Of a stretch of 64,000 bases of DNA, positions 1-64,000 are shown piece by piece. A model generated the notes under the pieces. The model had not been told where the DNA came from. It made no database searches and worked only from the letters and a program-made list of their open reading frames with translations. Position 1 is the stretch's first letter, and each line of letters opens with the position of its first letter. Source of the DNA: Rodentibacter caecimuris (GTDB lineage: Bacteria; Pseudomonadota; Gammaproteobacteria; Enterobacterales; Pasteurellaceae); NCBI RefSeq assembly GCF_001019715.1, contig NZ_BBXJ01000001.1, positions 124,001-188,000 of the forward strand. Reading direction: 5' to 3'. Made by a program: the position numbers and the translations under genes.

Positions 1-977
1 CGGTTCAAAAAATTCCGTTTACCATAATGAAAATTTTTAAATAACTGATTTAGCCCCCTCTGCATATCTAAAAATGCTTGGCGGCTATGATTCAACGGCG
101 TTAAACAATCCGCCAAAATGACTTGGCGATCAAAGGTTGAAAAATAATTTTCGTAAAATCCTTTCACAATGCTATTGCGATAATAATTATAACGTTTATT
201 CAATACAGCAAAATAGCTGTTTGGTTTTGCCTCTTTTTTAAGGTTTTTCCATTGCGCCTGCGTAAGGTGAAGTAACGGGAAAAACTGCAAGACCGGCGCG
301 CCGTCCAATTCTCCCGGTAAAACAAATCTGCCCGGCTGAATAAACTGCATACCCTGTGCTTTACATTGATGAAGATACGCCGTATAAGCCTTTGCAAGTT
401 TTGCTAAAACCTCTTCATTAACAACCGCAGTTAAGTCTAATTTTTTTACATCTTCCAGCCAAGATTGAGTAAGCTCGGCGCGCATTCCTTGATGAATTTG
501 CGCTTGTTCTAATGACCATTGTTCAAAATTCAAATCCAGCAAAGGCAAATCCAACAGCCACTCCCCCGGATAATCAAAGATATCCAGATAGAGTGTACCA
601 CGCTCTTTCAGGTGGCGAAGTAAGCCTGATTGACGCTGAAAACGAATGGCTAAACGTGTTTCACTCACGCCTCTGGTAGATTGACACCATTGGGGCGGTA
701 TTCGATAAAGGTCGGCTAAATTGGCTTCGTAATCAAAACGGGGGACGTTTAAATTTTGTTGCGGCACACGCTTTACCGCAATAATTGCGCCGTTGGCAGC
801 CTCAAATAAAGGTAAGGTGTTGTGTGAAACTTGATTAACGGACAAAAGTTGATTGATCAGACTCGTGATAAATGTGGTTTTGCCACTCCGACTCAACCCT
901 GTTACCGCAAGGCGTAAAGTGCGGTCAAATCCGCGATTAATTATTTGATTGAGTTCTTTTGAAAAGATGTTAAACAT
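1..977 (-). CDS. ycjX: YcjX-family P-loop protein (DUF463), 3' end beyond the window
   Basis: Reading the minus strand from the ATG at 977 gives an open frame that runs off the left edge, so the C-terminus is missing. It begins MFNIFSKELNQ and soon shows LAVTGLSRSGKT, a Walker A P-loop typical of YcjX/DUF463 proteins, followed by conserved segments such as YLDIFDYPGEW. The family is predicted to be nucleotide-binding; its cellular role is unclear, although in enterobacteria it lies in the psp (phage shock) neighbourhood, which also adjoins sap genes. Here it is divergent from sapA, which fits that ancestral arrangement. A DNA uptake signal lies inside the gene near its start (917-925). Family assignment is firm, function is not. 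Confidence 0.88.
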   Translation of the reverse strand, partial: MFNIFSKELNQIINRGFDRTLRLAVTGLSRSGKTTFITSLINQLLSVNQVSHNTLPLFEAANGAIIAVKRVPQQNLNVPRFDYEANLADLYRIPPQWCQSTRGVSETRLAIRFQRQSGLLRHLKERGTLYLDIFDYPGEWLLDLPLLDLNFEQWSLEQAQIHQGMRAELTQSWLEDVKKLDLTAVVNEEVLAKLAKAYTAYLHQCKAQGMQFIQPGRFVLPGELDGAPVLQFFPLLHLTQAQWKNLKKEAKPNSYFAVLNKRYNYYRNSIVKGFYENYFSTFDRQVILADCLTPLNHSRQAFLDMQRGLNQLFKNFHYGKRNFLN

Positions 978-1046
978 TCAATAGCCTAGCCATTTTTACT
1001 AATATATCTTACAATTTGCGCCATAATTTACCATAACGCACTTATT

Positions 1047-2744
1047 ATGTTACGCCGAAATCTGACATTTTTCTGTCTTCTGCTAAATATGGGCCTGTTT
1101 GCGCAAGTTCAAGCGGCACCGCGTGTACCGGAAAGTTTAACGGAAAACGGGTTGATTTATTGTACCAATGTATCGGGTTTCTCTTTTAATCCGCAAACAG
1201 CGGACGCCGGCACCAGTATGAATGTGGTAACGGAACAAATTTATAATAAGCTGTTTGAAATAAAAAATCACAGTGCAACGGTTAGCCCTTCTTTAGCGGT
1301 ATCTTATTCCGTTTCAGCCGATGGCAAAGAGATTCTAATCAATCTCCGCAAAGGCGTAAAATTTCACCACACCCCATGGTTTACACCAACCCGTGATTTT
1401 AATGCGGAAGATGTGGTATTTTCCATTAACCGCGTACTCGGACATGACACCTATTTGCCGATTTTAGATCAAGATAATTTTGAATATGATAAAAATCCAC
1501 AATACCGCGTATTTCATGAACAGGCAAAAAAAGCACGCTTTCCCTATTTTGACAGCATAAAATTAAACCAAAAAATAAAATCTATTACTGCGGTCAATCC
1601 TTACCAAGTAAAAATTGAATTATTTGAGCCGGATTCCTCGATTTTGTCTCATCTAGCCAGCCAATATGCGATTATTTTCTCGCAAGAATATGCCTATCAA
1701 TTAAACGCGGACAATAACCTTGCACAATTGGATACCCACCCTGTCGGTACCGGGCCTTATCAGGTGCAAAACTATGTCTATAATCAATATGTCAGACTAT
1801 TACGCAACGATAGCTATTGGAACAAAGATGCTAAAATCAAACACATTCTGGTTGATTTATCTACTGAGCGAACCACTCGGCTGATCAAGTTTTTCAATAA
1901 TGAATGCCAAATTGCGGCTTATCCGGAAGTCAGCCAATTAGGCTTACTACACAATAATGACGAACGCTATTACTTACAATCGACAGATGGGATGAATCTT
2001 TCCTATCTCGCGTTTAATTTTAATAAACCGCTTATGCAAAACAAGCAAATTCGCCAAGCGATTTCTCAAAGTATTAACCGCGCACGTATCATACGCAATA
2101 TCTATCACAACACGGCTACTGTCGCGAATAATATTATTCCGAATGTATCTTGGGCATCCAGTGTCAATACGCCAGAATTTGAGTTTGATTACGCCCCCAA
2201 ACCGGCGAAAAATATCCTATCGGGTAAAAATCTTCAGCTGAATATGTGGGTATTAAATGAAGAACAGATGTATAATCCGTCTCCCCTAAAAATGGCGGAA
2301 CTCATTAAATGGGACTTGGCTCAAGCCGGTGTGAAGGTAAAAGTGCGGTCGGTTACGCGAGTGTTTTTGCTCGATCAACTTGCTAAAAAAACAGAGGATT
2401 ACGATATGATTCTCACCGGTTGGCTTGCCGGAAATTTAGACCCCGATGGTTTTATGCGCCCAATTTTAAGCTGTGACACCAAAGATGACATCACGAATTT
2501 ATCCAATTGGTGCAATCCCAAATTTAACCAACTGATGGACAATGCCCTTTCCAGTACACGATTACAAGAACGTGCGAAGAATTATAATCTTGCACAAGAG
2601 CTGATATTAAAAGAGTTACCGATTGTGCCTATTGCCAGTGCAAAACGTTTTCTAGTGGCAAACGGTAAGGTAAGAGGTGTGCAAATGAGCCCTTTCGGCA
2701 GTATGCATTTTTCGACACTCTATTTTGCAAAGGATAAAAAATAA
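1047..2744 (+). CDS. sapA: SapA, periplasmic peptide-binding protein of the Sap transporter
   Basis: This 565-residue protein belongs to the extracellular solute-binding family 5 (SBP5, DppA/OppA-like). The first 23 or so residues form a signal peptide ending in QVQA, with no lipobox cysteine, so it should be free in the periplasm. The SBP5 signature region (roughly residues 70-120, including VSADGKEILINLRKGVKFH) is intact. In Haemophilus, SapA binds host antimicrobial peptides and haem and passes them to SapBCDF for uptake. It is first in a tight operon; its TAA overlaps the sapB ATG by one base. No clear Shine-Dalgarno sequence precedes the ATG at 1047, so the start is less certain than the identity. 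Confidence 0.93.
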   Translation: MLRRNLTFFCLLLNMGLFAQVQAAPRVPESLTENGLIYCTNVSGFSFNPQTADAGTSMNVVTEQIYNKLFEIKNHSATVSPSLAVSYSVSADGKEILINLRKGVKFHHTPWFTPTRDFNAEDVVFSINRVLGHDTYLPILDQDNFEYDKNPQYRVFHEQAKKARFPYFDSIKLNQKIKSITAVNPYQVKIELFEPDSSILSHLASQYAIIFSQEYAYQLNADNNLAQLDTHPVGTGPYQVQNYVYNQYVRLLRNDSYWNKDAKIKHILVDLSTERTTRLIKFFNNECQIAAYPEVSQLGLLHNNDERYYLQSTDGMNLSYLAFNFNKPLMQNKQIRQAISQSINRARIIRNIYHNTATVANNIIPNVSWASSVNTPEFEFDYAPKPAKNILSGKNLQLNMWVLNEEQMYNPSPLKMAELIKWDLAQAGVKVKVRSVTRVFLLDQLAKKTEDYDMILTGWLAGNLDPDGFMRPILSCDTKDDITNLSNWCNPKFNQLMDNALSSTRLQERAKNYNLAQELILKELPIVPIASAKRFLVANGKVRGVQMSPFGSMHFSTLYFAKDKK

Positions 2745-3709
2745 TGTTGTGGTCAGTGCTACGTCATCTCCTTTGGGTTTGTTTATTGCTATTTATTTTA
2801 ACCTTACTTAGTTTCGCGATTTTAATGCGTGATCCGCTTAATTCGGCCCTTGTCACAAAGAGTATTTATAGTGCTTATTTTCACTATCTTGGCTCTTTAT
2901 TACAGGGGGATTTCGGTATTACTTATAATGGCGGGCAATCTTTAAAATCCTTGATTTTTACCGTATTGCCGCCCACCTTGCAGCTTTGCTTCACCGCACT
3001 GCTACTTGCTTTAATTTTAAGTATTCCTCTTGGCATTCTAAGTGCGGTTAATAGTCAGGGTATTTTTTCAAAGAGCCTGCAAACGCTCTCTTATGTGGGG
3101 CTATCTATCCCTGTTTTCTGGCTTGCGCCGATTTTACTTTATGCGGCGGCGGTTTACGGCTGGGAAATTTCCGCCACGGGACAATATAATTTACTTTATG
3201 AAATTAAACCGATTAGCGGCTTTCCGGTGATTGATGTATGGTTTGTAGATAAGCCTTATCGCATCAAAATTGTGCAAAGCGTATTACAACATTTAGCGTT
3301 GCCGACACTGATTTTATGTATTTTGCCCACGATGGAAATTATCCGTATTATTCAACAGCGCGCAGAATATATCTTGCAACAAAATTACACCAAAGCCGCG
3401 CTAACCCGTGGTTGGTCAAAATGGAAAATTTTACAAAAATATGTTTTTAGAAATACTTTTCCCTTATTGGTACCGCAGATTACCCGTGTATTCACATTGG
3501 TTATCACACAATGTATGTTGGTGGAAAGCGTGCTCGGTTGGCCGGGCATAGGGCGTTGGCTCATTGATGCGGTTAGCAATCAAGACTACAACAGTATTTC
3601 AGCCGGGGTAATTGTATTGGGAATTTGTATTATCACCCTTGATACGTTGGCAAAAACCCTGATGTTTATCCTCGATCCGTTTAATAAGAAAGGTTGGTAT
3701 GCAAGATAA
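2744..3709 (+). CDS. sapB: SapB, permease subunit
   Basis: This is a 321-residue inner-membrane permease of the DppB/OppB type (BPD_transp_1). Residues 1-25 form the first membrane segment, and several more follow from about residue 80. The EAA loop lies near residues 215-235 (TKAALTRGWSKWKILQKYV), where the permease docks on the ATPase. It should pair with SapC. It starts at the ATG overlapping the sapA stop codon and overlaps sapC by 11 bases, implying translational coupling. An uptake signal is embedded at 3040-3048. Length and motifs are normal for the family. Confidence 0.92.
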   Translation: MLWSVLRHLLWVCLLLFILTLLSFAILMRDPLNSALVTKSIYSAYFHYLGSLLQGDFGITYNGGQSLKSLIFTVLPPTLQLCFTALLLALILSIPLGILSAVNSQGIFSKSLQTLSYVGLSIPVFWLAPILLYAAAVYGWEISATGQYNLLYEIKPISGFPVIDVWFVDKPYRIKIVQSVLQHLALPTLILCILPTMEIIRIIQQRAEYILQQNYTKAALTRGWSKWKILQKYVFRNTFPLLVPQITRVFTLVITQCMLVESVLGWPGIGRWLIDAVSNQDYNSISAGVIVLGICIITLDTLAKTLMFILDPFNKKGWYAR

Positions 3710-4586
3710 AGAACCTGATGAATTTCGTGAAAGCACATCAATTTATCAAATTTGGTTACAGTTTCGTAAAAACCGTATCGCCTTATTCAGCTTTTACTTA
3801 TTTTTTCTATTAATTTTGACCGCACTTTTCTCCCCTTTTATCGCCCCCTATAGCGATAGTATGGAGTTTGTCGGACAAGAGTTAATGCCGCCCTCTTGGG
3901 TAGAAAAAGGGCAAATCGCCTTTTTCTTCGGTACCGATGATCTTGCCCGCGATGTATTAAGCCGAGTTATTATGGGAACGCATTATACGCTTGGTTCTTC
4001 ACTCATTGTTGTTTTTCTTGTGGCGGTTATCGGCGGTACATTAGGCATTTTAGCCGGCATGTCAGGAGGCATTAAAGCGCGTTTTCTCGGACATATTTTT
4101 GATGCTTTTCTATCGCTCCCTATTTTGTTAATTGCTATCATTATTTCTACTTTTATGGAACCCAGTTTAATGAATGCAATGGTATCGACCATATTGGCGG
4201 TGCTGCCTTATTTCATTCACACTATTTACCAAGCAATTCAACAAGAATTAAAAAAAGAATACGTGGTGATACTAAAACTTGATGGCATTTCCAACATTGA
4301 ATTATTGCGCAGCACGATTTTGCCGAATATTACCGTCACTTACATTCAAGAGATTTCACGTGCTTTTGTCATTGCGATTTTAGACATTACCGCTTTGAGC
4401 TTTATTTCCCTTGGCGCGCAACGCCCAATGCCTGAATGGGGGGCAATGATAAAAGATTCGCTGGAACTGCTTCATCTTGCACCTTGGACGGTATTACTAC
4501 CCGGGTTTGCAATTATTATCACTATTTTATTAAGCATTTTGTTTACCAACGGCTTATGTAAAGCCATTAACCAATATTATCAATAA
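3699..4586 (+). CDS. sapC: SapC, permease subunit
   Basis: This 295-residue permease is of the DppC/OppC type. It has a cytoplasmic N-terminus, a first membrane helix at about residues 30-50 and an OppC-like N-terminal segment, then five more helices from about residue 95. The coupling (EAA) loop is near residues 190-205 (VVILKLDGISNIELLR). It forms the SapBC channel that takes substrate from SapA. Translation starts inside the end of sapB. The stop is followed after two bases by the sapD start, so expression is tightly coupled. Nothing unusual is visible. Confidence 0.92.
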   Translation: MQDKEPDEFRESTSIYQIWLQFRKNRIALFSFYLFFLLILTALFSPFIAPYSDSMEFVGQELMPPSWVEKGQIAFFFGTDDLARDVLSRVIMGTHYTLGSSLIVVFLVAVIGGTLGILAGMSGGIKARFLGHIFDAFLSLPILLIAIIISTFMEPSLMNAMVSTILAVLPYFIHTIYQAIQQELKKEYVVILKLDGISNIELLRSTILPNITVTYIQEISRAFVIAILDITALSFISLGAQRPMPEWGAMIKDSLELLHLAPWTVLLPGFAIIITILLSILFTNGLCKAINQYYQ

Positions 4587-4588
4587 TT

Positions 4589-5641
4589 ATGGTACTCCTG
4601 GATATTCGTAATCTAAACATTGAAATTAAAACGCCAACCGGCAAAATTAAAATCGTTGACGGTGTGAATTTAACCCTCAACGCAGGAGAAATTTTAGGGT
4701 TAGTGGGAGAATCCGGTTCAGGCAAAAGTTTGATTGCCAAAGTCATTGCAAACTCAATAAAAGAAGATTGGATTATCACGGCAGATCGCTTTCGTTTCAA
4801 TGATGTAGAACTGTTAAAATTATCACCGGCGCAGCGTAGAAAACTCATTGGAAAAGAAGTTTCTATGGTTTTTCAAGATCCGCTTACCTGTTTAGATCCC
4901 AGCAAAAAAATTGGAAAACAGCTCATTCAGAGCATTCCAAACTGGACATATCGTGGAAAATGGTGGAATTGGTTCGGTTGGAAAAAACGCCGCGCCATTG
5001 AATTATTACACCGTGTCGGAATAAAAGACCATCAAGGAATTATGGCAAGTTATCCGAACGATCTCACGGAGGGTGAAGGACAAAAGGTGATGATCGCTAT
5101 TGCCGTGGCAAATCAACCCCGTTTATTAATCGCGGATGAACCGACCAATACGTTAGAATCGATCACAGCCAATCAAGTTTTCCGTTTGCTTTCCAGTATG
5201 AATCAAAATCAGGGAACAAGTATTCTTCTAGCAAACAATGACATTCGTAGCATTAGCGATCTTTGCCACACAATGTCTGTGCTGTACTGCGGTCAAAATG
5301 CCGAATCGGCACCGACTCAAACATTGTTGGAATCGCCGCATCATCCTTATACGCAAGCATTAATTCATTTTGTACCGGATTTTACCGAACCTCTTGGTTT
5401 TAAAACAAAATTAGGCACATTAGAAGGCACCGTACCGCTTTTAGAACAAATGCCGATGGGCTGCCGTTTCGGGCCTCGTTGTCCGTTTTCACAAAAAGAA
5501 TGTATGCAAAAACCCACCCGTCATCGTATTAAACAACATGAGTTTTCCTGCCACTTTCCAATTAATCTTAGGGAAAAACGTTTAAAGGAAACCTTAGCCA
5601 ATTCACCGCTAACGTTATCCACTGAGCCAAGTAAGGAATAA
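4589..5641 (+). CDS. sapD: SapD, ABC-transporter ATPase with degenerate motifs
   Basis: This is a 350-residue ATPase of the DppD/OppD class. Walker A GESGSGKS is at residues 40-47, the Q-loop VFQD near 94-97, and Walker B with its catalytic glutamate (ADE) at 182-184. A C-terminal oligopeptide-transporter domain with four cysteines lies at about 285-320 (CRFGPRCPF, then two more Cys). Two motifs are degenerate: the signature reads LTEGEGQ (159-165) rather than LSGGQ, and the switch (H-loop) position is asparagine (ANND, N217) rather than histidine. SapD of enterobacteria is also known for potassium-uptake effects and has ISHD at this site, as I recall it. It should pair with SapF. Confidence 0.92.
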   Translation: MVLLDIRNLNIEIKTPTGKIKIVDGVNLTLNAGEILGLVGESGSGKSLIAKVIANSIKEDWIITADRFRFNDVELLKLSPAQRRKLIGKEVSMVFQDPLTCLDPSKKIGKQLIQSIPNWTYRGKWWNWFGWKKRRAIELLHRVGIKDHQGIMASYPNDLTEGEGQKVMIAIAVANQPRLLIADEPTNTLESITANQVFRLLSSMNQNQGTSILLANNDIRSISDLCHTMSVLYCGQNAESAPTQTLLESPHHPYTQALIHFVPDFTEPLGFKTKLGTLEGTVPLLEQMPMGCRFGPRCPFSQKECMQKPTRHRIKQHEFSCHFPINLREKRLKETLANSPLTLSTEPSKE

Positions 5642-5644
5642 TTT

Positions 5645-6454
5645 ATGCCATTATTGGAAGTAATTGAATTGTCTAAAACCTTTAATGACCCTGCCCATTG
5701 GTTTGGTTCAAGAGTGTTTAATGCCGTAGAAAAAGTGAGTTTTAATCTTGAACCGAAACAGACTCTCGCTATTATCGGTAAAAACGGTTCGGGAAAATCT
5801 ACCTTAGTCAAAATGATTGCCGGCATGCTCAAACCAACTTCAGGTGAAATAAAGTTTAACGGAACAACTCTTAACGTTGAGGATTCACACTATCGAACCC
5901 AACATATTCGTATGGTATTCCAAGACGTGAATTCTGCGTTTAATCCTCGCCAAAATATCGGACAAGCTTTAGACACCCCGCTTCGCTTAACAACCGATTG
6001 GGATGAAGAAACCCGTAATCAAAAAATTTTTGAAACCCTCCAAATGGTCGGGCTTTATCCCGATTATACGAATTTAAAAATTAAAAATCTCTCTGCCAGT
6101 CAAAAGCAACGGGTCGCACTGGCCCGAGCATTTATTTTAGAGCCGGAAATTATTATTGTCGATGATACTTTCAGTACCCTTGATGCATCCGTTCGCGCCC
6201 AATTAATGAATCTTTCTCTCGATCTTCAAGCCCGCCTCGGCGTTGCTTATATTTATGTGGGGCAAGATTTAGGGCTGATTAAACACATTGCAGATAATGT
6301 ATTAGTCATGGATGAAGGAAAAATGGTTGAATACGGTAAACCTAAAGATCTATTTTGTCGGCCCCAAACGACTATAACGGAACGTTTGGTAGAAAGTCAC
6401 TTTGGTCGATTACTTAATGAAAGCTCATGGATTCGTCCGACGATGGATAATTGA
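5645..6454 (+). CDS. sapF: SapF, ABC-transporter ATPase with Asp in place of the catalytic Glu
   Basis: This 269-residue ATPase is of the DppF class. Walker A GKNGSGKS is at 45-52, the Q-loop VFQD at 91-94, and the signature LSASQ at 149-153. The Walker B end reads IIIVDD (169-174), so the catalytic glutamate is aspartate 174. The switch position is glutamine (VGQD, Q207) rather than histidine. In an ABC dimer, SapF's Walker site pairs with SapD's weak signature, giving one poor site, while SapD's intact Walker B pairs with LSASQ. It is the last sap gene, three bases after sapD. No sapZ gene follows, unlike what is described in H. influenzae. Confidence 0.9.
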
Positions 6455-6517
6455 TTTGAAAGAAAAACATCTTTAGAATCAATCACTCTTTTAGTTACAT
6501 TACAATAAGGAAAATCC

Positions 6518-7450
6518 ATGCAAACATTGCTGAAATTAACTCAATTTGTCAGCAAAACTTTTGCTTTATGGGCAATTGTTTTCGCTGTTCTTGCTTTCTT
6601 ATTCCCTACCGAATTTAAAATTTTTGCACCCTACATTCCCTACTTACTCGGTTTAGTCATGTTTGGTATGGGAATTACTCTCACGTTCAATGATTTTAGT
6701 GAGGTCGCTAAACATCCCAAGGCGGTATTTATTGGAGTGGCAGGGCAATTTATTATTATGCCTGCGATCGCATTCTTACTTGCCAAAGCCTTTAATCTGC
6801 CTTCGGATTTAGCGGTGGGAGTCATTTTGGTCGGCTCTTGTCCGGGCGGGACATCCTCTAATGTGATGACTTATCTTGCAAAAGGTAACACTGCGCTTTC
6901 CGTGGCTTGTACAACAATTTCAACACTGCTTTCGCCATTGCTTACCTCAGCAATTTTCTATGTATTGGCAAGCCAGTGGTTAGATATTAACGCCTCCGCA
7001 ATGTTTATGTCGGTATTAAAAATGGTGCTTTTCCCAATTTTCTTAGGTTTAGTCATTCGTGCCTTATTTAAAGATGTTATTGTGCAGGCAAGCAAAATTA
7101 CCCCGCTTATTTCCGTCGTTTCAATCGTTTTAATTCTGGCGGCTGTCGTTGCGGTAAGTAAGGATAAAATTGTTGAATCCGGTTTATTAATTTTCAGTGT
7201 TGTGGTTCTACACAACTGCTTAGGCTATTTAATCGGTTTCTTCGCAGCAAGACTATTCAAGCTCAATACTGCTGACAGTAAAGCGATTGCTATTGAAGTA
7301 GGCATGCAAAATTCTGGTTTAGGGGCGGCACTCGCAGCGGCACACTTTAATCCGATTGCTGCCGTACCCAGTGCATTATTCAGTTTCTGGCACAATGTAT
7401 CCGGTCCGATACTTGCGAATATTTTCTCAAATATGAAAAATCAAAAATAA
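6518..7450 (+). CDS. BASS-family (bile acid:sodium symporter-like) transporter
   Basis: A 310-residue polytopic membrane protein with about nine to ten hydrophobic helices. It carries hallmark BASS-family segments: [13 protein letters not shown] in helix 2, [20 protein letters not shown] in the middle (a sodium-site region), and [12 protein letters not shown] near residue 270. Relatives include PanS (ketopantoate uptake) and other organic-anion carriers, so the substrate cannot be read from sequence. A Shine-Dalgarno AAGGA precedes the ATG. It follows sapF by 63 bases and ends at a strong bidirectional terminator, so it may be partly co-transcribed with the sap operon. Confidence 0.85.
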
Positions 7451-7474
7451 ACTCTAAATTGACCGCACTTTATA

Positions 7475-7500
7475 AAAAAGCAGGGAATTCCCTGCTTTTT
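7475..7500. terminator. Bidirectional intrinsic terminator between the BASS transporter and sppA
   Basis: A perfect 11-bp stem (AAAAAGCAGGG and CCCTGCTTTTT) around an AATT loop, with A and T tracts on the two sides. The flanking genes converge here, so it can serve both. Confidence 0.88.
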
Positions 7501-7529
7501 CTTTAAAAATAACATTGCGTCAAATTCGA

Positions 7530-9395
7530 TTATTTTACTCCGCCGCAATTCAAACAATACAAATATTGTCCTTTAGGATCATTAAACTTATTCAGTTGAT
7601 TTAAATGCTGTTTGAGTTGTTGAATCGGTTTTGGTAAATCAAGCCAAGTCAGCATAAATTGCTGGGCGTTATATTTAAGATCCCGAAACAATTTACCGAG
7701 CATACTGCTATCTTCTTCTGTCATCCATTCCACCGTAAAATCTTCAATCACGGTTTCACGATGAAAATTGATCAATTCGCCTGCTTTTTCTACCGCACGA
7801 TCAAAATCCCCCAATTCATCCACAAGATTATGTTTAAAAGCATCCGTACCCAACCATACTTGCCCCTGAGCAATTTTATCCACGGCAGTTTTTGATATTT
7901 GACGGCCACGACTCACTAAATCTAAGAATTTATCATAGCCGTGTTCAATTTCTAATTGGTAAATATCTTGCGTATTTTTTGAAAGCGGGCTGAAAACAGA
8001 GCTTTCCGCCAGTTCAGTTGTGGCGACGCCATCACTATTCACACCGATTTTTTTAATTGCATTTTCAAAGGTCGGTAACATCCCAAAAATACCGATAGAA
8101 CCGGTAATGGTATTTTTGTCCGCAATAATGTAATCGGAGGTGGCGGAAATCCAATAACCGCCCGAGGCAGCCATTGATCCCATAGACACCACCACTGGTT
8201 TACCGACTTTCTGTAAATTATTCACTTCTTGGCGAATTAATTCCGAAGCAAAAGCACTGCCTCCCGGTGAATTCACACGCAAAACGACCGCTTTTACCCG
8301 CTCATCATCGTAGGCTTTACGTAACAAGCGCACCACATTGTCGCCTCCGACCTCTTCTTCCGTGCTTTCGCCATCAATAATCGCCCCTTCAACGTTTACC
8401 ACCGCAATTTTATTTTCATCTATTGATGAAACCATTCGATCCTCAAAACCGGATAAATAATTTGAAAAACCAATCATATTTACCTTACCTTCTCTATTTT
8501 TACCGAAAAGTGCGGTCAATTTTTTATCCAATTCCAGATTGTCGGCAATATCCGTTACCAATTTTCGCTGTTTTGTATAAGCCGTACTATCGCCTTTCAA
8601 TGTCTTTAATTCTGCCAAATATTGTTTGGCACTCGGTAACAACGTTTCCGCAGAAATATGACGGTTTCCACTCACAATTTGCACATAGTTATTCCACATG
8701 CCATTTAGCCATTGATTCATATTTTGTTTGGCTTCCGGCGACATATCATTGCGCAAAAAAGGCTCGACAGCGGATTTATAAGTTCCCACTCGGAAAATAT
8801 GCGGTGTCACGGCAAGCTTATCCAATAAATCTTTATAATAGAGATTTTCTTGCGCCAGTCCTCGAATAGAGACCTGACCAATTGAGTTTAAATAAATCTG
8901 ATCGGCAAAACTTGCTAAGAAATATTGCCCTTGGGAATAGTTGTTAGCCAATGCAATAACCGGTTTTTCTGACGTTTTAAAATCTTGAATAGCTTTACCG
9001 ATATAATTCATGGCTGGCAAATCACCGCCTGAAAAATAATTGAGATCCAATACTAATCCTCGAATATTCTCATCTTCTTTTGCTAAATTAATGGCATATA
9101 CCACATCGAAGGTTGAAATTTTAGTCGGGATACGCTCCCCGCTATTTAGTTCTCGCAATATTTGCTGCCAGCCAAAAGCATCATCACGATTGTCGGCTAA
9201 GTAACCGTCTAAATTTAGCAATAATGCGCCTTTATCCGTATTTAAATTCACTGCGCTTTTTTTAGTATTTGCAGTGATACTGAAAATTGTCACCAACAGA
9301 AAAATGAAAATTAAAAAGAAAAAATTCATCACTAAATCACGAATAAAATTTAGCGCATGCCAACAAAATTTGATCACTCGGAAAATTGGGTTCAT
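7530..9395 (-). CDS. sppA: SppA, signal peptide peptidase (protease IV)
   Basis: A 621-residue member of the long (67K) S49 peptidase family, which degrades released signal peptides at the inner membrane. One N-terminal membrane helix lies at about residues 22-41, and two tandem S49 domains follow. The catalytic lysine is in GTYKSAVEP (K207) and the nucleophilic serine in MAASGGYW (S411), matching the split dyad of E. coli SppA (K209/S409). The C-terminus ends with a CLNC motif, which is unusual and could be a small metal or redox site; I would not push this. sppA and the next gene, ydjA, are also neighbours in E. coli. Confidence 0.95.
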   Translation of the reverse strand: MNPIFRVIKFCWHALNFIRDLVMNFFFLIFIFLLVTIFSITANTKKSAVNLNTDKGALLLNLDGYLADNRDDAFGWQQILRELNSGERIPTKISTFDVVYAINLAKEDENIRGLVLDLNYFSGGDLPAMNYIGKAIQDFKTSEKPVIALANNYSQGQYFLASFADQIYLNSIGQVSIRGLAQENLYYKDLLDKLAVTPHIFRVGTYKSAVEPFLRNDMSPEAKQNMNQWLNGMWNNYVQIVSGNRHISAETLLPSAKQYLAELKTLKGDSTAYTKQRKLVTDIADNLELDKKLTALFGKNREGKVNMIGFSNYLSGFEDRMVSSIDENKIAVVNVEGAIIDGESTEEEVGGDNVVRLLRKAYDDERVKAVVLRVNSPGGSAFASELIRQEVNNLQKVGKPVVVSMGSMAASGGYWISATSDYIIADKNTITGSIGIFGMLPTFENAIKKIGVNSDGVATTELAESSVFSPLSKNTQDIYQLEIEHGYDKFLDLVSRGRQISKTAVDKIAQGQVWLGTDAFKHNLVDELGDFDRAVEKAGELINFHRETVIEDFTVEWMTEEDSSMLGKLFRDLKYNAQQFMLTWLDLPKPIQQLKQHLNQLNKFNDPKGQYLYCLNCGGVK

Positions 9396-9497
9396 AAAGG
9401 TTTTAACAGGTTGAAAAAATTGCGCTTAGCGTAACATAAACTCAGGCTAAAAACTATGCTATAATCCGCCGTACTTTTATTTACTTTGTGAAATCAA

Positions 9498-10052
9498 ATG
9501 GATACATTAACCCTATTAACAACACGACGCTCAAATAAAAAACTTACCTCCCCTGCACCAAGCAAAGCCCAACTTGAGCAAATTTTTCAGGCGGCACTTC
9601 ACACGCCGGATCATGGCAAATTGCAGCCTTATCACTTTGTTGTTATAGAAAATGAAGGATTGGATAAATTAGAACATTTACTCAAGGAAGCCTCGGTAGA
9701 ACTCAACCTTGGCGAAGAGCGCTTAAAAAAAGCCGAAAAACTTGCTCATCGCGCGCCGATGGTCATTGCGGTTATCGCTAAAATTAATCCTGATGTGGAA
9801 AAAGTACCCACTTGGGAACAGCTACTTACCGCCGGCTGTGCCGCTTACGGCATTCAACTTGCCGCCAATGCGCAAGGTTTTGATAATGTTTGGATTACGG
9901 GAAAATGGATCAATGGAAGTGCGTTACGGCACGCCCTTGGCTGTCGCAAACAAGACAAAATTGTAGCGTTATTGATGCTTGGTACGGCGGCGGAAAAACT
10001 TGAACGTGAATCACGTGGCGGGAATGTTGAAGAATTTGTAAGCTACCTATAG
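9498..10052 (+). CDS. ydjA: YdjA-type NAD(P)H nitroreductase
   Basis: A 184-residue flavoprotein of the nitroreductase family, YdjA subfamily. It opens with LLTTRRSNKKL, the FMN-phosphate-binding RRS motif, followed by HTPDHGKLQPYHFVVIE, the conserved family segment. Its length is close to the roughly 183 residues of E. coli YdjA. It should be an FMN-dependent dimeric oxidoreductase of uncertain physiological substrate. It is divergent from sppA and ends at an uptake-signal hairpin shared with metX. Confidence 0.9.
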   Translation: MDTLTLLTTRRSNKKLTSPAPSKAQLEQIFQAALHTPDHGKLQPYHFVVIENEGLDKLEHLLKEASVELNLGEERLKKAEKLAHRAPMVIAVIAKINPDVEKVPTWEQLLTAGCAAYGIQLAANAQGFDNVWITGKWINGSALRHALGCRKQDKIVALLMLGTAAEKLERESRGGNVEEFVSYL

Positions 10053-10083
10053 AAAAGTGCGGTAGAAATTACCGCACTTTTTA
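10053..10083. terminator. Uptake-signal inverted pair acting as terminator (ydjA/metX)
   Basis: AAAAGTGCGGTA, a 4-base loop, then TTACCGCACTTTT followed by T residues: two DNA uptake signals in inverted orientation form a 12-bp stem between converging genes. Termination is inferred from its form and position; the uptake-signal identity is direct. Confidence 0.82.
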
Positions 10084-11166
10084 ATTTTTACCTGCCAAGC
10101 CTTCACTAATCCACTTATCAAATCCATCGTAATCAACCAAAAAGGCATCATGCCCATAAACCGATGGAAATTCGTAAAAATTCAAGGAAACATTACTTTG
10201 TTCTAAAAGCTGCTTGGTTTTATGTAAATCAATGGATTTAAACAGTTGATCGGTTGTTACCGAAATCAGCGTATAGCGTGCTTTGATACGTGAAAGCGCG
10301 GCTTTAACATCAGAATAGCCCAAGCTCGGATCATACATATCCAAGGCGCGAAGCAAATGCAAATAGCTGTTGGCATCAAAGCGTTCAAGGAATTTTTTAC
10401 CTTGGTAAGTCAGATAAGATTCTACTTGGAAATAATCTCCCCAAAAATCTCCTTCCGATTTAGTCGCCCGTCCAAACGCTTTAGCAAGCTGTAAATCCGT
10501 ACGATAAGTCAGCATTCCTAACATACGGGCAATGGATAAACCTTGATCGGGCGGTGCGCCATCATAATAATCTCCGCCATTAAAATTGGGATCATTAATC
10601 ACAGCCTGACGCATAACATGATTAAATCCTATGGCTTCCGCACTGAAAAAAAGTGATGAACAAAGATTAACGATATTATCGACAAAATCCGGATATTCAA
10701 TGCCCCATTGGGTTGCTTGCATTCCGCCGAAAGATCCGCCAATCACCGCTTTCAAGTGTGTTACGCCTAAATGATCTAACAGTGCTTTTTGCACATGCAC
10801 AATGTCCTGTACTGTAATATTCGGAAATTGGCTACCATAAGGCTTGCCCGTTTTAGGATTAACGGAAGCCGGCCCTGTCGTGCCTTTGCAGCCGCCCAAT
10901 ACATTCGAGCAAATAAAAAAATAACGGGAAGTATCTAGCGCAAGACCATCGCCCATAAAATTCTGCCACCAGCCGTTTTTTTCTTTATCCGAAAAATAAG
11001 GCTGCGCATCCCCGGTTAGCGCATGGCAAATTAGCACGATGTTATTTTTATCCGCATTCAATGTCCCGTAAGTTTGATAAGCCACGTTAATCAGCGAAAT
11101 TTCACCGCCCAACATAAGTTGTAGCGGATTATCTTGAAAAAGCACCACATTTTGGACAGACGACAT
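10081..11166 (-). CDS. metX: Homoserine O-acetyltransferase (MetX)
   Basis: A 361-residue alpha/beta-hydrolase-fold acyltransferase that activates homoserine for methionine synthesis. The nucleophile serine lies in GGSFGGMQ (S145), the acid is D306 (TTDQLF) and the histidine H339 (YGHDAF), giving a complete catalytic triad. The family segment [19 protein letters not shown] is present. Acetyl versus succinyl specificity cannot be settled by family name alone, because some MetX-like enzymes use succinyl-CoA. Enteric bacteria use MetA instead, so MetX fits Pasteurellaceae. A promoter with a MetJ-like operator lies just upstream. Confidence 0.94.
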
Positions 11167-11201
11167 TGAAAACCTACTGCGTGAAATTAAAGATGTTTCA
11201 A

Positions 11202-11253
11202 ATTATCAACAGCTTATTATCTTTGTCAAGAAATTTTAGCCGTCTAAACGGCT
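11202..11253 (-). promoter_or_regulatory. metX promoter with candidate MetJ operator (two met boxes)
   Basis: On the minus strand, TTGACA (11224-11229) and GATAAT (11202-11207) are 16 bases apart, a good sigma-70 promoter 36 bases before metX. Eight bases upstream of the -35, AGCCGTCTAAACGGCT (11238-11253) matches two tandem met boxes (AGACGTCT twice) at 13 of 16 positions. It also sits in a perfect 8-bp inverted repeat, so another palindrome-binding regulator is possible. MetJ control is inferred. Confidence 0.62.
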
Positions 11254-11393
11254 AAACCAACATAGTGAGCGGTGAACACAAAATTCAGCTTGAACTTACC
11301 TCAAGTTTTCATTATTTTAGTTACATGATTGATTCAAAATTATCTCTCAAAATGACCGCACTTTCCCTTTGGCATCGTTTTCATTTAAAAAAA

Positions 11394-12026
11394 ATGATTC
11401 GCCGGATGTACTGCGTGAGCCTATCTTTTCTTTTAGCTTGTCTGATAATCGATCAATCTATCAGTTTCTATGTTCGTGACAGCGTATTTGAAAAAGTGGA
11501 TAAATTGCCCTACCGCCCTTACGGAGTCGTACTCGGCACATCAAAATATGTTGCTACCGGCAAAACCAACGATTACTACACCAATCGTCTTACTGCGGCA
11601 AAAACACTTCTCGAAAATCAAAAAGTGAGTTATCTTCTGCTCAGTGGTGATAATCGGACATTACAATATAATGAGCCGCGCACAATGTTGAGGGATTTAC
11701 GAAAAATGAATGTGCCGAGAGATCGTCTTTTCCTGGATTTTGCCGGTTTCCGTACATTAGATTCTGTGGTGCGTGCCAATAAAGTTTTCCAAGTCCCTTC
11801 TTATATTATTATCAGCCAAAAATTTCATTGTGAGCGAGCCCTGTTTATCGCCAAATATTATGATATTGATGCGATTTGTTTCGCCGCCAAACAGCCCGAT
11901 GTCTATTTCGGTACACGTATTCGAGAAACCTTTGCCCGCCTGAAAGCAATCTTTGATTTGGCAATTGGTATTCAACCTTATTTTCTAGGCAAACCGGAGC
12001 CTCTCCCACTTCCTGATAATGAATGA
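11394..12026 (+). CDS. sanA: SanA-like envelope protein (DUF218/YdcF family)
   Basis: An N-terminal membrane helix is followed by a DUF218 domain. It strongly resembles E. coli SanA: LPYRPYGVVLGTSKY, LLLSGDN, DLRKMNVPRD, FAGFRTLDSVVR and FHCERALFIAKYY occur in the same order. SanA affects the envelope permeability barrier (vancomycin exclusion at high temperature); the biochemical activity is unknown. The frame is open back to 11265, but I prefer the ATG at 11394 (MIRRMYC), which puts the helix 7-10 residues from the start as in E. coli. No start has a clear Shine-Dalgarno sequence, and ATGs at 11325 and 11352 remain possible. Confidence 0.85.
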   Translation: MIRRMYCVSLSFLLACLIIDQSISFYVRDSVFEKVDKLPYRPYGVVLGTSKYVATGKTNDYYTNRLTAAKTLLENQKVSYLLLSGDNRTLQYNEPRTMLRDLRKMNVPRDRLFLDFAGFRTLDSVVRANKVFQVPSYIIISQKFHCERALFIAKYYDIDAICFAAKQPDVYFGTRIRETFARLKAIFDLAIGIQPYFLGKPEPLPLPDNE

Positions 12027-12138
12027 AAAATCTAACCGGCTTTTTATGAAATCCATTTGACAATGTTTGACTAAATCGTTATTTCTATGCTTTTGCAAAC
12101 ACTATACTTAGAACATTCATTTAACAGGAGAATATTTT

Positions 12139-13491
12139 ATGTCTCATTTATCTGTCGCTAAATTCGGCGGTACTTCCGTTGCCAACTACGCAGCAATGAC
12201 AGCCTGTGCAAAAATTATTATTAATGATCCAAACACGCGCATTGTTGTCCTTTCAGCCTCTGCCGGCGTCACAAATCTTTTGGTGGAACTTGCCAATGGT
12301 GTGGAAACGGAAAAACGCAGAAGATTAGTTGGGGAAGTACGTCAAATTCAAGAAAATATTTTAAACGAACTGAAAGACGATTCTCTTGTTCGACCAATCA
12401 TTGAAAAATATATTGAGAATATTGAATATCTTTCCGAAGCCGCAAGCCTTGCTACCTCAACCGCCTTGACAGACGAATTAATCAGCCACGGCGAAATGAT
12501 GTCAACACAAATTTTTATTGAAATTTTGCGTGAACAAAATAAAAGTGCGAGTTGGATAGATATGCGTAGTATTGTGGCAACCAATAATCATTTTGGCAAA
12601 GCTGTACCGGATGACGAAAAAACCCAACGCAATAGCGACAATATTTTAAAACCATTGATTGACCGTGGTGAATTAATCATTACCCAAGGTTTTATCGGTC
12701 GTGAACCGGGCGGGAAAACGACAACATTGGGGCGTGGCGGTAGCGACTACTCCGCTGCACTCTTAGCCGAGGTATTAAATGCAAAAGATGTATTAATTTG
12801 GACTGATGTTGCCGGCATTTACAGCACGGATCCCCGTATTGTACCAACAGCACAACGCATTGATACAATGAGTTTTGCAGAGGCTGCGGAAATGGCAACC
12901 TTCGGCGCCAAAGTACTTCATCCGGCAACATTATTGCCTGCCGTTCGCAGCAATATTCCCGTATATGTGGGTTCAAGCAAAGCACCACAAGACGGAGGAA
13001 CTTGGGTAACCCGCGATCCGCAGCCCAGACCGACTTTCCGTGCGATTGCATTGCGCAGAGATCAAACGTTATTGACCCTTTCCAGCCTGAGTATGCTACA
13101 CGCCCAAGGTTTCTTGGCAAACGTATTCAGTATCTTGGCAAAACACAAAATTTCCGTAGATACCATTACCACATCGGAAATAAGCATTGCTTTAACGCTT
13201 GATAAAACAGGCTCAAGCTCATCCGGTACAACATTACTTTCAGGCGAATTGTTGGAAGAGCTAAGCCAATATTGTACGGTAAAAGTCGATACCGGTTTAT
13301 CCCTTGTCGCACTTATCGGAAACGAACTCCATATTGCGTCGGGTATCGCAAAACGTATTTTTGAAACGCTGGAATCTTACAATGTTCGTATGATCAGCTA
13401 CGGAGCCAGTACTAATAATATCTGTATGTTAGTACAGAGTGAACACGCCGATGAGGTGGTTCGCTCGTTACATAAATCGTTGTTTGAATAA
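12139..13491 (+). CDS. lysC: Aspartokinase III, lysine-sensitive type
   Basis: A 450-residue monofunctional aspartate kinase, first step of the aspartate-family pathway. KFGGTSVAN (residues 8-16) is the kinase start motif and TTTLGRGGSDYSAALLAE the substrate/ATP region. Two C-terminal ACT repeats follow from about residue 310, where lysine binds in this class. It is nearly collinear with E. coli LysC. AGGAG precedes the ATG. The upstream gap is only 112 bases and I see no lysine riboswitch in it, unlike E. coli lysC. Confidence 0.95.
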   Translation: MSHLSVAKFGGTSVANYAAMTACAKIIINDPNTRIVVLSASAGVTNLLVELANGVETEKRRRLVGEVRQIQENILNELKDDSLVRPIIEKYIENIEYLSEAASLATSTALTDELISHGEMMSTQIFIEILREQNKSASWIDMRSIVATNNHFGKAVPDDEKTQRNSDNILKPLIDRGELIITQGFIGREPGGKTTTLGRGGSDYSAALLAEVLNAKDVLIWTDVAGIYSTDPRIVPTAQRIDTMSFAEAAEMATFGAKVLHPATLLPAVRSNIPVYVGSSKAPQDGGTWVTRDPQPRPTFRAIALRRDQTLLTLSSLSMLHAQGFLANVFSILAKHKISVDTITTSEISIALTLDKTGSSSSGTTLLSGELLEELSQYCTVKVDTGLSLVALIGNELHIASGIAKRIFETLESYNVRMISYGASTNNICMLVQSEHADEVVRSLHKSLFE

Positions 13492-13507
13492 TACCCGTTA
13501 CCTGAAT

Positions 13508-13541
13508 GAAGTCACTTTTGAACCAATCAAAATGTGACTTC
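13508..13541 (+). terminator. Hairpin after lysC
   Basis: GAAGTCAC and GTGACTTC form an 8-bp stem, extended by TTTGA/TCAAA with small mismatches. The T-run that follows is broken, so it may be a weak terminator. Confidence 0.5.
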
Positions 13542-13640
13542 AATATTGTTACCCTTTTGTTCTTACTAAGCTGTAAATAATGCAGAAAGGAGGGGAACCT
13601 TAAAATAAAATCTCAATAAAAAACGAATAGGAAAAATAGT

Positions 13641-14435
13641 ATGTCATATTTAAAGACACTAAAAACACTCGTCATTTCAACCGCACTTTGTGGTGTAATC
13701 GGCTATGCATCAGGCTATTGGCTAAACGCAAAATGGAAAACAGAAGTGGAAATCACTCATCCTACCCTATCCGAACTGGGCAATTATTATTCCCTCCACT
13801 CTATGTACCAACTCATGCAAGGGAAAGATACAACGGATAGTAAAGTTACCGAATTAGTCTATCAAAATTTTACCAAACAGTTGGTTTCTTATGATAACTT
13901 AAAACACTTTTGGGAAAACTCAAGCTATTACAAGCAAAAAATCAGTAAAAACACGACAGACCATGCCCGACTATTAAATGATTTAATCAACAATACCCAC
14001 TTCCAGCCGCTCAGTTATAACACCGGAAAAATTACCATTACATTAAGTGAAGCGGGAGAATCACAAGCATTGCTTTCCTCACTTCTTGATAATAGTAATA
14101 CCATTACAAGAAAAATGATGTATGCCGACCTCATTCTCCAATGGAAAAATTTATTTACTCAAGTAAAAACCGCAGCAGAACTCAATTTGGGCAATATTCC
14201 TTACGGTAATAGCGTGGAACGTCAAGATTGGCAGGGAAAACTCAATATGATGAAATCCGTTAATCCGCTTGACGAGAATTTTACCGCATTTCATTTCACT
14301 AAAAGTCCACAGCAGATGGAAATAAGAGGGTCAAACAGTTGGGGATGTCTAGGTGCCGGAATCGGTCTGTTGATAGGGTTATTCGTGATTTTATTTCGCA
14401 GTGAACGAAAAGCCATTAATTCACCGTTAAATTGA
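13641..14435 (+). CDS. Wzz-like two-helix membrane protein (chain-length determinant-like)
   Basis: A 264-residue protein with a membrane helix at about residues 9-28, a long periplasmic middle part rich in polar and helical sequence, and a second helix at about 234-252 (GAGIGLLIGLFVILF) followed by a short basic tail. This two-helix layout with a glycine-rich C-terminal helix is typical of Wzz/polysaccharide co-polymerases, which set polymer length. It stands alone, without glycosyltransferases or a polymerase, so the role is uncertain. AGGAAAA precedes the ATG. An uptake signal sits near its start (about 13680). The family call is by topology and weak similarity only. Confidence 0.55.
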   Translation: MSYLKTLKTLVISTALCGVIGYASGYWLNAKWKTEVEITHPTLSELGNYYSLHSMYQLMQGKDTTDSKVTELVYQNFTKQLVSYDNLKHFWENSSYYKQKISKNTTDHARLLNDLINNTHFQPLSYNTGKITITLSEAGESQALLSSLLDNSNTITRKMMYADLILQWKNLFTQVKTAAELNLGNIPYGNSVERQDWQGKLNMMKSVNPLDENFTAFHFTKSPQQMEIRGSNSWGCLGAGIGLLIGLFVILFRSERKAINSPLN

Positions 14436-14615
14436 AGGCGTAGGCGTAGCAAAACTAGAAAGTCACAGCAGAATAGTTTAATATAGCGGGTCGTGATTCG
14501 TTCTAAATTAATATTCATCCCTCAATTAAAGTATAGAATTTAATTTTTAGGGTAATAAAAAAGAATAAAAAAACATCCGGCTATTCATTTCATTTGATCA
14601 ATCAACCAAATTTAA

Positions 14616-15926
<1,311 letters not shown>

Positions 15927-15943
15927 TTTTCTTCTTATTTTTT

Positions 15944-15971
15944 GACCGCACTTAAAAGTGCGGTCTTTTTT
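15944..15971 (+). terminator. Uptake-signal hairpin terminator after purA
   Basis: GACCGCACTT, a 2-base gap, then AAGTGCGGTC and a T-run: a perfect 10-bp inverted pair of uptake signals with the form of an intrinsic terminator. Confidence 0.88.
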
Positions 15972-15994
15972 TCTTCTGTTTTGAATCACATATT

Positions 15995-16666
15995 ATGAAC
16001 GAACAAGATATTATTCATTACCTTGAAAGCCATCCTGATTTCTTTACCCGACATTCTTCACTCTTAAGAAAACTGACTTTTCATCATTCACAAAAAGGGA
16101 CGATTTCACTCATTAATGCCCAATTAAACCAACTGCGTCAACAAATTACCGCACTCACCTCACAACTTGAAAAATTACACCGACTGGCTATTCATGACGC
16201 CGATATTTTCTTCGCCTTAATGCCACTCCAAAAGAAATTGTTTCAAGCGCAAGATTTTCGTTCTATCGAAAAAAAATTAGATCAATGGGCAAAATCTTAT
16301 GAATTGGAGGGCGCTAAAATTCTTCTATTTACCGATAGTTGGAAAAAAACGGAAAGTATCCCCTCGCATAATTGGGTTGATCGTAAAGCCTTTGAAATTA
16401 TTCGTTTGGAACGTTTAGGATTACGCCAATTTTATTTGGGTGAATTAAGCGGTAAAGAGAAATCTTTAATATTTTTACCGGAAGAATTGCCCATCGGTTC
16501 TGTGGCTTGCTGCCTGTTTGGTCTAAAAGATACTCACAAACCCAGCGCAATGTTGCTCTTTCGCTCACGTGATACACAACGTTTTCATAACGGACAAGAT
16601 GTTTCTTTTCTCAAACATTTAGTGGATATTGTTGATATTCATTTAGCAAGACATCTCAACCAATAA
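15995..16666 (+). CDS. DUF484 family protein (YigA-like)
   Basis: A 223-residue cytoplasmic protein. The N-terminus has IIHYLESHPDFFTRH, the family hallmark, followed by a coiled-coil stretch (about residues 35-65) and a GAF-like C-terminal half. DUF484 proteins usually lie between dapF and xerC in gammaproteobacteria; here the gene stands alone between purA and fbp. Function is unknown; GAF-like folds often bind small ligands, but nothing here identifies one. Confidence 0.8.
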   Translation: MNEQDIIHYLESHPDFFTRHSSLLRKLTFHHSQKGTISLINAQLNQLRQQITALTSQLEKLHRLAIHDADIFFALMPLQKKLFQAQDFRSIEKKLDQWAKSYELEGAKILLFTDSWKKTESIPSHNWVDRKAFEIIRLERLGLRQFYLGELSGKEKSLIFLPEELPIGSVACCLFGLKDTHKPSAMLLFRSRDTQRFHNGQDVSFLKHLVDIVDIHLARHLNQ

Positions 16667-16719
16667 ATAATAACTCAGCCTCTCCTACCGCTACGTTGCC
16701 CTATTTTGAAAATATAAAA

Positions 16720-16784
16720 TTTTGTGATCGAGATCTCATTATTGAAAATTGTCTTTTTTGTGAAAATTTTAAATATCATATAAT
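16720..16784 (+). promoter_or_regulatory. fbp promoter with CRP site
   Basis: TGTGA (16723-16727), six bases, TCTCA (16734-16738) matches the canonical CRP site TGTGA-N6-TCACA at 9 of 10 core bases. A perfect TATAAT lies at 16779-16784, which predicts transcription from about 16791. The CRP centre then falls near -60.5, the usual class I activator position. The -35 is weak, as expected for an activator-dependent promoter. cAMP-CRP control of fbp is inferred. Confidence 0.68.
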
Positions 16785-16813
16785 TACCACAAGCGTTGTT
16801 AGAAGGAAAAAGT

Positions 16814-17818
16814 ATGAAAACATTAAGTGAATTTATTGTGGAACGTCAAGCGGAATACCCTAATGCAAAAGGAGAACTAAGTGGGATTTTATCGTCGATC
16901 CGTTTATTAGCTAAGATCATTCATCGTGATATCAATAAAGCAGGGCTCACCAGTATTTTAGGTCAATCCGGCATTGAAAATGTGCAGGGTGAAAGCCAAA
17001 TGAAACTCGATCTCTTTGCTCATAATACGATGAAAGCCGCTCTTATGGCACGTGAAGAAGTAGCAGGCTTTGCCTCCGAAGAAGAAGAAAGTTTTATTGC
17101 CTTTGATACGGAACGCGGACGTAATGCGAAATATGTGATTTTAACCGATCCCCTTGATGGTTCTTCTAATATTGATGTCAATGTGTCCGTCGGGACAATT
17201 TTCTCTATTTATCGTCGAATCTCCCCTATTGGCACACCAGTAACGATGGAAGATTTCCTTCAGCCCGGCAATAGACAGGTTGCGGCAGGCTATATTGTGT
17301 ACGGTTCATCTACTATGTTGGTTTACACCACAGGGAATGGCGTGAACGGTTTCACCTATGATCCCTCTATCGGCACGTTCTGTTTATCCCATGAAAATAT
17401 GAAAATGCCAAAAGACGGGCGTATTTATTCCATCAACGAAGGGCAATACCTCAAATTCCCACAAGGCGTGAAAAAATATATTAAATATTGCCAAGAAGAA
17501 GATAAAGCGACACAACGTCCTTATGCTTCACGCTATATCGGTTCTCTTGTTGCCGATTTTCACCGCAATTTATTAAAAGGCGGAATTTATATTTATCCTA
17601 GCGCGACTAACTATCCAAAAGGGAAACTCCGCTTACTTTATGAGGGCAATCCTATGGCATTTTTGGCTGAACAAGCCGGGGGATTAGCCACTGACGGTTA
17701 TCGTCGAATTTTAGATATTGAACCGAAAGAATTACACGAGCGCATACCGTTATTTGTCGGCTCGGAACAAATGGTGAAAAAAGCAGAAGAAATGATGCTT
17801 GCCTTTAAAGAGGACTAA
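16814..17818 (+). CDS. fbp: Fructose-1,6-bisphosphatase class I
   Basis: A 334-residue gluconeogenic enzyme hydrolysing fructose 1,6-bisphosphate. The metal-binding [22 protein letters not shown] motif region is intact, as is the [19 protein letters not shown] segment. It is closely collinear with E. coli Fbp. I start at ATG 16814 ([10 protein letters not shown]) with GAAGGA upstream, not at the TTG six codons earlier. A CRP site and a TATAAT lie upstream. The gene converges with lptG across an uptake-signal hairpin. Confidence 0.96.
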
Positions 17819-17829
17819 CCAACCAAAAC

Positions 17830-17888
17830 AAAAGTGCGGTCAATTTCATAAGAGTTTTAAAACTCATTTGAAATTGACCGCACTTTTT
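17830..17888. terminator. Long uptake-signal hairpin between fbp and lptG
   Basis: A perfect 19-bp inverted repeat (17830-17848 with 17869-17887) contains uptake signals in opposite orientation; its loop holds a second small palindrome. T-tracts and A-tracts flank it. It probably terminates fbp and marks the outer end of the duplicated lptG tail. Confidence 0.85.
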
Positions 17889-18288
17889 TATGCCATCTAC
17901 TTTGCTAAAATTAATCCCGTTTTCGACTTAATAGCCACCAGATAACCGCAACAAATAACAAACTTGGGATTAATGCGCCAAATCTTACCGACATATTATA
18001 AACGACGATCATTTCTTCAAAAATCTCGTTTACAACATAATACAAGAAACCAAAACAAATTCCCTTCAAGTAAGTTTTAAAATTCATTTGAAATTAACCA
18101 CACTACACTTTTTATGCTATCTACCTTGCTAAAATTAATCCCGTTTTCGACTTAATAGCCACCAGATAATCGCAATAAATAACAAACTTGGGATTAATGC
18201 GCCAAACACTGCCGGCATATTATAAACAACGCTCATTTGCCCAAAAATCTCATTGACCACATAAAACAAGAAACCAAAACAAATTCCC
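17844..18288. repeat. Tandem direct duplication of the lptG tail and flank (two units of about 220 bp)
   Basis: Unit one is about 17844-18064 and unit two about 18065-18288. Both run from a CATTTGAAATT-containing flank through the gene end to CAAACAAATTCCC-like sequence. Unit one has an intact uptake signal; in unit two the matching site has decayed (ACCACACTACACTT). This indicates an old duplication, not an assembly error. Confidence 0.85.
17911..18064 (-). pseudogene. Duplicated, decayed 3' end of lptG
   Basis: Read on the minus strand, this segment encodes about 50 residues that match the C-terminus of LptG directly upstream, ending in the same WWLLSRKRD-stop. The two copies are about 90% identical in DNA over 153 bases (I count 16 differences), and about nine of 50 residues differ. 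The copy here has lost a glycine and a proline that the full-length gene keeps (IFEEM for IFGQM, YNMSV for YNMPA). It has no start codon or promoter, so it is a remnant. The duplication extends into the downstream flank (17844-18064 against 18065-18288). Confidence 0.85.
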
Positions 18289-19211
18289 GTTACAATTCTT
18301 GCGCCTGCCGTCACGCTACGCAAAGATCCGAAAATAAAGGATAAGGCAAGCATCATCATCACACCGACAGAAATCGGCTGAAAAACTTTACGCCAAAAAG
18401 TTAATTCAAAGCGCCGAGCGTCTTGCCCGGTTTCTTTTAAAAAGTGGATATATTCATATAATCCGCTGATAGACAACGAGGTCGGACGCAATGATACAGC
18501 CCCCAATTTATCCGGGGTTAAATTGGTTTCCCAAGATTCGGTTAAACGATTTGTCGTGACAATACTTTCTTTTTGGATCGTCGAATCGTTTACTTGATGC
18601 AGTTTCCACTTGTTTTCTTCCAAAGAATAGGTCGCCTGATTGGCGTGTTTTAACTGCGTTAAATGTCGCTTATCATCAAAGGTGTAAATATAAACATCGT
18701 TTAATTTAACATTATCCGTTACGCTACGCACAAAAACAAAACGCTGACCGTCTTTCGCCCATACGCCGTTTTTTATTGAAAGCATTGAACCGCCTGAAAT
18801 CGCTCGGGCGCGCATATCACGGGCAAACTGTTCCGTTTGCGGAATGCCCCATTCACCAATCACCATTGTTAAAATCACTAATGGTAAGGCAGTTTTCATC
18901 ACTGCCAATCCAATTCTAAAACGTGAGAAACCTGCTGATTGCATCACCACTAGTTCACTACGACTAGCCAAGTTACCAAGAGCAATCAACGCCCCCAATA
19001 ATACCGCCATAGGGAAAAATGTTTCCACATCCTTTGGTATAGTTAAAAAAGTAAAACTAACCGCTTGCAATACATCATAAGTTCCCTTACCGACACTACG
19101 GAACTGCTCCACGAATTTGATGATGGCAGACAAGCCCACAAGCATGAGCAACGTTGCAAAAATAGCCCCTAAAATGCTTTTACCAATATAACGGTCTAAG
19201 GTATTCATCAT
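18135..19211 (-). CDS. lptG: LptG, LPS export permease
   Basis: A 358-residue inner-membrane protein of the YjgP/YjgQ family. Two N-terminal helices (about 12-35 and 55-85), a third near 105-120, a periplasmic beta-jellyroll-like domain (about 140-265), and three C-terminal helices fit LptG. With LptF and the ATPase LptB it extracts lipopolysaccharide (here probably lipooligosaccharide) from the inner membrane. It follows lptF by five bases. Its 3' end is duplicated downstream (17911-18064). Confidence 0.95.
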   Translation of the reverse strand: MMNTLDRYIGKSILGAIFATLLMLVGLSAIIKFVEQFRSVGKGTYDVLQAVSFTFLTIPKDVETFFPMAVLLGALIALGNLASRSELVVMQSAGFSRFRIGLAVMKTALPLVILTMVIGEWGIPQTEQFARDMRARAISGGSMLSIKNGVWAKDGQRFVFVRSVTDNVKLNDVYIYTFDDKRHLTQLKHANQATYSLEENKWKLHQVNDSTIQKESIVTTNRLTESWETNLTPDKLGAVSLRPTSLSISGLYEYIHFLKETGQDARRFELTFWRKVFQPISVGVMMMLALSFIFGSLRSVTAGARIVTGICFGFLFYVVNEIFGQMSVVYNMPAVFGALIPSLLFIAIIWWLLSRKRD

Positions 19212-19216
19212 TTGGC

Positions 19217-20308
19217 TTACCCTTTTCGGCTAAAAAGACGGCGGAATTTATACATCATGGCACTATCCCAAGTATTTAATACAATCCCAATCAATAAAAA
19301 GATAACATTTACGGTAGGCATAAAAATTGCCGTATCTAATTTTCCCGCCGAACCGGCAGATTTCAATGAGCTTTGTAACAAGAAATAAATAAGATAAAGC
19401 AATAATGCAGGCAGAATTTTCGCAAAACGCCCTTGTCTTGGATTCACTCTACTTAACGGCACAGCAATTAATGCCATTAACGGCACGGCTAAAATAAGAC
19501 TAATCCGCCAATGTAATTCGGCTTTTGCAGCCATGCTATTTTGTTTCACTAATTCTTCAGAAGAAAGCGCAGCGGCTTCATCAGATTTGCTATCAGTAGC
19601 TTGAAATCCTAAGTAAGCTTGATAATTATCAAAATGTGTAATACGGAAATCCGGCAACGCAGCTGTGCCTTCCACCCGTTGTGTATTTTGCAAATTCAGA
19701 ATTTGATCGCCATTTGGCAAGGCTTTTAATTCCCCTTTTTCCGCAGTGATGACAGAAGGTTTGGTTTGTCCTTTTGGTGCAGTTTGGAATAGGTAAACCT
19801 CATTGATTTGATTACCTTTAATGTTATCAATAAACAACACAAAATTATTATTGCCGGAGATAAACTGACCGGAAGAAAGCGCCCCCATCGTTGGATTCGC
19901 TTTCGCCTCTTCAACAATAGTGCTTTGCTTTTGAATCGCCCAAGGGGAAAGCCATAACGCATTATATGCAGCTAAGCCCGCAGTAAACAAAGACAGTACG
20001 AGCGCCACACGCACTAAAATCCGCTGACCGACACCGCAAGCACGCATCACGGTAATTTCACTTTCCGCATATAAACGCCCAAATGTCAACAAAATGGCAA
20101 TAAACAAACACAACGGCAACATTAATTGCGCCATGGTCGGCATTCCCAGTCCAAGTAAAGAAAAAACCAAATCTGCCGGTACATTACCATTTGCCGCAGA
20201 ACCAAGCACACGCACAAGTTGCTGGCTGAAAAAGATCAACAACAAAATGAACAAAATCGCCACTTGGCTCTTAAAGACTTCTTTCGTTAAATATCGCGTT
20301 AAAATCAT
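19217..20308 (-). CDS. lptF: LptF, LPS export permease
   Basis: A 363-residue partner of LptG with the same six-helix plus periplasmic-domain plan. It starts [20 protein letters not shown], a typical LptF opening, and helices continue to about residue 125. A periplasmic domain spans about 130-265 and the last three helices follow. It is the first gene of the lptFG pair, divergent from pepA, the same arrangement as in E. coli. Confidence 0.95.
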
Positions 20309-20416
20309 CTTATATCGTTATTGTTTATCGTTAAAATTGAGGGGAAAACTAGATAAAATCGACCGCGTATGATACCTTATTTTCGCTGATTTAAACAATC
20401 AAAATAAGGAAATCAA

Positions 20417-21892
20417 ATGAAATATCAAGCAAAATTAACCGCACTTTCACAAGCTGCCGAATGTATTGTAATCGGTGTGTATGAGAACAATGAATTTTCA
20501 AAAAGTTTCAATGAAATCGACCTTACCACTCAAGGCTACCTCAACGCTTTAATACAATCCGGCGAACTCAGCGGAAAATTAGGACAAACTTTATTGCTAC
20601 GCGACCTCAATGGCACTAGCGCAAAACGAGTGTTAATTATTGGTTGCGGTAAAAAAGGCGAACTCAGCGAACGCCAATATAAGCAACTGATTCAAAATAT
20701 GTTAAAAGCGTTAAAAGATGCCGCTATTCGTGAAGCGGTTTGTTATTTGACAGAAGTTGAACTCAATAACCGTGATCTTTACTGGAACATCCGTTTTGCC
20801 ATTGAAACCATTGAACATAGCAACTATCAATTCGATCAATTCAAATCTAAAAAAGCAGAACCAATCAGCCTAGAAACGCTCATTTTCAACACGGATTGCC
20901 AACAGGCACAACTCGCGATCAAGCACGCCCAAGCTATTGCAAGCGGCGTGAAAGCGGCTCGGGATATTGCCAATATGCCGCCTAATGTGTGCAACCCGGC
21001 TTATCTGACCGAACAAGCGAAAAATTTAGCGGAAAAATCCACCGCACTTTCCCTTGATGTGATCGATGAAAAAATGATGGCTGAGTTAGGTATGAATGCT
21101 TATCTTGCGGTTTCCCGCGGTTCATCAAACCCTGCCTATATGTCGCTTCTTCATTTTAACAACGCCGCAGATAAAAATACCAAACCGATTGTGCTTGTCG
21201 GCAAAGGCTTAACCTTTGATGCCGGCGGTATTTCCTTGAAACCCGCAGCCGATATGGACGAAATGAAATATGATATGGGCGGGGCGGCTTCCGTATTCGG
21301 GACTATGAAAGCCATTGCAGAACTTAACTTACCCCTCAATGTGATTGGAGTGCTTGCAGGTTGTGAAAACCTACCGGATGGTAATGCCTATCGACCAGGC
21401 GATATTCTCACTACCATGAACGGCTTAACCGTCGAAGTGCTAAACACCGATGCGGAAGGCCGTCTGGTACTTTGCGATACCCTCACCTATGTAGAACGTT
21501 TTGAGCCTGAGCTGGTCATCGATGTTGCGACCCTAACCGGCGCGTGCGTTGTCGCATTGGGGCAACACAACAGCGGGCTAATGTCAGAAGATGAAACTCT
21601 TGTCACCGAATTACTCAATGCCGCCAAACAAACTACGGATAAAGCCTGGCGTTTACCACTAAGCGAAGAATACCAAGAACAGCTTAAATCCCCCTTTGCC
21701 GATCTTGCCAATATTGGCGGACGCTGGGGCGGAGCAAGCACAGCAGGGGCGTTTTTATCTAACTTCACTAAAAAATACCGCTGGGCACACTTGGATATCG
21801 CCGGTACGGCATGGTTACAAGGTGCGAATAAAGGCGCAACCGGTCGTCCGGTTTCGTTACTCACCCAATTCCTAATTAATCAGGTGAAATAA
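20417..21892 (+). CDS. pepA: Leucyl (cytosol) aminopeptidase PepA
   Basis: A 491-residue M17 metallopeptidase. The catalytic C-terminal domain shows [16 protein letters not shown], the signature [10 protein letters not shown] and the active-site segment [13 protein letters not shown], with the two-metal ligands in place. The N-terminal domain is shorter and less conserved, as usual. In E. coli PepA also binds DNA (Xer recombination, carAB regulation); whether that applies here is unknown. AAGGAAAT precedes the ATG. Two uptake signals lie in the coding sequence and an inverted pair follows the stop. Confidence 0.95.
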
Positions 21893-21898
21893 AACAAA

Positions 21899-21939
21899 AT
21901 TGACCGCACTTTTTATTATGGCGACAAAGTGCGGTCAAT
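21899..21939. terminator. Uptake-signal hairpin after pepA
   Basis: ATTGACCGCACTTT and AAAGTGCGGTCAAT form a perfect 14-bp stem around a 13-base loop, between pepA and the end of the nik region, which converge. Confidence 0.83.
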
Positions 21940-21948
21940 CTTTACTAA

Positions 21949-22053
21949 TTATTCAGTCACTCCCAATCTATCCGGAAACGGAATTTGAGCCCGATAGCTT
22001 GCAGCGCGTTCCCAACGGGATTTATTGATTTTTTTAGATTTCGTGGCGATCAC
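21949..22053 (-). CDS. Possible 34-codon ORF coupled to the nikO stop
   Basis: A GTG at 22053 overlaps the nikO stop codon (GTGA) and opens a 34-codon frame, ending at 21949, just before the uptake-signal hairpin. The predicted peptide is strongly basic at its start (IATKSKKINKSRWERAA) and ends in PFPDRLGVTE, which looks like real protein sequence and not random translation. I do not recognise it. It could be a small protein translated by coupling, or the remaining C-terminus of a lost gene. No further evidence is available here. Confidence 0.35.
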   Translation of the reverse strand: MIATKSKKINKSRWERAASYRAQIPFPDRLGVTE

Positions 22054-22667
22054 AAATTGATAATTTCATCCGCCAATTCATCAATAAATCCTTGATAATG
22101 TGAAGAAATTAACATAGGCAGCCCAAGCTCACGCAAAAGTGCGGTCAGTTTTTCCGTATTTTTGCGATCTAAGCCATTGGTTGGTTCGTCCAACAATAAA
22201 ATTCTAGGTTGCATAGCAAGCACACCGGCAAGAGCGGTAAAATTCTTTTCGCCGCCTGAAAGCGTATGCACCGTGCGATCCTTTAAATGACTAATCCCCA
22301 GACAGTCAAGTTGTTGTTCCGCAAGTTGATAGGCGTATGCTTGAAAGTGACCTTGGTTAAGCGGACCAAAAGCGACATCATCCAGCACGGTCGGGCCGAA
22401 AAGTTGATCATCGGCATTCTGAAAGCAAATTCCCACCACACCACGAAAAGGGGCAAAATCTTTTTCTTTTCGACAGTTTTTTCCAAATAATCGGATTTCC
22501 CCTTTTGAAATAGGAACAAACCCAAGTAAGGCAAGTAATAAAGTGGTTTTACCCGCACCAATTTCCCCTTGAATAAATAAGCGTTTTTTCTCTTCAAGGT
22601 GAAACGTTAAATCTTGAATAATCGGTTTGCCATTACGTTCAATGTAAAGCTCTTTAACGTTCAGCAT
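22050..22667 (-). CDS. nikO: NikO, nickel ECF-transporter ATPase
   Basis: A roughly 205-residue ABC ATPase of the CbiO/NikO type that powers the nickel energy-coupling-factor transporter. It has Walker A GEIGAGKTT, Q-loop CFQNADDQLFGPTVLDDVAFGP (the CbiO/EcfA hallmark with its long NADDQ segment), signature LSGGE and Walker B LLLDEPTNGLD. The H-loop is present (ISSHYQG). I start at ATG 22667 (MLNVKELY) with AAAGGA upstream. It overlaps the end of nikQ. The protein is short compared with many CbiO proteins, ending soon after the H-loop. Confidence 0.9.
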   Translation of the reverse strand: MLNVKELYIERNGKPIIQDLTFHLEEKKRLFIQGEIGAGKTTLLLALLGFVPISKGEIRLFGKNCRKEKDFAPFRGVVGICFQNADDQLFGPTVLDDVAFGPLNQGHFQAYAYQLAEQQLDCLGISHLKDRTVHTLSGGEKNFTALAGVLAMQPRILLLDEPTNGLDRKNTEKLTALLRELGLPMLISSHYQGFIDELADEIINL

Positions 22668-23295
22668 CTTCTTTCCTTTTACCAAATTGAAAACTGCGAC
22701 ACTTCAATGCAATTTGTGCCGTTTCCGCTTTCAATAAGGCATGAATTAATAATAATGTCACTGCCTGTGCCGTCACATAAAAGGTTCGACGATTAAATGC
22801 GGCTTGATAGCCACGGGCACGCATTGCAATATCCATCTTTTGTCGTAGCTCGCCAAGCAATGCAATGTAACGTATCGTCAAAACAAACAATTGTACGAGT
22901 TTTTCTGGTAAGGGTAATTTGCCAAGTGCTTGAATCAATATGGCATCGTTGATATTCCATAAAAAAAGCCAGAGAGAAAACAATACTAGATTCATTCTTA
23001 GGCTAAGTATTTCAGCAAGTCGTATTCCTTGTATATTAACTTCAATACCTTTTTCCCCTACCTTCCAAACCAGTGTCGCCCAGATTAAAAAGATAAAAAT
23101 CAATAAGCTTAACCAGCGTTTAACATAGGGAAATAAAGGCTTGGAATGAATTAAAACCAACAAAATAAAAACAGCCATGACACTAATATTAAGCGTAATA
23201 AGCCAAGAAAAAACACTTAAACCGCTAATTATTAGTCCCCAGAGAAAAAGCCCGATCAAACGAAAGTGCGGTTGAAATAAAGCATGAATTTTCAT
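22654..23295 (-). CDS. nikQ: NikQ, transmembrane (T) component
   Basis: A 213-residue membrane protein of the CbiQ/EcfT family with about five to six helices. The coupling motif near residues 168-171 is visible as MRARGYQAAF (the conserved A-R-G pattern), which contacts the ATPase. It overlaps nikM by four bases (ATGA) and nikO by a few, so the products should be made together. Confidence 0.88.
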   Translation of the reverse strand: MKIHALFQPHFRLIGLFLWGLIISGLSVFSWLITLNISVMAVFILLVLIHSKPLFPYVKRWLSLLIFIFLIWATLVWKVGEKGIEVNIQGIRLAEILSLRMNLVLFSLWLFLWNINDAILIQALGKLPLPEKLVQLFVLTIRYIALLGELRQKMDIAMRARGYQAAFNRRTFYVTAQAVTLLLIHALLKAETAQIALKCRSFQFGKRKEDAER

Positions 23296-23912
23296 GAAAC
23301 AATTGCCGTGCGATTCAATGCTTGAGGATACATTTTACAAAGAAGTGAAATCACACCAACACTGATTAGGCTATCTAACACAAATACCGGAATATGGGAA
23401 ATGAGCAATAACCCAACCAGACTGCTATAACTTTTCCCTCCGTCAAGCACCAATGCCAAAGAGGCTAATGCGGCTGCTCCCCCTACGCCGATAATCCCCG
23501 CGCCGATACCAACAAATAAACGGCTTTTTAATGGCATTTTAGGCATCAAAAATGAACGGAACAGATAGTGAGCGATAAGTGCCGGCGTTGCCATCAAACA
23601 AAGGTTTACCCCTAATACCGCAAAGCCGCCAAAAGAGAAAAACAACACTTGTAACAATAAAGCGATGAGAAAGGCTGGAAAAACCGCCCAGCCCAGAAAA
23701 AGCCCCGCCATACCGTTTAAAATCAAATGCACACTGCCGATGCCGACCGGTATATGGATCGTACCGGCGACAAAGAAAGCGGCGGCAAAAAGTGCTGCGA
23801 GCGGTAAATTTTCAACCTCTAAACGGCGTATTCCGATCGTAATTCCTATCACGGCGAGAACTGCTCCGGCTAATAAAATCGGTGTATGCAAGACACCTTC
23901 GGATAAATGCAT
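23292..23912 (-). CDS. nikM: NikM, nickel substrate-binding membrane component
   Basis: A 206-residue CbiM/NikM family S component. It begins MHLSEGVLHTP: in this family the N-terminal amino group, His2 and a nearby histidine hold the metal ion, so the exact start matters and the ATG at 23912 is secure. About six helices follow. With NikL, NikQ and NikO it forms the importer. Nickel rather than cobalt is inferred from the nikKL genes and the NimR-like regulator. Confidence 0.92.
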   Translation of the reverse strand: MHLSEGVLHTPILLAGAVLAVIGITIGIRRLEVENLPLAALFAAAFFVAGTIHIPVGIGSVHLILNGMAGLFLGWAVFPAFLIALLLQVLFFSFGGFAVLGVNLCLMATPALIAHYLFRSFLMPKMPLKSRLFVGIGAGIIGVGGAAALASLALVLDGGKSYSSLVGLLLISHIPVFVLDSLISVGVISLLCKMYPQALNRTAIVS

Positions 23913-23923
23913 TTTGAGTATCC

Positions 23924-24397
23924 TTATTTAGTTTTCCGTGAATTCCACCAAGCTATCAGTCCGGCGATGCCGACAATGTAGCCAATCCCGCCTAAAATAT
24001 CACGCCAATAAATTTTATCTTTCAACTGGTTAATATCAGATCGCAGCAGCATCAGATCCGCGGTTTGATTATTTGAAGGTGATGTACGATCCGCCACAAT
24101 AGAGGCATGATGACCTTCCTCACCTTCCACCACGACTTTTAATACCGCCCCAGCCACATTCGGCACCGCAAGGCGAAATTCACCTTTCATATTTGTTTTG
24201 GAATTTAAAATTGGTTCTTTCGTTCCCGAACGAAACACTTCTAAATAGGTTTCCGCCGCCGGTGTCATATCGGAATAGTAGGATTTGCCGGAAAGGATTT
24301 GCCCGTCATATTGAGCAAATACGTGAAGCGCATGAGCTTGCACATTCGGTAAGTACAATGCAAGAAAAAGTGCGGTGAAAAAAGACAATATTTTCAT
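23924..24397 (-). CDS. nikL: NikL, small accessory membrane component
   Basis: A 157-residue protein with a signal peptide (cleavage near residue 21, NVQA), a beta-rich periplasmic domain of about 100 residues with two GEFRLAV/VVVEGEEGHH-type segments, and a C-terminal membrane helix (about 132-150) ending in SRKTK. This is the NikL arrangement in Pasteurellaceae nikKLMQO clusters, where NikL substitutes for CbiN. An uptake signal lies in its 5' end. Confidence 0.85.
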   Translation of the reverse strand: MKILSFFTALFLALYLPNVQAHALHVFAQYDGQILSGKSYYSDMTPAAETYLEVFRSGTKEPILNSKTNMKGEFRLAVPNVAGAVLKVVVEGEEGHHASIVADRTSPSNNQTADLMLLRSDINQLKDKIYWRDILGGIGYIVGIAGLIAWWNSRKTK

Positions 24398-24412
24398 TAC
24401 AGCATCGCCTAT

Positions 24413-25096
24413 TTATTGGGCATCAAAGGTCAGCATATATTCAACGGTTCGGCGATCATAATCAGGGTTATCCGCCACATTTTCTTCAAACTCCGCCCAT
24501 ACTTTGTTGTAACCTTTCACCGGTGTAAATTCGGCAATCCCCTTTTCATCGGTTAAATTAAACGGGGCGTCTTCACCTATACCTACCTTAATAGCTTGAA
24601 TCGGTTTACCGTTGTGTAACACAAGAATAGCAAGCGGTTTTCCCGCCTCGGCTCTCGCCTGCGGGATCAATTCATAAGCGACATCATGGGCTTTAAAAGA
24701 CTGTTCATCCCATTTTAAAATCGCTTTACCCAATTTCAGCGGATTAGTACTAAATTCCGCGGAGGGTGCTTCCCGTTTGGTTTTTTCCACATATTTACCA
24801 CTTGGTAATTTTGACCATACACCATTGTTAAATGTCATAAATACCATATTGGATTCGGGGATCACGTAGGCTTCGCCGTTTTTGAATTGATAGTCAAGTG
24901 CGGTTAATTTTCCTTGAGAATTTATGATTTGTAAGGACTTAATTTTATGTTGTGGGTAGGATTCCGTTTCCGTATGGCCGAATTTCATCACATATTCACC
25001 CTGTGATGAAGTCGGTTCAAGCCATACATTATGTGCATTTGCCACAGATAGTGTGAAAAGTGCGGCTAATCCCATTGTTATTTTTTTGAATTGCAT
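24413..25096 (-). CDS. nikK: NikK, periplasmic DUF4198 protein
   Basis: A 227-residue secreted protein with a signal peptide ending ANA at about residue 21, giving a mature N-terminus HNVWLEP. That N-terminal histidine and the DUF4198 fold are typical of NikK/CbiK-type periplasmic nickel-binding partners. It is the first gene of the operon. An upstream MerR-type promoter (25132-25162) drives it. AAGGAAACC precedes the ATG. Confidence 0.88.
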   Translation of the reverse strand: MQFKKITMGLAALFTLSVANAHNVWLEPTSSQGEYVMKFGHTETESYPQHKIKSLQIINSQGKLTALDYQFKNGEAYVIPESNMVFMTFNNGVWSKLPSGKYVEKTKREAPSAEFSTNPLKLGKAILKWDEQSFKAHDVAYELIPQARAEAGKPLAILVLHNGKPIQAIKVGIGEDAPFNLTDEKGIAEFTPVKGYNKVWAEFEENVADNPDYDRRTVEYMLTFDAQ

Positions 25097-25131
25097 TTAT
25101 TGGTTTCCTTATTATTAAAAAAGCGGGAGCA

Positions 25132-25162
25132 ATGATAAAATATGAAGTAACTTTAGAGTCAA
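25132..25162 (-). promoter_or_regulatory. nik promoter with 19-bp spacer, NimR target
   Basis: On the minus strand, TTGACT (25157-25162) and TATCAT (25132-25137) are 19 bases apart. A spacer this long is the mark of MerR-family-controlled promoters, which the regulator untwists on metal binding. It lies between nikK and the divergent nimR. The inner dyad is imperfect, so the exact operator is not defined. Confidence 0.72.
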
Positions 25163-25182
25163 GCAAAATTTTGAGGAAAATC

Positions 25183-25587
25183 ATGAAAATAGGTCAGCTT
25201 GCCAAAGCATTAAATTGTACCGTAGAAACCATTCGTTTTTACGAAAAACAGGGACTACTCCCCGCCCCCCAACGCACAAATGGAAATTTTCGTCGATATA
25301 ATGAAGATCATCTGCAACGTCTGTCTTTTATTTGCAATTGCCGAAGTTTAAATTTATCTCTCAATGAAATCAAAACCTTAATTTCGCTCGAAAACCAAAC
25401 CGAGCAACGAACAGAAGAAATGAATAAATTATTGGATAGTCATATTAAGGATATTGCTAAACGTATTCATGAATTGGCACACTTGCGGATGAAATTAATT
25501 AAGCTCAAAGAAAAAAGCGTTGCAAATCATGAAGATCCAATAAAACTACTGTTACAACATAGTGGGGTCAGATTTGTGAGGTTATAA
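25183..25587 (+). CDS. nimR: NimR, MerR-family nickel-responsive regulator
   Basis: A 134-residue MerR protein. The N-terminal winged helix reads MKIGQLAKALNCTVETIRFYEKQGLL; a dimerisation coiled coil follows at about residues 75-115, with possible metal ligands near the hinge (CNCRSL) and a C-terminal histidine. In H. influenzae, NimR lies next to nikKLMQO and controls it with nickel; the same position here supports the name. I choose ATG 25183 (GAGGAAAA upstream), not the in-frame ATG 17 codons earlier, because MerR proteins begin with MKIG. Confidence 0.87.
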   Translation: MKIGQLAKALNCTVETIRFYEKQGLLPAPQRTNGNFRRYNEDHLQRLSFICNCRSLNLSLNEIKTLISLENQTEQRTEEMNKLLDSHIKDIAKRIHELAHLRMKLIKLKEKSVANHEDPIKLLLQHSGVRFVRL

Positions 25588-25604
25588 ATTTAACGCAAAA
25601 AAAT

Positions 25605-25632
25605 ACCGCACTTCAGCTTCCCAAAGTGCGGT
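25605..25632. terminator. Uptake-signal pair between nimR and pntB
   Basis: ACCGCACTT (25605-25613) and AAGTGCGGT (25624-25632) face each other in the converging nimR/pntB gap; the T-run is poor, so termination is only inferred. Confidence 0.68.
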
Positions 25633-25648
25633 TTATTTTCAGCCTGTT

Positions 25649-27073
25649 TTAAAGGGCTTTCAAAATGTCTTCAACGCGATCTTTCGCATCACCAAAGAGC
25701 ATTTGGGTATTCTCTTTGAAGAATAATGGATTTTGCACACCGGCATAACCCACCGCCATAGAGCGTTTGAATACAATCACATTTTGCGCTTTCCATACTT
25801 CCAACACCGGCATTCCTGCAATCGGGCTGTTTGGATCTTCCATTGCCGCCGGATTTACCGTATCGTTTGCCCCGATAACCAATACCACATCGGTATCTGC
25901 GAAATCTTCATTGATTTCATCCATTTCAAGCACAACGTCATAAGGTACTTTGGCTTCCGCTAACAATACATTCATATGACCCGGTAAACGACCCGCAACA
26001 GGGTGAATACCAAAACGTACATTTACGCCGCGTTCACGTAATTTTGCGGTGATATCCGCCACCGGATATTGCGCTTGCGCCACCGCCATACCATATCCCG
26101 GTGTGATAATGACGGAACTTGCGTTTTTCAATAACTCCGCCACTTCTTCCGCTGTAGTCTCACGGTGCTCGCCTTGTTCTTCATCGGAAGAGACTTGCAC
26201 ATCGTTGCCAAAGCCACCGGCAATTACGCTGATAAATGATCGGTTCATCGCTTTACACATAATGTAAGAGAGAATCGCACCGGAAGAGCCTACTAACGCC
26301 CCGGTTACGATTAATAGGTCATTGCTCAGCATAAAACCTGCCGCCGCCGCCGCCCAACCGGAGTAAGAGTTAAGCATAGATACCACTACCGGCATATCCG
26401 CACCACCGATCGATGCCACTAAATGCCAACCGAATGCCAGTGCGATTGCGGTCATTAATAACACAGGGAAAATATTTTCCGGATTGTTCAAAAAGGCAAC
26501 CATCAATAATACAGAAACCACAATCGCGGCTAAGTTTAATTTATGACGATGTGGCAACATTAATGCTTTTGAGTTAATTTTGCCGCTTAACTTACCGAAT
26601 GCCACCACTGATCCCGTGAACGTTACTGCACCGATAAAGATCCCGAGAAACACTTCAACATTGTGAATAGTCGTCAGGGTTGCCTGTTCTGCCAAGAATT
26701 GAGCCTGTTGCACATCATCTAAACCGTTCGGCATAGTGGGAATATCGTGTAAACCGTAGCTATTAAAACCGACAAGCACGGCGGCTAAACCTACAAAGCT
26801 GTGGAGAATTGCTACAAGCTCCGGCATTTCCGTCATTTCCACTTTTAATGCGCGTTGAACACCGATTACACCACCGATAATCATCGCAATGATGATCCAA
26901 AATGTCCCTTCGGAATGCGGGCCAAAAATCGTCGCCACGAGTGCAATCGTCATCCCGACAATACCAAACCAACAACCTGCTTTGGCAGTTTCGTGTTTAG
27001 AAAGTCCCGCCAAGCTCATAATGAAAAGTAATGCTGCAACAATATACGCAGCCTGTACTAAACCTTCAGACAT
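25649..27073 (-). CDS. pntB: PntB, beta subunit of NAD(P) transhydrogenase
   Basis: A 474-residue inner-membrane protein. About nine helices occupy residues 1-265 (proton channel), and the C-terminal NADP(H)-binding domain follows, with [19 protein letters not shown] (the Rossmann P-loop GYGMAVAQ), [27 protein letters not shown] spread around residue 355, and [10 protein letters not shown]. With PntA it uses the proton gradient to make NADPH from NADH. It lies ten bases after pntA in the same operon. Confidence 0.96.
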
Positions 27074-27083
27074 TACGTTCTCC

Positions 27084-28622
27084 TTAACCTTTTCTAAACA
27101 TTGCCAACATACGTTGTGTTACACGGAATCCACCAAAAATATTGATGCTTGCCACCAAAATTGCCACAAAGGCTAACGCATCAATAAAGAGGTTGCCTGA
27201 CAGCTGACGAATTTGCAGTAACGCCCCTACAATAATGATACCTGAAATGGCATTTGTCACCGCCATTAATGGTGTGTGAAGTGCATGGCTAACGTTCCAA
27301 ACCACGTAATACCCCACTACGCAGGCTAATACAAACACCGTAAAATGTGATAAAAACGCAGCCGGTGCAACAGACGCAAGCCACAGGAATAATACTCCAA
27401 CACCAGCCATCACACCGTATTTCACACGCGGATTGGTCGGTTTGGCTTCTTTTTTCTCCGCTACAGGTGTCGCTTTCGCCTCTTGTTTTGGTTGAGCCGA
27501 CACTTGAATTTGTGCCGGAGGAATCTCTTCCCCATCACGTACAACAGTCACACCGCGTAATACTACATCCTCAAAATCAATGTTAATGTTGCCGTCTTTC
27601 TCTTTACACAAGAGTTTCAATAAATTGACTAAGTTTGTGCCGTAAAGTTGGGAAGATTGTGTCGGTAAGCGGCTTGGGAAATCCGTATAGCCGATCACTT
27701 TCACTTGGTTTTCAGTCGTCACGACTTTACCCGCTTGGGTATATTCGCAGTTACCGCCTGTTGCGGCGGCCAAATCCACAATCACCGAACCTGCTTTCAT
27801 GGAATCCACCATTTCTTTGGTGATTAAACGTGGCGCAGGTCTACCCGGAATCGCAGCCGTTGTAATGATAATATCCACCTCTTTGGCTTGCTCTGCGTAA
27901 AGTTCCATTGCTCGGCGGTTAAATTCTTCCGACATCACTTTCGCATAACCATCACCGCTGCCGCCTTCTTCTTTAAAATCAATTTCTAAGAAGCTTGCGC
28001 CCATACTTTGAACTTGTTCTTTTACTTCCGGACGGGAATCAAATGCACGTACAATCGCACCAAGGCTATTTGCCGCCCCAATCGCAGCTAAACCGGCTAC
28101 CCCCGCACCAATCACCAACACTTTCGCCGGCGGGACTTTACCTGCCGCTGTAATTTGTCCGGTGAAAAAACTGCCAAATTCATGTGCCGCCTCGATCACC
28201 GCACGGTAACCGGAAATATTCGCCATGGAACTTAATGCGTCCAAGGCTTGTGCGCGAGAAATACGCGGCACGGCATCCATTGCAAGCACATTGATTTTTT
28301 TCGCTGTTAATTTTTGCATTAACTCAGGATTTTGCGCACGCCAAATGAAACTGACCAACGTTGCGCCTTCTTTCATTTGAGCAATTTCTTCATCTGTCGG
28401 CGGATTTACTTTAAAAATGATATCCGATTGCCAAATTTCAGCCGCCGTACCAATTTTTGCACCTGCGTCTAAAAATGCTTGATCCTCAAAACTTGCTTTA
28501 AAGCCCGCATCGTGTTCAACGATAACCTCAAAGCCCAATTTCAGGATTTGTTGAACCGTTTTTGGCGTTGCCGCCACACGCGCTTCATTATCAAGCAGTT
28601 CTTTTGGTACACCAATTAACAT
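27084..28622 (-). CDS. pntA: PntA, alpha subunit of NAD(P) transhydrogenase
   Basis: A 512-residue subunit. The N-terminal NAD(H)-binding half resembles alanine dehydrogenase, with [18 protein letters not shown] at about 166-183. A linker follows near residues 375-395 ([17 protein letters not shown]), then about four helices near the C-terminus. It is first in pntAB. The upstream gap (28623-28861) holds no gene but contains a CRP-like site and a 7-bp dyad. Confidence 0.96.
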
Positions 28623-28773
28623 ACTGTTTCCCTCTGTTTGATGATTGGGTTGATGATTTTATTGAATGAATTCAAGTTCATTCTTCCGATAAATGACAAA
28701 AAGTCAGATGGCACTAACTGTATCATTTTTCAGTTAAAATGAGATATATTTTTTCACTGTTTTTACAATATAT

Positions 28774-28789
28774 TGTGATAGAGAGCACA
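28774..28789 (-). promoter_or_regulatory. CRP-like site upstream of pntAB
   Basis: TGTGA, six bases, GCACA (28774-28789) matches TGTGA-N6-TCACA at 9 of 10 core bases. It lies about 150 bases before pntA. No single -10/-35 pair stands out, so its distance to the start site is unknown. Confidence 0.5.
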
Positions 28790-28861
28790 AAATTTAAACA
28801 AAAAGTGCGGTTAATTTTCACAATATTTTTCGCTGACAATATGCTCAATCGTTGCCTTTGC

Positions 28862-29701
28862 TTACTCTAAAATGAACTCTAGCCAAACCGGAGAATGATC
28901 GGAAGAGGCAACTTTTTTCGATGTTGCGGTTAAGACTTTCATCCCCCTGACAAATACATAATCCAACGGATAATCAAAAAATCGTACCCGTTCATCTTGA
29001 GAAAAAGACACTTCATTTAACCCCTTTTTTCTCATAAATTCATCGAGGATTTGTTTTCGTTCTGCATTCCACGCATTAAAATCGCCCGCTAAAATGACCG
29101 CACTTTGATAAGACGGAATCAAAGAAAAAATCTGCTCCAATTGTGCGCGGTAGGCGTCGGGCTGCCACTCAAAATTGATTAAATGGGCATTAATCACGAA
29201 TAATTCACCACCATTATTCAATGGGAATGTCATCACACCGGCGACTTTGGGAATACGAATCCAAGGTTCTGGCTCGGCAATGCCGCAATAACTTTTTGGC
29301 ACAGTACGGCTAAAGGTTTTCACACCGGATTGCCGCCCTTTATAAGAAAAACTTGAAATAAAAAGTGCGGTGGAAAATGAAGACAAATTTTGTTCGGGCG
29401 TGGCTTCTTGTAGAAGAACAAAATCCTGATCTTGTGAAAAATGGGCTAAATCTTGCTGCCAACCTTGATCCGAACCTTTATGAATATTCCAACTTAATAA
29501 TCGAAAGTGTTTTTTCGCTAAAGTAGGAATCGATTCCTCACGGGAAAAACAAAATGTATTTGTCGGATTAAAAGAGAATTGAGCAGTCGTTTTTAAATCA
29601 ATTTGAATCGATTCAAAAATACGAAGTTGGCTAACAAGATAAATTCCGACTGCAATACCTACCACGAGTAAAAATGCAAAAATTTTATTAATCGTTTTCA
29701 T
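28862..29701 (-). CDS. yafD: YafD-type endonuclease/exonuclease/phosphatase family protein
   Basis: A 279-residue protein with a membrane-anchoring N-terminal helix (about 8-26) and then an EEP fold. LLSWNIHKG starts the domain, LLQEAT carries the metal-binding Glu, ILAGDFNAWN carries the active-site Asp-Asn, and SSDHSPV is the C-terminal Asp-His pair. This matches the UPF0294/YafD family, whose substrate is not established. An uptake signal lies in the gene. It is a single gene on the minus strand, divergent from the antiporter. Confidence 0.86.
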   Translation of the reverse strand: MKTINKIFAFLLVVGIAVGIYLVSQLRIFESIQIDLKTTAQFSFNPTNTFCFSREESIPTLAKKHFRLLSWNIHKGSDQGWQQDLAHFSQDQDFVLLQEATPEQNLSSFSTALFISSFSYKGRQSGVKTFSRTVPKSYCGIAEPEPWIRIPKVAGVMTFPLNNGGELFVINAHLINFEWQPDAYRAQLEQIFSLIPSYQSAVILAGDFNAWNAERKQILDEFMRKKGLNEVSFSQDERVRFFDYPLDYVFVRGMKVLTATSKKVASSDHSPVWLEFILE

Positions 29702-29812
29702 TATTTTATATATTTCAATATGAACTTTATAAATGATAGCAGTTTGCTTATACTAGACAACGTTTAATTTAATCATGCCTACTATTTCTTATTCTTAGTT
29801 TGGAACTAAACC

Positions 29813-31135
29813 ATGAATATTTACACCTACCTCTGCTTTCTTGCCGCTATTGCTATTTTAATCAGTTTTATCACACGAAAAATCAATGATAATATCCAAT
29901 ATACCATTGCAATTACCGCCACCTCTATGTTGGGTTCTTTAATATTGGTTTTATTAGGATATTTAAATTGGTTTAATTTAGATGAAATCGCAACAAAAGT
30001 TGTAGAACGAATTGATTTTAAAGATTTCTTACTAAACGGTATTCTCGGTTTCTTACTTTTTGCCGGTGCATTAGGCATTAAATTGCCGGTATTAAAAAAC
30101 CAAAAATGGGAAATCACCACCTTTGCGCTGTTCTCTACCTTTGCCTCTACTTTTTTTATCGGTTTTATGCTTTATGCGATCAGTCAATTATTCGGTTGGC
30201 ATATCGATTTAATCTACTGCATTTTATTCGGTGCATTAATCTCTCCTGACGACCCTATCGCCGTACTCGCCATTATTAAAAACTTAAAAGCCCCAAAGCG
30301 TTTAGCGATGCAGGTTGAAGGAGAATCCTTATTTAATGACGGGATCGGATTAGTGATTTTTACCACCGTTTTTGCCGTTGCCTTCGGCGGACAAGAACCG
30401 ACAGCCGGCGGTGTATTACATCTATTTTTCAAAGAGGCGTTAGGCGGCATTGCTTTTGGTTTTGCTATCGGCTTACTTGCTCATTATTTAATTTCTGCAA
30501 CCGATGACGGTTCATTAGAGATTTTATTAACCCTGACTATCCCGACTGCCGGTTTTATGTTAGCCAATTTACTCCATGTTTCCGGTGCGCTTGCGATGGT
30601 CGTTGCCGGAATTTTAATCGGTAACTGGACTCGCTATACCGGATTTTCAAAGCAAAGTCGGCACTACTTTAATCATTTTTGGGAAATGATCGATCACTTC
30701 CTCAATTCACTTCTATTTATTTTAATCGGCTTAGCCATTCTCCTTATTCATGTTTCATGGCAAGGTTTAATTCTGATTGTTCTAGCCATTCCGATTTGCT
30801 TGGTTTGCCGTTACATCAGTGTATGGCTTCCTTTCCAAGTGATGAAACGCTATCGCAAATACAATCCTTATACCCTACGAGTGCTGACTTGGGGCGCATT
30901 ACGCGGCGGCTTGGCATTGGCAATGGCACTTTCTATCCCTATGGGGCAATCCTACATTAAAGGGTTAAATATGGATGTGCGTGATCTTATTTTAGGCATG
31001 ACCTATGCCGTAGTAATGTTCTCTATCCTCGTACAAGGTATGACTATTGAAAGCATGATCCGTAAATCAAAAGAAGTGATCATGCGTGAACGTGGTTATG
31101 CTGGGGTAGGTTTAGCCAAAGAGAATAAAGAATAG
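29813..31135 (+). CDS. CPA1-family Na+/H+ antiporter (NhaP-like)
   Basis: A 440-residue polytopic membrane protein. GALISPDDPIAVLAIIKNL and EGESLFNDGIGLVIF are the diagnostic CPA1 ion-site segments (the DD/ND pair), and RGGLALAMALS near residue 365 is the third conserved region. About twelve helices fill residues 1-410, with a short cytoplasmic tail. It should exchange cytoplasmic sodium or potassium for protons; selectivity cannot be told from sequence. No operon partners are seen. Confidence 0.88.
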   Translation: MNIYTYLCFLAAIAILISFITRKINDNIQYTIAITATSMLGSLILVLLGYLNWFNLDEIATKVVERIDFKDFLLNGILGFLLFAGALGIKLPVLKNQKWEITTFALFSTFASTFFIGFMLYAISQLFGWHIDLIYCILFGALISPDDPIAVLAIIKNLKAPKRLAMQVEGESLFNDGIGLVIFTTVFAVAFGGQEPTAGGVLHLFFKEALGGIAFGFAIGLLAHYLISATDDGSLEILLTLTIPTAGFMLANLLHVSGALAMVVAGILIGNWTRYTGFSKQSRHYFNHFWEMIDHFLNSLLFILIGLAILLIHVSWQGLILIVLAIPICLVCRYISVWLPFQVMKRYRKYNPYTLRVLTWGALRGGLALAMALSIPMGQSYIKGLNMDVRDLILGMTYAVVMFSILVQGMTIESMIRKSKEVIMRERGYAGVGLAKENKE

Positions 31136-31178
31136 TCGGCAAAAGTGCGGTTAAAAAATAGGGCATTTTATCTCATAG

Positions 31179-31244
31179 GTAGGGGCGCCATACAACCTTT
31201 TAAAATCATTTGATTTTTCACGGATGCCAGTGTGTCGTCCCTAC
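31179..31244. repeat. 66-bp imperfect inverted repeat
   Basis: GTAGGGGCG begins and CGTCCCTAC ends a 66-base segment whose arms match at about 12 of 14 positions. It looks like a small non-coding repeat or MITE-like element at the edge of a degraded gene. I see no second copy in this window. Confidence 0.5.
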
Positions 31245-32097
31245 ATTTTCTTTAAATTGTGCATTTGCTACATCATATTGGATTCTCTCAGTATTATGCA
31301 AGCCGTCGCACAACGATCTAAAATTGACTATTGACCGCATAAATTTGAATGCCTTTCCGATCCCAAATTTAGCGCCAATTTATACCGATGCTCCAATCGG
31401 TCCTAGCCAGCCCTATAAGTTTGTAATCGTTGGTAATTATCTTCTTTCAGTAGGGGATGTTCTAACTGCTAGGGGAACTCCTCCTGCTCAAACAAAATTA
31501 ACAGCTAATCCTGTAAACCCTGATAAATATAAAAAAGATAGCTATTTAGGTATGACGTTATGGAATATAAAAAACTTGAAACCATTAGCTCGTTTGTGGG
31601 GGAATTCAGGAAGAACGATGGGACTAATTAGCTCAGATGGAAAATGGATTGTAGCAACAAGTGAAAATGGACAACGTTATATGTGGTCAGCATTGAACCC
31701 TCATCAACAATTTAAATTAGCTGCTATTGATGGGATTCTTAGAGAAGATTCTATGATAAGAGATAAAAGTAAATTGTTGCCCATCCCAGAAAAATTTAAA
31801 GATAAGCAGATCAGTCGCTCTGATTCTTTTGCTGTTGCTTTTGTAACAGAAAAAGATTTTATTCTTTTACCTAATAGTAATGACGAACTTGCATTACTTT
31901 ATACAACAGGCGATCCTTGGATAAAAGCCTATGTAGAAATAGGAAATAAACCTGAAATTTCAAGAGGAAATTTAAGCATAGCCTCCGCTTATAAAGCCAA
32001 TATTCTCGTTACAGGACAATACGGGCGAGGCGGAATTAATGTCTATAAATATCACCCTGAAACAAAAGAGTTAGAAAAAATCTGGGTGGCGGATTAA
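31210..32097 (+). pseudogene. Degraded beta-propeller-like (WD40-like) protein, N-terminus missing
   Basis: An open frame without a credible start. Segments such as LGMTLWNIKNLKPLARLWG, SSDGKWIVATSENGQRYMW and a C-terminal GINVYKYHPETKELEKIW have the look of repeats from a beta-propeller. No in-frame ATG occurs before the one at about 31551, and a nearby ATG at about 31290 is in another frame and stops after 12 codons, which suggests a frameshift. Base composition is AT-richer than its neighbours. It begins inside the 66-bp inverted repeat. I do not recognise the family; it is likely a remnant of an acquired gene. Confidence 0.55.
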
Positions 32098-32108
32098 TTA
32101 AAACTAAA

Positions 32109-32146
32109 AAGTGCGGTTAAAAATGAGGGCGTTTTTGACCGCACTT
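32109..32146. terminator. Uptake-signal pair after the propeller-like remnant
   Basis: AAGTGCGGT (32109-32117) faces ACCGCACTT (32138-32146); the 20-base loop is long and the T-run short. The rest of 32147-32394 is AT-rich and should hold the promoter of the alcohol dehydrogenase; I see no certain site. Confidence 0.55.
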
Positions 32147-32394
32147 GCTTTAAAATATCACTGACACGATTGCGAAAGCCCTAGCGTTTTTTTATTTCAG
32201 ATGTTTAGTATAGGTTGTTTATTTGTCAATGTAATCTAGAAACATCAGATGAAAATAAATTGTTATTTTTTTGTTAAATAAAAGTATGATTTTTATTGAT
32301 TATTCTATTCCTGTAGAGATAAAATATTTCTGTGCTGAGGTATATGCACATCGGTAATAACAGTATAAAGTAAGTAATGAATAGGAGACTCATT

Positions 32395-33480
32395 ATGAAC
32401 AAAACTATGAAAGCAATGACTTATTACGGTGCAAATGATCTTCGTTTTGAAGATCGCCCTATTCCAACGATTATTGACCCGACAGATGCCATTATTAAAA
32501 TGGAAAAAACCACCATTTGCGGTACGGATTTAGGCATTTGGAAAGGAAAAAATCCGGAAATTGAAAAAACGGCTTTAGCAAAAACAGGGCAATGGAATGG
32601 GCGAATTTTGGGACACGAAGGGATTGGTGTCATTGAAGATGTTGGTAGTGCGGTAAAAAACTTTAAAAAGGGCGATCGGGTAATTATTTCCTGTGTCAGT
32701 AAATGTGGTTCTTGCGAGAATTGCCAAAAGCAGCTTTATGCACATTGTCAAAAAGAGGGCGGATGGATCATGGGCTATATGATTGATGGTACCCACGCAG
32801 AGTATGTGCGTACGCCTTTTGCCGATAACTCTCTATTTTTATTGCCTGATAATTTAAATACCGATATCGCCGTCTTTCTCTCGGATGTGCTGCCAACGAG
32901 CCACGAGATCGGTGTTAAATATGGCGAAGTTAAACCGGGGGACAGCGTTGCAATTATTGGTGCAGGCCCTATCGGAATGGGCTGCTTACTTACCGCCCAA
33001 TTCTATTCTCCCGCAACGATTATTGTTGTAGATATGGATGACAATCGTTTGGCGCTTGCTAAAGAATTAGGTGCAACTCACACGATCAATTCTGTGAAAG
33101 AAAATGCAGTGGAAAAAATCTTGGCAATCACAGAACAACGTGGTGTCGATTGTGCCATGGAAGCAGTGGGTTTACCGGCGACTTGGGATATTTGTCAAAA
33201 AGTGGTAAAAGAAGGGGGCAATCTCGCGAATGTTGGGGTACACGGTCAGTCGGTCAATTTTGAAATTGATAAACTCTGGATCAAAAATTTAACGATTACC
33301 ACAGGATTGGTGAATACCAATACCACAGGAATGTTATTAAAATCCTGTCAATGCGGAAAATTGCCTCTTGAAAAATTAGCGACCCATCATTTCAAATTAA
33401 GTGAAATGGAAAAAGGCTATGATGTATTCAAACATGCAGCCGATGAAAAAGCGATGAAAGTGATTATTGAAATGCAATAA
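32395..33480 (+). CDS. Zinc-dependent alcohol dehydrogenase (medium-chain family)
   Basis: A 361-residue medium-chain dehydrogenase/reductase. The catalytic zinc site is Cys in TICGTDLG plus His in GHEGIGVIEDVG; the structural zinc site is the four-cysteine cluster CVSKCGSCENCQKQLYAHC. The NAD(P) Rossmann motif is GAGPIGMGC. It is closest in style to secondary-alcohol dehydrogenases such as those from Clostridium, so a C3-C4 secondary alcohol or aldehyde is possible; the substrate is not settled. I choose ATG 32395 (AGGAG ten bases upstream). Two other in-frame ATGs lie within 18 bases on either side. Confidence 0.88.
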   Translation: MNKTMKAMTYYGANDLRFEDRPIPTIIDPTDAIIKMEKTTICGTDLGIWKGKNPEIEKTALAKTGQWNGRILGHEGIGVIEDVGSAVKNFKKGDRVIISCVSKCGSCENCQKQLYAHCQKEGGWIMGYMIDGTHAEYVRTPFADNSLFLLPDNLNTDIAVFLSDVLPTSHEIGVKYGEVKPGDSVAIIGAGPIGMGCLLTAQFYSPATIIVVDMDDNRLALAKELGATHTINSVKENAVEKILAITEQRGVDCAMEAVGLPATWDICQKVVKEGGNLANVGVHGQSVNFEIDKLWIKNLTITTGLVNTNTTGMLLKSCQCGKLPLEKLATHHFKLSEMEKGYDVFKHAADEKAMKVIIEMQ

Positions 33481-33521
33481 GCATGCTATTCATCTGTACT
33501 TGAGTCGCTTTTTACCATAAA

Positions 33522-33558
33522 AAAATCCCTATTGAGTTTAAATTTCAATAGGGATTTT
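33522..33558 (+). terminator. Terminator after the alcohol dehydrogenase
   Basis: AAAATCCCTATTGA and TCAATAGGGATTTT form a perfect 14-bp stem with a 9-base loop and T-rich tail. It also faces the converging LTA-synthase-like gene. Confidence 0.9.
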
Positions 33559-33635
33559 AATTTTTTAATCGGTAATATCTTGATAGCATTGCTACATAAT
33601 GCTGAAAAATACCGTATTTTCTAACCGCACTTTAT

Positions 33636-35564
33636 TTACTTATTTTCATTTCCCGCTTGATACAAACGATTTTTGTATAAATAACTACCCAACAACGCAT
33701 ACGCCAGTGCTTCTTGTTTCATTTCTTCCGATACGCTTTTTTCCTTCAGCGTTTCAGTGGCTTTATCGTAATAATAACCTTGTGCAGCTTTATTTGGCAT
33801 TTGAATAACCACATCACGGTTTCCTTTCATTAAAGCCTGCGTTTGATCAAATTGCATAATGGCACGATCAGGGTTGGTATTTTTGGTTAAATCATAACCA
33901 ATCATAGGGTAATTACCGCTTACTCCCGCTAAGGATAATAACGTTGTCGGCATATCAATTTGGCTCACTAGACGCAGATCACGACGTGGCGCAATTCCCT
34001 CGCCTAAAATAAGTGCCGGAATATGGAAATTTTTAATCGGTATTAATGAAGCACCGGCAGCTCGTGAATCGTGATCGGCAATCACCAAGAAAATGGTATC
34101 TTTCCAATAGTTAGATTTTTTCGCTAAATTAAAGAAATGGCCAACGGCATAATCCGCATACTTTGCACTATTATTTCGTGTTGCTTTGGGTTGTTCATAC
34201 AATTCGATTTTCCCATCGGGGAATTCAAAAGGATCATGATTACTTGAGCTAAATACAAGACTGAAAAAAGGTTTTCCCTCGTTTTGCAGTTTTGTAAAAG
34301 TTTCGTCCGCTTTATCAAACAAATCCTCATCACTCACTCCCCAAGTAGCAGTAAATTTCGGATTTTTATAGTCTTGCTGATCAATAATCGTTTTAACCCC
34401 ATTGCCGTAGAAAAAACTTGCCATATTATCAAAATGCTTTTCACCGCCATAAATAAATGAGGTGTCGTAGCCCTGTTTACCTAAAAAATCGGCAATGGTG
34501 AAAAAATTATTTTGTGCATTATTGAGTTTAACCACAGCACGTGCCGGCGTTGGTATAAAACCTGCGGTTACCGCTTCAATCCCTCGCACGGAACGGGTTC
34601 CCGTGGCATAAATATTTTCAAATAACCACCCTTCTTTGGCTAATCGATCAATATTCGGAGAAAGAGGCTTGCCGCCTAAAGTACCGATAAACTGTGCTCC
34701 AAGGCTTTCTTGCAATATGATGACAATATTTTTGGGCTTGCCTTGATAGCTTGCAGTATTTTTAGTTAAGGTTGGGAATTTTTCAGAAATATAATCATCT
34801 ACGGCTCTGCCACGATTTAATTTCACGATGCGTAACATTTCATTCGTATCCATTTTGCCATACATTTCTGAGGATTTTTCTTCGTCCTTAAATTGCTGTG
34901 CGGCATAAATCACCGAATAGCCGGAATTTAATACTAAAGAATTTACCAAGGAATCGGAAGAAAATGCCACCATCGCAGGATTAATGCCACGGTGCTGAAA
35001 GCTTGAACGTGCTCCGATAAAACCCACCGCAATCACCAACAATGCTACAATCGGGCGAACTTTCCAGCTCATTGGGCGTAAATTTTTAACCGACCAAGCA
35101 GCAAGTTGCCAATAAAGTATTGTCGCTAAGACAGTAAAAACAAGGCTAAGAATGACCGCACTTAAATGCCCTTCCATCAACATAGAAAAGACTTCTTTAG
35201 GATAAATTAAATACTCAATAAACAGGCGGTTCGGTCGATAATCATAAGTTTCAATAAATGCCGGCGTAGCCATTTCCATAAAAATAATGAAAACACTGCC
35301 AAATGTCAGCCAAACCCGTAGGATCTTTTTCCATAAATCACTCGTATGGAACAACACTGTAAATAATGCCGGAACGCCAAATAAATAGCATAACGCCACT
35401 ACATCAATACGTAAGCCTTGTAGGAATAATTCCCCCCAATCCTGTACGGCGGAAACCCGTTCCATTTGCCATAAAGATAAACCCAAGCGGGACAAAGAAA
35501 AAATAATGAGGTTGATAACAACAAAAACAGCAATTGGAAATAAGGGGAAACGAGTGTTTTTCAT
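33636..35564 (-). CDS. LTA synthase (LtaS)-like membrane sulfatase-fold protein
   Basis: A 642-residue protein. Five helices lie in the first roughly 185 residues, and a periplasmic sulfatase-fold domain starts near residue 275. Metal and catalytic residues are visible: ILQESLG (Glu), ATGTRSVRGIEA (nucleophile Thr), SSNHDPFEFP and ADHDSRAAG (His/Asp ligands). Gram-negative relatives are mainly phosphoethanolamine or glycerophosphate transferases acting on envelope glycolipids or glycans; the exact substrate here is unknown. It follows the Sel1 and YwiC-like genes with a 17-base gap, implying one operon. Confidence 0.82.
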   Translation of the reverse strand: MKNTRFPLFPIAVFVVINLIIFSLSRLGLSLWQMERVSAVQDWGELFLQGLRIDVVALCYLFGVPALFTVLFHTSDLWKKILRVWLTFGSVFIIFMEMATPAFIETYDYRPNRLFIEYLIYPKEVFSMLMEGHLSAVILSLVFTVLATILYWQLAAWSVKNLRPMSWKVRPIVALLVIAVGFIGARSSFQHRGINPAMVAFSSDSLVNSLVLNSGYSVIYAAQQFKDEEKSSEMYGKMDTNEMLRIVKLNRGRAVDDYISEKFPTLTKNTASYQGKPKNIVIILQESLGAQFIGTLGGKPLSPNIDRLAKEGWLFENIYATGTRSVRGIEAVTAGFIPTPARAVVKLNNAQNNFFTIADFLGKQGYDTSFIYGGEKHFDNMASFFYGNGVKTIIDQQDYKNPKFTATWGVSDEDLFDKADETFTKLQNEGKPFFSLVFSSSNHDPFEFPDGKIELYEQPKATRNNSAKYADYAVGHFFNLAKKSNYWKDTIFLVIADHDSRAAGASLIPIKNFHIPALILGEGIAPRRDLRLVSQIDMPTTLLSLAGVSGNYPMIGYDLTKNTNPDRAIMQFDQTQALMKGNRDVVIQMPNKAAQGYYYDKATETLKEKSVSEEMKQEALAYALLGSYLYKNRLYQAGNENK

Positions 35565-35581
35565 AAAAAATATTCTTATTA

Positions 35582-36271
35582 TTAGGGGATATTATGCTCA
35601 GAAAGATTTTTTAACCTTTGCTCAGCAGCTTGTTTAATTTCATTCGGTATGTTGTTTGAAATCAAAATCTCACGATAAATTAATGCCGCAAGATGTTTAT
35701 TCATTGAAGTGCCAATACCTTTTTCGTAATAAATACCTAAACGCAATTTTGCGTCGGGGTTGTCTAAATCGGCGGCTTTTTTAACCCACTCAAAAGATTT
35801 TGTTTCATCTTTTTGCTTCAGATAAATTTCAGCCAACATCATCATGGCACCTAAATCTTTTGCTTTTGCCGTAGTTTCAAATAATTTGATGGCTTGCGGA
35901 ATATCCTTTTTCACATAATCGCCACTGTAGTACATCATCGCTAAATTATTAATGGCTCGAATGCTTCCCATCTCTGCGGCTTCACTAAACCACCAGTAGG
36001 CTTTCTCTTTGTTTTTTTCCACGCCGCGACCAAGGTTATAAAGCATACCTAAATTCCCCTGTGCTTGAACATTACCTTCCAATGCGAGAGGTTGCATAAT
36101 TTCAAACACGGATCGCCAATCTTGTTTGTTGGCAAAATTCTGTGCCATATTCATCCGTTGTTGATCCGTTAATTTGGGATTCGTTTCCAGTGCTTCCGAA
36201 TGGCTCGAAAAAGTCATTGAAAATCCCCAAAGTGCGGTAAAAATAACGAAAGTTTTTTTCATCAAATTCAT
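35582..36271 (-). CDS. Sel1/TPR-repeat secreted protein
   Basis: A 229-residue protein with a signal peptide (about residues 1-27, SHSEA) and four to five Sel1-like repeats, e.g. [22 protein letters not shown] and [19 protein letters not shown], over about residues 50-215. Such solenoids bind other proteins; the partner may be the envelope enzyme encoded next. Its ATG overlaps the stop of the YwiC-like gene (ATGA). A second ATG three codons in (MKKTFVIF) is also plausible. Confidence 0.8.
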
Positions 36272-36990
36272 CCTGTTAATGTGCCGAGTAAAAGAAACAC
36301 AAAGAAAATAGCTGTGATTAAGAATTCCGTTAGACCAACCTGTTTGACAGAAAGTTTCTTACGCGGTAAATAAATTGCACGCGCCCAACCAACCCAAAAT
36401 GCTAATGCGAGATAAAATTGCCCTGTTCCGGCAAAATACGCCACCAGAAAAGAATGAAAAAGAATTGATGCCCGTAAATATTTCCGATTTTTCCGCTCAC
36501 GCATCATTGATTTCACATAAATTGTCGTACCGATAAAAAACAACGAAGGATAAACGGCAACCCACCAAATTTTCATATCAAAAGTGCGGTCGGGGAAATA
36601 ATAGGCTGCCATTCCGGCAAGAGCAAAAATGGCAATGCCTGCAAGATCATTGAAGAAATTACGCTCGTCTTTTTGTTTAACGTAATAAATATTCACTAAA
36701 ACAAAAGGCAGCATTGCCACGATAAAATAAAGAATTTGCCGGTTATAACATAATGCAGGGAGAGCAAAAACAAGCGTTGCAGCACCATAAATGAACGTCC
36801 ATTTTCTGTATTGTTCGATATTTTTACCTTTAAACAAATTTAACAAAGGGTAAGACATCAAATAAAGGGAAAACCATGCCATTAATAAAAAAGTATGTGC
36901 CCACACGGGATGATTAAGCAACATACCGTAAAGGAAAGGTAATAATGCCATGACAATGGCACCATGTTGATTAGAAATTAGCAGCTTCAT
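36268..36990 (-). CDS. YwiC-like integral membrane protein
   Basis: A 240-residue protein with about seven to eight helices. It opens [22 protein letters not shown], the hallmark of the YwiC-like family, whose function is unknown. The frame extends 45 codons further upstream, but those are not family-like and reach into the divergent ridA region, so I use the ATG at 36990. No strong Shine-Dalgarno is seen. It is first of three genes in a presumed operon. Confidence 0.75.
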
Positions 36991-37101
36991 ATTGAGCCCG
37001 TAAGTGAGAATAATTCTTGAGCATTTTACTGCGATAAACTCAAATTTACAAAGTGTGAAGCGCACTTTAGAATACAACCGATTTATTGTTAAAGGAAAAA
37101 T

Positions 37102-37455
37102 ATGATGACTATCAAACGAATTCATTCAAGCGAACGCTTTTGCGAAGTGTCCATTTATAACGGCGTGGCTTATTTTGCCGGACAAGTCCCGGAGAAAACC
37201 CTTGAAAAAGATGCCTACGAGCAAACCAAAGAGGTGCTTTTACTCATTGATAAATTGCTTGCCGAAATAGGATCGCACAAAGGCAATATTCTTAATGCAC
37301 AAATCTTTCTTTCCGATATGAAAGATTACCAACAATTAAATCAAGCTTGGGATGAATGGGTTGATCGTTCAAACCCGCCAAGCCGTGCGACCGTTGAAGC
37401 CAAATTAGCCGTGCCGGAATGGAAAGTGGAAATTGTGATTACCGCAGCGGTTTAA
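37102..37455 (+). CDS. RidA/YjgF-family protein (YoaB-like)
   Basis: A 117-residue member of the reactive-intermediate deaminase family. GQVPEKTLEKDAYEQTKEVL and the C-terminal NPPSRATVEAKLAVPEWKVEI match the YoaB-type subgroup. The arginine of the family active site (SRATVE, about R100) is present. RidA proteins hydrolyse toxic enamine/imine intermediates; whether this subgroup does so is less sure. AAGGAAAAA precedes the tandem ATGs at 37102 and 37105. Confidence 0.85.
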   Translation: MMTIKRIHSSERFCEVSIYNGVAYFAGQVPEKTLEKDAYEQTKEVLLLIDKLLAEIGSHKGNILNAQIFLSDMKDYQQLNQAWDEWVDRSNPPSRATVEAKLAVPEWKVEIVITAAV

Positions 37456-37559
37456 ATATTAAATTTGTGATCCGTAGCAAAGAAATTTTTTTTCATTTTT
37501 CTTACAATGCTTTTTACCATTCAAATACTTTAATAAACAACAAATATAAGGAGTAAACT

Positions 37560-37961
37560 ATGCAAGCGTGGACAACTGAAATGTGGCAAACTGCCGGTAT
37601 CGGTTTAGCGGTGGGGGTTATCCTCGGCTATTTAATTTTACGTTTAACCAAAGGATCAGTAAAACAGCAAGTTCAAACGGAAGCGGAGCTAAAAACAGTG
37701 AAAGCCCGACTTGAAAGCCAAAATCAACAACTCGAAAAACATTTCGCAGAAAGTGCGGAATTATTTAAAACCCTCATTGGCGATTATCAAAAACTCTATC
37801 GTCATTATGCTAACTCTTCCGACGCTTTATTAGCGGAAAATCCAAAAGGTTTATTCACACAACAATTAATCACCGCCGTAGATAAACCGCAAAATGAACC
37901 GCCGCTGGATTATTCTGAAGGCTCGTCGGGGCTACTTAAAACAGAAAAAGAAAATCATTAA
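37560..37961 (+). CDS. zapG: ZapG/YhcB (DUF1043), envelope and division protein
   Basis: A 133-residue protein with one N-terminal membrane helix (about 10-27, GIGLAVGVILGYLILRL) and a coiled coil from 35 to about 75. It matches YhcB (ZapG), a non-essential protein linked to cell division and envelope growth. The next gene is degP/htrA, as yhcB neighbours degQ-degS in E. coli. AAGGAG precedes the ATG. Confidence 0.88.
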   Translation: MQAWTTEMWQTAGIGLAVGVILGYLILRLTKGSVKQQVQTEAELKTVKARLESQNQQLEKHFAESAELFKTLIGDYQKLYRHYANSSDALLAENPKGLFTQQLITAVDKPQNEPPLDYSEGSSGLLKTEKENH

Positions 37962-37969
37962 ACAATTCT

Positions 37970-38017
37970 AAATGCGGTCAGAAAAAACAATTTCAATTCT
38001 GACCGCACTTTTTTTAA
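37970..38017 (+). terminator. Hairpin terminator after zapG
   Basis: TGCGGTCAGAA (37973-37983) and TTCTGACCGCA (37997-38007) make an 11-bp stem followed by a long T-run. One arm is a complete uptake signal, the other a degenerate one. Confidence 0.88.
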
Positions 38018-38044
38018 TTTTTTTCTCAAATACCTTGTTTTTCT

Positions 38045-38072
38045 TGAACATTTCATTTATTCCTTTGTCTGA
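38045..38072 (+). promoter_or_regulatory. Candidate sigma-E promoter of degP/htrA
   Basis: GAACAT (38046-38051), 16 bases, TCTGA (38068-38072). In E. coli the sigma-E promoter of degP has GAACTT, 16 bases, TCTGA, so spacing and -10 match exactly with one mismatch in the -35. The DegS protease that activates sigma-E is also encoded in this window. Confidence 0.68.
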
Positions 38073-38136
38073 TGAAACACCATTTAGGTATGAACTTTTC
38101 TCTTTCATAAGAAAGATCGTTTTACTTGGAGATTCT

Positions 38137-39531
38137 ATGAAAAAAAGACATTTTATATTAACCAGTATTGCATTAGGTTTAAGCGTTCTAGGTACGTCTG
38201 TGAGTGTGCAGGCAAACCTGCCGAGTTTTGTGGTAAACCAACAAAATAGTCTTGCCCCAATGCTTGAAAAAGTACAACCTTCAGTAGTCACAATTTCAGT
38301 GGAAGGTAAAGCAAAAAATAGCGGCCGTTCTTTCCTACCTGATGATATTCCTGAAGAATTTAAATTTTTCTTTGGCGATCAATTCGCCGAACAATTTGGC
38401 AATCGCGGTAGCGGGCGTAACTTTCGTGGTCTGGGCTCCGGTGTCGTGATTAATGCGGATAAAGGTTATGTGCTAACCAATAACCATGTGATTAACGATG
38501 CAGATAAAATCAACGTTACTTTACAAGACGGACGTGAATTTAAAGCAAAATTAGTAGGAAAAGACGAACAGTCGGATATTGCGTTAATTCAAATTGAAAA
38601 ACCGTCAAATTTGACCGCACTTAAATTTGCCGACTCCGATAAATTACGTGTAGGCGATTTCACTGTTGCTATCGGTAATCCATTCGGCTTAGGACAAACC
38701 GTGACTTCCGGTATTATATCCGCATTAGGCCGTTCAACAGGTTCCGATAGCGGTGCGTATGAAAATTACATTCAAACGGATGCGGCAGTAAACCGTGGTA
38801 ACTCAGGCGGTGCGTTGGTGAACTTAAACGGCGAATTAATCGGTATCAATACGGCGATTATTTCACCAAGCGGCGGTAATGCAGGCATTGCATTTGCAAT
38901 TCCAAGTAACCAAGCGAACAATATCGTTCAACAAATTTTAGAATTTGGTGAAGTACGTCGCGGTTTACTCGGTATTAAAGGCGGTGAATTAAATGCCGAT
39001 TTAGCCAAAGCATTTAACGTGAATGCGCAACAAGGTGCATTTGTGAGTGAAGTATTACCTAATTCCGCTGCGGAAAAAGCCGGTATTAAAGCCGGTGATG
39101 TGATCACCGCAATGAACGGTCAAAAAATCTCAAGTTTTGCAGAAATGCGGGCTAAAATCGCCACTTCCGGTGCCGGCAAAGAAATTGAGCTAACCTATTT
39201 GCGAGACGGCAAATCACAAGATGTTAAAGTGAAACTGCAAGCGGATGATGGCAAAGGATTGAGTGCAAGCAATGTTGAATTGCGTGCCTTAGACGGTGCA
39301 GAATTAAATAACTACAATGCGAAAGGAATAAAAGGGATTGAAATCACTAAAGTTCAACCGAATTCCCTTGCGGCTCAACGCGGTTTGAAAACCGGTGATA
39401 TTATCATTGGCGTAAACCGCCAAGCGGTAGAATCAACCCAAGATTTACGTAAAATTTTAGAGGGAAAACCGTCTGCTGTGGCATTAAATATCTTACGTGG
39501 GGAGAATAATTTTTATTTATTAGTTCAATAA
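38137..39531 (+). CDS. htrA: Periplasmic serine protease/chaperone DegP-DegQ type (HtrA)
   Basis: A 464-residue HtrA. The signal peptide ends near residue 26 (VSVQA), the trypsin-like domain has H117 (TNNHVI), D147 (SDIALI) and S223 (GNSGGA), and two PDZ domains span about 275-360 and 380-464. It degrades or refolds misfolded envelope proteins. The residue-60 LA loop is short, more like DegQ than DegP. I choose ATG 38137 (GGAGATTCT upstream); the longer frame from 37972 includes the terminator and promoter. An uptake signal lies in the protease domain. Confidence 0.94.
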   Translation: MKKRHFILTSIALGLSVLGTSVSVQANLPSFVVNQQNSLAPMLEKVQPSVVTISVEGKAKNSGRSFLPDDIPEEFKFFFGDQFAEQFGNRGSGRNFRGLGSGVVINADKGYVLTNNHVINDADKINVTLQDGREFKAKLVGKDEQSDIALIQIEKPSNLTALKFADSDKLRVGDFTVAIGNPFGLGQTVTSGIISALGRSTGSDSGAYENYIQTDAAVNRGNSGGALVNLNGELIGINTAIISPSGGNAGIAFAIPSNQANNIVQQILEFGEVRRGLLGIKGGELNADLAKAFNVNAQQGAFVSEVLPNSAAEKAGIKAGDVITAMNGQKISSFAEMRAKIATSGAGKEIELTYLRDGKSQDVKVKLQADDGKGLSASNVELRALDGAELNNYNAKGIKGIEITKVQPNSLAAQRGLKTGDIIIGVNRQAVESTQDLRKILEGKPSAVALNILRGENNFYLLVQ

Positions 39532-39677
39532 GTTTAAAAGTGCGGTCTATTTGACGGCAATTTTACCAAAGCGGTGTTTTATCAAAGATAAAGCACCGTT
39601 TTTTCATGGGAAAACTAGGGAAAAATCCGCTTTTATGATACAATTCCTGCAATTTTTTGATCGAAAAAGGAATACCC

Positions 39678-42320
39678 ATGACGGATTCAATTCAATCCTC
39701 AATTACCCCTGTCAATATTGAAGAAGAACTCAAATCCTCCTATCTTGACTATGCCATGTCTGTGATTGTCGGACGAGCTTTACCTGATGTACGTGACGGT
39801 TTAAAACCCGTACATCGTCGCGTATTATTTTCAATGGATCGCGAGGGCAATACGGCAAATAAAAAATATGTCAAATCGGCTCGTGTCGTCGGGGACGTTA
39901 TCGGTAAATATCACCCTCATGGTGATTCTGCCGTGTATTACACTATCGTCCGTATGGCACAACCGTTCTCACTGCGTTATATGTTGGTAGACGGGCAAGG
40001 TAACTTTGGTTCGATTGATGGTGATGCGCCGGCGGCGATGCGTTATACCGAAGTGCGTATGCAAAAAATTACCCAAGCGTTGCTCACGGATTTAGATAAA
40101 GAAACCGTCAATTTCTCGCCAAACTATGATGGCGAATTAATGATTCCTGATGTATTGCCTACCCGTATTCCTGCATTGCTTGCAAACGGATCATCCGGTA
40201 TTGCGGTAGGGATGGCAACCAATATTCCGCCACATAACCTCAATGAAATATTAAACGGTTGCTTGGCTTATATTGATAACAACGACATCACTATTGATGA
40301 ATTAATGCAATATATTCCAGGGCCGGACTTCCCTACCGCCGCCTTAATCAATGGGCGTAAGGGTATTGAAGAAGCCTATCGTACCGGTCATGGTAAAGTC
40401 TATGTTCGCGCACGGGCTAGTGTCGAAACCAATGATAAAGGCCGCGAACAAATTATCGTGTCTGAATTACCTTACCAAGTAAACAAAGCAAAATTGGTGG
40501 AAAAAATTGCCGAGCTTATTCGCGAGAAAAAAATTGAAGGTATCAGCAATATTACCGACCTTTCCAACAAAGAAGGGATTCGTATTGAGATCGATATCAA
40601 ACGCGATGCCGTAGGTGAAGTGGTATTAAACCACCTTTATTCTCTCACCCAAATGCAGGTAACCTTCGGGATCAATATGGTTGCCTTGGATCATGGTCAG
40701 CCGCGTTTATTCAATCTGAAAGAAATCATTGAAGCCTTCGTGTTGCACCGTCGTGAGGTGGTAACCCGTCGCTCAATTTTTGAACTTCGGAAAGCGCGCG
40801 AGCGTACCCATATTTTAGAAGGTTTAGCGGTGGCACGCTCTAATATTGATGAAATGATCGCCATTATCCGCAATTCCAAAAACCGAGAGGAAGCCGCTAA
40901 CGCCATTAGTTCACGTTCTTGGGCATTGCACAGCGATATTATCAATTTGCTCGATATCACTGCCCGTCCGGACGATCTTGAGGAAAACCTAGGTATTCAG
41001 GGTGAACAGTATTATTTATCACCGGCACAGGTCAATGCGATTTTAGAACTTCGCTTACACCGTTTAACCGGCATCGCCTTTGAAGAGGTAGTTAAGGAAT
41101 ACCAAGAATTATTGGTAAAAATTGCCGATCTTCTGCATATTTTAGGCAGTGCCGAACGTTTGATGGAAGTGATCCGTGAAGAATTGGAAGAAGTGAAATC
41201 ACAATTTGGTGATGAACGTTTAACGGAAATTACCACAGCTTCGGGAGATATTGATTTAGAAGATCTTATCGCTCAAGAAGATGTGGTAGTGACGCTTTCC
41301 CATGAAGGTTATGTGAAATATCAACCACTGACCGATTATGAAGCGCAACGCCGTGGCGGGAAAGGAAAATCAGCGACGAAGATGAAAGAAGAAGATTTCA
41401 TCGAGAAACTCTTGGTTGCCAATACCCACGACACCATTCTCTGCTTCTCAAGCCGTGGGCGTTTGTATTGGTTGAAAGTGTATCAACTTCCACAAGCCAG
41501 CCGTGGCGCACGTGGTCGTCCAATTGTAAACATTCTGCCGTTACAAGAAAATGAACGTATCACCGCCATTCTGCCAGTTTCTGCCTATGAAGAAGACAAA
41601 TTTGTGGTGATGGCAACGGCAGGCGGTATTGTGAAGAAAATCGCCCTCACTGAATTTAGCCGCCCACGTTCAAGCGGTATCATTGCCTTGAATTTACGTG
41701 ACGAAGATGAACTTATTGGCGTCGATATTACGGACGGCAGCAATGAAATTATGTTGTTCTCGTCTCAAGGCCGTGTGGTGCGTTTCTCTGAAACTGCCGT
41801 GCGTGCAATGGGGCGTTTAGCAACCGGAGTTCGTGGCATTAAGCTCGCCTTAACAAACGATATTTCAGAAGATGAAAGTGCGGTCGAAATTGACGAGGTT
41901 TCCGATGAAAACACAGAAGATACCTTAGATCTCAATATCGACAAAGTAGTTTCCTTGGTTATTCCAAAAGGTGAAGGCGCGATCTTAACCGCCACACAAA
42001 ACGGTTACGGTAAACGCACTCAATTAAGCGAATACCCGACAAAATCACGCAATACCAAAGGGGTGATTTCTATCAAGGTGAGCGAACGCAACGGTAAAGT
42101 GGTGGCCGCAACCCAAGTGGAAGAAACCGATCAAATTATGCTAATCACTGATGCCGGTACGCTTGTTCGCACCCGTGTAAGTGAAGTCAGTATTGTGGGC
42201 CGTAACACTCAAGGTGTGCGTTTAATCCGTACCGCAGAAAATGAAAATGTGGTGAGTCTTGAGCGCATATGTGATGTAGATGAAGAAGAACTATCACAAC
42301 ATAGCGATGCCGAACAATAA
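39678..42320 (+). CDS. gyrA: DNA gyrase subunit A, with Tyr at codon 88 (D88Y)
   Basis: An 880-residue subunit. The winged-helix active site has Y123 ([10 protein letters not shown]), the coiled-coil GyrA core runs to about 520, and the C-terminal pinwheel carries the GyrA box QRRGGKG, giving gyrase rather than topoisomerase IV. In the quinolone-resistance region the sequence reads [10 protein letters not shown]: Ser84 is wild type, but residue 88, normally Asp (E. coli D87), is Tyr (codon TAC, 39939-39941). A substitution here is an established fluoroquinolone-resistance change. I choose ATG 39678, with AAAGGA upstream. Confidence 0.97.
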
Positions 42321-42336
42321 TGTCTAAATAAAAACA

Positions 42337-42364
42337 AAAGTGCGGTTAAAATTAACCGCACTTT
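42337..42364. terminator. Uptake-signal hairpin after gyrA
   Basis: AAAGTGCGGTTAA and TTAACCGCACTTT form a 13-bp stem around a very short loop between gyrA and the small lipoprotein gene, which converge. Confidence 0.82.
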
Positions 42365-42375
42365 AAACATTCTCC

Positions 42376-42519
42376 TCAACGATTTACACCCCAATGACGG
42401 GTGTCTTTATCAAATTTCATACCGGAATGAGATCCTTCCGAACCGTTAAAATACACGTCTTTATTGGCACAAGCAGAAATAAGCAATGCTCCCACAACAA
42501 CGAATAATAATTTCTTCAT
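42376..42519 (-). CDS. Small lipoprotein, 47 residues
   Basis: A minus-strand ATG at 42519, preceded by AGGTAGATGTC, opens a frame of 47 codons: a basic start MKK, a hydrophobic stretch and the lipobox LISAC (Cys at about residue 17), then a short polar mature part of about 30 residues ending HWGVNR. This is a complete signal-peptidase II substrate. The family is not recognised; small Pasteurellaceae lipoproteins of this size are mostly of unknown function. It lies between two converging or divergent units and ends at the gyrA hairpin. Confidence 0.72.
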   Translation of the reverse strand: MKKLLFVVVGALLISACANKDVYFNGSEGSHSGMKFDKDTRHWGVNR

Positions 42520-42709
42520 GACATCTACCTTTGTTTACTATGATTAAACCGCTGCGGATTCTAACATAATCTCGGTACGCCAACCACTCCCGTAAAAATC
42601 CGATATATCCAAAATCATCTTATCATTCATTTTCAAACAACTTAGATTTGCCACAAACATACTGTAATAACTTGATAAAATACGCCATCCCCTCTACAAT
42701 GCACGCCTT

Positions 42710-42773
42710 ATGTAGTTCGCAAACCTCCTACATGGACGCATTAAAATATAACTGCGCCCTAACAAAACTAGGT
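42710..42773 (+). promoter_or_regulatory. preQ1-I-type riboswitch with an inserted hairpin, upstream of queC
   Basis: P1 is a perfect 6-bp stem, ATGTAG (42710-42715) with CTACAT (42728-42733), and its loop TTCGCAAACCTC resembles the class I preQ1 ligand loop (UCGCAGUAACC in the well-known Thermoanaerobacter RNA). The A-rich tail TAACAAAACTAGGT (42760-42773) resembles that RNA's UUAACAAAACAAGG. ACCT in the loop (42723-42726) can pair with AGGT (42770-42773), the Shine-Dalgarno seven bases before queC. Unlike the simple class I form, an extra stem GGACGCA/TGCGCCC (42734-42740 with 42753-42759, one mismatch) sits between P1 and the tail. Gene context supports preQ1. Confidence 0.8.
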
Positions 42774-42779
42774 ACTAAA

Positions 42780-43466
42780 ATGAATATTTCAAACCCAAAC
42801 CATAACCGTAAGGCGGTCGTGATCTTTTCCGGCGGGCAAGATTCCACCACCTGTCTATTTCAAGCCATAGCCGATTACGGCAAAGAAAATGTCGAAACTA
42901 TCACCTTTCAATATGGTCAGCGACACGCCGTTGAGCTAGAAAAAGCACAGTGGATTGCCCAAGATCTTGGCATAAAACAAACCTTAGTTGATACATCCGT
43001 TATAAAAGCCATTACCCATAACGCTTTAATCGATCAACAAACCAAAATCGAACAAAAAAATCACGAACTGCCAAACACCTTTGTCGATGGTCGAAATGCC
43101 TTATTTTTACTTTATGCGGCAATTTACGCAAAGGGGCAAGGGATTCAAGACATCATCACAGGAGTATGTGAAACAGATTTTAGCGGTTATCCCGATTGCC
43201 GTGATGTTTTCGTCAAGTCGATGAATGTGACGCTCAATCTTGCCATGGATTACCAATTCAATATTAAAACGCCTTTAATGTATCTTACTAAAGCCCAAAC
43301 TTGGCAACTTGCTGATGAATTAGGCGTGTTAGATTACGTTCAACAGCATTCCCATACTTGCTATGAAGGCGTGGAAGGCGGCTGTGGTAACTGCCCGAGT
43401 TGTGAATTACGCAACAAAGGGTTACAACAATATTTGCGACAAAAGGGCGGTGAAAAAAATGTTTAA
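42780..43466 (+). CDS. queC: QueC, 7-cyano-7-deazaguanine synthase
   Basis: A 228-residue ATP-dependent enzyme turning 7-carboxy-7-deazaguanine into preQ0. The PP-loop [11 protein letters not shown] is at residues 16-26, and the C-terminal zinc site has [18 protein letters not shown] (four cysteines). I choose ATG 42780, seven bases after the SD that the riboswitch masks; the longer frame overlaps the riboswitch. Its stop overlaps queD by eight bases. First gene of the queCDE operon. Confidence 0.95.
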
Positions 43467-43884
43467 AATTTCCAAAGAGTTCAGTTTTGATATGGCGCAT
43501 TTATTAGATAATCACGATGGTAAATGCCAAAATCTACATGGACACACTTACAAATTACAAGTGGAAATCACCGGCGACTTGCACGAAAATGGGGCGAAAA
43601 AATCTATGGTTATGGATTTTTCCGATTTAAAAAATACCGTGAAAAAAGCCATTTTAGATCCCATGGATCACGCTTTTATTTACGATCAAACCAGTGAACG
43701 GGAAAGTAAAATCGCCGCATTATTGCAAGAACTAAATTCAAAAACTTTTGCCGTACCTTTTCGCACGACCGCTGAAGAAATGGCTCGATTCATTTTTAAC
43801 CGATTGAAATATGATGAAAAACTCGCGGTTTCAGCAATCCGTTTGTGGGAAACTCCCACTTCTTTTTGTGAATATTCGGAGTAA
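43459..43884 (+). CDS. queD: QueD, 6-carboxy-5,6,7,8-tetrahydropterin synthase
   Basis: A 141-residue protein of the 6-pyruvoyl-tetrahydropterin synthase family. MAHLL at about residue 12 carries the first zinc His; [19 protein letters not shown] gives the catalytic Cys and the other two zinc histidines. MDHAFIYD and [12 protein letters not shown] are family segments. It converts dihydroneopterin triphosphate in the queuosine pathway. Translation begins inside the queC 3' end (ATG 43459). A GGAG for queE overlaps the end. Confidence 0.93.
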
Positions 43885-43923
43885 AGTGCGGTGAAAAATC
43901 AAGCGGTTTTAAAACCGCACTTT
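43883..43923 (+). repeat. Uptake-signal inverted pair across the queE start
   Basis: AAAGTGCGGT (43883-43892) and ACCGCACTTT (43914-43923) are inverted. The first contains the queE GTG start (43891) and the end of the queD stop. Inside the loop, GCGGTTTTAAAACCGC (43903-43918) is a perfect 16-bp palindrome that competes with the longer stem. Pairing either way could affect queE initiation; that is inference. Confidence 0.6.
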
Positions 43924-44520
43924 AATATTGTGGAAATTTTTGAAAGCCTGCAAGGGGAAGGCTTCAATACGGGTATGCCCAGCATTTTTGTTCGTTTTGG
44001 TAAATGTAATCTCGCCTGCCCTTGGTGCGATACGCCTTATAACCAATTTGAACGCTGGTCTGCTTCACAGATTCTGGCAAAAGTGCGGTCGTTTTCGGCG
44101 AAGAATATTATCATCACCGGTGGCGAACCCACCATTGTGCCCAAAATTGAATTGCTACTCGATCAATTCAAAACCGACGGCTATTTTCTCGCCATTGAAA
44201 CCAACGGCTTAAAAGCAATTCCGCCACAAATCGACTATATTGCCACCAGTCCAAAGCGTCTTTATATGCACAAATACGAGCAACGTTGCATTGAATCTGC
44301 CGATGAAGTACGCGTTGTAGCAGATGAAAATGTCTTACCTTTTTGTGAACTGATAGAACAAAAAATCCGTGCGCAACACTATTATCTCTCCCCTTGTGAC
44401 ATTGACGGCAAAATGAATTTACTGGAAACCATCACTCAGTTAGGCAAACTCAATCAGCGCACGAATAAGCCCAAATGGCAATTAAGTTTACAGACTCATA
44501 AACTAGTGGGCATTGAATAA
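43891..44520 (+). CDS. queE: QueE, 7-carboxy-7-deazaguanine synthase
   Basis: A 209-residue radical-SAM enzyme. The N-terminus NIVEIFESLQGEGFNTG is typical, and the cluster motif is CNLACPWC (three cysteines, C-x3-C-x2-C). TGGEPTI and ETNG segments bind SAM. It makes CDG from carboxy-tetrahydropterin. The start is a GTG at 43891 with GGAG ten bases upstream; no in-frame ATG precedes the first conserved residues. It is the last gene before a strong terminator. Another uptake signal lies inside (about 44080). Confidence 0.92.
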   Translation: MKNQAVLKPHFNIVEIFESLQGEGFNTGMPSIFVRFGKCNLACPWCDTPYNQFERWSASQILAKVRSFSAKNIIITGGEPTIVPKIELLLDQFKTDGYFLAIETNGLKAIPPQIDYIATSPKRLYMHKYEQRCIESADEVRVVADENVLPFCELIEQKIRAQHYYLSPCDIDGKMNLLETITQLGKLNQRTNKPKWQLSLQTHKLVGIE

Positions 44521-44539
44521 AAAATAAGTAGTAAAACAG

Positions 44540-44588
44540 GGCTAGTGCAATACTTCCAACAAACTTTTTGCACTAGCCATTTTTTTTT
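44540..44588 (+). terminator. Terminator of queCDE
   Basis: GGCTAGTGCAA (44540-44550) and TTGCACTAGCC (44568-44578) form a perfect 11-bp stem, followed by a run of nine Ts. Confidence 0.92.
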
Positions 44589-44633
44589 AAATTTCGTACT
44601 ATACGCCATCGTTTTCCCATTTCTCTTTTATTT

Positions 44634-45389
44634 ATGAATAATCTTGAACTTGAACAACTTCTCAACCAAACGCTCAATTCAAATCAAATTTCCGACTATG
44701 CCCCGAACGGCTTACAAGTAGAAGGCAAAACAGCCATAAAAAAAATCATCACGGGTGTAACCGCCAGCCAAGCCTTAATTGATTATGCGGTTGAACAACA
44801 AGCCGACGCCTTGCTGGTACATCACGGATATTTTTGGAAAAGCGAAAATCCTTGCATTCGAGGAATGAAAGGTAAACGAATCAAAACCTTATTAGTCAAT
44901 GACATCAATTTATATGGCTATCATTTGCTATTGGACGTACATCCTGAACTTGGCAATAATGCACAACTTGCCAAACTACTCGGTATCGAAAATTTACAAC
45001 CGTTAGAAAATACTCCGACAAGCATTCCCGTTTGGGGAGAATTAAACAAACCAATAACAGCAGAAGAATTTGCCGCCCGTATTGAACAGGTTCTTCAACG
45101 TAAACCGTTAATTTGCACCGAAAACGGACCGCACTTTATTCGCAAAATCGGTATTTGTACCGGAGGAGGACAGGGTTATATCGACCTCGCGGCAGCACAA
45201 GGTTGTGATGCGTTTATTACCGGTGAGGTCTCGGAACAAACCATCCACTCAGCCCGTGAACAAGGTATCCATTTCTTTGCAGCCGGCCATCATGCCACCG
45301 AACGCTACGGCATCAAGGCTCTCGGCGAGTGGCTGGCAAAAGAATATGGCTTTGATGTGGAATTCAAGGATATTGATAATCCGGCGTAA
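44634..45389 (+). CDS. Nif3/YbgI-family metal-binding protein
   Basis: A 251-residue member of the Nif3 (DUF34) family, often annotated as GTP cyclohydrolase I type 2; that activity is not generally established. Metal ligands are visible in VHHGYFW (two His), [12 protein letters not shown] (His, Asp) and near the C-terminus [16 protein letters not shown] at the start is family-specific. Proteins of this type form ring hexamers with a dimetal centre. It stands alone, starting at ATG 44634. Confidence 0.86.
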
Positions 45390-45481
45390 TATACTGGTTC
45401 AACCAAAAAGCCGTTTCATTGCTCAAAATAGGCAAAACAGGTATAATCCACCCAATTTTTATTCAACCAATAGGAAAAAAC

Positions 45482-46270
45482 ATGGGTTTCTTAACAGGTA
45501 AACGAATTTTAGTCACCGGTCTGGCAAGCAATCGTTCCATTGCTTACGGAATCGCAAAATCAATGAAAGAGCAAGGTGCAGAACTTGCTTTCACTTATCT
45601 AAACGAAAAATTACAACCGCGCGTAGAAGAATTTGCCAAAGAATTCGGTTCTGATATTGTGCTTCCTTTAGATGTGGCAACCGATGAAAGTATCCAAAAC
45701 TGCTTTGCCGAATTAAGTAAACATTGGGATAAATTTGACGGTTTCGTGCACGCCATTGCTTTTGCACCAGGCGATCAATTAGACGGTGATTATGTCAATG
45801 CTGCAACCCGTGAGGGCTACCGTATTGCTCACGATATCAGCGCATATAGCTTTGTGGCAATGGCACAAGCCGCACGCCCTTATTTAAATCCAAACGCTGC
45901 CTTATTAACCCTTTCTTATTTAGGGGCAGAACGTGCTATCCCTAATTACAATGTAATGTGTTTGGCAAAAGCCTCATTAGAAGCGGCAACTCGCGTGATG
46001 GCTGCGGATTTAGGCAAAGACGGAATCCGTGTTAATGCGATTTCTGCCGGCCCGATTCGTACATTAGCCGCCTCAGGCATTAAAAACTTCAAGAAAATGC
46101 TTTCTGCCTTTGAGAAAACCGCAGCATTACGCCGCACAGTGACAATCGAAGATGTAGGTAACTCCGCTGCGTTTTTATGTTCCGATCTTGCTTCCGGTAT
46201 TACAGGCGAAATCGTTCATGTTGATGCCGGTTTTAGTATCACCGCAATGGGCGAATTAGGTGAAGAATAA
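45482..46270 (+). CDS. fabI: Enoyl-ACP reductase (FabI)
   Basis: A 262-residue short-chain dehydrogenase that finishes each fatty-acid elongation cycle. [19 protein letters not shown] is the NADH-binding segment, and the catalytic Tyr-x6-Lys is in [24 protein letters not shown] matches the flexible substrate-binding loop. I start at ATG 45482 (AGGAAAA upstream). It is followed by rnb, as fabI is in Haemophilus and E. coli. No triclosan-resistance substitution is evident at the glycine of the AIAFAPG region. Confidence 0.96.
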
Positions 46271-46290
46271 TTTTCATCTCATTTATTTTG

Positions 46291-46324
46291 GGCAGACTTT
46301 TCGGTCTGCCTTTTCTCTTTTTTA
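46291..46324 (+). terminator. Terminator between fabI and rnb
   Basis: GGCAGAC and GTCTGCC around a 6-base loop, followed by a T-rich stretch. It may attenuate or stop transcription before rnb. Confidence 0.85.
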
Positions 46325-46334
46325 AAATATAACT

Positions 46335-48314
46335 ATGTTCCAAGACAATCCATTACTCGCACAACTCAAACAACAAATTCACGAAAGCAAAGAGCGTGTA
46401 GAAGGTGTAGTGAAAAGCACCGACAAAGCCTATGGTTTTTTAGAATGTGATAAGAAAACCTATTTTATTGCGCCACCTGCGATGAAAAAAGTGATGCACG
46501 GCGATAAAATTACCGCCACAATTGAAAAACAAGGTGACAAAGAACAAGCCGAACCAGAATCCTTGATCGAACCTATGCTGACCCGTTTTATTGCAAAAGT
46601 GCGGTTCAATAAAGACAAGAAATTACAAGTGTTGGTCGATCACCCAAGCATTAATCAGCCTATTGGTGCGCAACAAGCCAAGTCTGTAAAAGAAGAATTG
46701 CAAGAAGGCGATTGGGTTGTTGCTAACCTGAAAACTCACCCATTGCGTGATGATCGCTTTTTCTATGCCACGATTAACCAATTTATTTGCCGTGCAGATG
46801 ATGAATTTGCCCCTTGGTGGGTCACTCTTGCCCGTCACGAACAATCCCGTTATCCGGTACAAGGTGCCGAGCATTATGAAATGCTTGATCAACAAACACG
46901 TGAAGATTTGACCGCACTTCATTTTGTTACCATTGACAGTGAAAGCACACAAGATATGGATGATGCTCTCTATATTGAGCCTGTTGAACAAAATGGTGAG
47001 CAAATCGGTTGGAAATTAGTCGTTGCGATTGCCGACCCGACAGCTTATATCGCCCTTGATTCACAAATCGAAAAAGATGCGAAGCAACGTTGTTTCACTA
47101 ATTATCTTCCCGGTTTTAATATTCCCATGTTGCCACGTGAGCTTTCCGATGAACTCTGCTCTTTAATGGCAAATGAAACCCGTCCAGCCCTCGTTTGCTA
47201 TATTGAAACGGATTTACAAGGTAATATCACGGCAAAACCGTATTTTGTTTCGGCTCATGTACAATCAAAAGCCAAACTTGCCTATAACAAAGTTTCTGAT
47301 TATTTAGAACAAGTACCCAATGCGTGGCAACCGGAAACCACTGAAATTACCGAGCAAATTCATCGCCTACACCAATTTACATTAGCACGGATCAACTGGC
47401 GTAAAACCCATTCGCTATTGTTCAAAGAAAAACCGGATTATTCTTTTGTGCTGGCTGAAAATGGCAAAGTGCAAGAGATCAAAGCGGAACACCGCCGCAT
47501 TGCAAATCAAATTGTAGAAGAATCAATGATTATTGCGAATATTTGTGCGGCACAATTCTTAAATGAACAGACAAAAACCGGTATCTTCAACACTCATAGC
47601 GGTTTTGATAAAAAATTCTTGGAAAACGCCCATCATTTCTTAATGGCAAATTTGGCTAACGAAGAAAATCAATCGGAACTTAATGAGCGTTATTCTACGG
47701 AAAATTTATCAACATTAAATGGCTATTGCCAAATGCGTCACGATATCGAACCTATTGACGGCGATTATCTCGAATTACGCTTGCGCCGCTATTTAACCTT
47801 TGCCGAATTTAAAGCAGAATTAGCAGCGCACTTTGGTCTGGGCTTGGAAGGATATGCCACTTGGACATCACCAATTCGTAAATATTCCGATATGGTGAAT
47901 CACCGCTTAATCAAAGCCGTACTGACACAACAACCTTATGAAAAACCACAAGACGAAGTGTTAGCACGCTTGCAAGAAGCCCGCCGCCAAAATCGCTTGG
48001 TAGAACGTGATATTGCCGATTGGTTATATTGTCGCTATCTTGTCGATAAAGTGGCTGAAAATGCAGAATTTGATGCTGAAGTGCAAGATGTTATGCGGGG
48101 AGGATTACGGGTTCAATTATTAGAAAATGGTGCGTCAATGTTTGTGCCGGCCTCTACCCTTCATAATAATAAAGAGGAAATCCAAGTGAATACCGATGAA
48201 CTCGCCCTCTACATTAAAGGTGAACGGGCATACAAAATCGGGGATATTGTGCGTGTAAAACTCACGGAAGTAAAAGAAGCAACCCGAAGTATTGTTGGTT
48301 CAGTGGTGATTTAG
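46335..48314 (+). CDS. rnb: Exoribonuclease II
   Basis: A 659-residue RNase II that degrades RNA 3' to 5'. Cold-shock domains lie in the first 170 residues. The RNB catalytic centre has DSESTQDMDDALYIE (four Asp), the family ATWTSPIRKYSDMVNHR segment and an S1 domain at the C-terminus (about 570-655). Close in length to E. coli RNase II (644). Two uptake signals lie in the coding sequence. The start is ATG 46335, 14 bases after the terminator T-run, with no strong SD. Confidence 0.95.
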   Translation: MFQDNPLLAQLKQQIHESKERVEGVVKSTDKAYGFLECDKKTYFIAPPAMKKVMHGDKITATIEKQGDKEQAEPESLIEPMLTRFIAKVRFNKDKKLQVLVDHPSINQPIGAQQAKSVKEELQEGDWVVANLKTHPLRDDRFFYATINQFICRADDEFAPWWVTLARHEQSRYPVQGAEHYEMLDQQTREDLTALHFVTIDSESTQDMDDALYIEPVEQNGEQIGWKLVVAIADPTAYIALDSQIEKDAKQRCFTNYLPGFNIPMLPRELSDELCSLMANETRPALVCYIETDLQGNITAKPYFVSAHVQSKAKLAYNKVSDYLEQVPNAWQPETTEITEQIHRLHQFTLARINWRKTHSLLFKEKPDYSFVLAENGKVQEIKAEHRRIANQIVEESMIIANICAAQFLNEQTKTGIFNTHSGFDKKFLENAHHFLMANLANEENQSELNERYSTENLSTLNGYCQMRHDIEPIDGDYLELRLRRYLTFAEFKAELAAHFGLGLEGYATWTSPIRKYSDMVNHRLIKAVLTQQPYEKPQDEVLARLQEARRQNRLVERDIADWLYCRYLVDKVAENAEFDAEVQDVMRGGLRVQLLENGASMFVPASTLHNNKEEIQVNTDELALYIKGERAYKIGDIVRVKLTEVKEATRSIVGSVVI

Positions 48315-48317
48315 CAT

Positions 48318-48349
48318 AAAAAAATGGCGTTTTAATTAACGCCATTTTT
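48318..48349. terminator. Bidirectional terminator between rnb and yfbR
   Basis: AAAATGGCGTT and AACGCCATTTT form an 11-bp stem with a 6-base loop, with T-runs on both strands. The genes converge here. Confidence 0.9.
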
Positions 48350-48397
48350 ATTTGAAAAATTGACCGCACTTCTAAAAGTGTCTGTATATAATGATTG

Positions 48398-48991
48398 CTA
48401 CAATGCAATCTCATCCAATGAACGCCCGAAACTTGGCATAAAAACTTGTAAGAAGTAATCCATTTCTTGGCTATGCCATTGTTGCATTAGGCTTTCCAAT
48501 CTTGTTTTTGCGCTTTTAAATTCTTGATTGCCATTCTCCAGCTCAAATTGTGCTTTAATATAAGCACAAATTAAATCCGCCTGTTTCACTAAATGCTTTT
48601 CCTCATCAGAAAAGGTTTCACTGTCTAAATAAGGGGCAAAATCAGCTTGGAGTGCTTGCGGTAAAAGACTGATTAAATGAAGTTCCGCCGCGCTCTCAAT
48701 TTGTTTATAGGCTTGAGTGATTTCAGGGTTGAAATATTTAATCGGTGTCGGCAAATCACCGGTAAAAATTTCAGATGTATCATGATACATCGCCATAACG
48801 GCGATCCGTTCCGAATTAAACCGACCATCAAAAAATTTATTTTTAATAATCGCTAACGCTTGTGCGACAAATGCGACTTGCAAGCTATGCTCTGCCAAAT
48901 TTTCTTTTTCAATGTTGCGCATTAATGACCAACGTTGAATCAAACGCAAACGGTCTAAACAAGCAAAAAAATGACTGGTTTTAATCTCCAT
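48398..48991 (-). CDS. yfbR: YfbR, 5'-deoxynucleotidase (HD family)
   Basis: A 197-residue HD-domain phosphohydrolase. It has [13 protein letters not shown] near the start, the HD pair in [20 protein letters not shown], and a conserved [15 protein letters not shown] helix. YfbR removes phosphate from deoxynucleoside monophosphates, adjusting precursor pools. It is last in the minus-strand run, seven bases after degS. Confidence 0.93.
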
Positions 48992-48998
48992 ATCTCCT

Positions 48999-50021
48999 CT
49001 AATTAGACGGAAGCTCTTCCACCATCACAGACAAATCAAACACTCGTCCTAAACGCATTACTGTTACCGTTACTCTTGTATTCGGTTTGGTATTGGAAAT
49101 AATTTGCATCATTTCACGGGTTGAAATGCCCTCTTGATTATTCAGTTTTAAGATAACATCGCCTACTTGAATACCGGCTTTTGAGGCGGGACTATTCGGT
49201 GTAACGCCCGTAATCAAAATTCCTTGTTCCGCACTGGAATTAATCTCGCTTTGTACGCCAAAATAACCTCGAATGACACGTCCGTCGCGGATAATTTTAT
49301 GCAAAACATCATTTGCAATATCCATCGGAATGGCGAAATTTAGACCTTCGGCAATTTCCGTTGACGTTTTACCGATACTCAAGGTGCTGATTCCAACCAG
49401 CTCACCGGCTGAATTAATTAACGCACCACCTGAATTACCACGATTAATTGAAGCATCCGTTTGAATAAAATTTTGTCTGCCAAGAGAATCCCCCACCGCA
49501 CTTCGTCCTACGGCACTAATAATTCCCTGAGAAACGCTTTGTCCAAGATTATAAGGATTGCCAATCGCCAGAGCGACATCCCCGACATGAACTTGGCGAT
49601 TCGCATTTTGTGGAATAGTAGAAAGATTATCGGCATGAATTTTCAACACCGCAAGATCCGTTAAATTATCGGAACCGATCAGGTTTGCTTCATAAATATT
49701 ACCATTCTGTAATGCCACCACAATCTGATCGGCATTTTGGATCACGTGTTTATTGGTGAGAATATAGCCGTCTTTACTCATAATAACACCCGATCCCAAA
49801 TTATTCACTTGCAGTTGATCATTATCGTTAATACTGGCTGATGAGAAAGAGCGATTGTACACATTGACTACCGCAGGCGATGCGATACGCACCGCATTTT
49901 TGAAAGAAACAATGTCATCAGAGGTAAAAATATTGCTGCTATTTATTCTTGGCACAGCAAAGAGAATTATGCCGGCAGCAGCTAATCCCCAAAGAGCGGA
50001 ATAAACAAGTTTTTTAAGCAT
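48999..50021 (-). CDS. degS: DegS, membrane-anchored envelope-stress protease
   Basis: A 340-residue HtrA protease with an N-terminal membrane anchor (about 5-22) in place of a cleaved signal peptide, a protease domain with H92 (TNKHVI), D122 (NLTDLAVL) and S197 (GNSGGA), and one PDZ domain (about 245-330). It senses exposed C-termini of misfolded porins and cuts RseA to free sigma-E. It starts exactly next to the ribD stop and precedes yfbR. A sigma-E-like promoter at htrA gives it a plausible target in this window. Confidence 0.94.
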
Positions 50022-51146
50022 TTAAGATCCTTTTGGCGTATAAGTTAATTTTATGTCATCACCAATTTGTTGAAATTCGTTAAGTTGCCATAGAGGAGCC
50101 TCAGCTAATTGTGTCAAATGAGGCAAGTTACATAAACCACGAGCTTGTTCGCCCAATAATTTTGGGGCAATATAGAGAATCAGTTCATCCACCAATTTTT
50201 GCTCAATCAAACTACCGGCCAAATTTTTTCCCGCTTCGACCCAAAGACTATTAATTTGACGTTTTCCTAATTCAACCATTAATTCCGATAAGAGATTATC
50301 TTGAGGCAAGACAATTTGCTCACAAAACTCGGGAAAACCCGCAAGATCACGCGCTTCACTTGAAACCAACCACACCGGTGACACGGTTTCAAATAATTTA
50401 TGGCTTGGCTGAATGCGATGTTGTGAATCTAAAATAATACGCACAGGCTGACGCACGGTTTCTTTCGCATATTCTTGTTTGAGATCAACAGGAAAATCCT
50501 CCCACCGCACATTTAGGCTGGGATCATCAGCTAAAACAGTAGCGGAAGTGGATAAAAGTGCGGATGATTTTGCCCGCATTTTCTGCACATCGGCACGTGA
50601 GGCGGAACCGGTAATCCATTTACTTTCTCCGCTTGCCATAGCCGTTTTACCGTCAAGGCTCATCGCTAATTTAAGCTGTACAAAAGGCGTTCCTTCCCGC
50701 ATACGTTTTAAAAAACCGTTATTCAACTTTTCCGCAGAATCTTTTAGTAAATTGACCGCACTTTTAATACCGGCTTCGGCAAGCATTTTCAGTCCTCTAC
50801 CCGCCACCTGCGGATTTGGATCTTCCATTGCCGCGACAACTTTCACAACACCTGCTTCAATTAAACCCAATGCGCAAGGCGGCGTGCGACCATAATGGGA
50901 ACAAGGCTCCAAGGTAACATAAGCGATTGCCCCTTTTGCCTTTTCACCTGCTTGCGCCAACGCAACCCGTTCCGCATGAGGTTGCCCCGTCTTAAAATGA
51001 AAACCTTCCCCGACAATCTCACCATTTTTCACTAATACGCAACCCACCGCAGGATTTGGCGTTGTCGTGTAAATTCCTTTTGCCGCTAAATCCAAAGCCC
51101 GTTGCATAAATTGCGTGTCTTGAACGGTAAATTTATCAGACATCAT
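50022..51146 (-). CDS. ribD: RibD, bifunctional deaminase/reductase of riboflavin synthesis
   Basis: A 374-residue fusion. The N-terminal deaminase carries the zinc site PHAERVAL and PCSHYGRTPPC. The C-terminal reductase includes LKLAMSLDGKTA and WVEAGKNLAGSLIEQ. It carries out the second and third steps from GTP to riboflavin. Its ATG overlaps the nrdR stop (TAATG); the next codon is also ATG. No FMN riboswitch is found here, since it lies inside an operon. Two uptake signals in the region. Confidence 0.94.
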   Translation of the reverse strand: MMSDKFTVQDTQFMQRALDLAAKGIYTTTPNPAVGCVLVKNGEIVGEGFHFKTGQPHAERVALAQAGEKAKGAIAYVTLEPCSHYGRTPPCALGLIEAGVVKVVAAMEDPNPQVAGRGLKMLAEAGIKSAVNLLKDSAEKLNNGFLKRMREGTPFVQLKLAMSLDGKTAMASGESKWITGSASRADVQKMRAKSSALLSTSATVLADDPSLNVRWEDFPVDLKQEYAKETVRQPVRIILDSQHRIQPSHKLFETVSPVWLVSSEARDLAGFPEFCEQIVLPQDNLLSELMVELGKRQINSLWVEAGKNLAGSLIEQKLVDELILYIAPKLLGEQARGLCNLPHLTQLAEAPLWQLNEFQQIGDDIKLTYTPKGS

Positions 51147-51595
51147 TAATCCTTCAAACTTTCAATTTCTTTGGTAAATTGATTAATATTATCAAAGCTC
51201 AAATACACCGAAGCAAAACGAATATATGCGACCTTATCCATTTCTTTTAATTCATTCATTGCCAATTTGCCGACGAGTTGGCTAGGCACTTCACGCTCAC
51301 CTGTCGCACGTAGCTGCAAAATAATGTGGCTAATCGCTTTTTCTACATCATCTGAACTGACAGGGCGTTTTTCCAAAGCATGCTGAATACCACTGCGAAG
51401 TTTGTCTTCATTAAAAGGCTCCCGCGAGCCATCGTTTTTAATAATTTTCGGTATAACCAACTCAGCGGTTTCAAAGGTAGTAAAACGTTCGTGACAATGA
51501 CCGCACTCACGGCGGCGGCGGACTTGATAACCATCGGATACTAACCGACTATCAATGACTTTAGTTTCTTCAGTAGAACAAAATGGGCAACGCAT
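51146..51595 (-). CDS. nrdR: NrdR, ribonucleotide-reductase repressor
   Basis: A 149-residue regulator. The zinc ribbon has [13 protein letters not shown] and [13 protein letters not shown], and the ATP-cone domain follows from about residue 46 ([17 protein letters not shown]). It binds NrdR boxes and represses nrd genes when dATP is high. I start at ATG 51595 (MRCPFC, as all NrdR do), not five codons earlier. ribD follows with overlapping codons. Confidence 0.95.
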
Positions 51596-51657
51596 AGGAG
51601 ATCCTCTCAAAAACGGGCACTTATCTTAGCAAAAAAAGTCCGTGTTGACGATTTACT

Positions 51658-54600
51658 TTATTTTTTATTACTTGACTTCTTAGCGTCTTTTGCAAATAAC
51701 ACGCCAAACCAATCTGTCGTTTGTTTTACTAATACCATCAGGTTTTCCTGCTGATCAAATTTTGTCGTTTGAGCCAATACACGAGACCAATAAGGATCGG
51801 CTTTCTTTGTATAATTTCTTTGCTTTTCATCTTCGGTTAATTTTCTTAATTTCGCCAAAACAACCTCAACATTGACCGCACTTTCATCTTTTTCAATAAA
51901 TTCGGTGATTTTGTCAATCGTTGGAACAAGCTGGATTTCCAACTGACTTTGCAAATACGCCTGTGCGTAAATTTGCAACTGGGTTAATGCGCTCTCCCGC
52001 TCCACTTGCGGTAATTCAATGGTTTGATCTTGTGTAATTAATTTTGCCGGCAGAGTATTTTCCTGCGTGACAGATTGGATCAAATAATAAATCCAAGGGC
52101 GAATACAATAACGCTCTTTATAGTTCGCAAAACGCCATTCAATCACTTGATTTGTTTCACCGAAAAGATTTTGCATATAACCAAATAGGCGGATTGCTTG
52201 TGTTTTGCCTTGCCAAGGAACATTCAATGTGAAATCGACAGAGGCATTGTGCGGTTTATCCAGATCCGTGATTTTATGTTTAAATTCCAATACGGTCTCA
52301 CACAAGGTTTCCGCCGCGACTTGACCAAATTGCGCACGAGGTAATACCCCTTTCACATTAGCTTGGGCAAAATATCGGTCGAACTCACTTTCATCAAGAT
52401 ACAGCAGATGATTATTAAGCGCATATTTATCCAATCCGGTTAAGGTGAAATTTTCGCTGTCGGCAATACGATCGTCTTCATCACGAAAATACACCCCAAG
52501 CTGTTTTTCAAAGAAAAATTTCACCGGATTTTCCACAAAACCTACAAAGCGATCCAACTCGATTTCCGTTATGGATTCCGTATTTTCCATCAGCGTAACA
52601 AATTCTTTTTGTGATTTATGCCCTGTCATCTTGGCTATGGGCAACCATTTAGCGGCGAAAGAGCGGTTAAAATTATCGCTATTTTTAAAATTACTCGGGC
52701 TAAATGCCGTCATCGTATGTTGTTGAATAGACAATTTTCCCTCGTTCGTTTGCCCCTGATTAATATAATCCAATAATTGGCTAACCAGTATGGAGGGCTC
52801 TTTGCTTTGGTTATCAATAATTGAACGACCAATATAACTGATGTAGCAATAATCCCGTGCGGCAAGCAAGGCTTCAAGGAATAAATAACGATCGTCATCA
52901 CGCCGCACCCGATCACCTTTTTGATGATGATATTGCATTAGATCAAAACTGTTTGGCGTTTGTCTGCGAGGGTAATCAGCCTCGTTCATCCCCAATAAGC
53001 AAACCACTCTGAACGGAACGGCACGCATTGGCAATAGTGTACAGAAATTGACTTTACCGGCTAAAAATTTCAGGCTATTCGGCGTATCCTCCAACTTTAT
53101 CCTCATCACATCGGCGATTACATCCGATTGCAATAAAGTATTAAAATGAAGCTCCTCTAATTGCTCCGTCACCTCATTAATTTTTTCCTGAATATAAAGG
53201 AGGCTGTCATGGTTTTCTTCATTTTGTACAAAAAAATCCTGCAAAAGTGCGCTTAATATTTGTTGCCATTTTTTCATGGAATGGGCTTCTTGAAGCATTT
53301 CATACCAAGCGGAAAGCACGGTGAAAAAATGCGACAAATATCCGGCTAACACGCCCTTTAAACCATAGCTACTGTCAAACCCGAGGCTGTCTTGCCAAAT
53401 ACCGTGCTCTTCACGCATCGCATAGCCTAATAGCATACGTTCTAAGCCTGCTTGCCAAGAATTAAAATTTGTCCCGTCTTGATTTTTTTGTAAACCAAAA
53501 CGGATTCCCGCATCAGCCACCCATTCACGGATTAGGGGTAAATCGGAAAGCGAAATGTTAAAACGCTGATGTACGGCGGGAATATCCAATAAAGCGAGTA
53601 TTTGTTCCGCACTAAAGGTGCTTTCTTTTAAATGTAATAACGAGAGATAACAAGAAACCAAAGCATCACTTTCCGATAATTTGTTATCGGAAATGGAAAA
53701 AGGAATCAGCGGCACATCACCATTTTTATTACCAAAAACGGATTGAATATAAGGGGTGTAATGATTAATGTCCGCCACCATAACCACAATATCTTTTGGA
53801 GTAAGCAATGGATTTTGATTAAACAAATCCAGTAAATAATCATGCAATACTTCCACCTCACGCATTGCGCTGTGACGAGCGTGTATGCTTAAACTACGGT
53901 CGTTTTTTGCAATGTTTAAAGGTTGATTGGTTAAATGCAAAATATGGGATTGTAATTGCCCGAGTAACGTCCTATTCGGAATTTCCTCATAAGCATTCAG
54001 TGCATAGGTGGGAATGCGTTCTTCATCCTTAAGCAATGTGTAAAGAAAATCACGCCCCATCTTCCCCCAAGCGGCAAGCAGCGGATTGCCGTTTTGCAGT
54101 TTTTCCTCATAATAGGTAGTTTCAAGATTATTGTCTGTCAATGCAGAAATCTGACTATTGGAAAAGAGCGGTTGAATTTCCTGTTGTTTTTGATAATGAC
54201 GACGTACACGATTGCTAAGATAATCCATCCGTAAATCACGAATATCCCCCCAATATTCCTGACTTGGATTATTAAAAAACAGATGAATATCTACCTCTAA
54301 TGACATTGCCTGTAAAATGGATAAATAAGCCGTTGGCAACGCTGAGATACCAAAAATAAAGAGACGATTAGGCAGTTTTTTGGGTTGATTTTTATCGTTT
54401 AATAAGGTGAGAAATTTCTCGTGCAAAGCCGCGCGGTGTGTGGCTTGCTCACCGGTATCCGTTTTTACCTTTGCAACCAATGCCCGCCACAATATACCCT
54501 GCCAAGTCACATTTCCTTGAATTTGTTGCAACAACACATCATTTAAATGAGCTTGTTGCCTTTTGATTTGTGCGGCAATTTTCTCATCTTCCTCTCTTTC

Positions 54601-55053
54601 CCAAGCAAAAATCCACTCGGGACGATAAACCAAATATTGGTCAAATAAATCGGCAATTTTGCTACTTAATTGATAGAGTTTGTATTGTTCCGAATAAGGC
54701 GAAGAGGATAAATAATGACGTAAAGGCTCGAATTCTTCCCGATCTAAAAAATGAGGTATTAATCCCATTAAACGCCACATCATACTGTCTTTATCAAAAG
54801 GATTCTGTAAAGAAACGAAAGGTAAATTATCTTTGTAAAGTTGCCAAATAAACGTCGCCGGCATTGGAAAGGTTAAATTGGCGGAAATGCCGTTTTTCTT
54901 GGCTAATTCCATCTGTAACCATTGCGCCATACCGGGACTTTGCACCAGAATAATATCTTGCTGAAAAGGATCTTCCTTTGGCATTGTGTTAAACAATTCG
55001 GCAAGAATCTCTTTCTGTTTTTCAAGTTGATTGGAATAGTAAACGATAAACAC
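51658..55053 (-). CDS. recC: RecC, exodeoxyribonuclease V gamma subunit
   Basis: A roughly 1131-residue subunit of RecBCD, which recognises Chi and steers recombinational repair. DIILVQSPGMAQWLQMELA near the start, LFDQYLVYRPEWIFAWE, and LLGMNEADYPRRQTPNSFDL (about residue 700) are collinear with E. coli RecC. The frame begins at ATG 55092, but the first 13 residues are hydrophobic and not RecC-like; I take GTG 55053 (MFIVYYSNQ), with an AGG upstream. It lies 50 bases after comQ. RecC matters for processing DNA taken up by competence. Confidence 0.93.
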   Translation of the reverse strand: MFIVYYSNQLEKQKEILAELFNTMPKEDPFQQDIILVQSPGMAQWLQMELAKKNGISANLTFPMPATFIWQLYKDNLPFVSLQNPFDKDSMMWRLMGLIPHFLDREEFEPLRHYLSSSPYSEQYKLYQLSSKIADLFDQYLVYRPEWIFAWEREEDEKIAAQIKRQQAHLNDVLLQQIQGNVTWQGILWRALVAKVKTDTGEQATHRAALHEKFLTLLNDKNQPKKLPNRLFIFGISALPTAYLSILQAMSLEVDIHLFFNNPSQEYWGDIRDLRMDYLSNRVRRHYQKQQEIQPLFSNSQISALTDNNLETTYYEEKLQNGNPLLAAWGKMGRDFLYTLLKDEERIPTYALNAYEEIPNRTLLGQLQSHILHLTNQPLNIAKNDRSLSIHARHSAMREVEVLHDYLLDLFNQNPLLTPKDIVVMVADINHYTPYIQSVFGNKNGDVPLIPFSISDNKLSESDALVSCYLSLLHLKESTFSAEQILALLDIPAVHQRFNISLSDLPLIREWVADAGIRFGLQKNQDGTNFNSWQAGLERMLLGYAMREEHGIWQDSLGFDSSYGLKGVLAGYLSHFFTVLSAWYEMLQEAHSMKKWQQILSALLQDFFVQNEENHDSLLYIQEKINEVTEQLEELHFNTLLQSDVIADVMRIKLEDTPNSLKFLAGKVNFCTLLPMRAVPFRVVCLLGMNEADYPRRQTPNSFDLMQYHHQKGDRVRRDDDRYLFLEALLAARDYCYISYIGRSIIDNQSKEPSILVSQLLDYINQGQTNEGKLSIQQHTMTAFSPSNFKNSDNFNRSFAAKWLPIAKMTGHKSQKEFVTLMENTESITEIELDRFVGFVENPVKFFFEKQLGVYFRDEDDRIADSENFTLTGLDKYALNNHLLYLDESEFDRYFAQANVKGVLPRAQFGQVAAETLCETVLEFKHKITDLDKPHNASVDFTLNVPWQGKTQAIRLFGYMQNLFGETNQVIEWRFANYKERYCIRPWIYYLIQSVTQENTLPAKLITQDQTIELPQVERESALTQLQIYAQAYLQSQLEIQLVPTIDKITEFIEKDESAVNVEVVLAKLRKLTEDEKQRNYTKKADPYWSRVLAQTTKFDQQENLMVLVKQTTDWFGVLFAKDAKKSSNKK

Positions 55054-55104
55054 GGCACAACCTATCAAAAATAAGCCAAAACGGAGTGTCATTCTACCTG
55101 TTTT

Positions 55105-55392
55105 TTACTCATTTTTCAGGGAAAATTCACCTTGAGAAGAGCGAACAACTACTTGGTTACCCGAGCATTGTATTTGAAATTGTAGATTATTTTGTTTCAC
55201 TTGTTGTTCACAAGGTAAACCTAAAAATTGTCGTTGTGCTTGATTTTCGGCGATCTGCAACGCTTGAAAATCATGATAAATTTCTGCCGCACTTTTACGC
55301 TGATTTGCCGTCCAGCGATTAAATACCAGAAACAATATACTAAACAGCATAATCGTAAACATCACGGAAGTCAGCGACATCCCTTTATTCAT
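55105..55392 (-). CDS. comQ: ComQ-type competence pseudopilin-like protein
   Basis: A 95-residue protein with a short leader MNKG, a hydrophobic helix (SLTSVMFTIMLFSILFLVF) and a small C-terminal part with two cysteines. It matches the position and size of comQ (HI0941) in the H. influenzae comNOPQ operon, named by order. I start at ATG 55392, six codons inside the frame. It overlaps comP. Confidence 0.75.
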   Translation of the reverse strand: MNKGMSLTSVMFTIMLFSILFLVFNRWTANQRKSAAEIYHDFQALQIAENQAQRQFLGLPCEQQVKQNNLQFQIQCSGNQVVVRSSQGEFSLKNE

Positions 55393-56074
55393 TTGAGGCT
55401 TTAAAATCACTCCAACTTTTCTCCGCTAATTGCCATTTACTGTATTGTTGCACCAAAGGTTCGATGATCTTTTTACCATAGGCAAGACTAACGCCTTCTA
55501 ATGTTAGCCGCCCGCCTGTAATCACCGCTCCGCTCACCCGCCCTTTACCCCGTAATATTAAATCCCCTTCTGCTACTAAAATGCCTTGTACTGTGCCATT
55601 TACTTCCCATTCCGTTTGTTTCCCATTAAACCAATATAGTTGCGGCATTTTATTCGATACTAATGGGTTAGCAGGCATTGAAAAGAGCGGTCGAAATTCA
55701 TCAAGATTTTCTAAATGAATCAAGCTTGCCAACAAACCTTGATTATCCCCTTTTGTCGGCGACTTCTTAAATATGGCGGCACGCCGACACCATAGAGAAT
55801 ACTGAATCGAATCTTCTGCCCCCTCAATATTTATAAAAACTTGCCGAACAAGATCCGAATTATCCAAAGGAAGTGTTGAACAGGCATTCTGCTGATCCAA
55901 TAACGTCATTTTTTGTAACGTTAAGGTTTGTTCTACATAGTTTTTACGCTGCATTTGCTGCGCACGAAAAAAACTCAAAGTGCTATCGTCAAAAAGTAAT
56001 ATCACCGCCAACAAACCGGCAAGAAAAATCAAAATGGCGAGCGTAACAACGCCCTTTCTTCCCTGTTGTTTCAT
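55385..56074 (-). CDS. comP: ComP-type competence protein
   Basis: A 229-residue protein with a basic leader MKQQGRKG, a hydrophobic helix (about residues 10-28) and a soluble part that includes a glycine-rich LEGVSLAYGKKII region. It fits third place in comNOPQ. The name is by position; function is a presumed pseudopilus component. The start overlaps the comO stop (TAATG). Confidence 0.75.
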   Translation of the reverse strand: MKQQGRKGVVTLAILIFLAGLLAVILLFDDSTLSFFRAQQMQRKNYVEQTLTLQKMTLLDQQNACSTLPLDNSDLVRQVFINIEGAEDSIQYSLWCRRAAIFKKSPTKGDNQGLLASLIHLENLDEFRPLFSMPANPLVSNKMPQLYWFNGKQTEWEVNGTVQGILVAEGDLILRGKGRVSGAVITGGRLTLEGVSLAYGKKIIEPLVQQYSKWQLAEKSWSDFKASNE

Positions 56075-56778
56075 TACTGATTCCACAATGCCACAACCAT
56101 TGATGTTTCATACTGAATTGTAGAATTCCCTTTTAAATTACCGGCAAGCTGAATTTCAATGCCTTTTCTTTCTGCAATAAAATTAAATTGCAAATGAGTG
56201 ATTTCGTATTCATTTTCATCAAGTAAATCAGTCCAACCGCCCCCGGCATTACAGGCTGTTTGTTGAAGTGCTTTTTGGCATTCGTTTGATTGACACTTGG
56301 CATTGATTGCGCTTTTGTAAGTTTGTTTCGTTTCAACCATTTTGTTATTCAATTTATAACCGAAAAGTTCTTTTTCGACACCCTTTGCCACATTTTGATG
56401 CCTATTCAAACAGGTATTTTTAGTATATTTTTCGCCAACACATCCGTTTGCGTTGAGATCATAAAAGAACAAGACACAGCTATTTTGGGGTGCATTATTT
56501 GCTTGTGAAATAAGTAACGCTGCGCCTTTTTCATCCAGCTCAAACAAACCGATATTGGTTTCAATCAACTTATTATTTAATGCCCGAAACCCTGCACGAC
56601 GAAGATCTTTTCCTATAAGCTGAACCGTTCGTTGTAATTCTGCCTGCAATTTTAATTTCAATAAAAGCTGTCGATTCTGAATTTGTATATCAGTATAAAA
56701 CTGTGAAACGACCAATAAAAGTGCGGATGAAATTGCCAATGCAATCATTAATGCGAGTAATGTTTGCCCTTTTTTCAT
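56074..56778 (-). CDS. comO: ComO-type pseudopilin (PpdB/PilW-like)
   Basis: A 234-residue protein with a prepilin-like leader MKKG, then QTLLALMIALAISSALLLVVSQFY, a type IV pilin N-terminal helix. The soluble domain has at least eight cysteines. PilW-like minor pilins share this plan. I start at ATG 56778, eight codons inside the frame. A uptake-signal-like GTGCGGATG is near its start. Confidence 0.77.
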   Translation of the reverse strand: MKKGQTLLALMIALAISSALLLVVSQFYTDIQIQNRQLLLKLKLQAELQRTVQLIGKDLRRAGFRALNNKLIETNIGLFELDEKGAALLISQANNAPQNSCVLFFYDLNANGCVGEKYTKNTCLNRHQNVAKGVEKELFGYKLNNKMVETKQTYKSAINAKCQSNECQKALQQTACNAGGGWTDLLDENEYEITHLQFNFIAERKGIEIQLAGNLKGNSTIQYETSMVVALWNQ

Positions 56779-56782
56779 GGTT

Positions 56783-57298
56783 TCATCTCGTACACGCACT
56801 GGCGGACTGATTAGGTTTCAACTTTAAACTCCCCACATTAAAAAAGGAAAATAATGTGCTCTCATCACCTGCTTGTAATAAAAAACAGTTGGAATCTATC
56901 GTATTGCGTATGCCATTAAAACGAGCCATTTCCGTAGGATAAATTTTGGGGCTAATAATCATCGTTTTCTGATCGAAATATGGATAGTAAAAATGCGCAT
57001 AAACCTCTTTTGGACAGCTTGTCGGAGCAAAACAATCGCAGCGTTTGTCATTTTTGACCTGAGCCGTCATACACCATTGCTTTGTCGTAGGATGACGATT
57101 TGCCAAAATAAACCAAATTTCAGAAGAATTTTCCGCCCGCCCCTGAATCTGTCGCAAAAATAAATAAAGGCGATGCTGCTCTTTTGCTAAAATTGTCTTG
57201 GGATTATCGGTTTGCCAGAGCGGGAGGCTGAAACTTAATGCAATACTGATAATTGCCAAACCAATTAATAATTCCACTAATGTTAAACCTTTGTGCAT
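56783..57298 (-). CDS. comN: ComN-type pseudopilin (PilE/FimT-like)
   Basis: A 171-residue minor pilin. The prepilin leader MHKG is followed by LTLVELLIGLAIISIALSFS: Gly at -1 and Glu at +5, the prepilin-peptidase site. I prefer ATG 57298, with TGAGGAAA upstream; the longer GTG start at 57319 has no signal-like sequence. It is first in comNOPQ-recC, behind a CRP-S site. In H. influenzae these genes are needed for DNA uptake. Confidence 0.8.
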   Translation of the reverse strand: MHKGLTLVELLIGLAIISIALSFSLPLWQTDNPKTILAKEQHRLYLFLRQIQGRAENSSEIWFILANRHPTTKQWCMTAQVKNDKRCDCFAPTSCPKEVYAHFYYPYFDQKTMIISPKIYPTEMARFNGIRNTIDSNCFLLQAGDESTLFSFFNVGSLKLKPNQSASACTR

Positions 57299-57364
57299 AA
57301 AAATTTTCCTCATTTTCACCGCACTTTAAGGTATTTTCTCATCGACACAACAACGCTGAATCAC

Positions 57365-57386
57365 TTTTTCGATCATGATCGCAAGA
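57365..57386 (-). promoter_or_regulatory. CRP-S (Sxy-dependent) site of comNOPQ
   Basis: On the minus strand TTGCGATCATGATCGAA spans 57369-57385. Competence (CRP-S) sites are TGCGA-N6-TCGCA in place of TGTGA-N6-TCACA; here the first half is perfect and the second TCGAA has one mismatch. It lies 67 bases before the comN start, a normal distance. Sxy/CRP control is established for this operon in H. influenzae and inferred here. Confidence 0.75.
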
Positions 57387-57497
57387 TTATGAAAAGGATA
57401 AGAAAAAAGTGCCATTTTATGATTTTCAGCTGGTTATTTTTACAAATGCCGCTATAATGGCACGCAAATTTTTGGTTCTTTAAAATCTGGTGAAATT

Positions 57498-58301
57498 ATG
57501 AATCCAATGTTGAATATCGCTATTCGCGCGGCACGAAGAGCGGGCAATGTCATTGCTAAAAATTATGAACGCCGTGATGATATCGAAACGTTACAAAAAG
57601 GTATCAATGACTACGTTACAAACATAGATAAAGCTGCGGAAGCAGAAATTATCGAAATTATCCGTAAATCTTATCCCGAACACACCGTTATCACTGAAGA
57701 GAGCGGTGCTATTGAAGGGAAGGACAGCGATGTTCAATGGATTGTCGATCCACTAGATGGCACTCGCAATTTCATGAACGGCTTACCACACTTTGCCGTA
57801 TCTATCGCTATCCGTGTAAAAAATCGTACGGAAGTAGGCGTGGTTTACGATCCTATCCGCAACGAATTATTTACTGCGGTACGCGGTGAAGGTGCAAAAT
57901 TAAATGACGTACGCTTACGTGTTGATGCAAAACGCGAACTTCAAGGCGCGATTGTTGCTACCGGTTTTCCATTCAAACAACCAAAACTTATGCCAACCCA
58001 GTTTGCAATGATGAATGCACTCATTGAAGATGCTGCGGATTTCCGTCGCACCGGATCTGCTGCCTTAGATTTATGCTATGTCGCATCAAACCGCGTTGAC
58101 GGCTATTTTGAAATGGGCATAAAAGCATGGGATTGTGCCGCAGGTGATTTAATTGTACGTGAAGCCGGTGGTTTGGTTTGTGATTTTGAAGCGGGCAATA
58201 GCTATTTACGTAGCGGGAATATTGTTGCGGCTCCACCTCGAGTACTAAAAGAAATGTTAAATAAAATTCGCCCTTACTTAGGCAGTAATTTTAAAAACTA
58301 A
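57498..58301 (+). CDS. suhB: SuhB, inositol-1-monophosphatase family
   Basis: A 267-residue member. The metal site TEESGAIEG, WIVDPLDGTRNF and the C-terminal AWDCAAGDLIVREAGG are typical. Beside the phosphatase activity, SuhB in E. coli takes part in rRNA antitermination. It is divergent from comN, as HI0937 is to HI0938. The start ATG 57498 has no strong SD but fits the family N-terminus. Confidence 0.93.
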   Translation: MNPMLNIAIRAARRAGNVIAKNYERRDDIETLQKGINDYVTNIDKAAEAEIIEIIRKSYPEHTVITEESGAIEGKDSDVQWIVDPLDGTRNFMNGLPHFAVSIAIRVKNRTEVGVVYDPIRNELFTAVRGEGAKLNDVRLRVDAKRELQGAIVATGFPFKQPKLMPTQFAMMNALIEDAADFRRTGSAALDLCYVASNRVDGYFEMGIKAWDCAAGDLIVREAGGLVCDFEAGNSYLRSGNIVAAPPRVLKEMLNKIRPYLGSNFKN

Positions 58302-58314
58302 AAAACATTAAAAA

Positions 58315-58359
58315 AACTAACCGCACTTTTTGCATAACAAAAGGTGCGGTTAGTTTTTT
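58315..58359 (+). terminator. Hairpin terminator after suhB
   Basis: AACTAACCGCAC (58315-58326) and GTGCGGTTAGTT (58344-58355) form a perfect 12-bp stem followed by Ts. The first arm is a full uptake signal, the second a one-base variant (AGGTGCGGT). Confidence 0.87.
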
Positions 58360-58432
58360 CGTTTGCTCCCTATAAAATAGATATATCTTTATTTCAAACA
58401 ATCAAATTTATAGTTTTGGCAAATCAAATTTT

Positions 58433-58474
58433 TTGATTTTTATCAAAAAACGTCACCTTTTTATCAGTGATAAT
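58433..58474 (+). promoter_or_regulatory. FNR-dependent promoter of the triheme peroxidase
   Basis: TTGAT-TTTT-ATCAA (58433-58446) is a perfect FNR box. GATAAT at 58469-58474 is a good -10, predicting a start near 58481, which places the FNR centre at -41.5, the class II activator position. No -35 is needed. Anaerobic induction is inferred. Confidence 0.78.
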
Positions 58475-58508
58475 TAGTGGAATTTATTTATCTCTACCGG
58501 AGGATTAT

Positions 58509-59897
58509 ATGAAAAAGTGGGTACTTGGCGCTGGTGCCTTAAGTGTTATTGGTTATTTAGGTGTGGTGGGTTATCTTCATCAATTTGATAAAGGGCAAGC
58601 CACAAAATTATTAGTGGAAAATCACTATTCCGGCGACCAACAAAAAGTCGCAGAAACCCTGCTCAACAATGGATGTCAATATTGCCATAGCCCAAATGCC
58701 GATCTCCCGTTCTATTCAGCACTACCTGTTATAAGCAATAAAATGCAAAGTGATATTGAACTGGGGCTTCGCGCATTCCGTATGGATCGTTTACTTGAAG
58801 GTGCAAAAGATCCAAGCAAATTATCACAAGCAGATTTAGCAAAATTGCAGCGCGTGATTGAAAATAATGAAATGCCATTACCTGAATTCACCCATTTGCA
58901 CTGGGGCTCTAAACCTGATGATCAAGAAAAAGCATTTTTACTCAATTGGATTCGTGAAAAACGCCAAATGTTATTACCGCAAGGAACGCCTAATGCTGAT
59001 GTAAATCGTCTCGTCCAGCCAATTCCGGATAGTATCCCGACAGATGCCGCAAAAGTTGCTCTCGGTCATAGTATTTTCTTTGACGGACGTTTATCGGGCG
59101 ATGGAAGTATTCAATGCCACACGTGTCACCAATTGGATAAAGGTGGTGTCGATCGTCTTGCCACCTCAACCGGTATTGACGGAAAAAAAGGCCCGATTAA
59201 TGCACCAACAGTGTTTAATGCCGCCTTCAACTTTGTTCAATTCTGGGATGGTCGTGCAGCGGATTTAGCCGATCAAGCGAAAGGCCCTCCAACAAATCCT
59301 CTTGAGATGGGATCGAATTCTTGGGATGAAATCGTCGCACGATTTGAAACGGATGAAGATTTCAAGAAAAGCTTTTTAAAAGAATACCCGCAAATCACAA
59401 AAGAAACGCTGACTCACGCTATCGGAGAGTATGAAAAAACTTTGATCACCCCAAATAGTGATTTCGATCGTTATCTAAAAGGTGAACAAACTGCATTAAA
59501 TGCACAACAACTTCGTGGTTATGAGTTGTTTAAACAACATAAATGCGATACCTGCCATACCGGTGTTTCCCTAGGCGGACAATCCTATGAATATATGGGA
59601 CTTTATGGCGATTACTTTAAAGATCGCGGTACGCCTTTAACAGAAGCTGATGAAGGTCGTTTTGCCCAAACAAAAGACCCTTACGATATGCATCGTTTTA
59701 AAGTACCAACACTACGCAATGTTGCTCTAACCGCCCCTTATTTCCATGATGCTTCGGCAGCTGATCTTAAGGAAGCCGTTCGGGTTATGCTAAAATATCA
59801 AAGCAATGTTCAGCAACCAAAACAGCAAGATATTGATGATATCTCCTCATTCTTGGAAAGTTTAACCGGAGAATTCAACGGTGAGAAACTAAAATAG
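58509..59897 (+). CDS. Triheme cytochrome c peroxidase / quinol peroxidase-like
   Basis: A 462-residue membrane-anchored protein with an N-terminal helix (about 4-22) and three CxxCH haem sites: C56-H60, C203-H207 and C346-H350. The latter two belong to the diheme peroxidase (CcpA/MauG) core; the first is an added domain. The same plan is found in E. coli YhjA and in the quinol peroxidase (QPO) of Aggregatibacter actinomycetemcomitans, which reduces hydrogen peroxide with quinol. I start at ATG 58509 with GGAGG upstream. A perfect FNR box drives it. QPO or YhjA function is inferred. Confidence 0.86.
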   Translation: MKKWVLGAGALSVIGYLGVVGYLHQFDKGQATKLLVENHYSGDQQKVAETLLNNGCQYCHSPNADLPFYSALPVISNKMQSDIELGLRAFRMDRLLEGAKDPSKLSQADLAKLQRVIENNEMPLPEFTHLHWGSKPDDQEKAFLLNWIREKRQMLLPQGTPNADVNRLVQPIPDSIPTDAAKVALGHSIFFDGRLSGDGSIQCHTCHQLDKGGVDRLATSTGIDGKKGPINAPTVFNAAFNFVQFWDGRAADLADQAKGPPTNPLEMGSNSWDEIVARFETDEDFKKSFLKEYPQITKETLTHAIGEYEKTLITPNSDFDRYLKGEQTALNAQQLRGYELFKQHKCDTCHTGVSLGGQSYEYMGLYGDYFKDRGTPLTEADEGRFAQTKDPYDMHRFKVPTLRNVALTAPYFHDASAADLKEAVRVMLKYQSNVQQPKQQDIDDISSFLESLTGEFNGEKLK

Positions 59898-59910
59898 TTT
59901 TATAACTTGA

Positions 59911-59937
59911 AATGGCCGCAAATGCGGTCATTTTTTT
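59911..59937 (+). terminator. Terminator after the peroxidase
   Basis: AATGGCCGCA and TGCGGTCATT (one G-U pair, two-base loop) followed by seven Ts. It looks like a decayed uptake-signal hairpin. Confidence 0.75.
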
Positions 59938-59945
59938 ATCTATTT

Positions 59946-60731
59946 TTATTCAGGGAAAATTTCCTCCAGAATCAAAGCTAATCCATCTTCATTATTTGTT
60001 GCAGTGACACGCTTGGCGACCTGTTTGATCTCTTCAGGGGCATTGCCCATTGCCACGCCTAAACCGACATTTTCCAGCATATCAAGATCATTAAAGTTAT
60101 CGCCAAAGGCAATAGCCTCTTCTTCCTTCACGTTGAAATAACTTTCTAAAAAGCGTACGGCATTGCCTTTTGTCGCTGATTTTTCCATAACTTCCAAGAA
60201 ATTTGGGTGGGAACGACAAATACTCAAATATGGAAACTCGGTTTTTAAACGATTTTCAACGTCAACGATTTCATCCTCTTCACCGATAATTTGAATTTTA
60301 TGCGGTGAATAGCGCGTATTTTCATCGTAAGGATCAATTTGAATTTTTGTTACACTCTTCTCAAAAGCAACCCATTTATTATTTACATCACGAGCCACAC
60401 AATCATTATGTGTGTAGTAATTCACCCCTAATGTAGGATACTCTGACAAAACACGGTTAATTTTTTGAATATCTTCCGTTGAAATATTGACGGAATAGAG
60501 AGCATTAAACTGGCGATCTAAAATCAACGCACCGCTAAATGCCACAATGACATTGTAATGTTCAATTTGCTTGGCATAAGGCAAAATACCAAGAGGTGAA
60601 CGGGCTGAAATAGGTACAAAAGGAATACCATTTCGGGTAATACGCTGAATGACAGCTAAGGTTCTTGGGGAAATTTTATGATCTGAGGTTAGTAGCGTTC
60701 CATCAAAATCACTGAATACGGCTTTATACAT
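59946..60731 (-). CDS. Cof-type HAD phosphatase
   Basis: A 261-residue haloacid-dehalogenase hydrolase of the Cof/YbiV subfamily. The nucleophile motif FSDFDGTLL is at residues 6-14, a cap domain of type C2b spans about 85-185, and GDNFNDLDMLENVG is motif IV. Substrates in the family are sugar phosphates, nucleotides or cofactor phosphates; none can be assigned. It stands alone, upstream ybeY being 55 bases away. Confidence 0.85.
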   Translation of the reverse strand: MYKAVFSDFDGTLLTSDHKISPRTLAVIQRITRNGIPFVPISARSPLGILPYAKQIEHYNVIVAFSGALILDRQFNALYSVNISTEDIQKINRVLSEYPTLGVNYYTHNDCVARDVNNKWVAFEKSVTKIQIDPYDENTRYSPHKIQIIGEEDEIVDVENRLKTEFPYLSICRSHPNFLEVMEKSATKGNAVRFLESYFNVKEEEAIAFGDNFNDLDMLENVGLGVAMGNAPEEIKQVAKRVTATNNEDGLALILEEIFPE

Positions 60732-60786
60732 TGTTACTCCAAATTACCGGCAACGGGATTTCTACTAAAAAGTAAAACTACCGTTG

Positions 60787-61254
60787 CTATTCTTTTTCCA
60801 ATAAATAAGGATCGGCAAAACCTAAATTTTGCATAATCTGTGTTTCTAGGCTTTCCATTTCTTCGGCTTCTTCATCTTCAATATGATCATAGCCCAATAA
60901 ATGCAAACTGCCGTGCACCACCATATGTGCCCAATGTGCCATAAGTGGTTTTTCTTGTTCTATGGCTTCACTCTCCACCACTTGGCAACAAATAACCAAA
61001 TCGCCCAATAAAGGAAGCTCAACTTCATCGGGACAATCAAAGGGAAAAGAAAGTACGTTTGTCGGGCGATCTTTCCCACGATAAGTGAGATTGAGTTCGT
61101 GACTTTCCGCCTCATCCACAATACGCACCGTCATTTCCACATTATCACTTTCCGGTTGCACCGCCGCTGTTGCCCATTGTGTAATTTGACTTTCCGTTGG
61201 TAAACCTTGTGTATTTTCAGTGGCGATCTGTAAATCAATTAATATATTTCCCAT
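60787..61254 (-). CDS. ybeY: YbeY, endoribonuclease for rRNA maturation
   Basis: A 155-residue metallo-RNase. The zinc site [15 protein letters not shown] (H-x5... three histidines, [11 protein letters not shown]) and PTNVLSFPF are diagnostic. It trims the 3' end of 16S rRNA and takes part in ribosome quality control. It overlaps no gene but starts one base after ybeZ stops. Confidence 0.95.
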
Positions 61255-61255
61255 A

Positions 61256-62338
61256 CTATCCTGCTAAATTCTCTGTGAAAACCGACCGCTCTTTTTCCCG
61301 CTCTACTTTACGTTGTTCGGCTAACGCTTTGCGGCGGGCTTCATCTTTTATTTCCCATGCCTCATAGGCTTGTACTACTTTTGCCACGACCGGATGACGC
61401 ACGATGTCTTTACTATCAAAATAATTGAAACTCAACTCAGGGACGTTTTCCAATACCTCAATAGCATGACGCAAGCCTGATTTCGTGCTACGAGGTAAAT
61501 CGATTTGAGTAATATCGCCGGTAATCACCGCCTTAGAATTAAAGCCGATACGGGTAAGGAACATTTTCATCTGCTCAACGGTCGTATTTTGACTTTCATC
61601 TAAAATAATGAAACTGTCATTGAGTGTTCGCCCACGCATATAGGCTAAAGGGGCGATTTCAATCACATTACGCTCCATCAATTTTTGCACACGTTCAAAC
61701 CCTAACATTTCAAACAGGGCATCATAAAGCGGCCGTAAATAAGGCTCTATTTTTTGCCCTAAATCGCCCGGTAAAAAGCCTAATTTTTCACCCGCCTCTA
61801 CCGCCGGGCGGGTTAATAACACACGGCGGATTTCTTGTCTTTCCAAGGCTTCTACCGCAGCCGCAACCGCTAAAAAGGTTTTCCCCGTACCTGCCGGCCC
61901 GATACCGAAACTAATATCGTGGGTTAAAATATTATGTAAATATTGAATTTGATTTTCACCGCGCGGCTTAATCATCCCTCGTTTAGTTTTAATTGTGGTG
62001 CTGTAAACCTTGCTTTCTGTACGATTGAGATCCGCCTGAGAAAGCATTCGGCTTTCTTGTAATGCAATATGTACGTCTTCTAAATCTAATTCTGTAACTT
62101 TACCTTTAATAGGTGCGGTTTCCAGATATAAATCTTGAATTAATTTAGCCGCACTTTGTACAAGTTTTTCGTGGTGAGGTTTAGGGCTTTCTTCATTTGA
62201 TTTGATGGTAAACGTGAAGTTATTTCGAGAAATATTGAGATTAAATTCTGTTTCAATCAACTTAAGATGATCGTCAAATGCACCGCAAAGTGATTGAAGA
62301 CGTGTATTGTCTTGGGGTTCGAGAGTGAATGTTGTCAT
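61256..62338 (-). CDS. ybeZ: YbeZ (PhoH-like ATPase)
   Basis: A 360-residue PhoH-family P-loop ATPase. Walker A is [14 protein letters not shown], Walker [10 protein letters not shown], and the PhoH core covers about residues 120-330; a small N-terminal KH-like region precedes it. It pairs with YbeY in ribosome-linked RNA metabolism. First of the ybeZ-ybeY pair. The charged C-terminal tail (about 335-360) is family-typical. Confidence 0.93.
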
Positions 62339-62395
62339 TAAGATTGCTTATGGTTAATTTTTATTTAGTTGGAGATTATTTTAATCAATTATTGG

Positions 62396-62423
62396 AAAGT
62401 GCGGTCAAAATTAACCGCACTTT
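62396..62423. terminator. Uptake-signal hairpin after gshAB
   Basis: AAAGTGCGGT and ACCGCACTTT form a 10-bp stem with an 8-base loop, directly after the gshAB stop on the minus strand, with a T-run on that strand's far side being short. Termination is probable. Confidence 0.78.
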
Positions 62424-62433
62424 TTAACAACGT

Positions 62434-64000
62434 TTAACGCACTTTCAGTTCCGGAAATAACATTTCCAGCACATTCAAAGTGACACGACGGGATTTGCCG
62501 GCATAAGGGAAAATATGCATCATCATCATCGGATTGAAGTTTGCTTCAATCACACCCCATGATTGCAAATTATTTTCCGCCGGTTTGGTTAGATCAGGAA
62601 TAATCAAATCCACACCGCAAACGGCAGCGCCCATCGCTTTGGCAATCCCAACCGCAAGTTGTTTATAACTTTCATGCATTTGTTCCGTCATATCGATAGA
62701 ATCGCCGCCGGTACTAATATTTGAATTAGCCCGTAACTGCACAATAAGATCCCTTGGCGGAATAGAATCGACCGTCCATCCTTGCTCTTTTAATTGAAGT
62801 TTCTCAATATCACCCAAAGCAATTTTTTTCAATGGGGTACGGCTGCCGTCGCCACGTAAAGGATGATCGTTTTTCATTTCGACCAATTCTTTCACAGTAT
62901 GTTCGCCATCACCGACGACATTCGCCGGTACTCGTAATAATACCGCCAAGGTTTGCCCGCCCAGTACAAAGAAACGATATTCGGTACCGACTAAATAATC
63001 TTCTATCATAATTTCGTTATCTTCACGGAAAGCAATTTCTACCGCTTTGGCAAAATCATCGCGGTTTTGTACACCTTGTTGGAAAATCGTAATTCCCAGA
63101 CCAAAATTCGTAGATTTCGGTTTAATCACCACTGCACGGTTCTCAAAAAGTGGGAAACTTTCAACCGCACTTTTCACATCCGTAAATTCAACACTTTGCG
63201 GCACATTAAAACCGGCTTTTGCCAACACTTTTTTGGTAACCACTTTATTTTCCATAATTAATGGCGAAATATAGCGATCATGTGAAGTCATATTGCCATT
63301 TTTCACATATTCAAGATGATCACCGTATTGCAAACTGAGGAATTGATCACGCTCGTCTAAAATCTCGAGCTTCAGCCCTTTTTGAATTGCATCAAACATT
63401 AATGCCTGTGTCGAAAGTTCCATATTGTCAAAACCAGATAAGGCATAGAAACGTTCGAACACATTTTTCTTATTGCCTTTCGCAATATCCGCCCCTAATT
63501 TCTGATAGCCCCCGAATTGATCAATAGCGACGACAACGTTGGCACAGAGCGTGTCACGCGGATTCGCAAATTGTGCAAATTTTTCTTTTGCGATAGCTTT
63601 AATTTCATCACCGGCTTGAAGTGCTTCAAGCATATTCAGCATTTGAAGTAATACTAACTCCCCTTCGACAGCGTAAGCCGTTGGTGATAAAGGATCTTCC
63701 CAAGACACTTCGGCAAGACGGGTTTTGCCTAATTCGATGTCACCTTGATCAGCCGTATGATCCAACCATGCCATCAATAAAATGAAATAATGGATGAATT
63801 TCGCATCTTCCAATGTAATGCCATACGGTGCAAAAGGATTGAGATCAAAGAGTCGGAACTCAAGATATTGGATACCCGTTTTGAGTAAGTCACGGGCTTT
63901 TGCCGCACCACGCAAACGCACATTAGAATAGAATTCTTTTTCTGCAATCAACTTGCCGCTATTTACCCAATGCTCAAGGCTGTCAACGTAGGACTGTAAA
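62434..64000 (-). CDS. gshAB: GshAB (GshF), bifunctional glutathione synthase, N-terminus beyond the window
   Basis: The frame is open through the right edge, so about 522 C-terminal residues are present of a normal 750 or so. The visible N-terminal part is the end of the gamma-glutamylcysteine ligase domain (GIQYLEFRLFDLNPFAPYGI). An ATP-grasp glutathione synthetase domain follows from about residue 250 here, with VVIKPKSTNFGLGITIFQ and GVIEANFNPMMMMH. It makes glutathione in one polypeptide, as in Pasteurella multocida. H. influenzae proper lacks it and imports glutathione, which argues against that species. Uptake signal at about 63165. Confidence 0.93.
   Translation of the reverse strand, partial: LQSYVDSLEHWVNSGKLIAEKEFYSNVRLRGAAKARDLLKTGIQYLEFRLFDLNPFAPYGITLEDAKFIHYFILLMAWLDHTADQGDIELGKTRLAEVSWEDPLSPTAYAVEGELVLLQMLNMLEALQAGDEIKAIAKEKFAQFANPRDTLCANVVVAIDQFGGYQKLGADIAKGNKKNVFERFYALSGFDNMELSTQALMFDAIQKGLKLEILDERDQFLSLQYGDHLEYVKNGNMTSHDRYISPLIMENKVVTKKVLAKAGFNVPQSVEFTDVKSAVESFPLFENRAVVIKPKSTNFGLGITIFQQGVQNRDDFAKAVEIAFREDNEIMIEDYLVGTEYRFFVLGGQTLAVLLRVPANVVGDGEHTVKELVEMKNDHPLRGDGSRTPLKKIALGDIEKLQLKEQGWTVDSIPPRDLIVQLRANSNISTGGDSIDMTEQMHESYKQLAVGIAKAMGAAVCGVDLIIPDLTKPAENNLQSWGVIEANFNPMMMMHIFPYAGKSRRVTLNVLEMLFPELKVR

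Follow-up and report, generated by a model that had tools for sequence, protein, structure and literature searches.

What kind of RNA lies just before queC in Rodentibacter caecimuris, and what is an extra hairpin doing in the middle of it? The window (the whole stretch of DNA that was analyzed, 64,000 nt) comes from a genome of 2.72 Mb; the QueC encoded there shares 97% identity with the protein of Rodentibacter genomosp. 1. As read from the sequence, a preQ1-I element spans positions 42710 to 42772 (+ strand, as do the genes and leader segments below), directly 5' of queC-queD-queE. The initial annotation had named these three queuosine genes, and NCBIfam agrees. queC (42780 to 43466) matches TIGR00364 with 281.4 bits (cut-off, 150.3), and queD (43453 to 43884), which overlaps the end of queC, matches TIGR03367 with 105 bits (cut-off, 89.25). 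queE (43891 to 44520), which has a GTG start, is assigned by its best match, TIGR04508, at 97.2 bits, below the cut-off of 240; all five matches listed for it are QueE models, and it scores under their cut-offs.

A consensus scan placed a promoter-like TTGATA-17-TACAAT at 42672 to 42700 (+ strand). The scan gave 1 site against a shuffle mean of 3.5, and such sites are no rarer in shuffles, which makes it weak alone. That a transcript from it would begin just before P1 is only suggestive. Farther upstream, 3' of gyrA, there is a terminator-like inverted repeat, AAAGTGCGGT...ACCGCACTTT, at 42337 to 42364; its arms contain what we take to be the H. influenzae uptake signal core. The P3 stems described below are unlike this repeat.

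A type I preQ1 riboswitch

Class I preQ1 riboswitches are split into types by the bases before the P1 3' strand, UC in type I and AC in types II and III (PMC11625349). Type I also has UU after the P1 5' strand and CUA in the tail (PMC11625349, PMC8752633). In the window, ATGTAG (42710 to 42715) and CTACAT (42728 to 42733) pair as the perfect 6-bp P1 of the initial annotation, within the 5 to 6 bp of type I. They enclose the 12-nt loop TTCGCAAACCTC (RNA, UUCGCAAACCUC; 42716 to 42727), which corresponds to positions 6 to 17 in Carnobacterium numbering. The tail TAACAAAACTAGG (42760 to 42772) begins with the A-rich strand L3, UAACAAAA (42760 to 42767), which is conserved in relatives, as is an AAAACUA that starts within L3 and extends to 42770. 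It ends in CUAGG (42768 to 42772), equivalent to C31, U32, A33, and G34 in the numbering of PMC8752633 together with the ribosome-binding site AGG; the 3' end of UAACAAAACUAGG lies 7 nt upstream of the queC AUG (ATG at 42780), as read from the sequence.

The type I bases are all there (U42716 U42717, U42726 C42727, C42768 U42769), and UC is found where type II has AC. The bases that contact the two preQ1 molecules in the Carnobacterium structure (U6, U7, U16, C17, A30, and C31; PMC8752633) are also all present at matching places. The H. influenzae queC leader, L010, has a loop identical to that of the window and shares AAAACTAGG; a Hin type I switch, possibly of another sequence, has a KD of 52.9 nM and an N of about 2 (PMC8752633). 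The window element would presumably bind two preQ1 cooperatively as well. The initial annotation had likened the tail to the Thermoanaerobacter RNA, a comparison that does not hold up: the T. tengcongensis riboswitch is type II (PMC11625349, PMC8752633), and the window, with UU, UC, and CUA, is type I.

What about the proposed loop-tail pairing of ACCT with AGGT, said to hide the Shine-Dalgarno sequence? The type I structure that has been solved uses another register, with a C8-A12-U32 triple, A33 with G9 and A11, and a probable G34-C10 pair (PMC8752633). Elements of both forms were compared in a set of 98 found by a separate regular expression, which comprises 36 long forms (with a P3 hairpin), 57 short forms, and 5 intermediate ones in neither group. 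Three or four of the four ACCT/AGGT pairs are possible in 31/36 long and 55/57 short elements. Loop position 15 is A in 5/36 and U in 3/36 long elements and A in 2/57 short ones, and the tail does not follow with a matching change. It is also doubtful that a type I switch would hide the Shine-Dalgarno sequence, since occlusion in this type is reviewed as weak or indirect (PMC11625349); translation is attenuated with the ribosome-binding site little buried directly (PMC8752633, PMC11625349).

How does Rfam see this leader? Over the whole window, no family reaches its cut-off. Between 42600 and 42860, RF00522 (preQ1) is the only Rfam family up to an E value of 10, at 18.1 bits and an E of 0.18; RF01054 (preQ1-II) and RF02680 (preQ1-III) give no match there up to the same limit. 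The models of types I to III reportedly go back to McCown et al. in 2014. The class check proposed in the initial annotation singled out the expected family, at a score below the cut-off of 39 bits. The match is full length and carries a 27-nt insert. At that cut-off, 16/20 short-form loci are recognized, the four failures being Neisseriaceae queC leaders (L048, L050, L059, and L061), and 0/20 long-form loci are; those left below it include queC leaders of Rodentibacter, Pasteurella canis, and the Actinobacillus group. When the thresholds are relaxed, RF00522 gives six long-form loci 21.1 to 38.2 bits (cut-off, 39); the family is recognizable in them, and it is the Rfam cut-off, and not the model, that hides the better long forms.

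Might the leader merely resemble a preQ1 riboswitch by chance? The score below the cut-off would fit, but the low score accompanies a 27-nt insert in a full-length match, place, loop, and core are as in short forms that pass Rfam, and the queuosine-gene context recurs across families; we regard chance as extremely improbable. The class I core put forward in the initial annotation is borne out by the type I bases, by P1 covariation (below), and by RF00522 as the sole family, and the element is very probably a preQ1-I type I riboswitch.

A paired insert in a near-fixed register

In one respect the leader departs from the H-type layout, in which L3 follows directly after P1: the A-rich strand is separated from P1 by P3, a 26-nt inserted hairpin (GGACGCA/UGCGCCC; 42734 to 42759) recognized by folding and comparison. 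Its 5' arm, GGACGCA (42734 to 42740), and 3' arm, TGCGCCC (42753 to 42759), flank a 12-nt AU-rich loop, TTAAAATATAAC (42741 to 42752). The initial annotation had described such a hairpin, flush with P1 and ahead of the A-rich tail, and sequence, folding, and comparison all uphold it. The stem it gave is present, yet not as perfectly paired as implied: A42736 stands opposite C42757, a mismatch that leaves it short of a perfect 7 bp. R. mrazii has a G-C pair at this place. The RNAfold structure has three more pairs and a bulge within the 12-nt loop.

Alone, the window P3 folds at -6.0 kcal/mol, a stability reached by 4/200 dinucleotide shuffles (p = 0.013 with 1000 shuffles); for the P1 hairpin, 1/200 shuffles is equally stable. 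The whole 81-nt leader is not unusual in a plain MFE fold, with 29/200 shuffles folding equally well. An MFE pairing of an upstream GCCU (42705 to 42708) with AGGU (42770 to 42773) was set aside; the upstream bases vary in relatives, and the GCCU may lie outside the transcript. The comparative evidence, namely, P1 covariation and P3 pairing in one register, is stronger than the folding evidence.

The initial annotation had named absence of covariation in P1 or the extra stem among relatives as grounds for abandoning its reading. P1 covaries in 29 short-form relatives, with 3/5 pairs changed on both sides, and P3 pairs across unrelated stem sequences, so the reading survived this check. Since MAFFT misaligned the tails of mixed short and long leaders, P3 was scored alignment-free by register from both anchors and without folding: the pentamer that follows base 6 of the P1 3' strand was set against the pentamer that ends 5 nt before AAAACUA. 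(Six of 43 rows proved to be short forms, given a second AAACTA within the region, and were left out.) The register is nearly fixed, running from six nucleotides of P1 strand through P3 and five nucleotides to AAAACUA, and the stem sequences differ between lineages. At least 4/5 outer pairs form in 32/37 distinct elements and 5/5 in 27/37; registers off the stem diagonal have only 0 to 4 of 37 elements. For the 26 distinct arm pairs, the mean is 4.38 pairs, against 2.25 after the 3' arms were swapped (10000 swaps; standard deviation, 0.23; maximum, 3.23). With one element for each of 18 lineages (a manual choice to which one genome contributes two), it is 4.44 against 2.20, and 0/20000 swaps are as high.

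Some elements deviate. In the window and L003, the spacer is 4 nt, and in that register 4/5 pairs form (2 in the common one); L136 and L153 pair elsewhere, off the register shared by the others. Among distinct inserts, 33/35 fold into a hairpin, 26/35 with p < 0.05 against 1000 dinucleotide shuffles; RNAfold gives none for L163 or for L164, whose insert is 10 nt, and L152 reaches only -0.4 kcal/mol. In the fixed register, P3 length ranges from 12 to 31 nt, and sequence and stability vary widely. Compensation is seen at close range. In a genus of the Pasteurella group, five genomes have GAACAA/TTGTTC (one with an A-C mismatch) and a sixth, G110, has GGGCAA/TTGCCC. An Oligella genome, G884, has two queC-like genes (L144/L081 and L148), each with its own long-form leader, and their P3 stems differ by a compensatory change, CGCTC/GAGCG versus CGTTC/GAACG. 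A sixth Watson-Crick pair, which puts P1 flush with P3, occurs in 16/36 long against 3/57 short elements (Fisher p = 8e-6, phylogeny ignored). Taken as a whole, P3 is very probably real.

Distribution of the long form

How widespread are such leaders? The survey retained 80 of the 95 confirmed queC loci from named genomes, and a regular expression found the element in 58 of the 80, 50 short and 8 long; L040 was added as long by eye and L049 as short by covariance search. (A pattern with a misplaced N, which matched only other loop lengths, is excluded from the counts.) The short form is the ordinary one in most related queC leaders found. The long forms belong to Rodentibacter (L003 and L004), Pasteurella canis (L020), Pelistega (L038), a Neisseria MAG (L040), Actinobacillus ureae (L042), Actinobacillus genomosp. 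2 (L044), an Alcaligenaceae MAG (L076), and Oligella (L081).

A covariance model, R1, built from 29 short-form leaders, matches 118/140 Pasteurellaceae genomes at an E value of ≤0.1, a few weak matches looking spurious (the only one in G113, for example, is in coding DNA [L124]). R1 detects long forms weakly and only via the P1 loop; it missed those of G070 and G110, which were found by a pattern with loop and tail fixed and the insert free, no pairing being required inside it. This pattern occurs in 20/140 Pasteurellaceae genomes from 5 genera (a reversed control pattern gave 5 matches), and all 20 sequences listed are recognizable as long forms. In the genus g2, 9/9 sampled genomes have kept it. 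The family of the Neisseria MAG has 23 matches in 20/83 genomes (8 control matches), 11 of them, in 10 genomes, with a P1 of at least 4 pairs, so that 12/23 fall outside that set. For the family of the Alcaligenaceae MAG, the figures are 13 matches in 11/268 genomes (6 control matches), with such a P1 in 10 matches from 8 genomes and 3/13 outside. An even draw over the phylum gave 8/398 genomes and 5 control matches, with P1 in G000, G003, and G341; one over the class gave 2/369 (G000 and G341) and 2 control matches. One further gammaproteobacterium, outside the Pasteurellaceae, Neisseriaceae, and Alcaligenaceae, also has a P3-bearing form. An even draw of Bacillota gave 0/309 genomes, which is not proof of absence there.

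Genes 3' of long forms are queC, queF-II, or a preQ0/preQ1 transporter gene. NCBIfam identifies QueF-II after L136, L153, and L171 and the transporter after L152 and L163; most other downstream proteins show the QueC start motif, and L175 and L181 lie at contig ends. Genome G902 has long forms before both queC and queF (L157 and L171), with unrelated P3 stems.

Several loci deserve mention in their own right. L128 (G073:C1:378400-379200), found by the model, is a long form whose P3 has 7 bp, and it precedes a shortened, queC-like frame of 66 aa that lacks the middle of the gene; G073 has a short-form element elsewhere. On G088:C11, two short forms, L130 and L131, lie about 3.2 kb apart, and only a 36-aa frame was found after the second. 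L015 (CABDVE010000001.1), titled Pseudomonas stutzeri NCTC11607, has a Pasteurellaceae-like queC and leader; its QueC is 81% identical to that of the window and groups among Haemophilus in the tree, so the label may be wrong. Six Listeria loci (L028, L031, L033, L036, L037, and L045) encode a QueC 75 to 77% identical to that of the window, as close as or closer than many from Neisseriaceae, a hint of gene transfer. Judged by eye, the DNA directly ahead of queC in this set ends in a queF-like frame.

Origin of the insert

A quick tree was built from 109 QueC proteins, 40 of them with the long form, and parsimony requires 10 changes on it. L137 and L183 were relabeled from short to long after inspection of their sequences. 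Support is weak for 40/106 inner branches, certain rows are truncated, and the count does not separate gains from losses. For these reasons, and because leaders may recombine apart from the gene, the result is read as several changes of state. A short-form Rodentibacter, L002, groups with long-form species. Its QueC is 97% identical to that of the window, its leader has no P3, and the DNA upstream of the gene is different, as it would be had the leader been lost or exchanged.

What might P3 do?

The mechanism can be sketched from the close match between the core and the queC leader of H. influenzae. Between P1 and P2, two preQ1 molecules would bind, the pseudoknot would close beside the ribosome-binding site, and synthesis of QueC, QueD, and QueE would fall, so that preQ1 represses translation as in the short form. 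P3 would stack under P1 and convert the H-type pseudoknot to a three-stem, HLout-like one, bracing P1 and setting the entry point of L3 with the pocket untouched. The embedded P4 of class II can be deleted with little effect on binding but is critical for kinetics (PMC11625349); by analogy, P3 would alter how fast the RNA folds or how large an obstacle the ribosome meets. Our main reading, which we consider probable, is a class I, type I preQ1 riboswitch that acts on translation of the queCDE operon, with bracing as the most likely role of P3. Against this stand the 18.1 bits, some very weak P3 stems, and a leader that is not unusually stable. The idea that P3 compensates for a weak P1 is not supported, P1 being no weaker in long forms (Mann-Whitney p = 0.50).

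Is P3 a functional modulator or tolerated baggage? The former seems to us an evenly balanced proposition. The latter, with a chance only just short of even, would make P3 a neutral, variable insertion at the solvent-facing P1/L3 junction that has no regulatory effect and keeps its pairing since an unpaired insert would disturb the aptamer. Many riboswitches tolerate nonconserved stem-loops at specific sites (PMC2258182), the sequence, length, and stability of P3 vary widely, and Rodentibacter species with and without it share near-identical QueC. However, the near-fixed junction register and the commoner sixth P1 pair suggest more than tolerance, and g2 has retained P3 in every genome sampled. 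A role in transcription, as a terminator or as a pause hairpin that gives preQ1 time before the ribosome-binding site is made, is improbable. P3 does lie between the aptamer hairpin and the tail, and the class I switch of B. subtilis is described as pausing (PMC11625349), but the bases after P3, UAACAAAA, contain no U-run and a terminator scan was empty there, and the terminator version is rejected.

Returning to P3 as a brace, a wider proposal is that class I has repeatedly been rebuilt into HLout-like three-stem pseudoknots at one junction, the hairpin being a selected tuner of folding speed or repression that is convergent with P4 of class II. This we offer tentatively, as somewhat more apt to fail than to hold.

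Relation to known riboswitches and implications

The nearest known system is preQ1-I type I itself (RF00522; Carnobacterium, H. influenzae, and N. gonorrhoeae in PMC8752633), with which the window shares P1, the 12-nt loop with UU and UC, the CUA tail, the A-rich L3, and the position before queC. It differs in the 26-nt hairpin at the P1/L3 junction and in its sub-cut-off Rfam score; the class I examples in the review are given as H-type (PMC11625349). P4 of preQ1-II (RF01054) is likewise an extra hairpin, which follows the 3' strand of the stem that carries the loop and precedes the tail that pairs with this loop, in an HLout fold (PMC11625349), whereas pocket, sequence, and phylum (Bacillota) differ, and P4 is orthogonal to the stack where the register of P3 suggests stacking on P1. 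The variable stem-loops of larger riboswitch classes are alike in being nonconserved and at a fixed site, but the excerpt of PMC2258182 describes them in general and does not name preQ1 as a case. Three-stem pseudoknots such as the fluoride riboswitch, preQ1-II, and viral frameshift elements (PMC11262651) also embed one stem and, preQ1-II excepted, are unrelated to the window in sequence or ligand.

In the open-access literature searched, no title or opening of an abstract names an embedded hairpin in a class I preQ1 riboswitch, nor is one mentioned in the excerpts of PMC11625349, PMC10622847, PMC11262651, PMC2258182, and PMC8752633. The P3-bearing form is therefore rated as new as a variant of a known riboswitch class, and the original papers or their alignments may mention such a hairpin.

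Overall, the presumed ligand and gene set are unchanged by P3. There is an annotation gap, in that the standard cut-off overlooks long-form preQ1 switches in several bacterial groups. The long form also shows how an H-type aptamer can adopt the layout of another class. What an embedded hairpin does has so far been asked of class II, through P4; pairs that occur in nature, for example the window and L002, allow the question to be put to the class I pseudoknot. If P3 is indeed a selected tuner, these bacteria would offer a natural series, with and without the hairpin, for one of the smallest aptamers.
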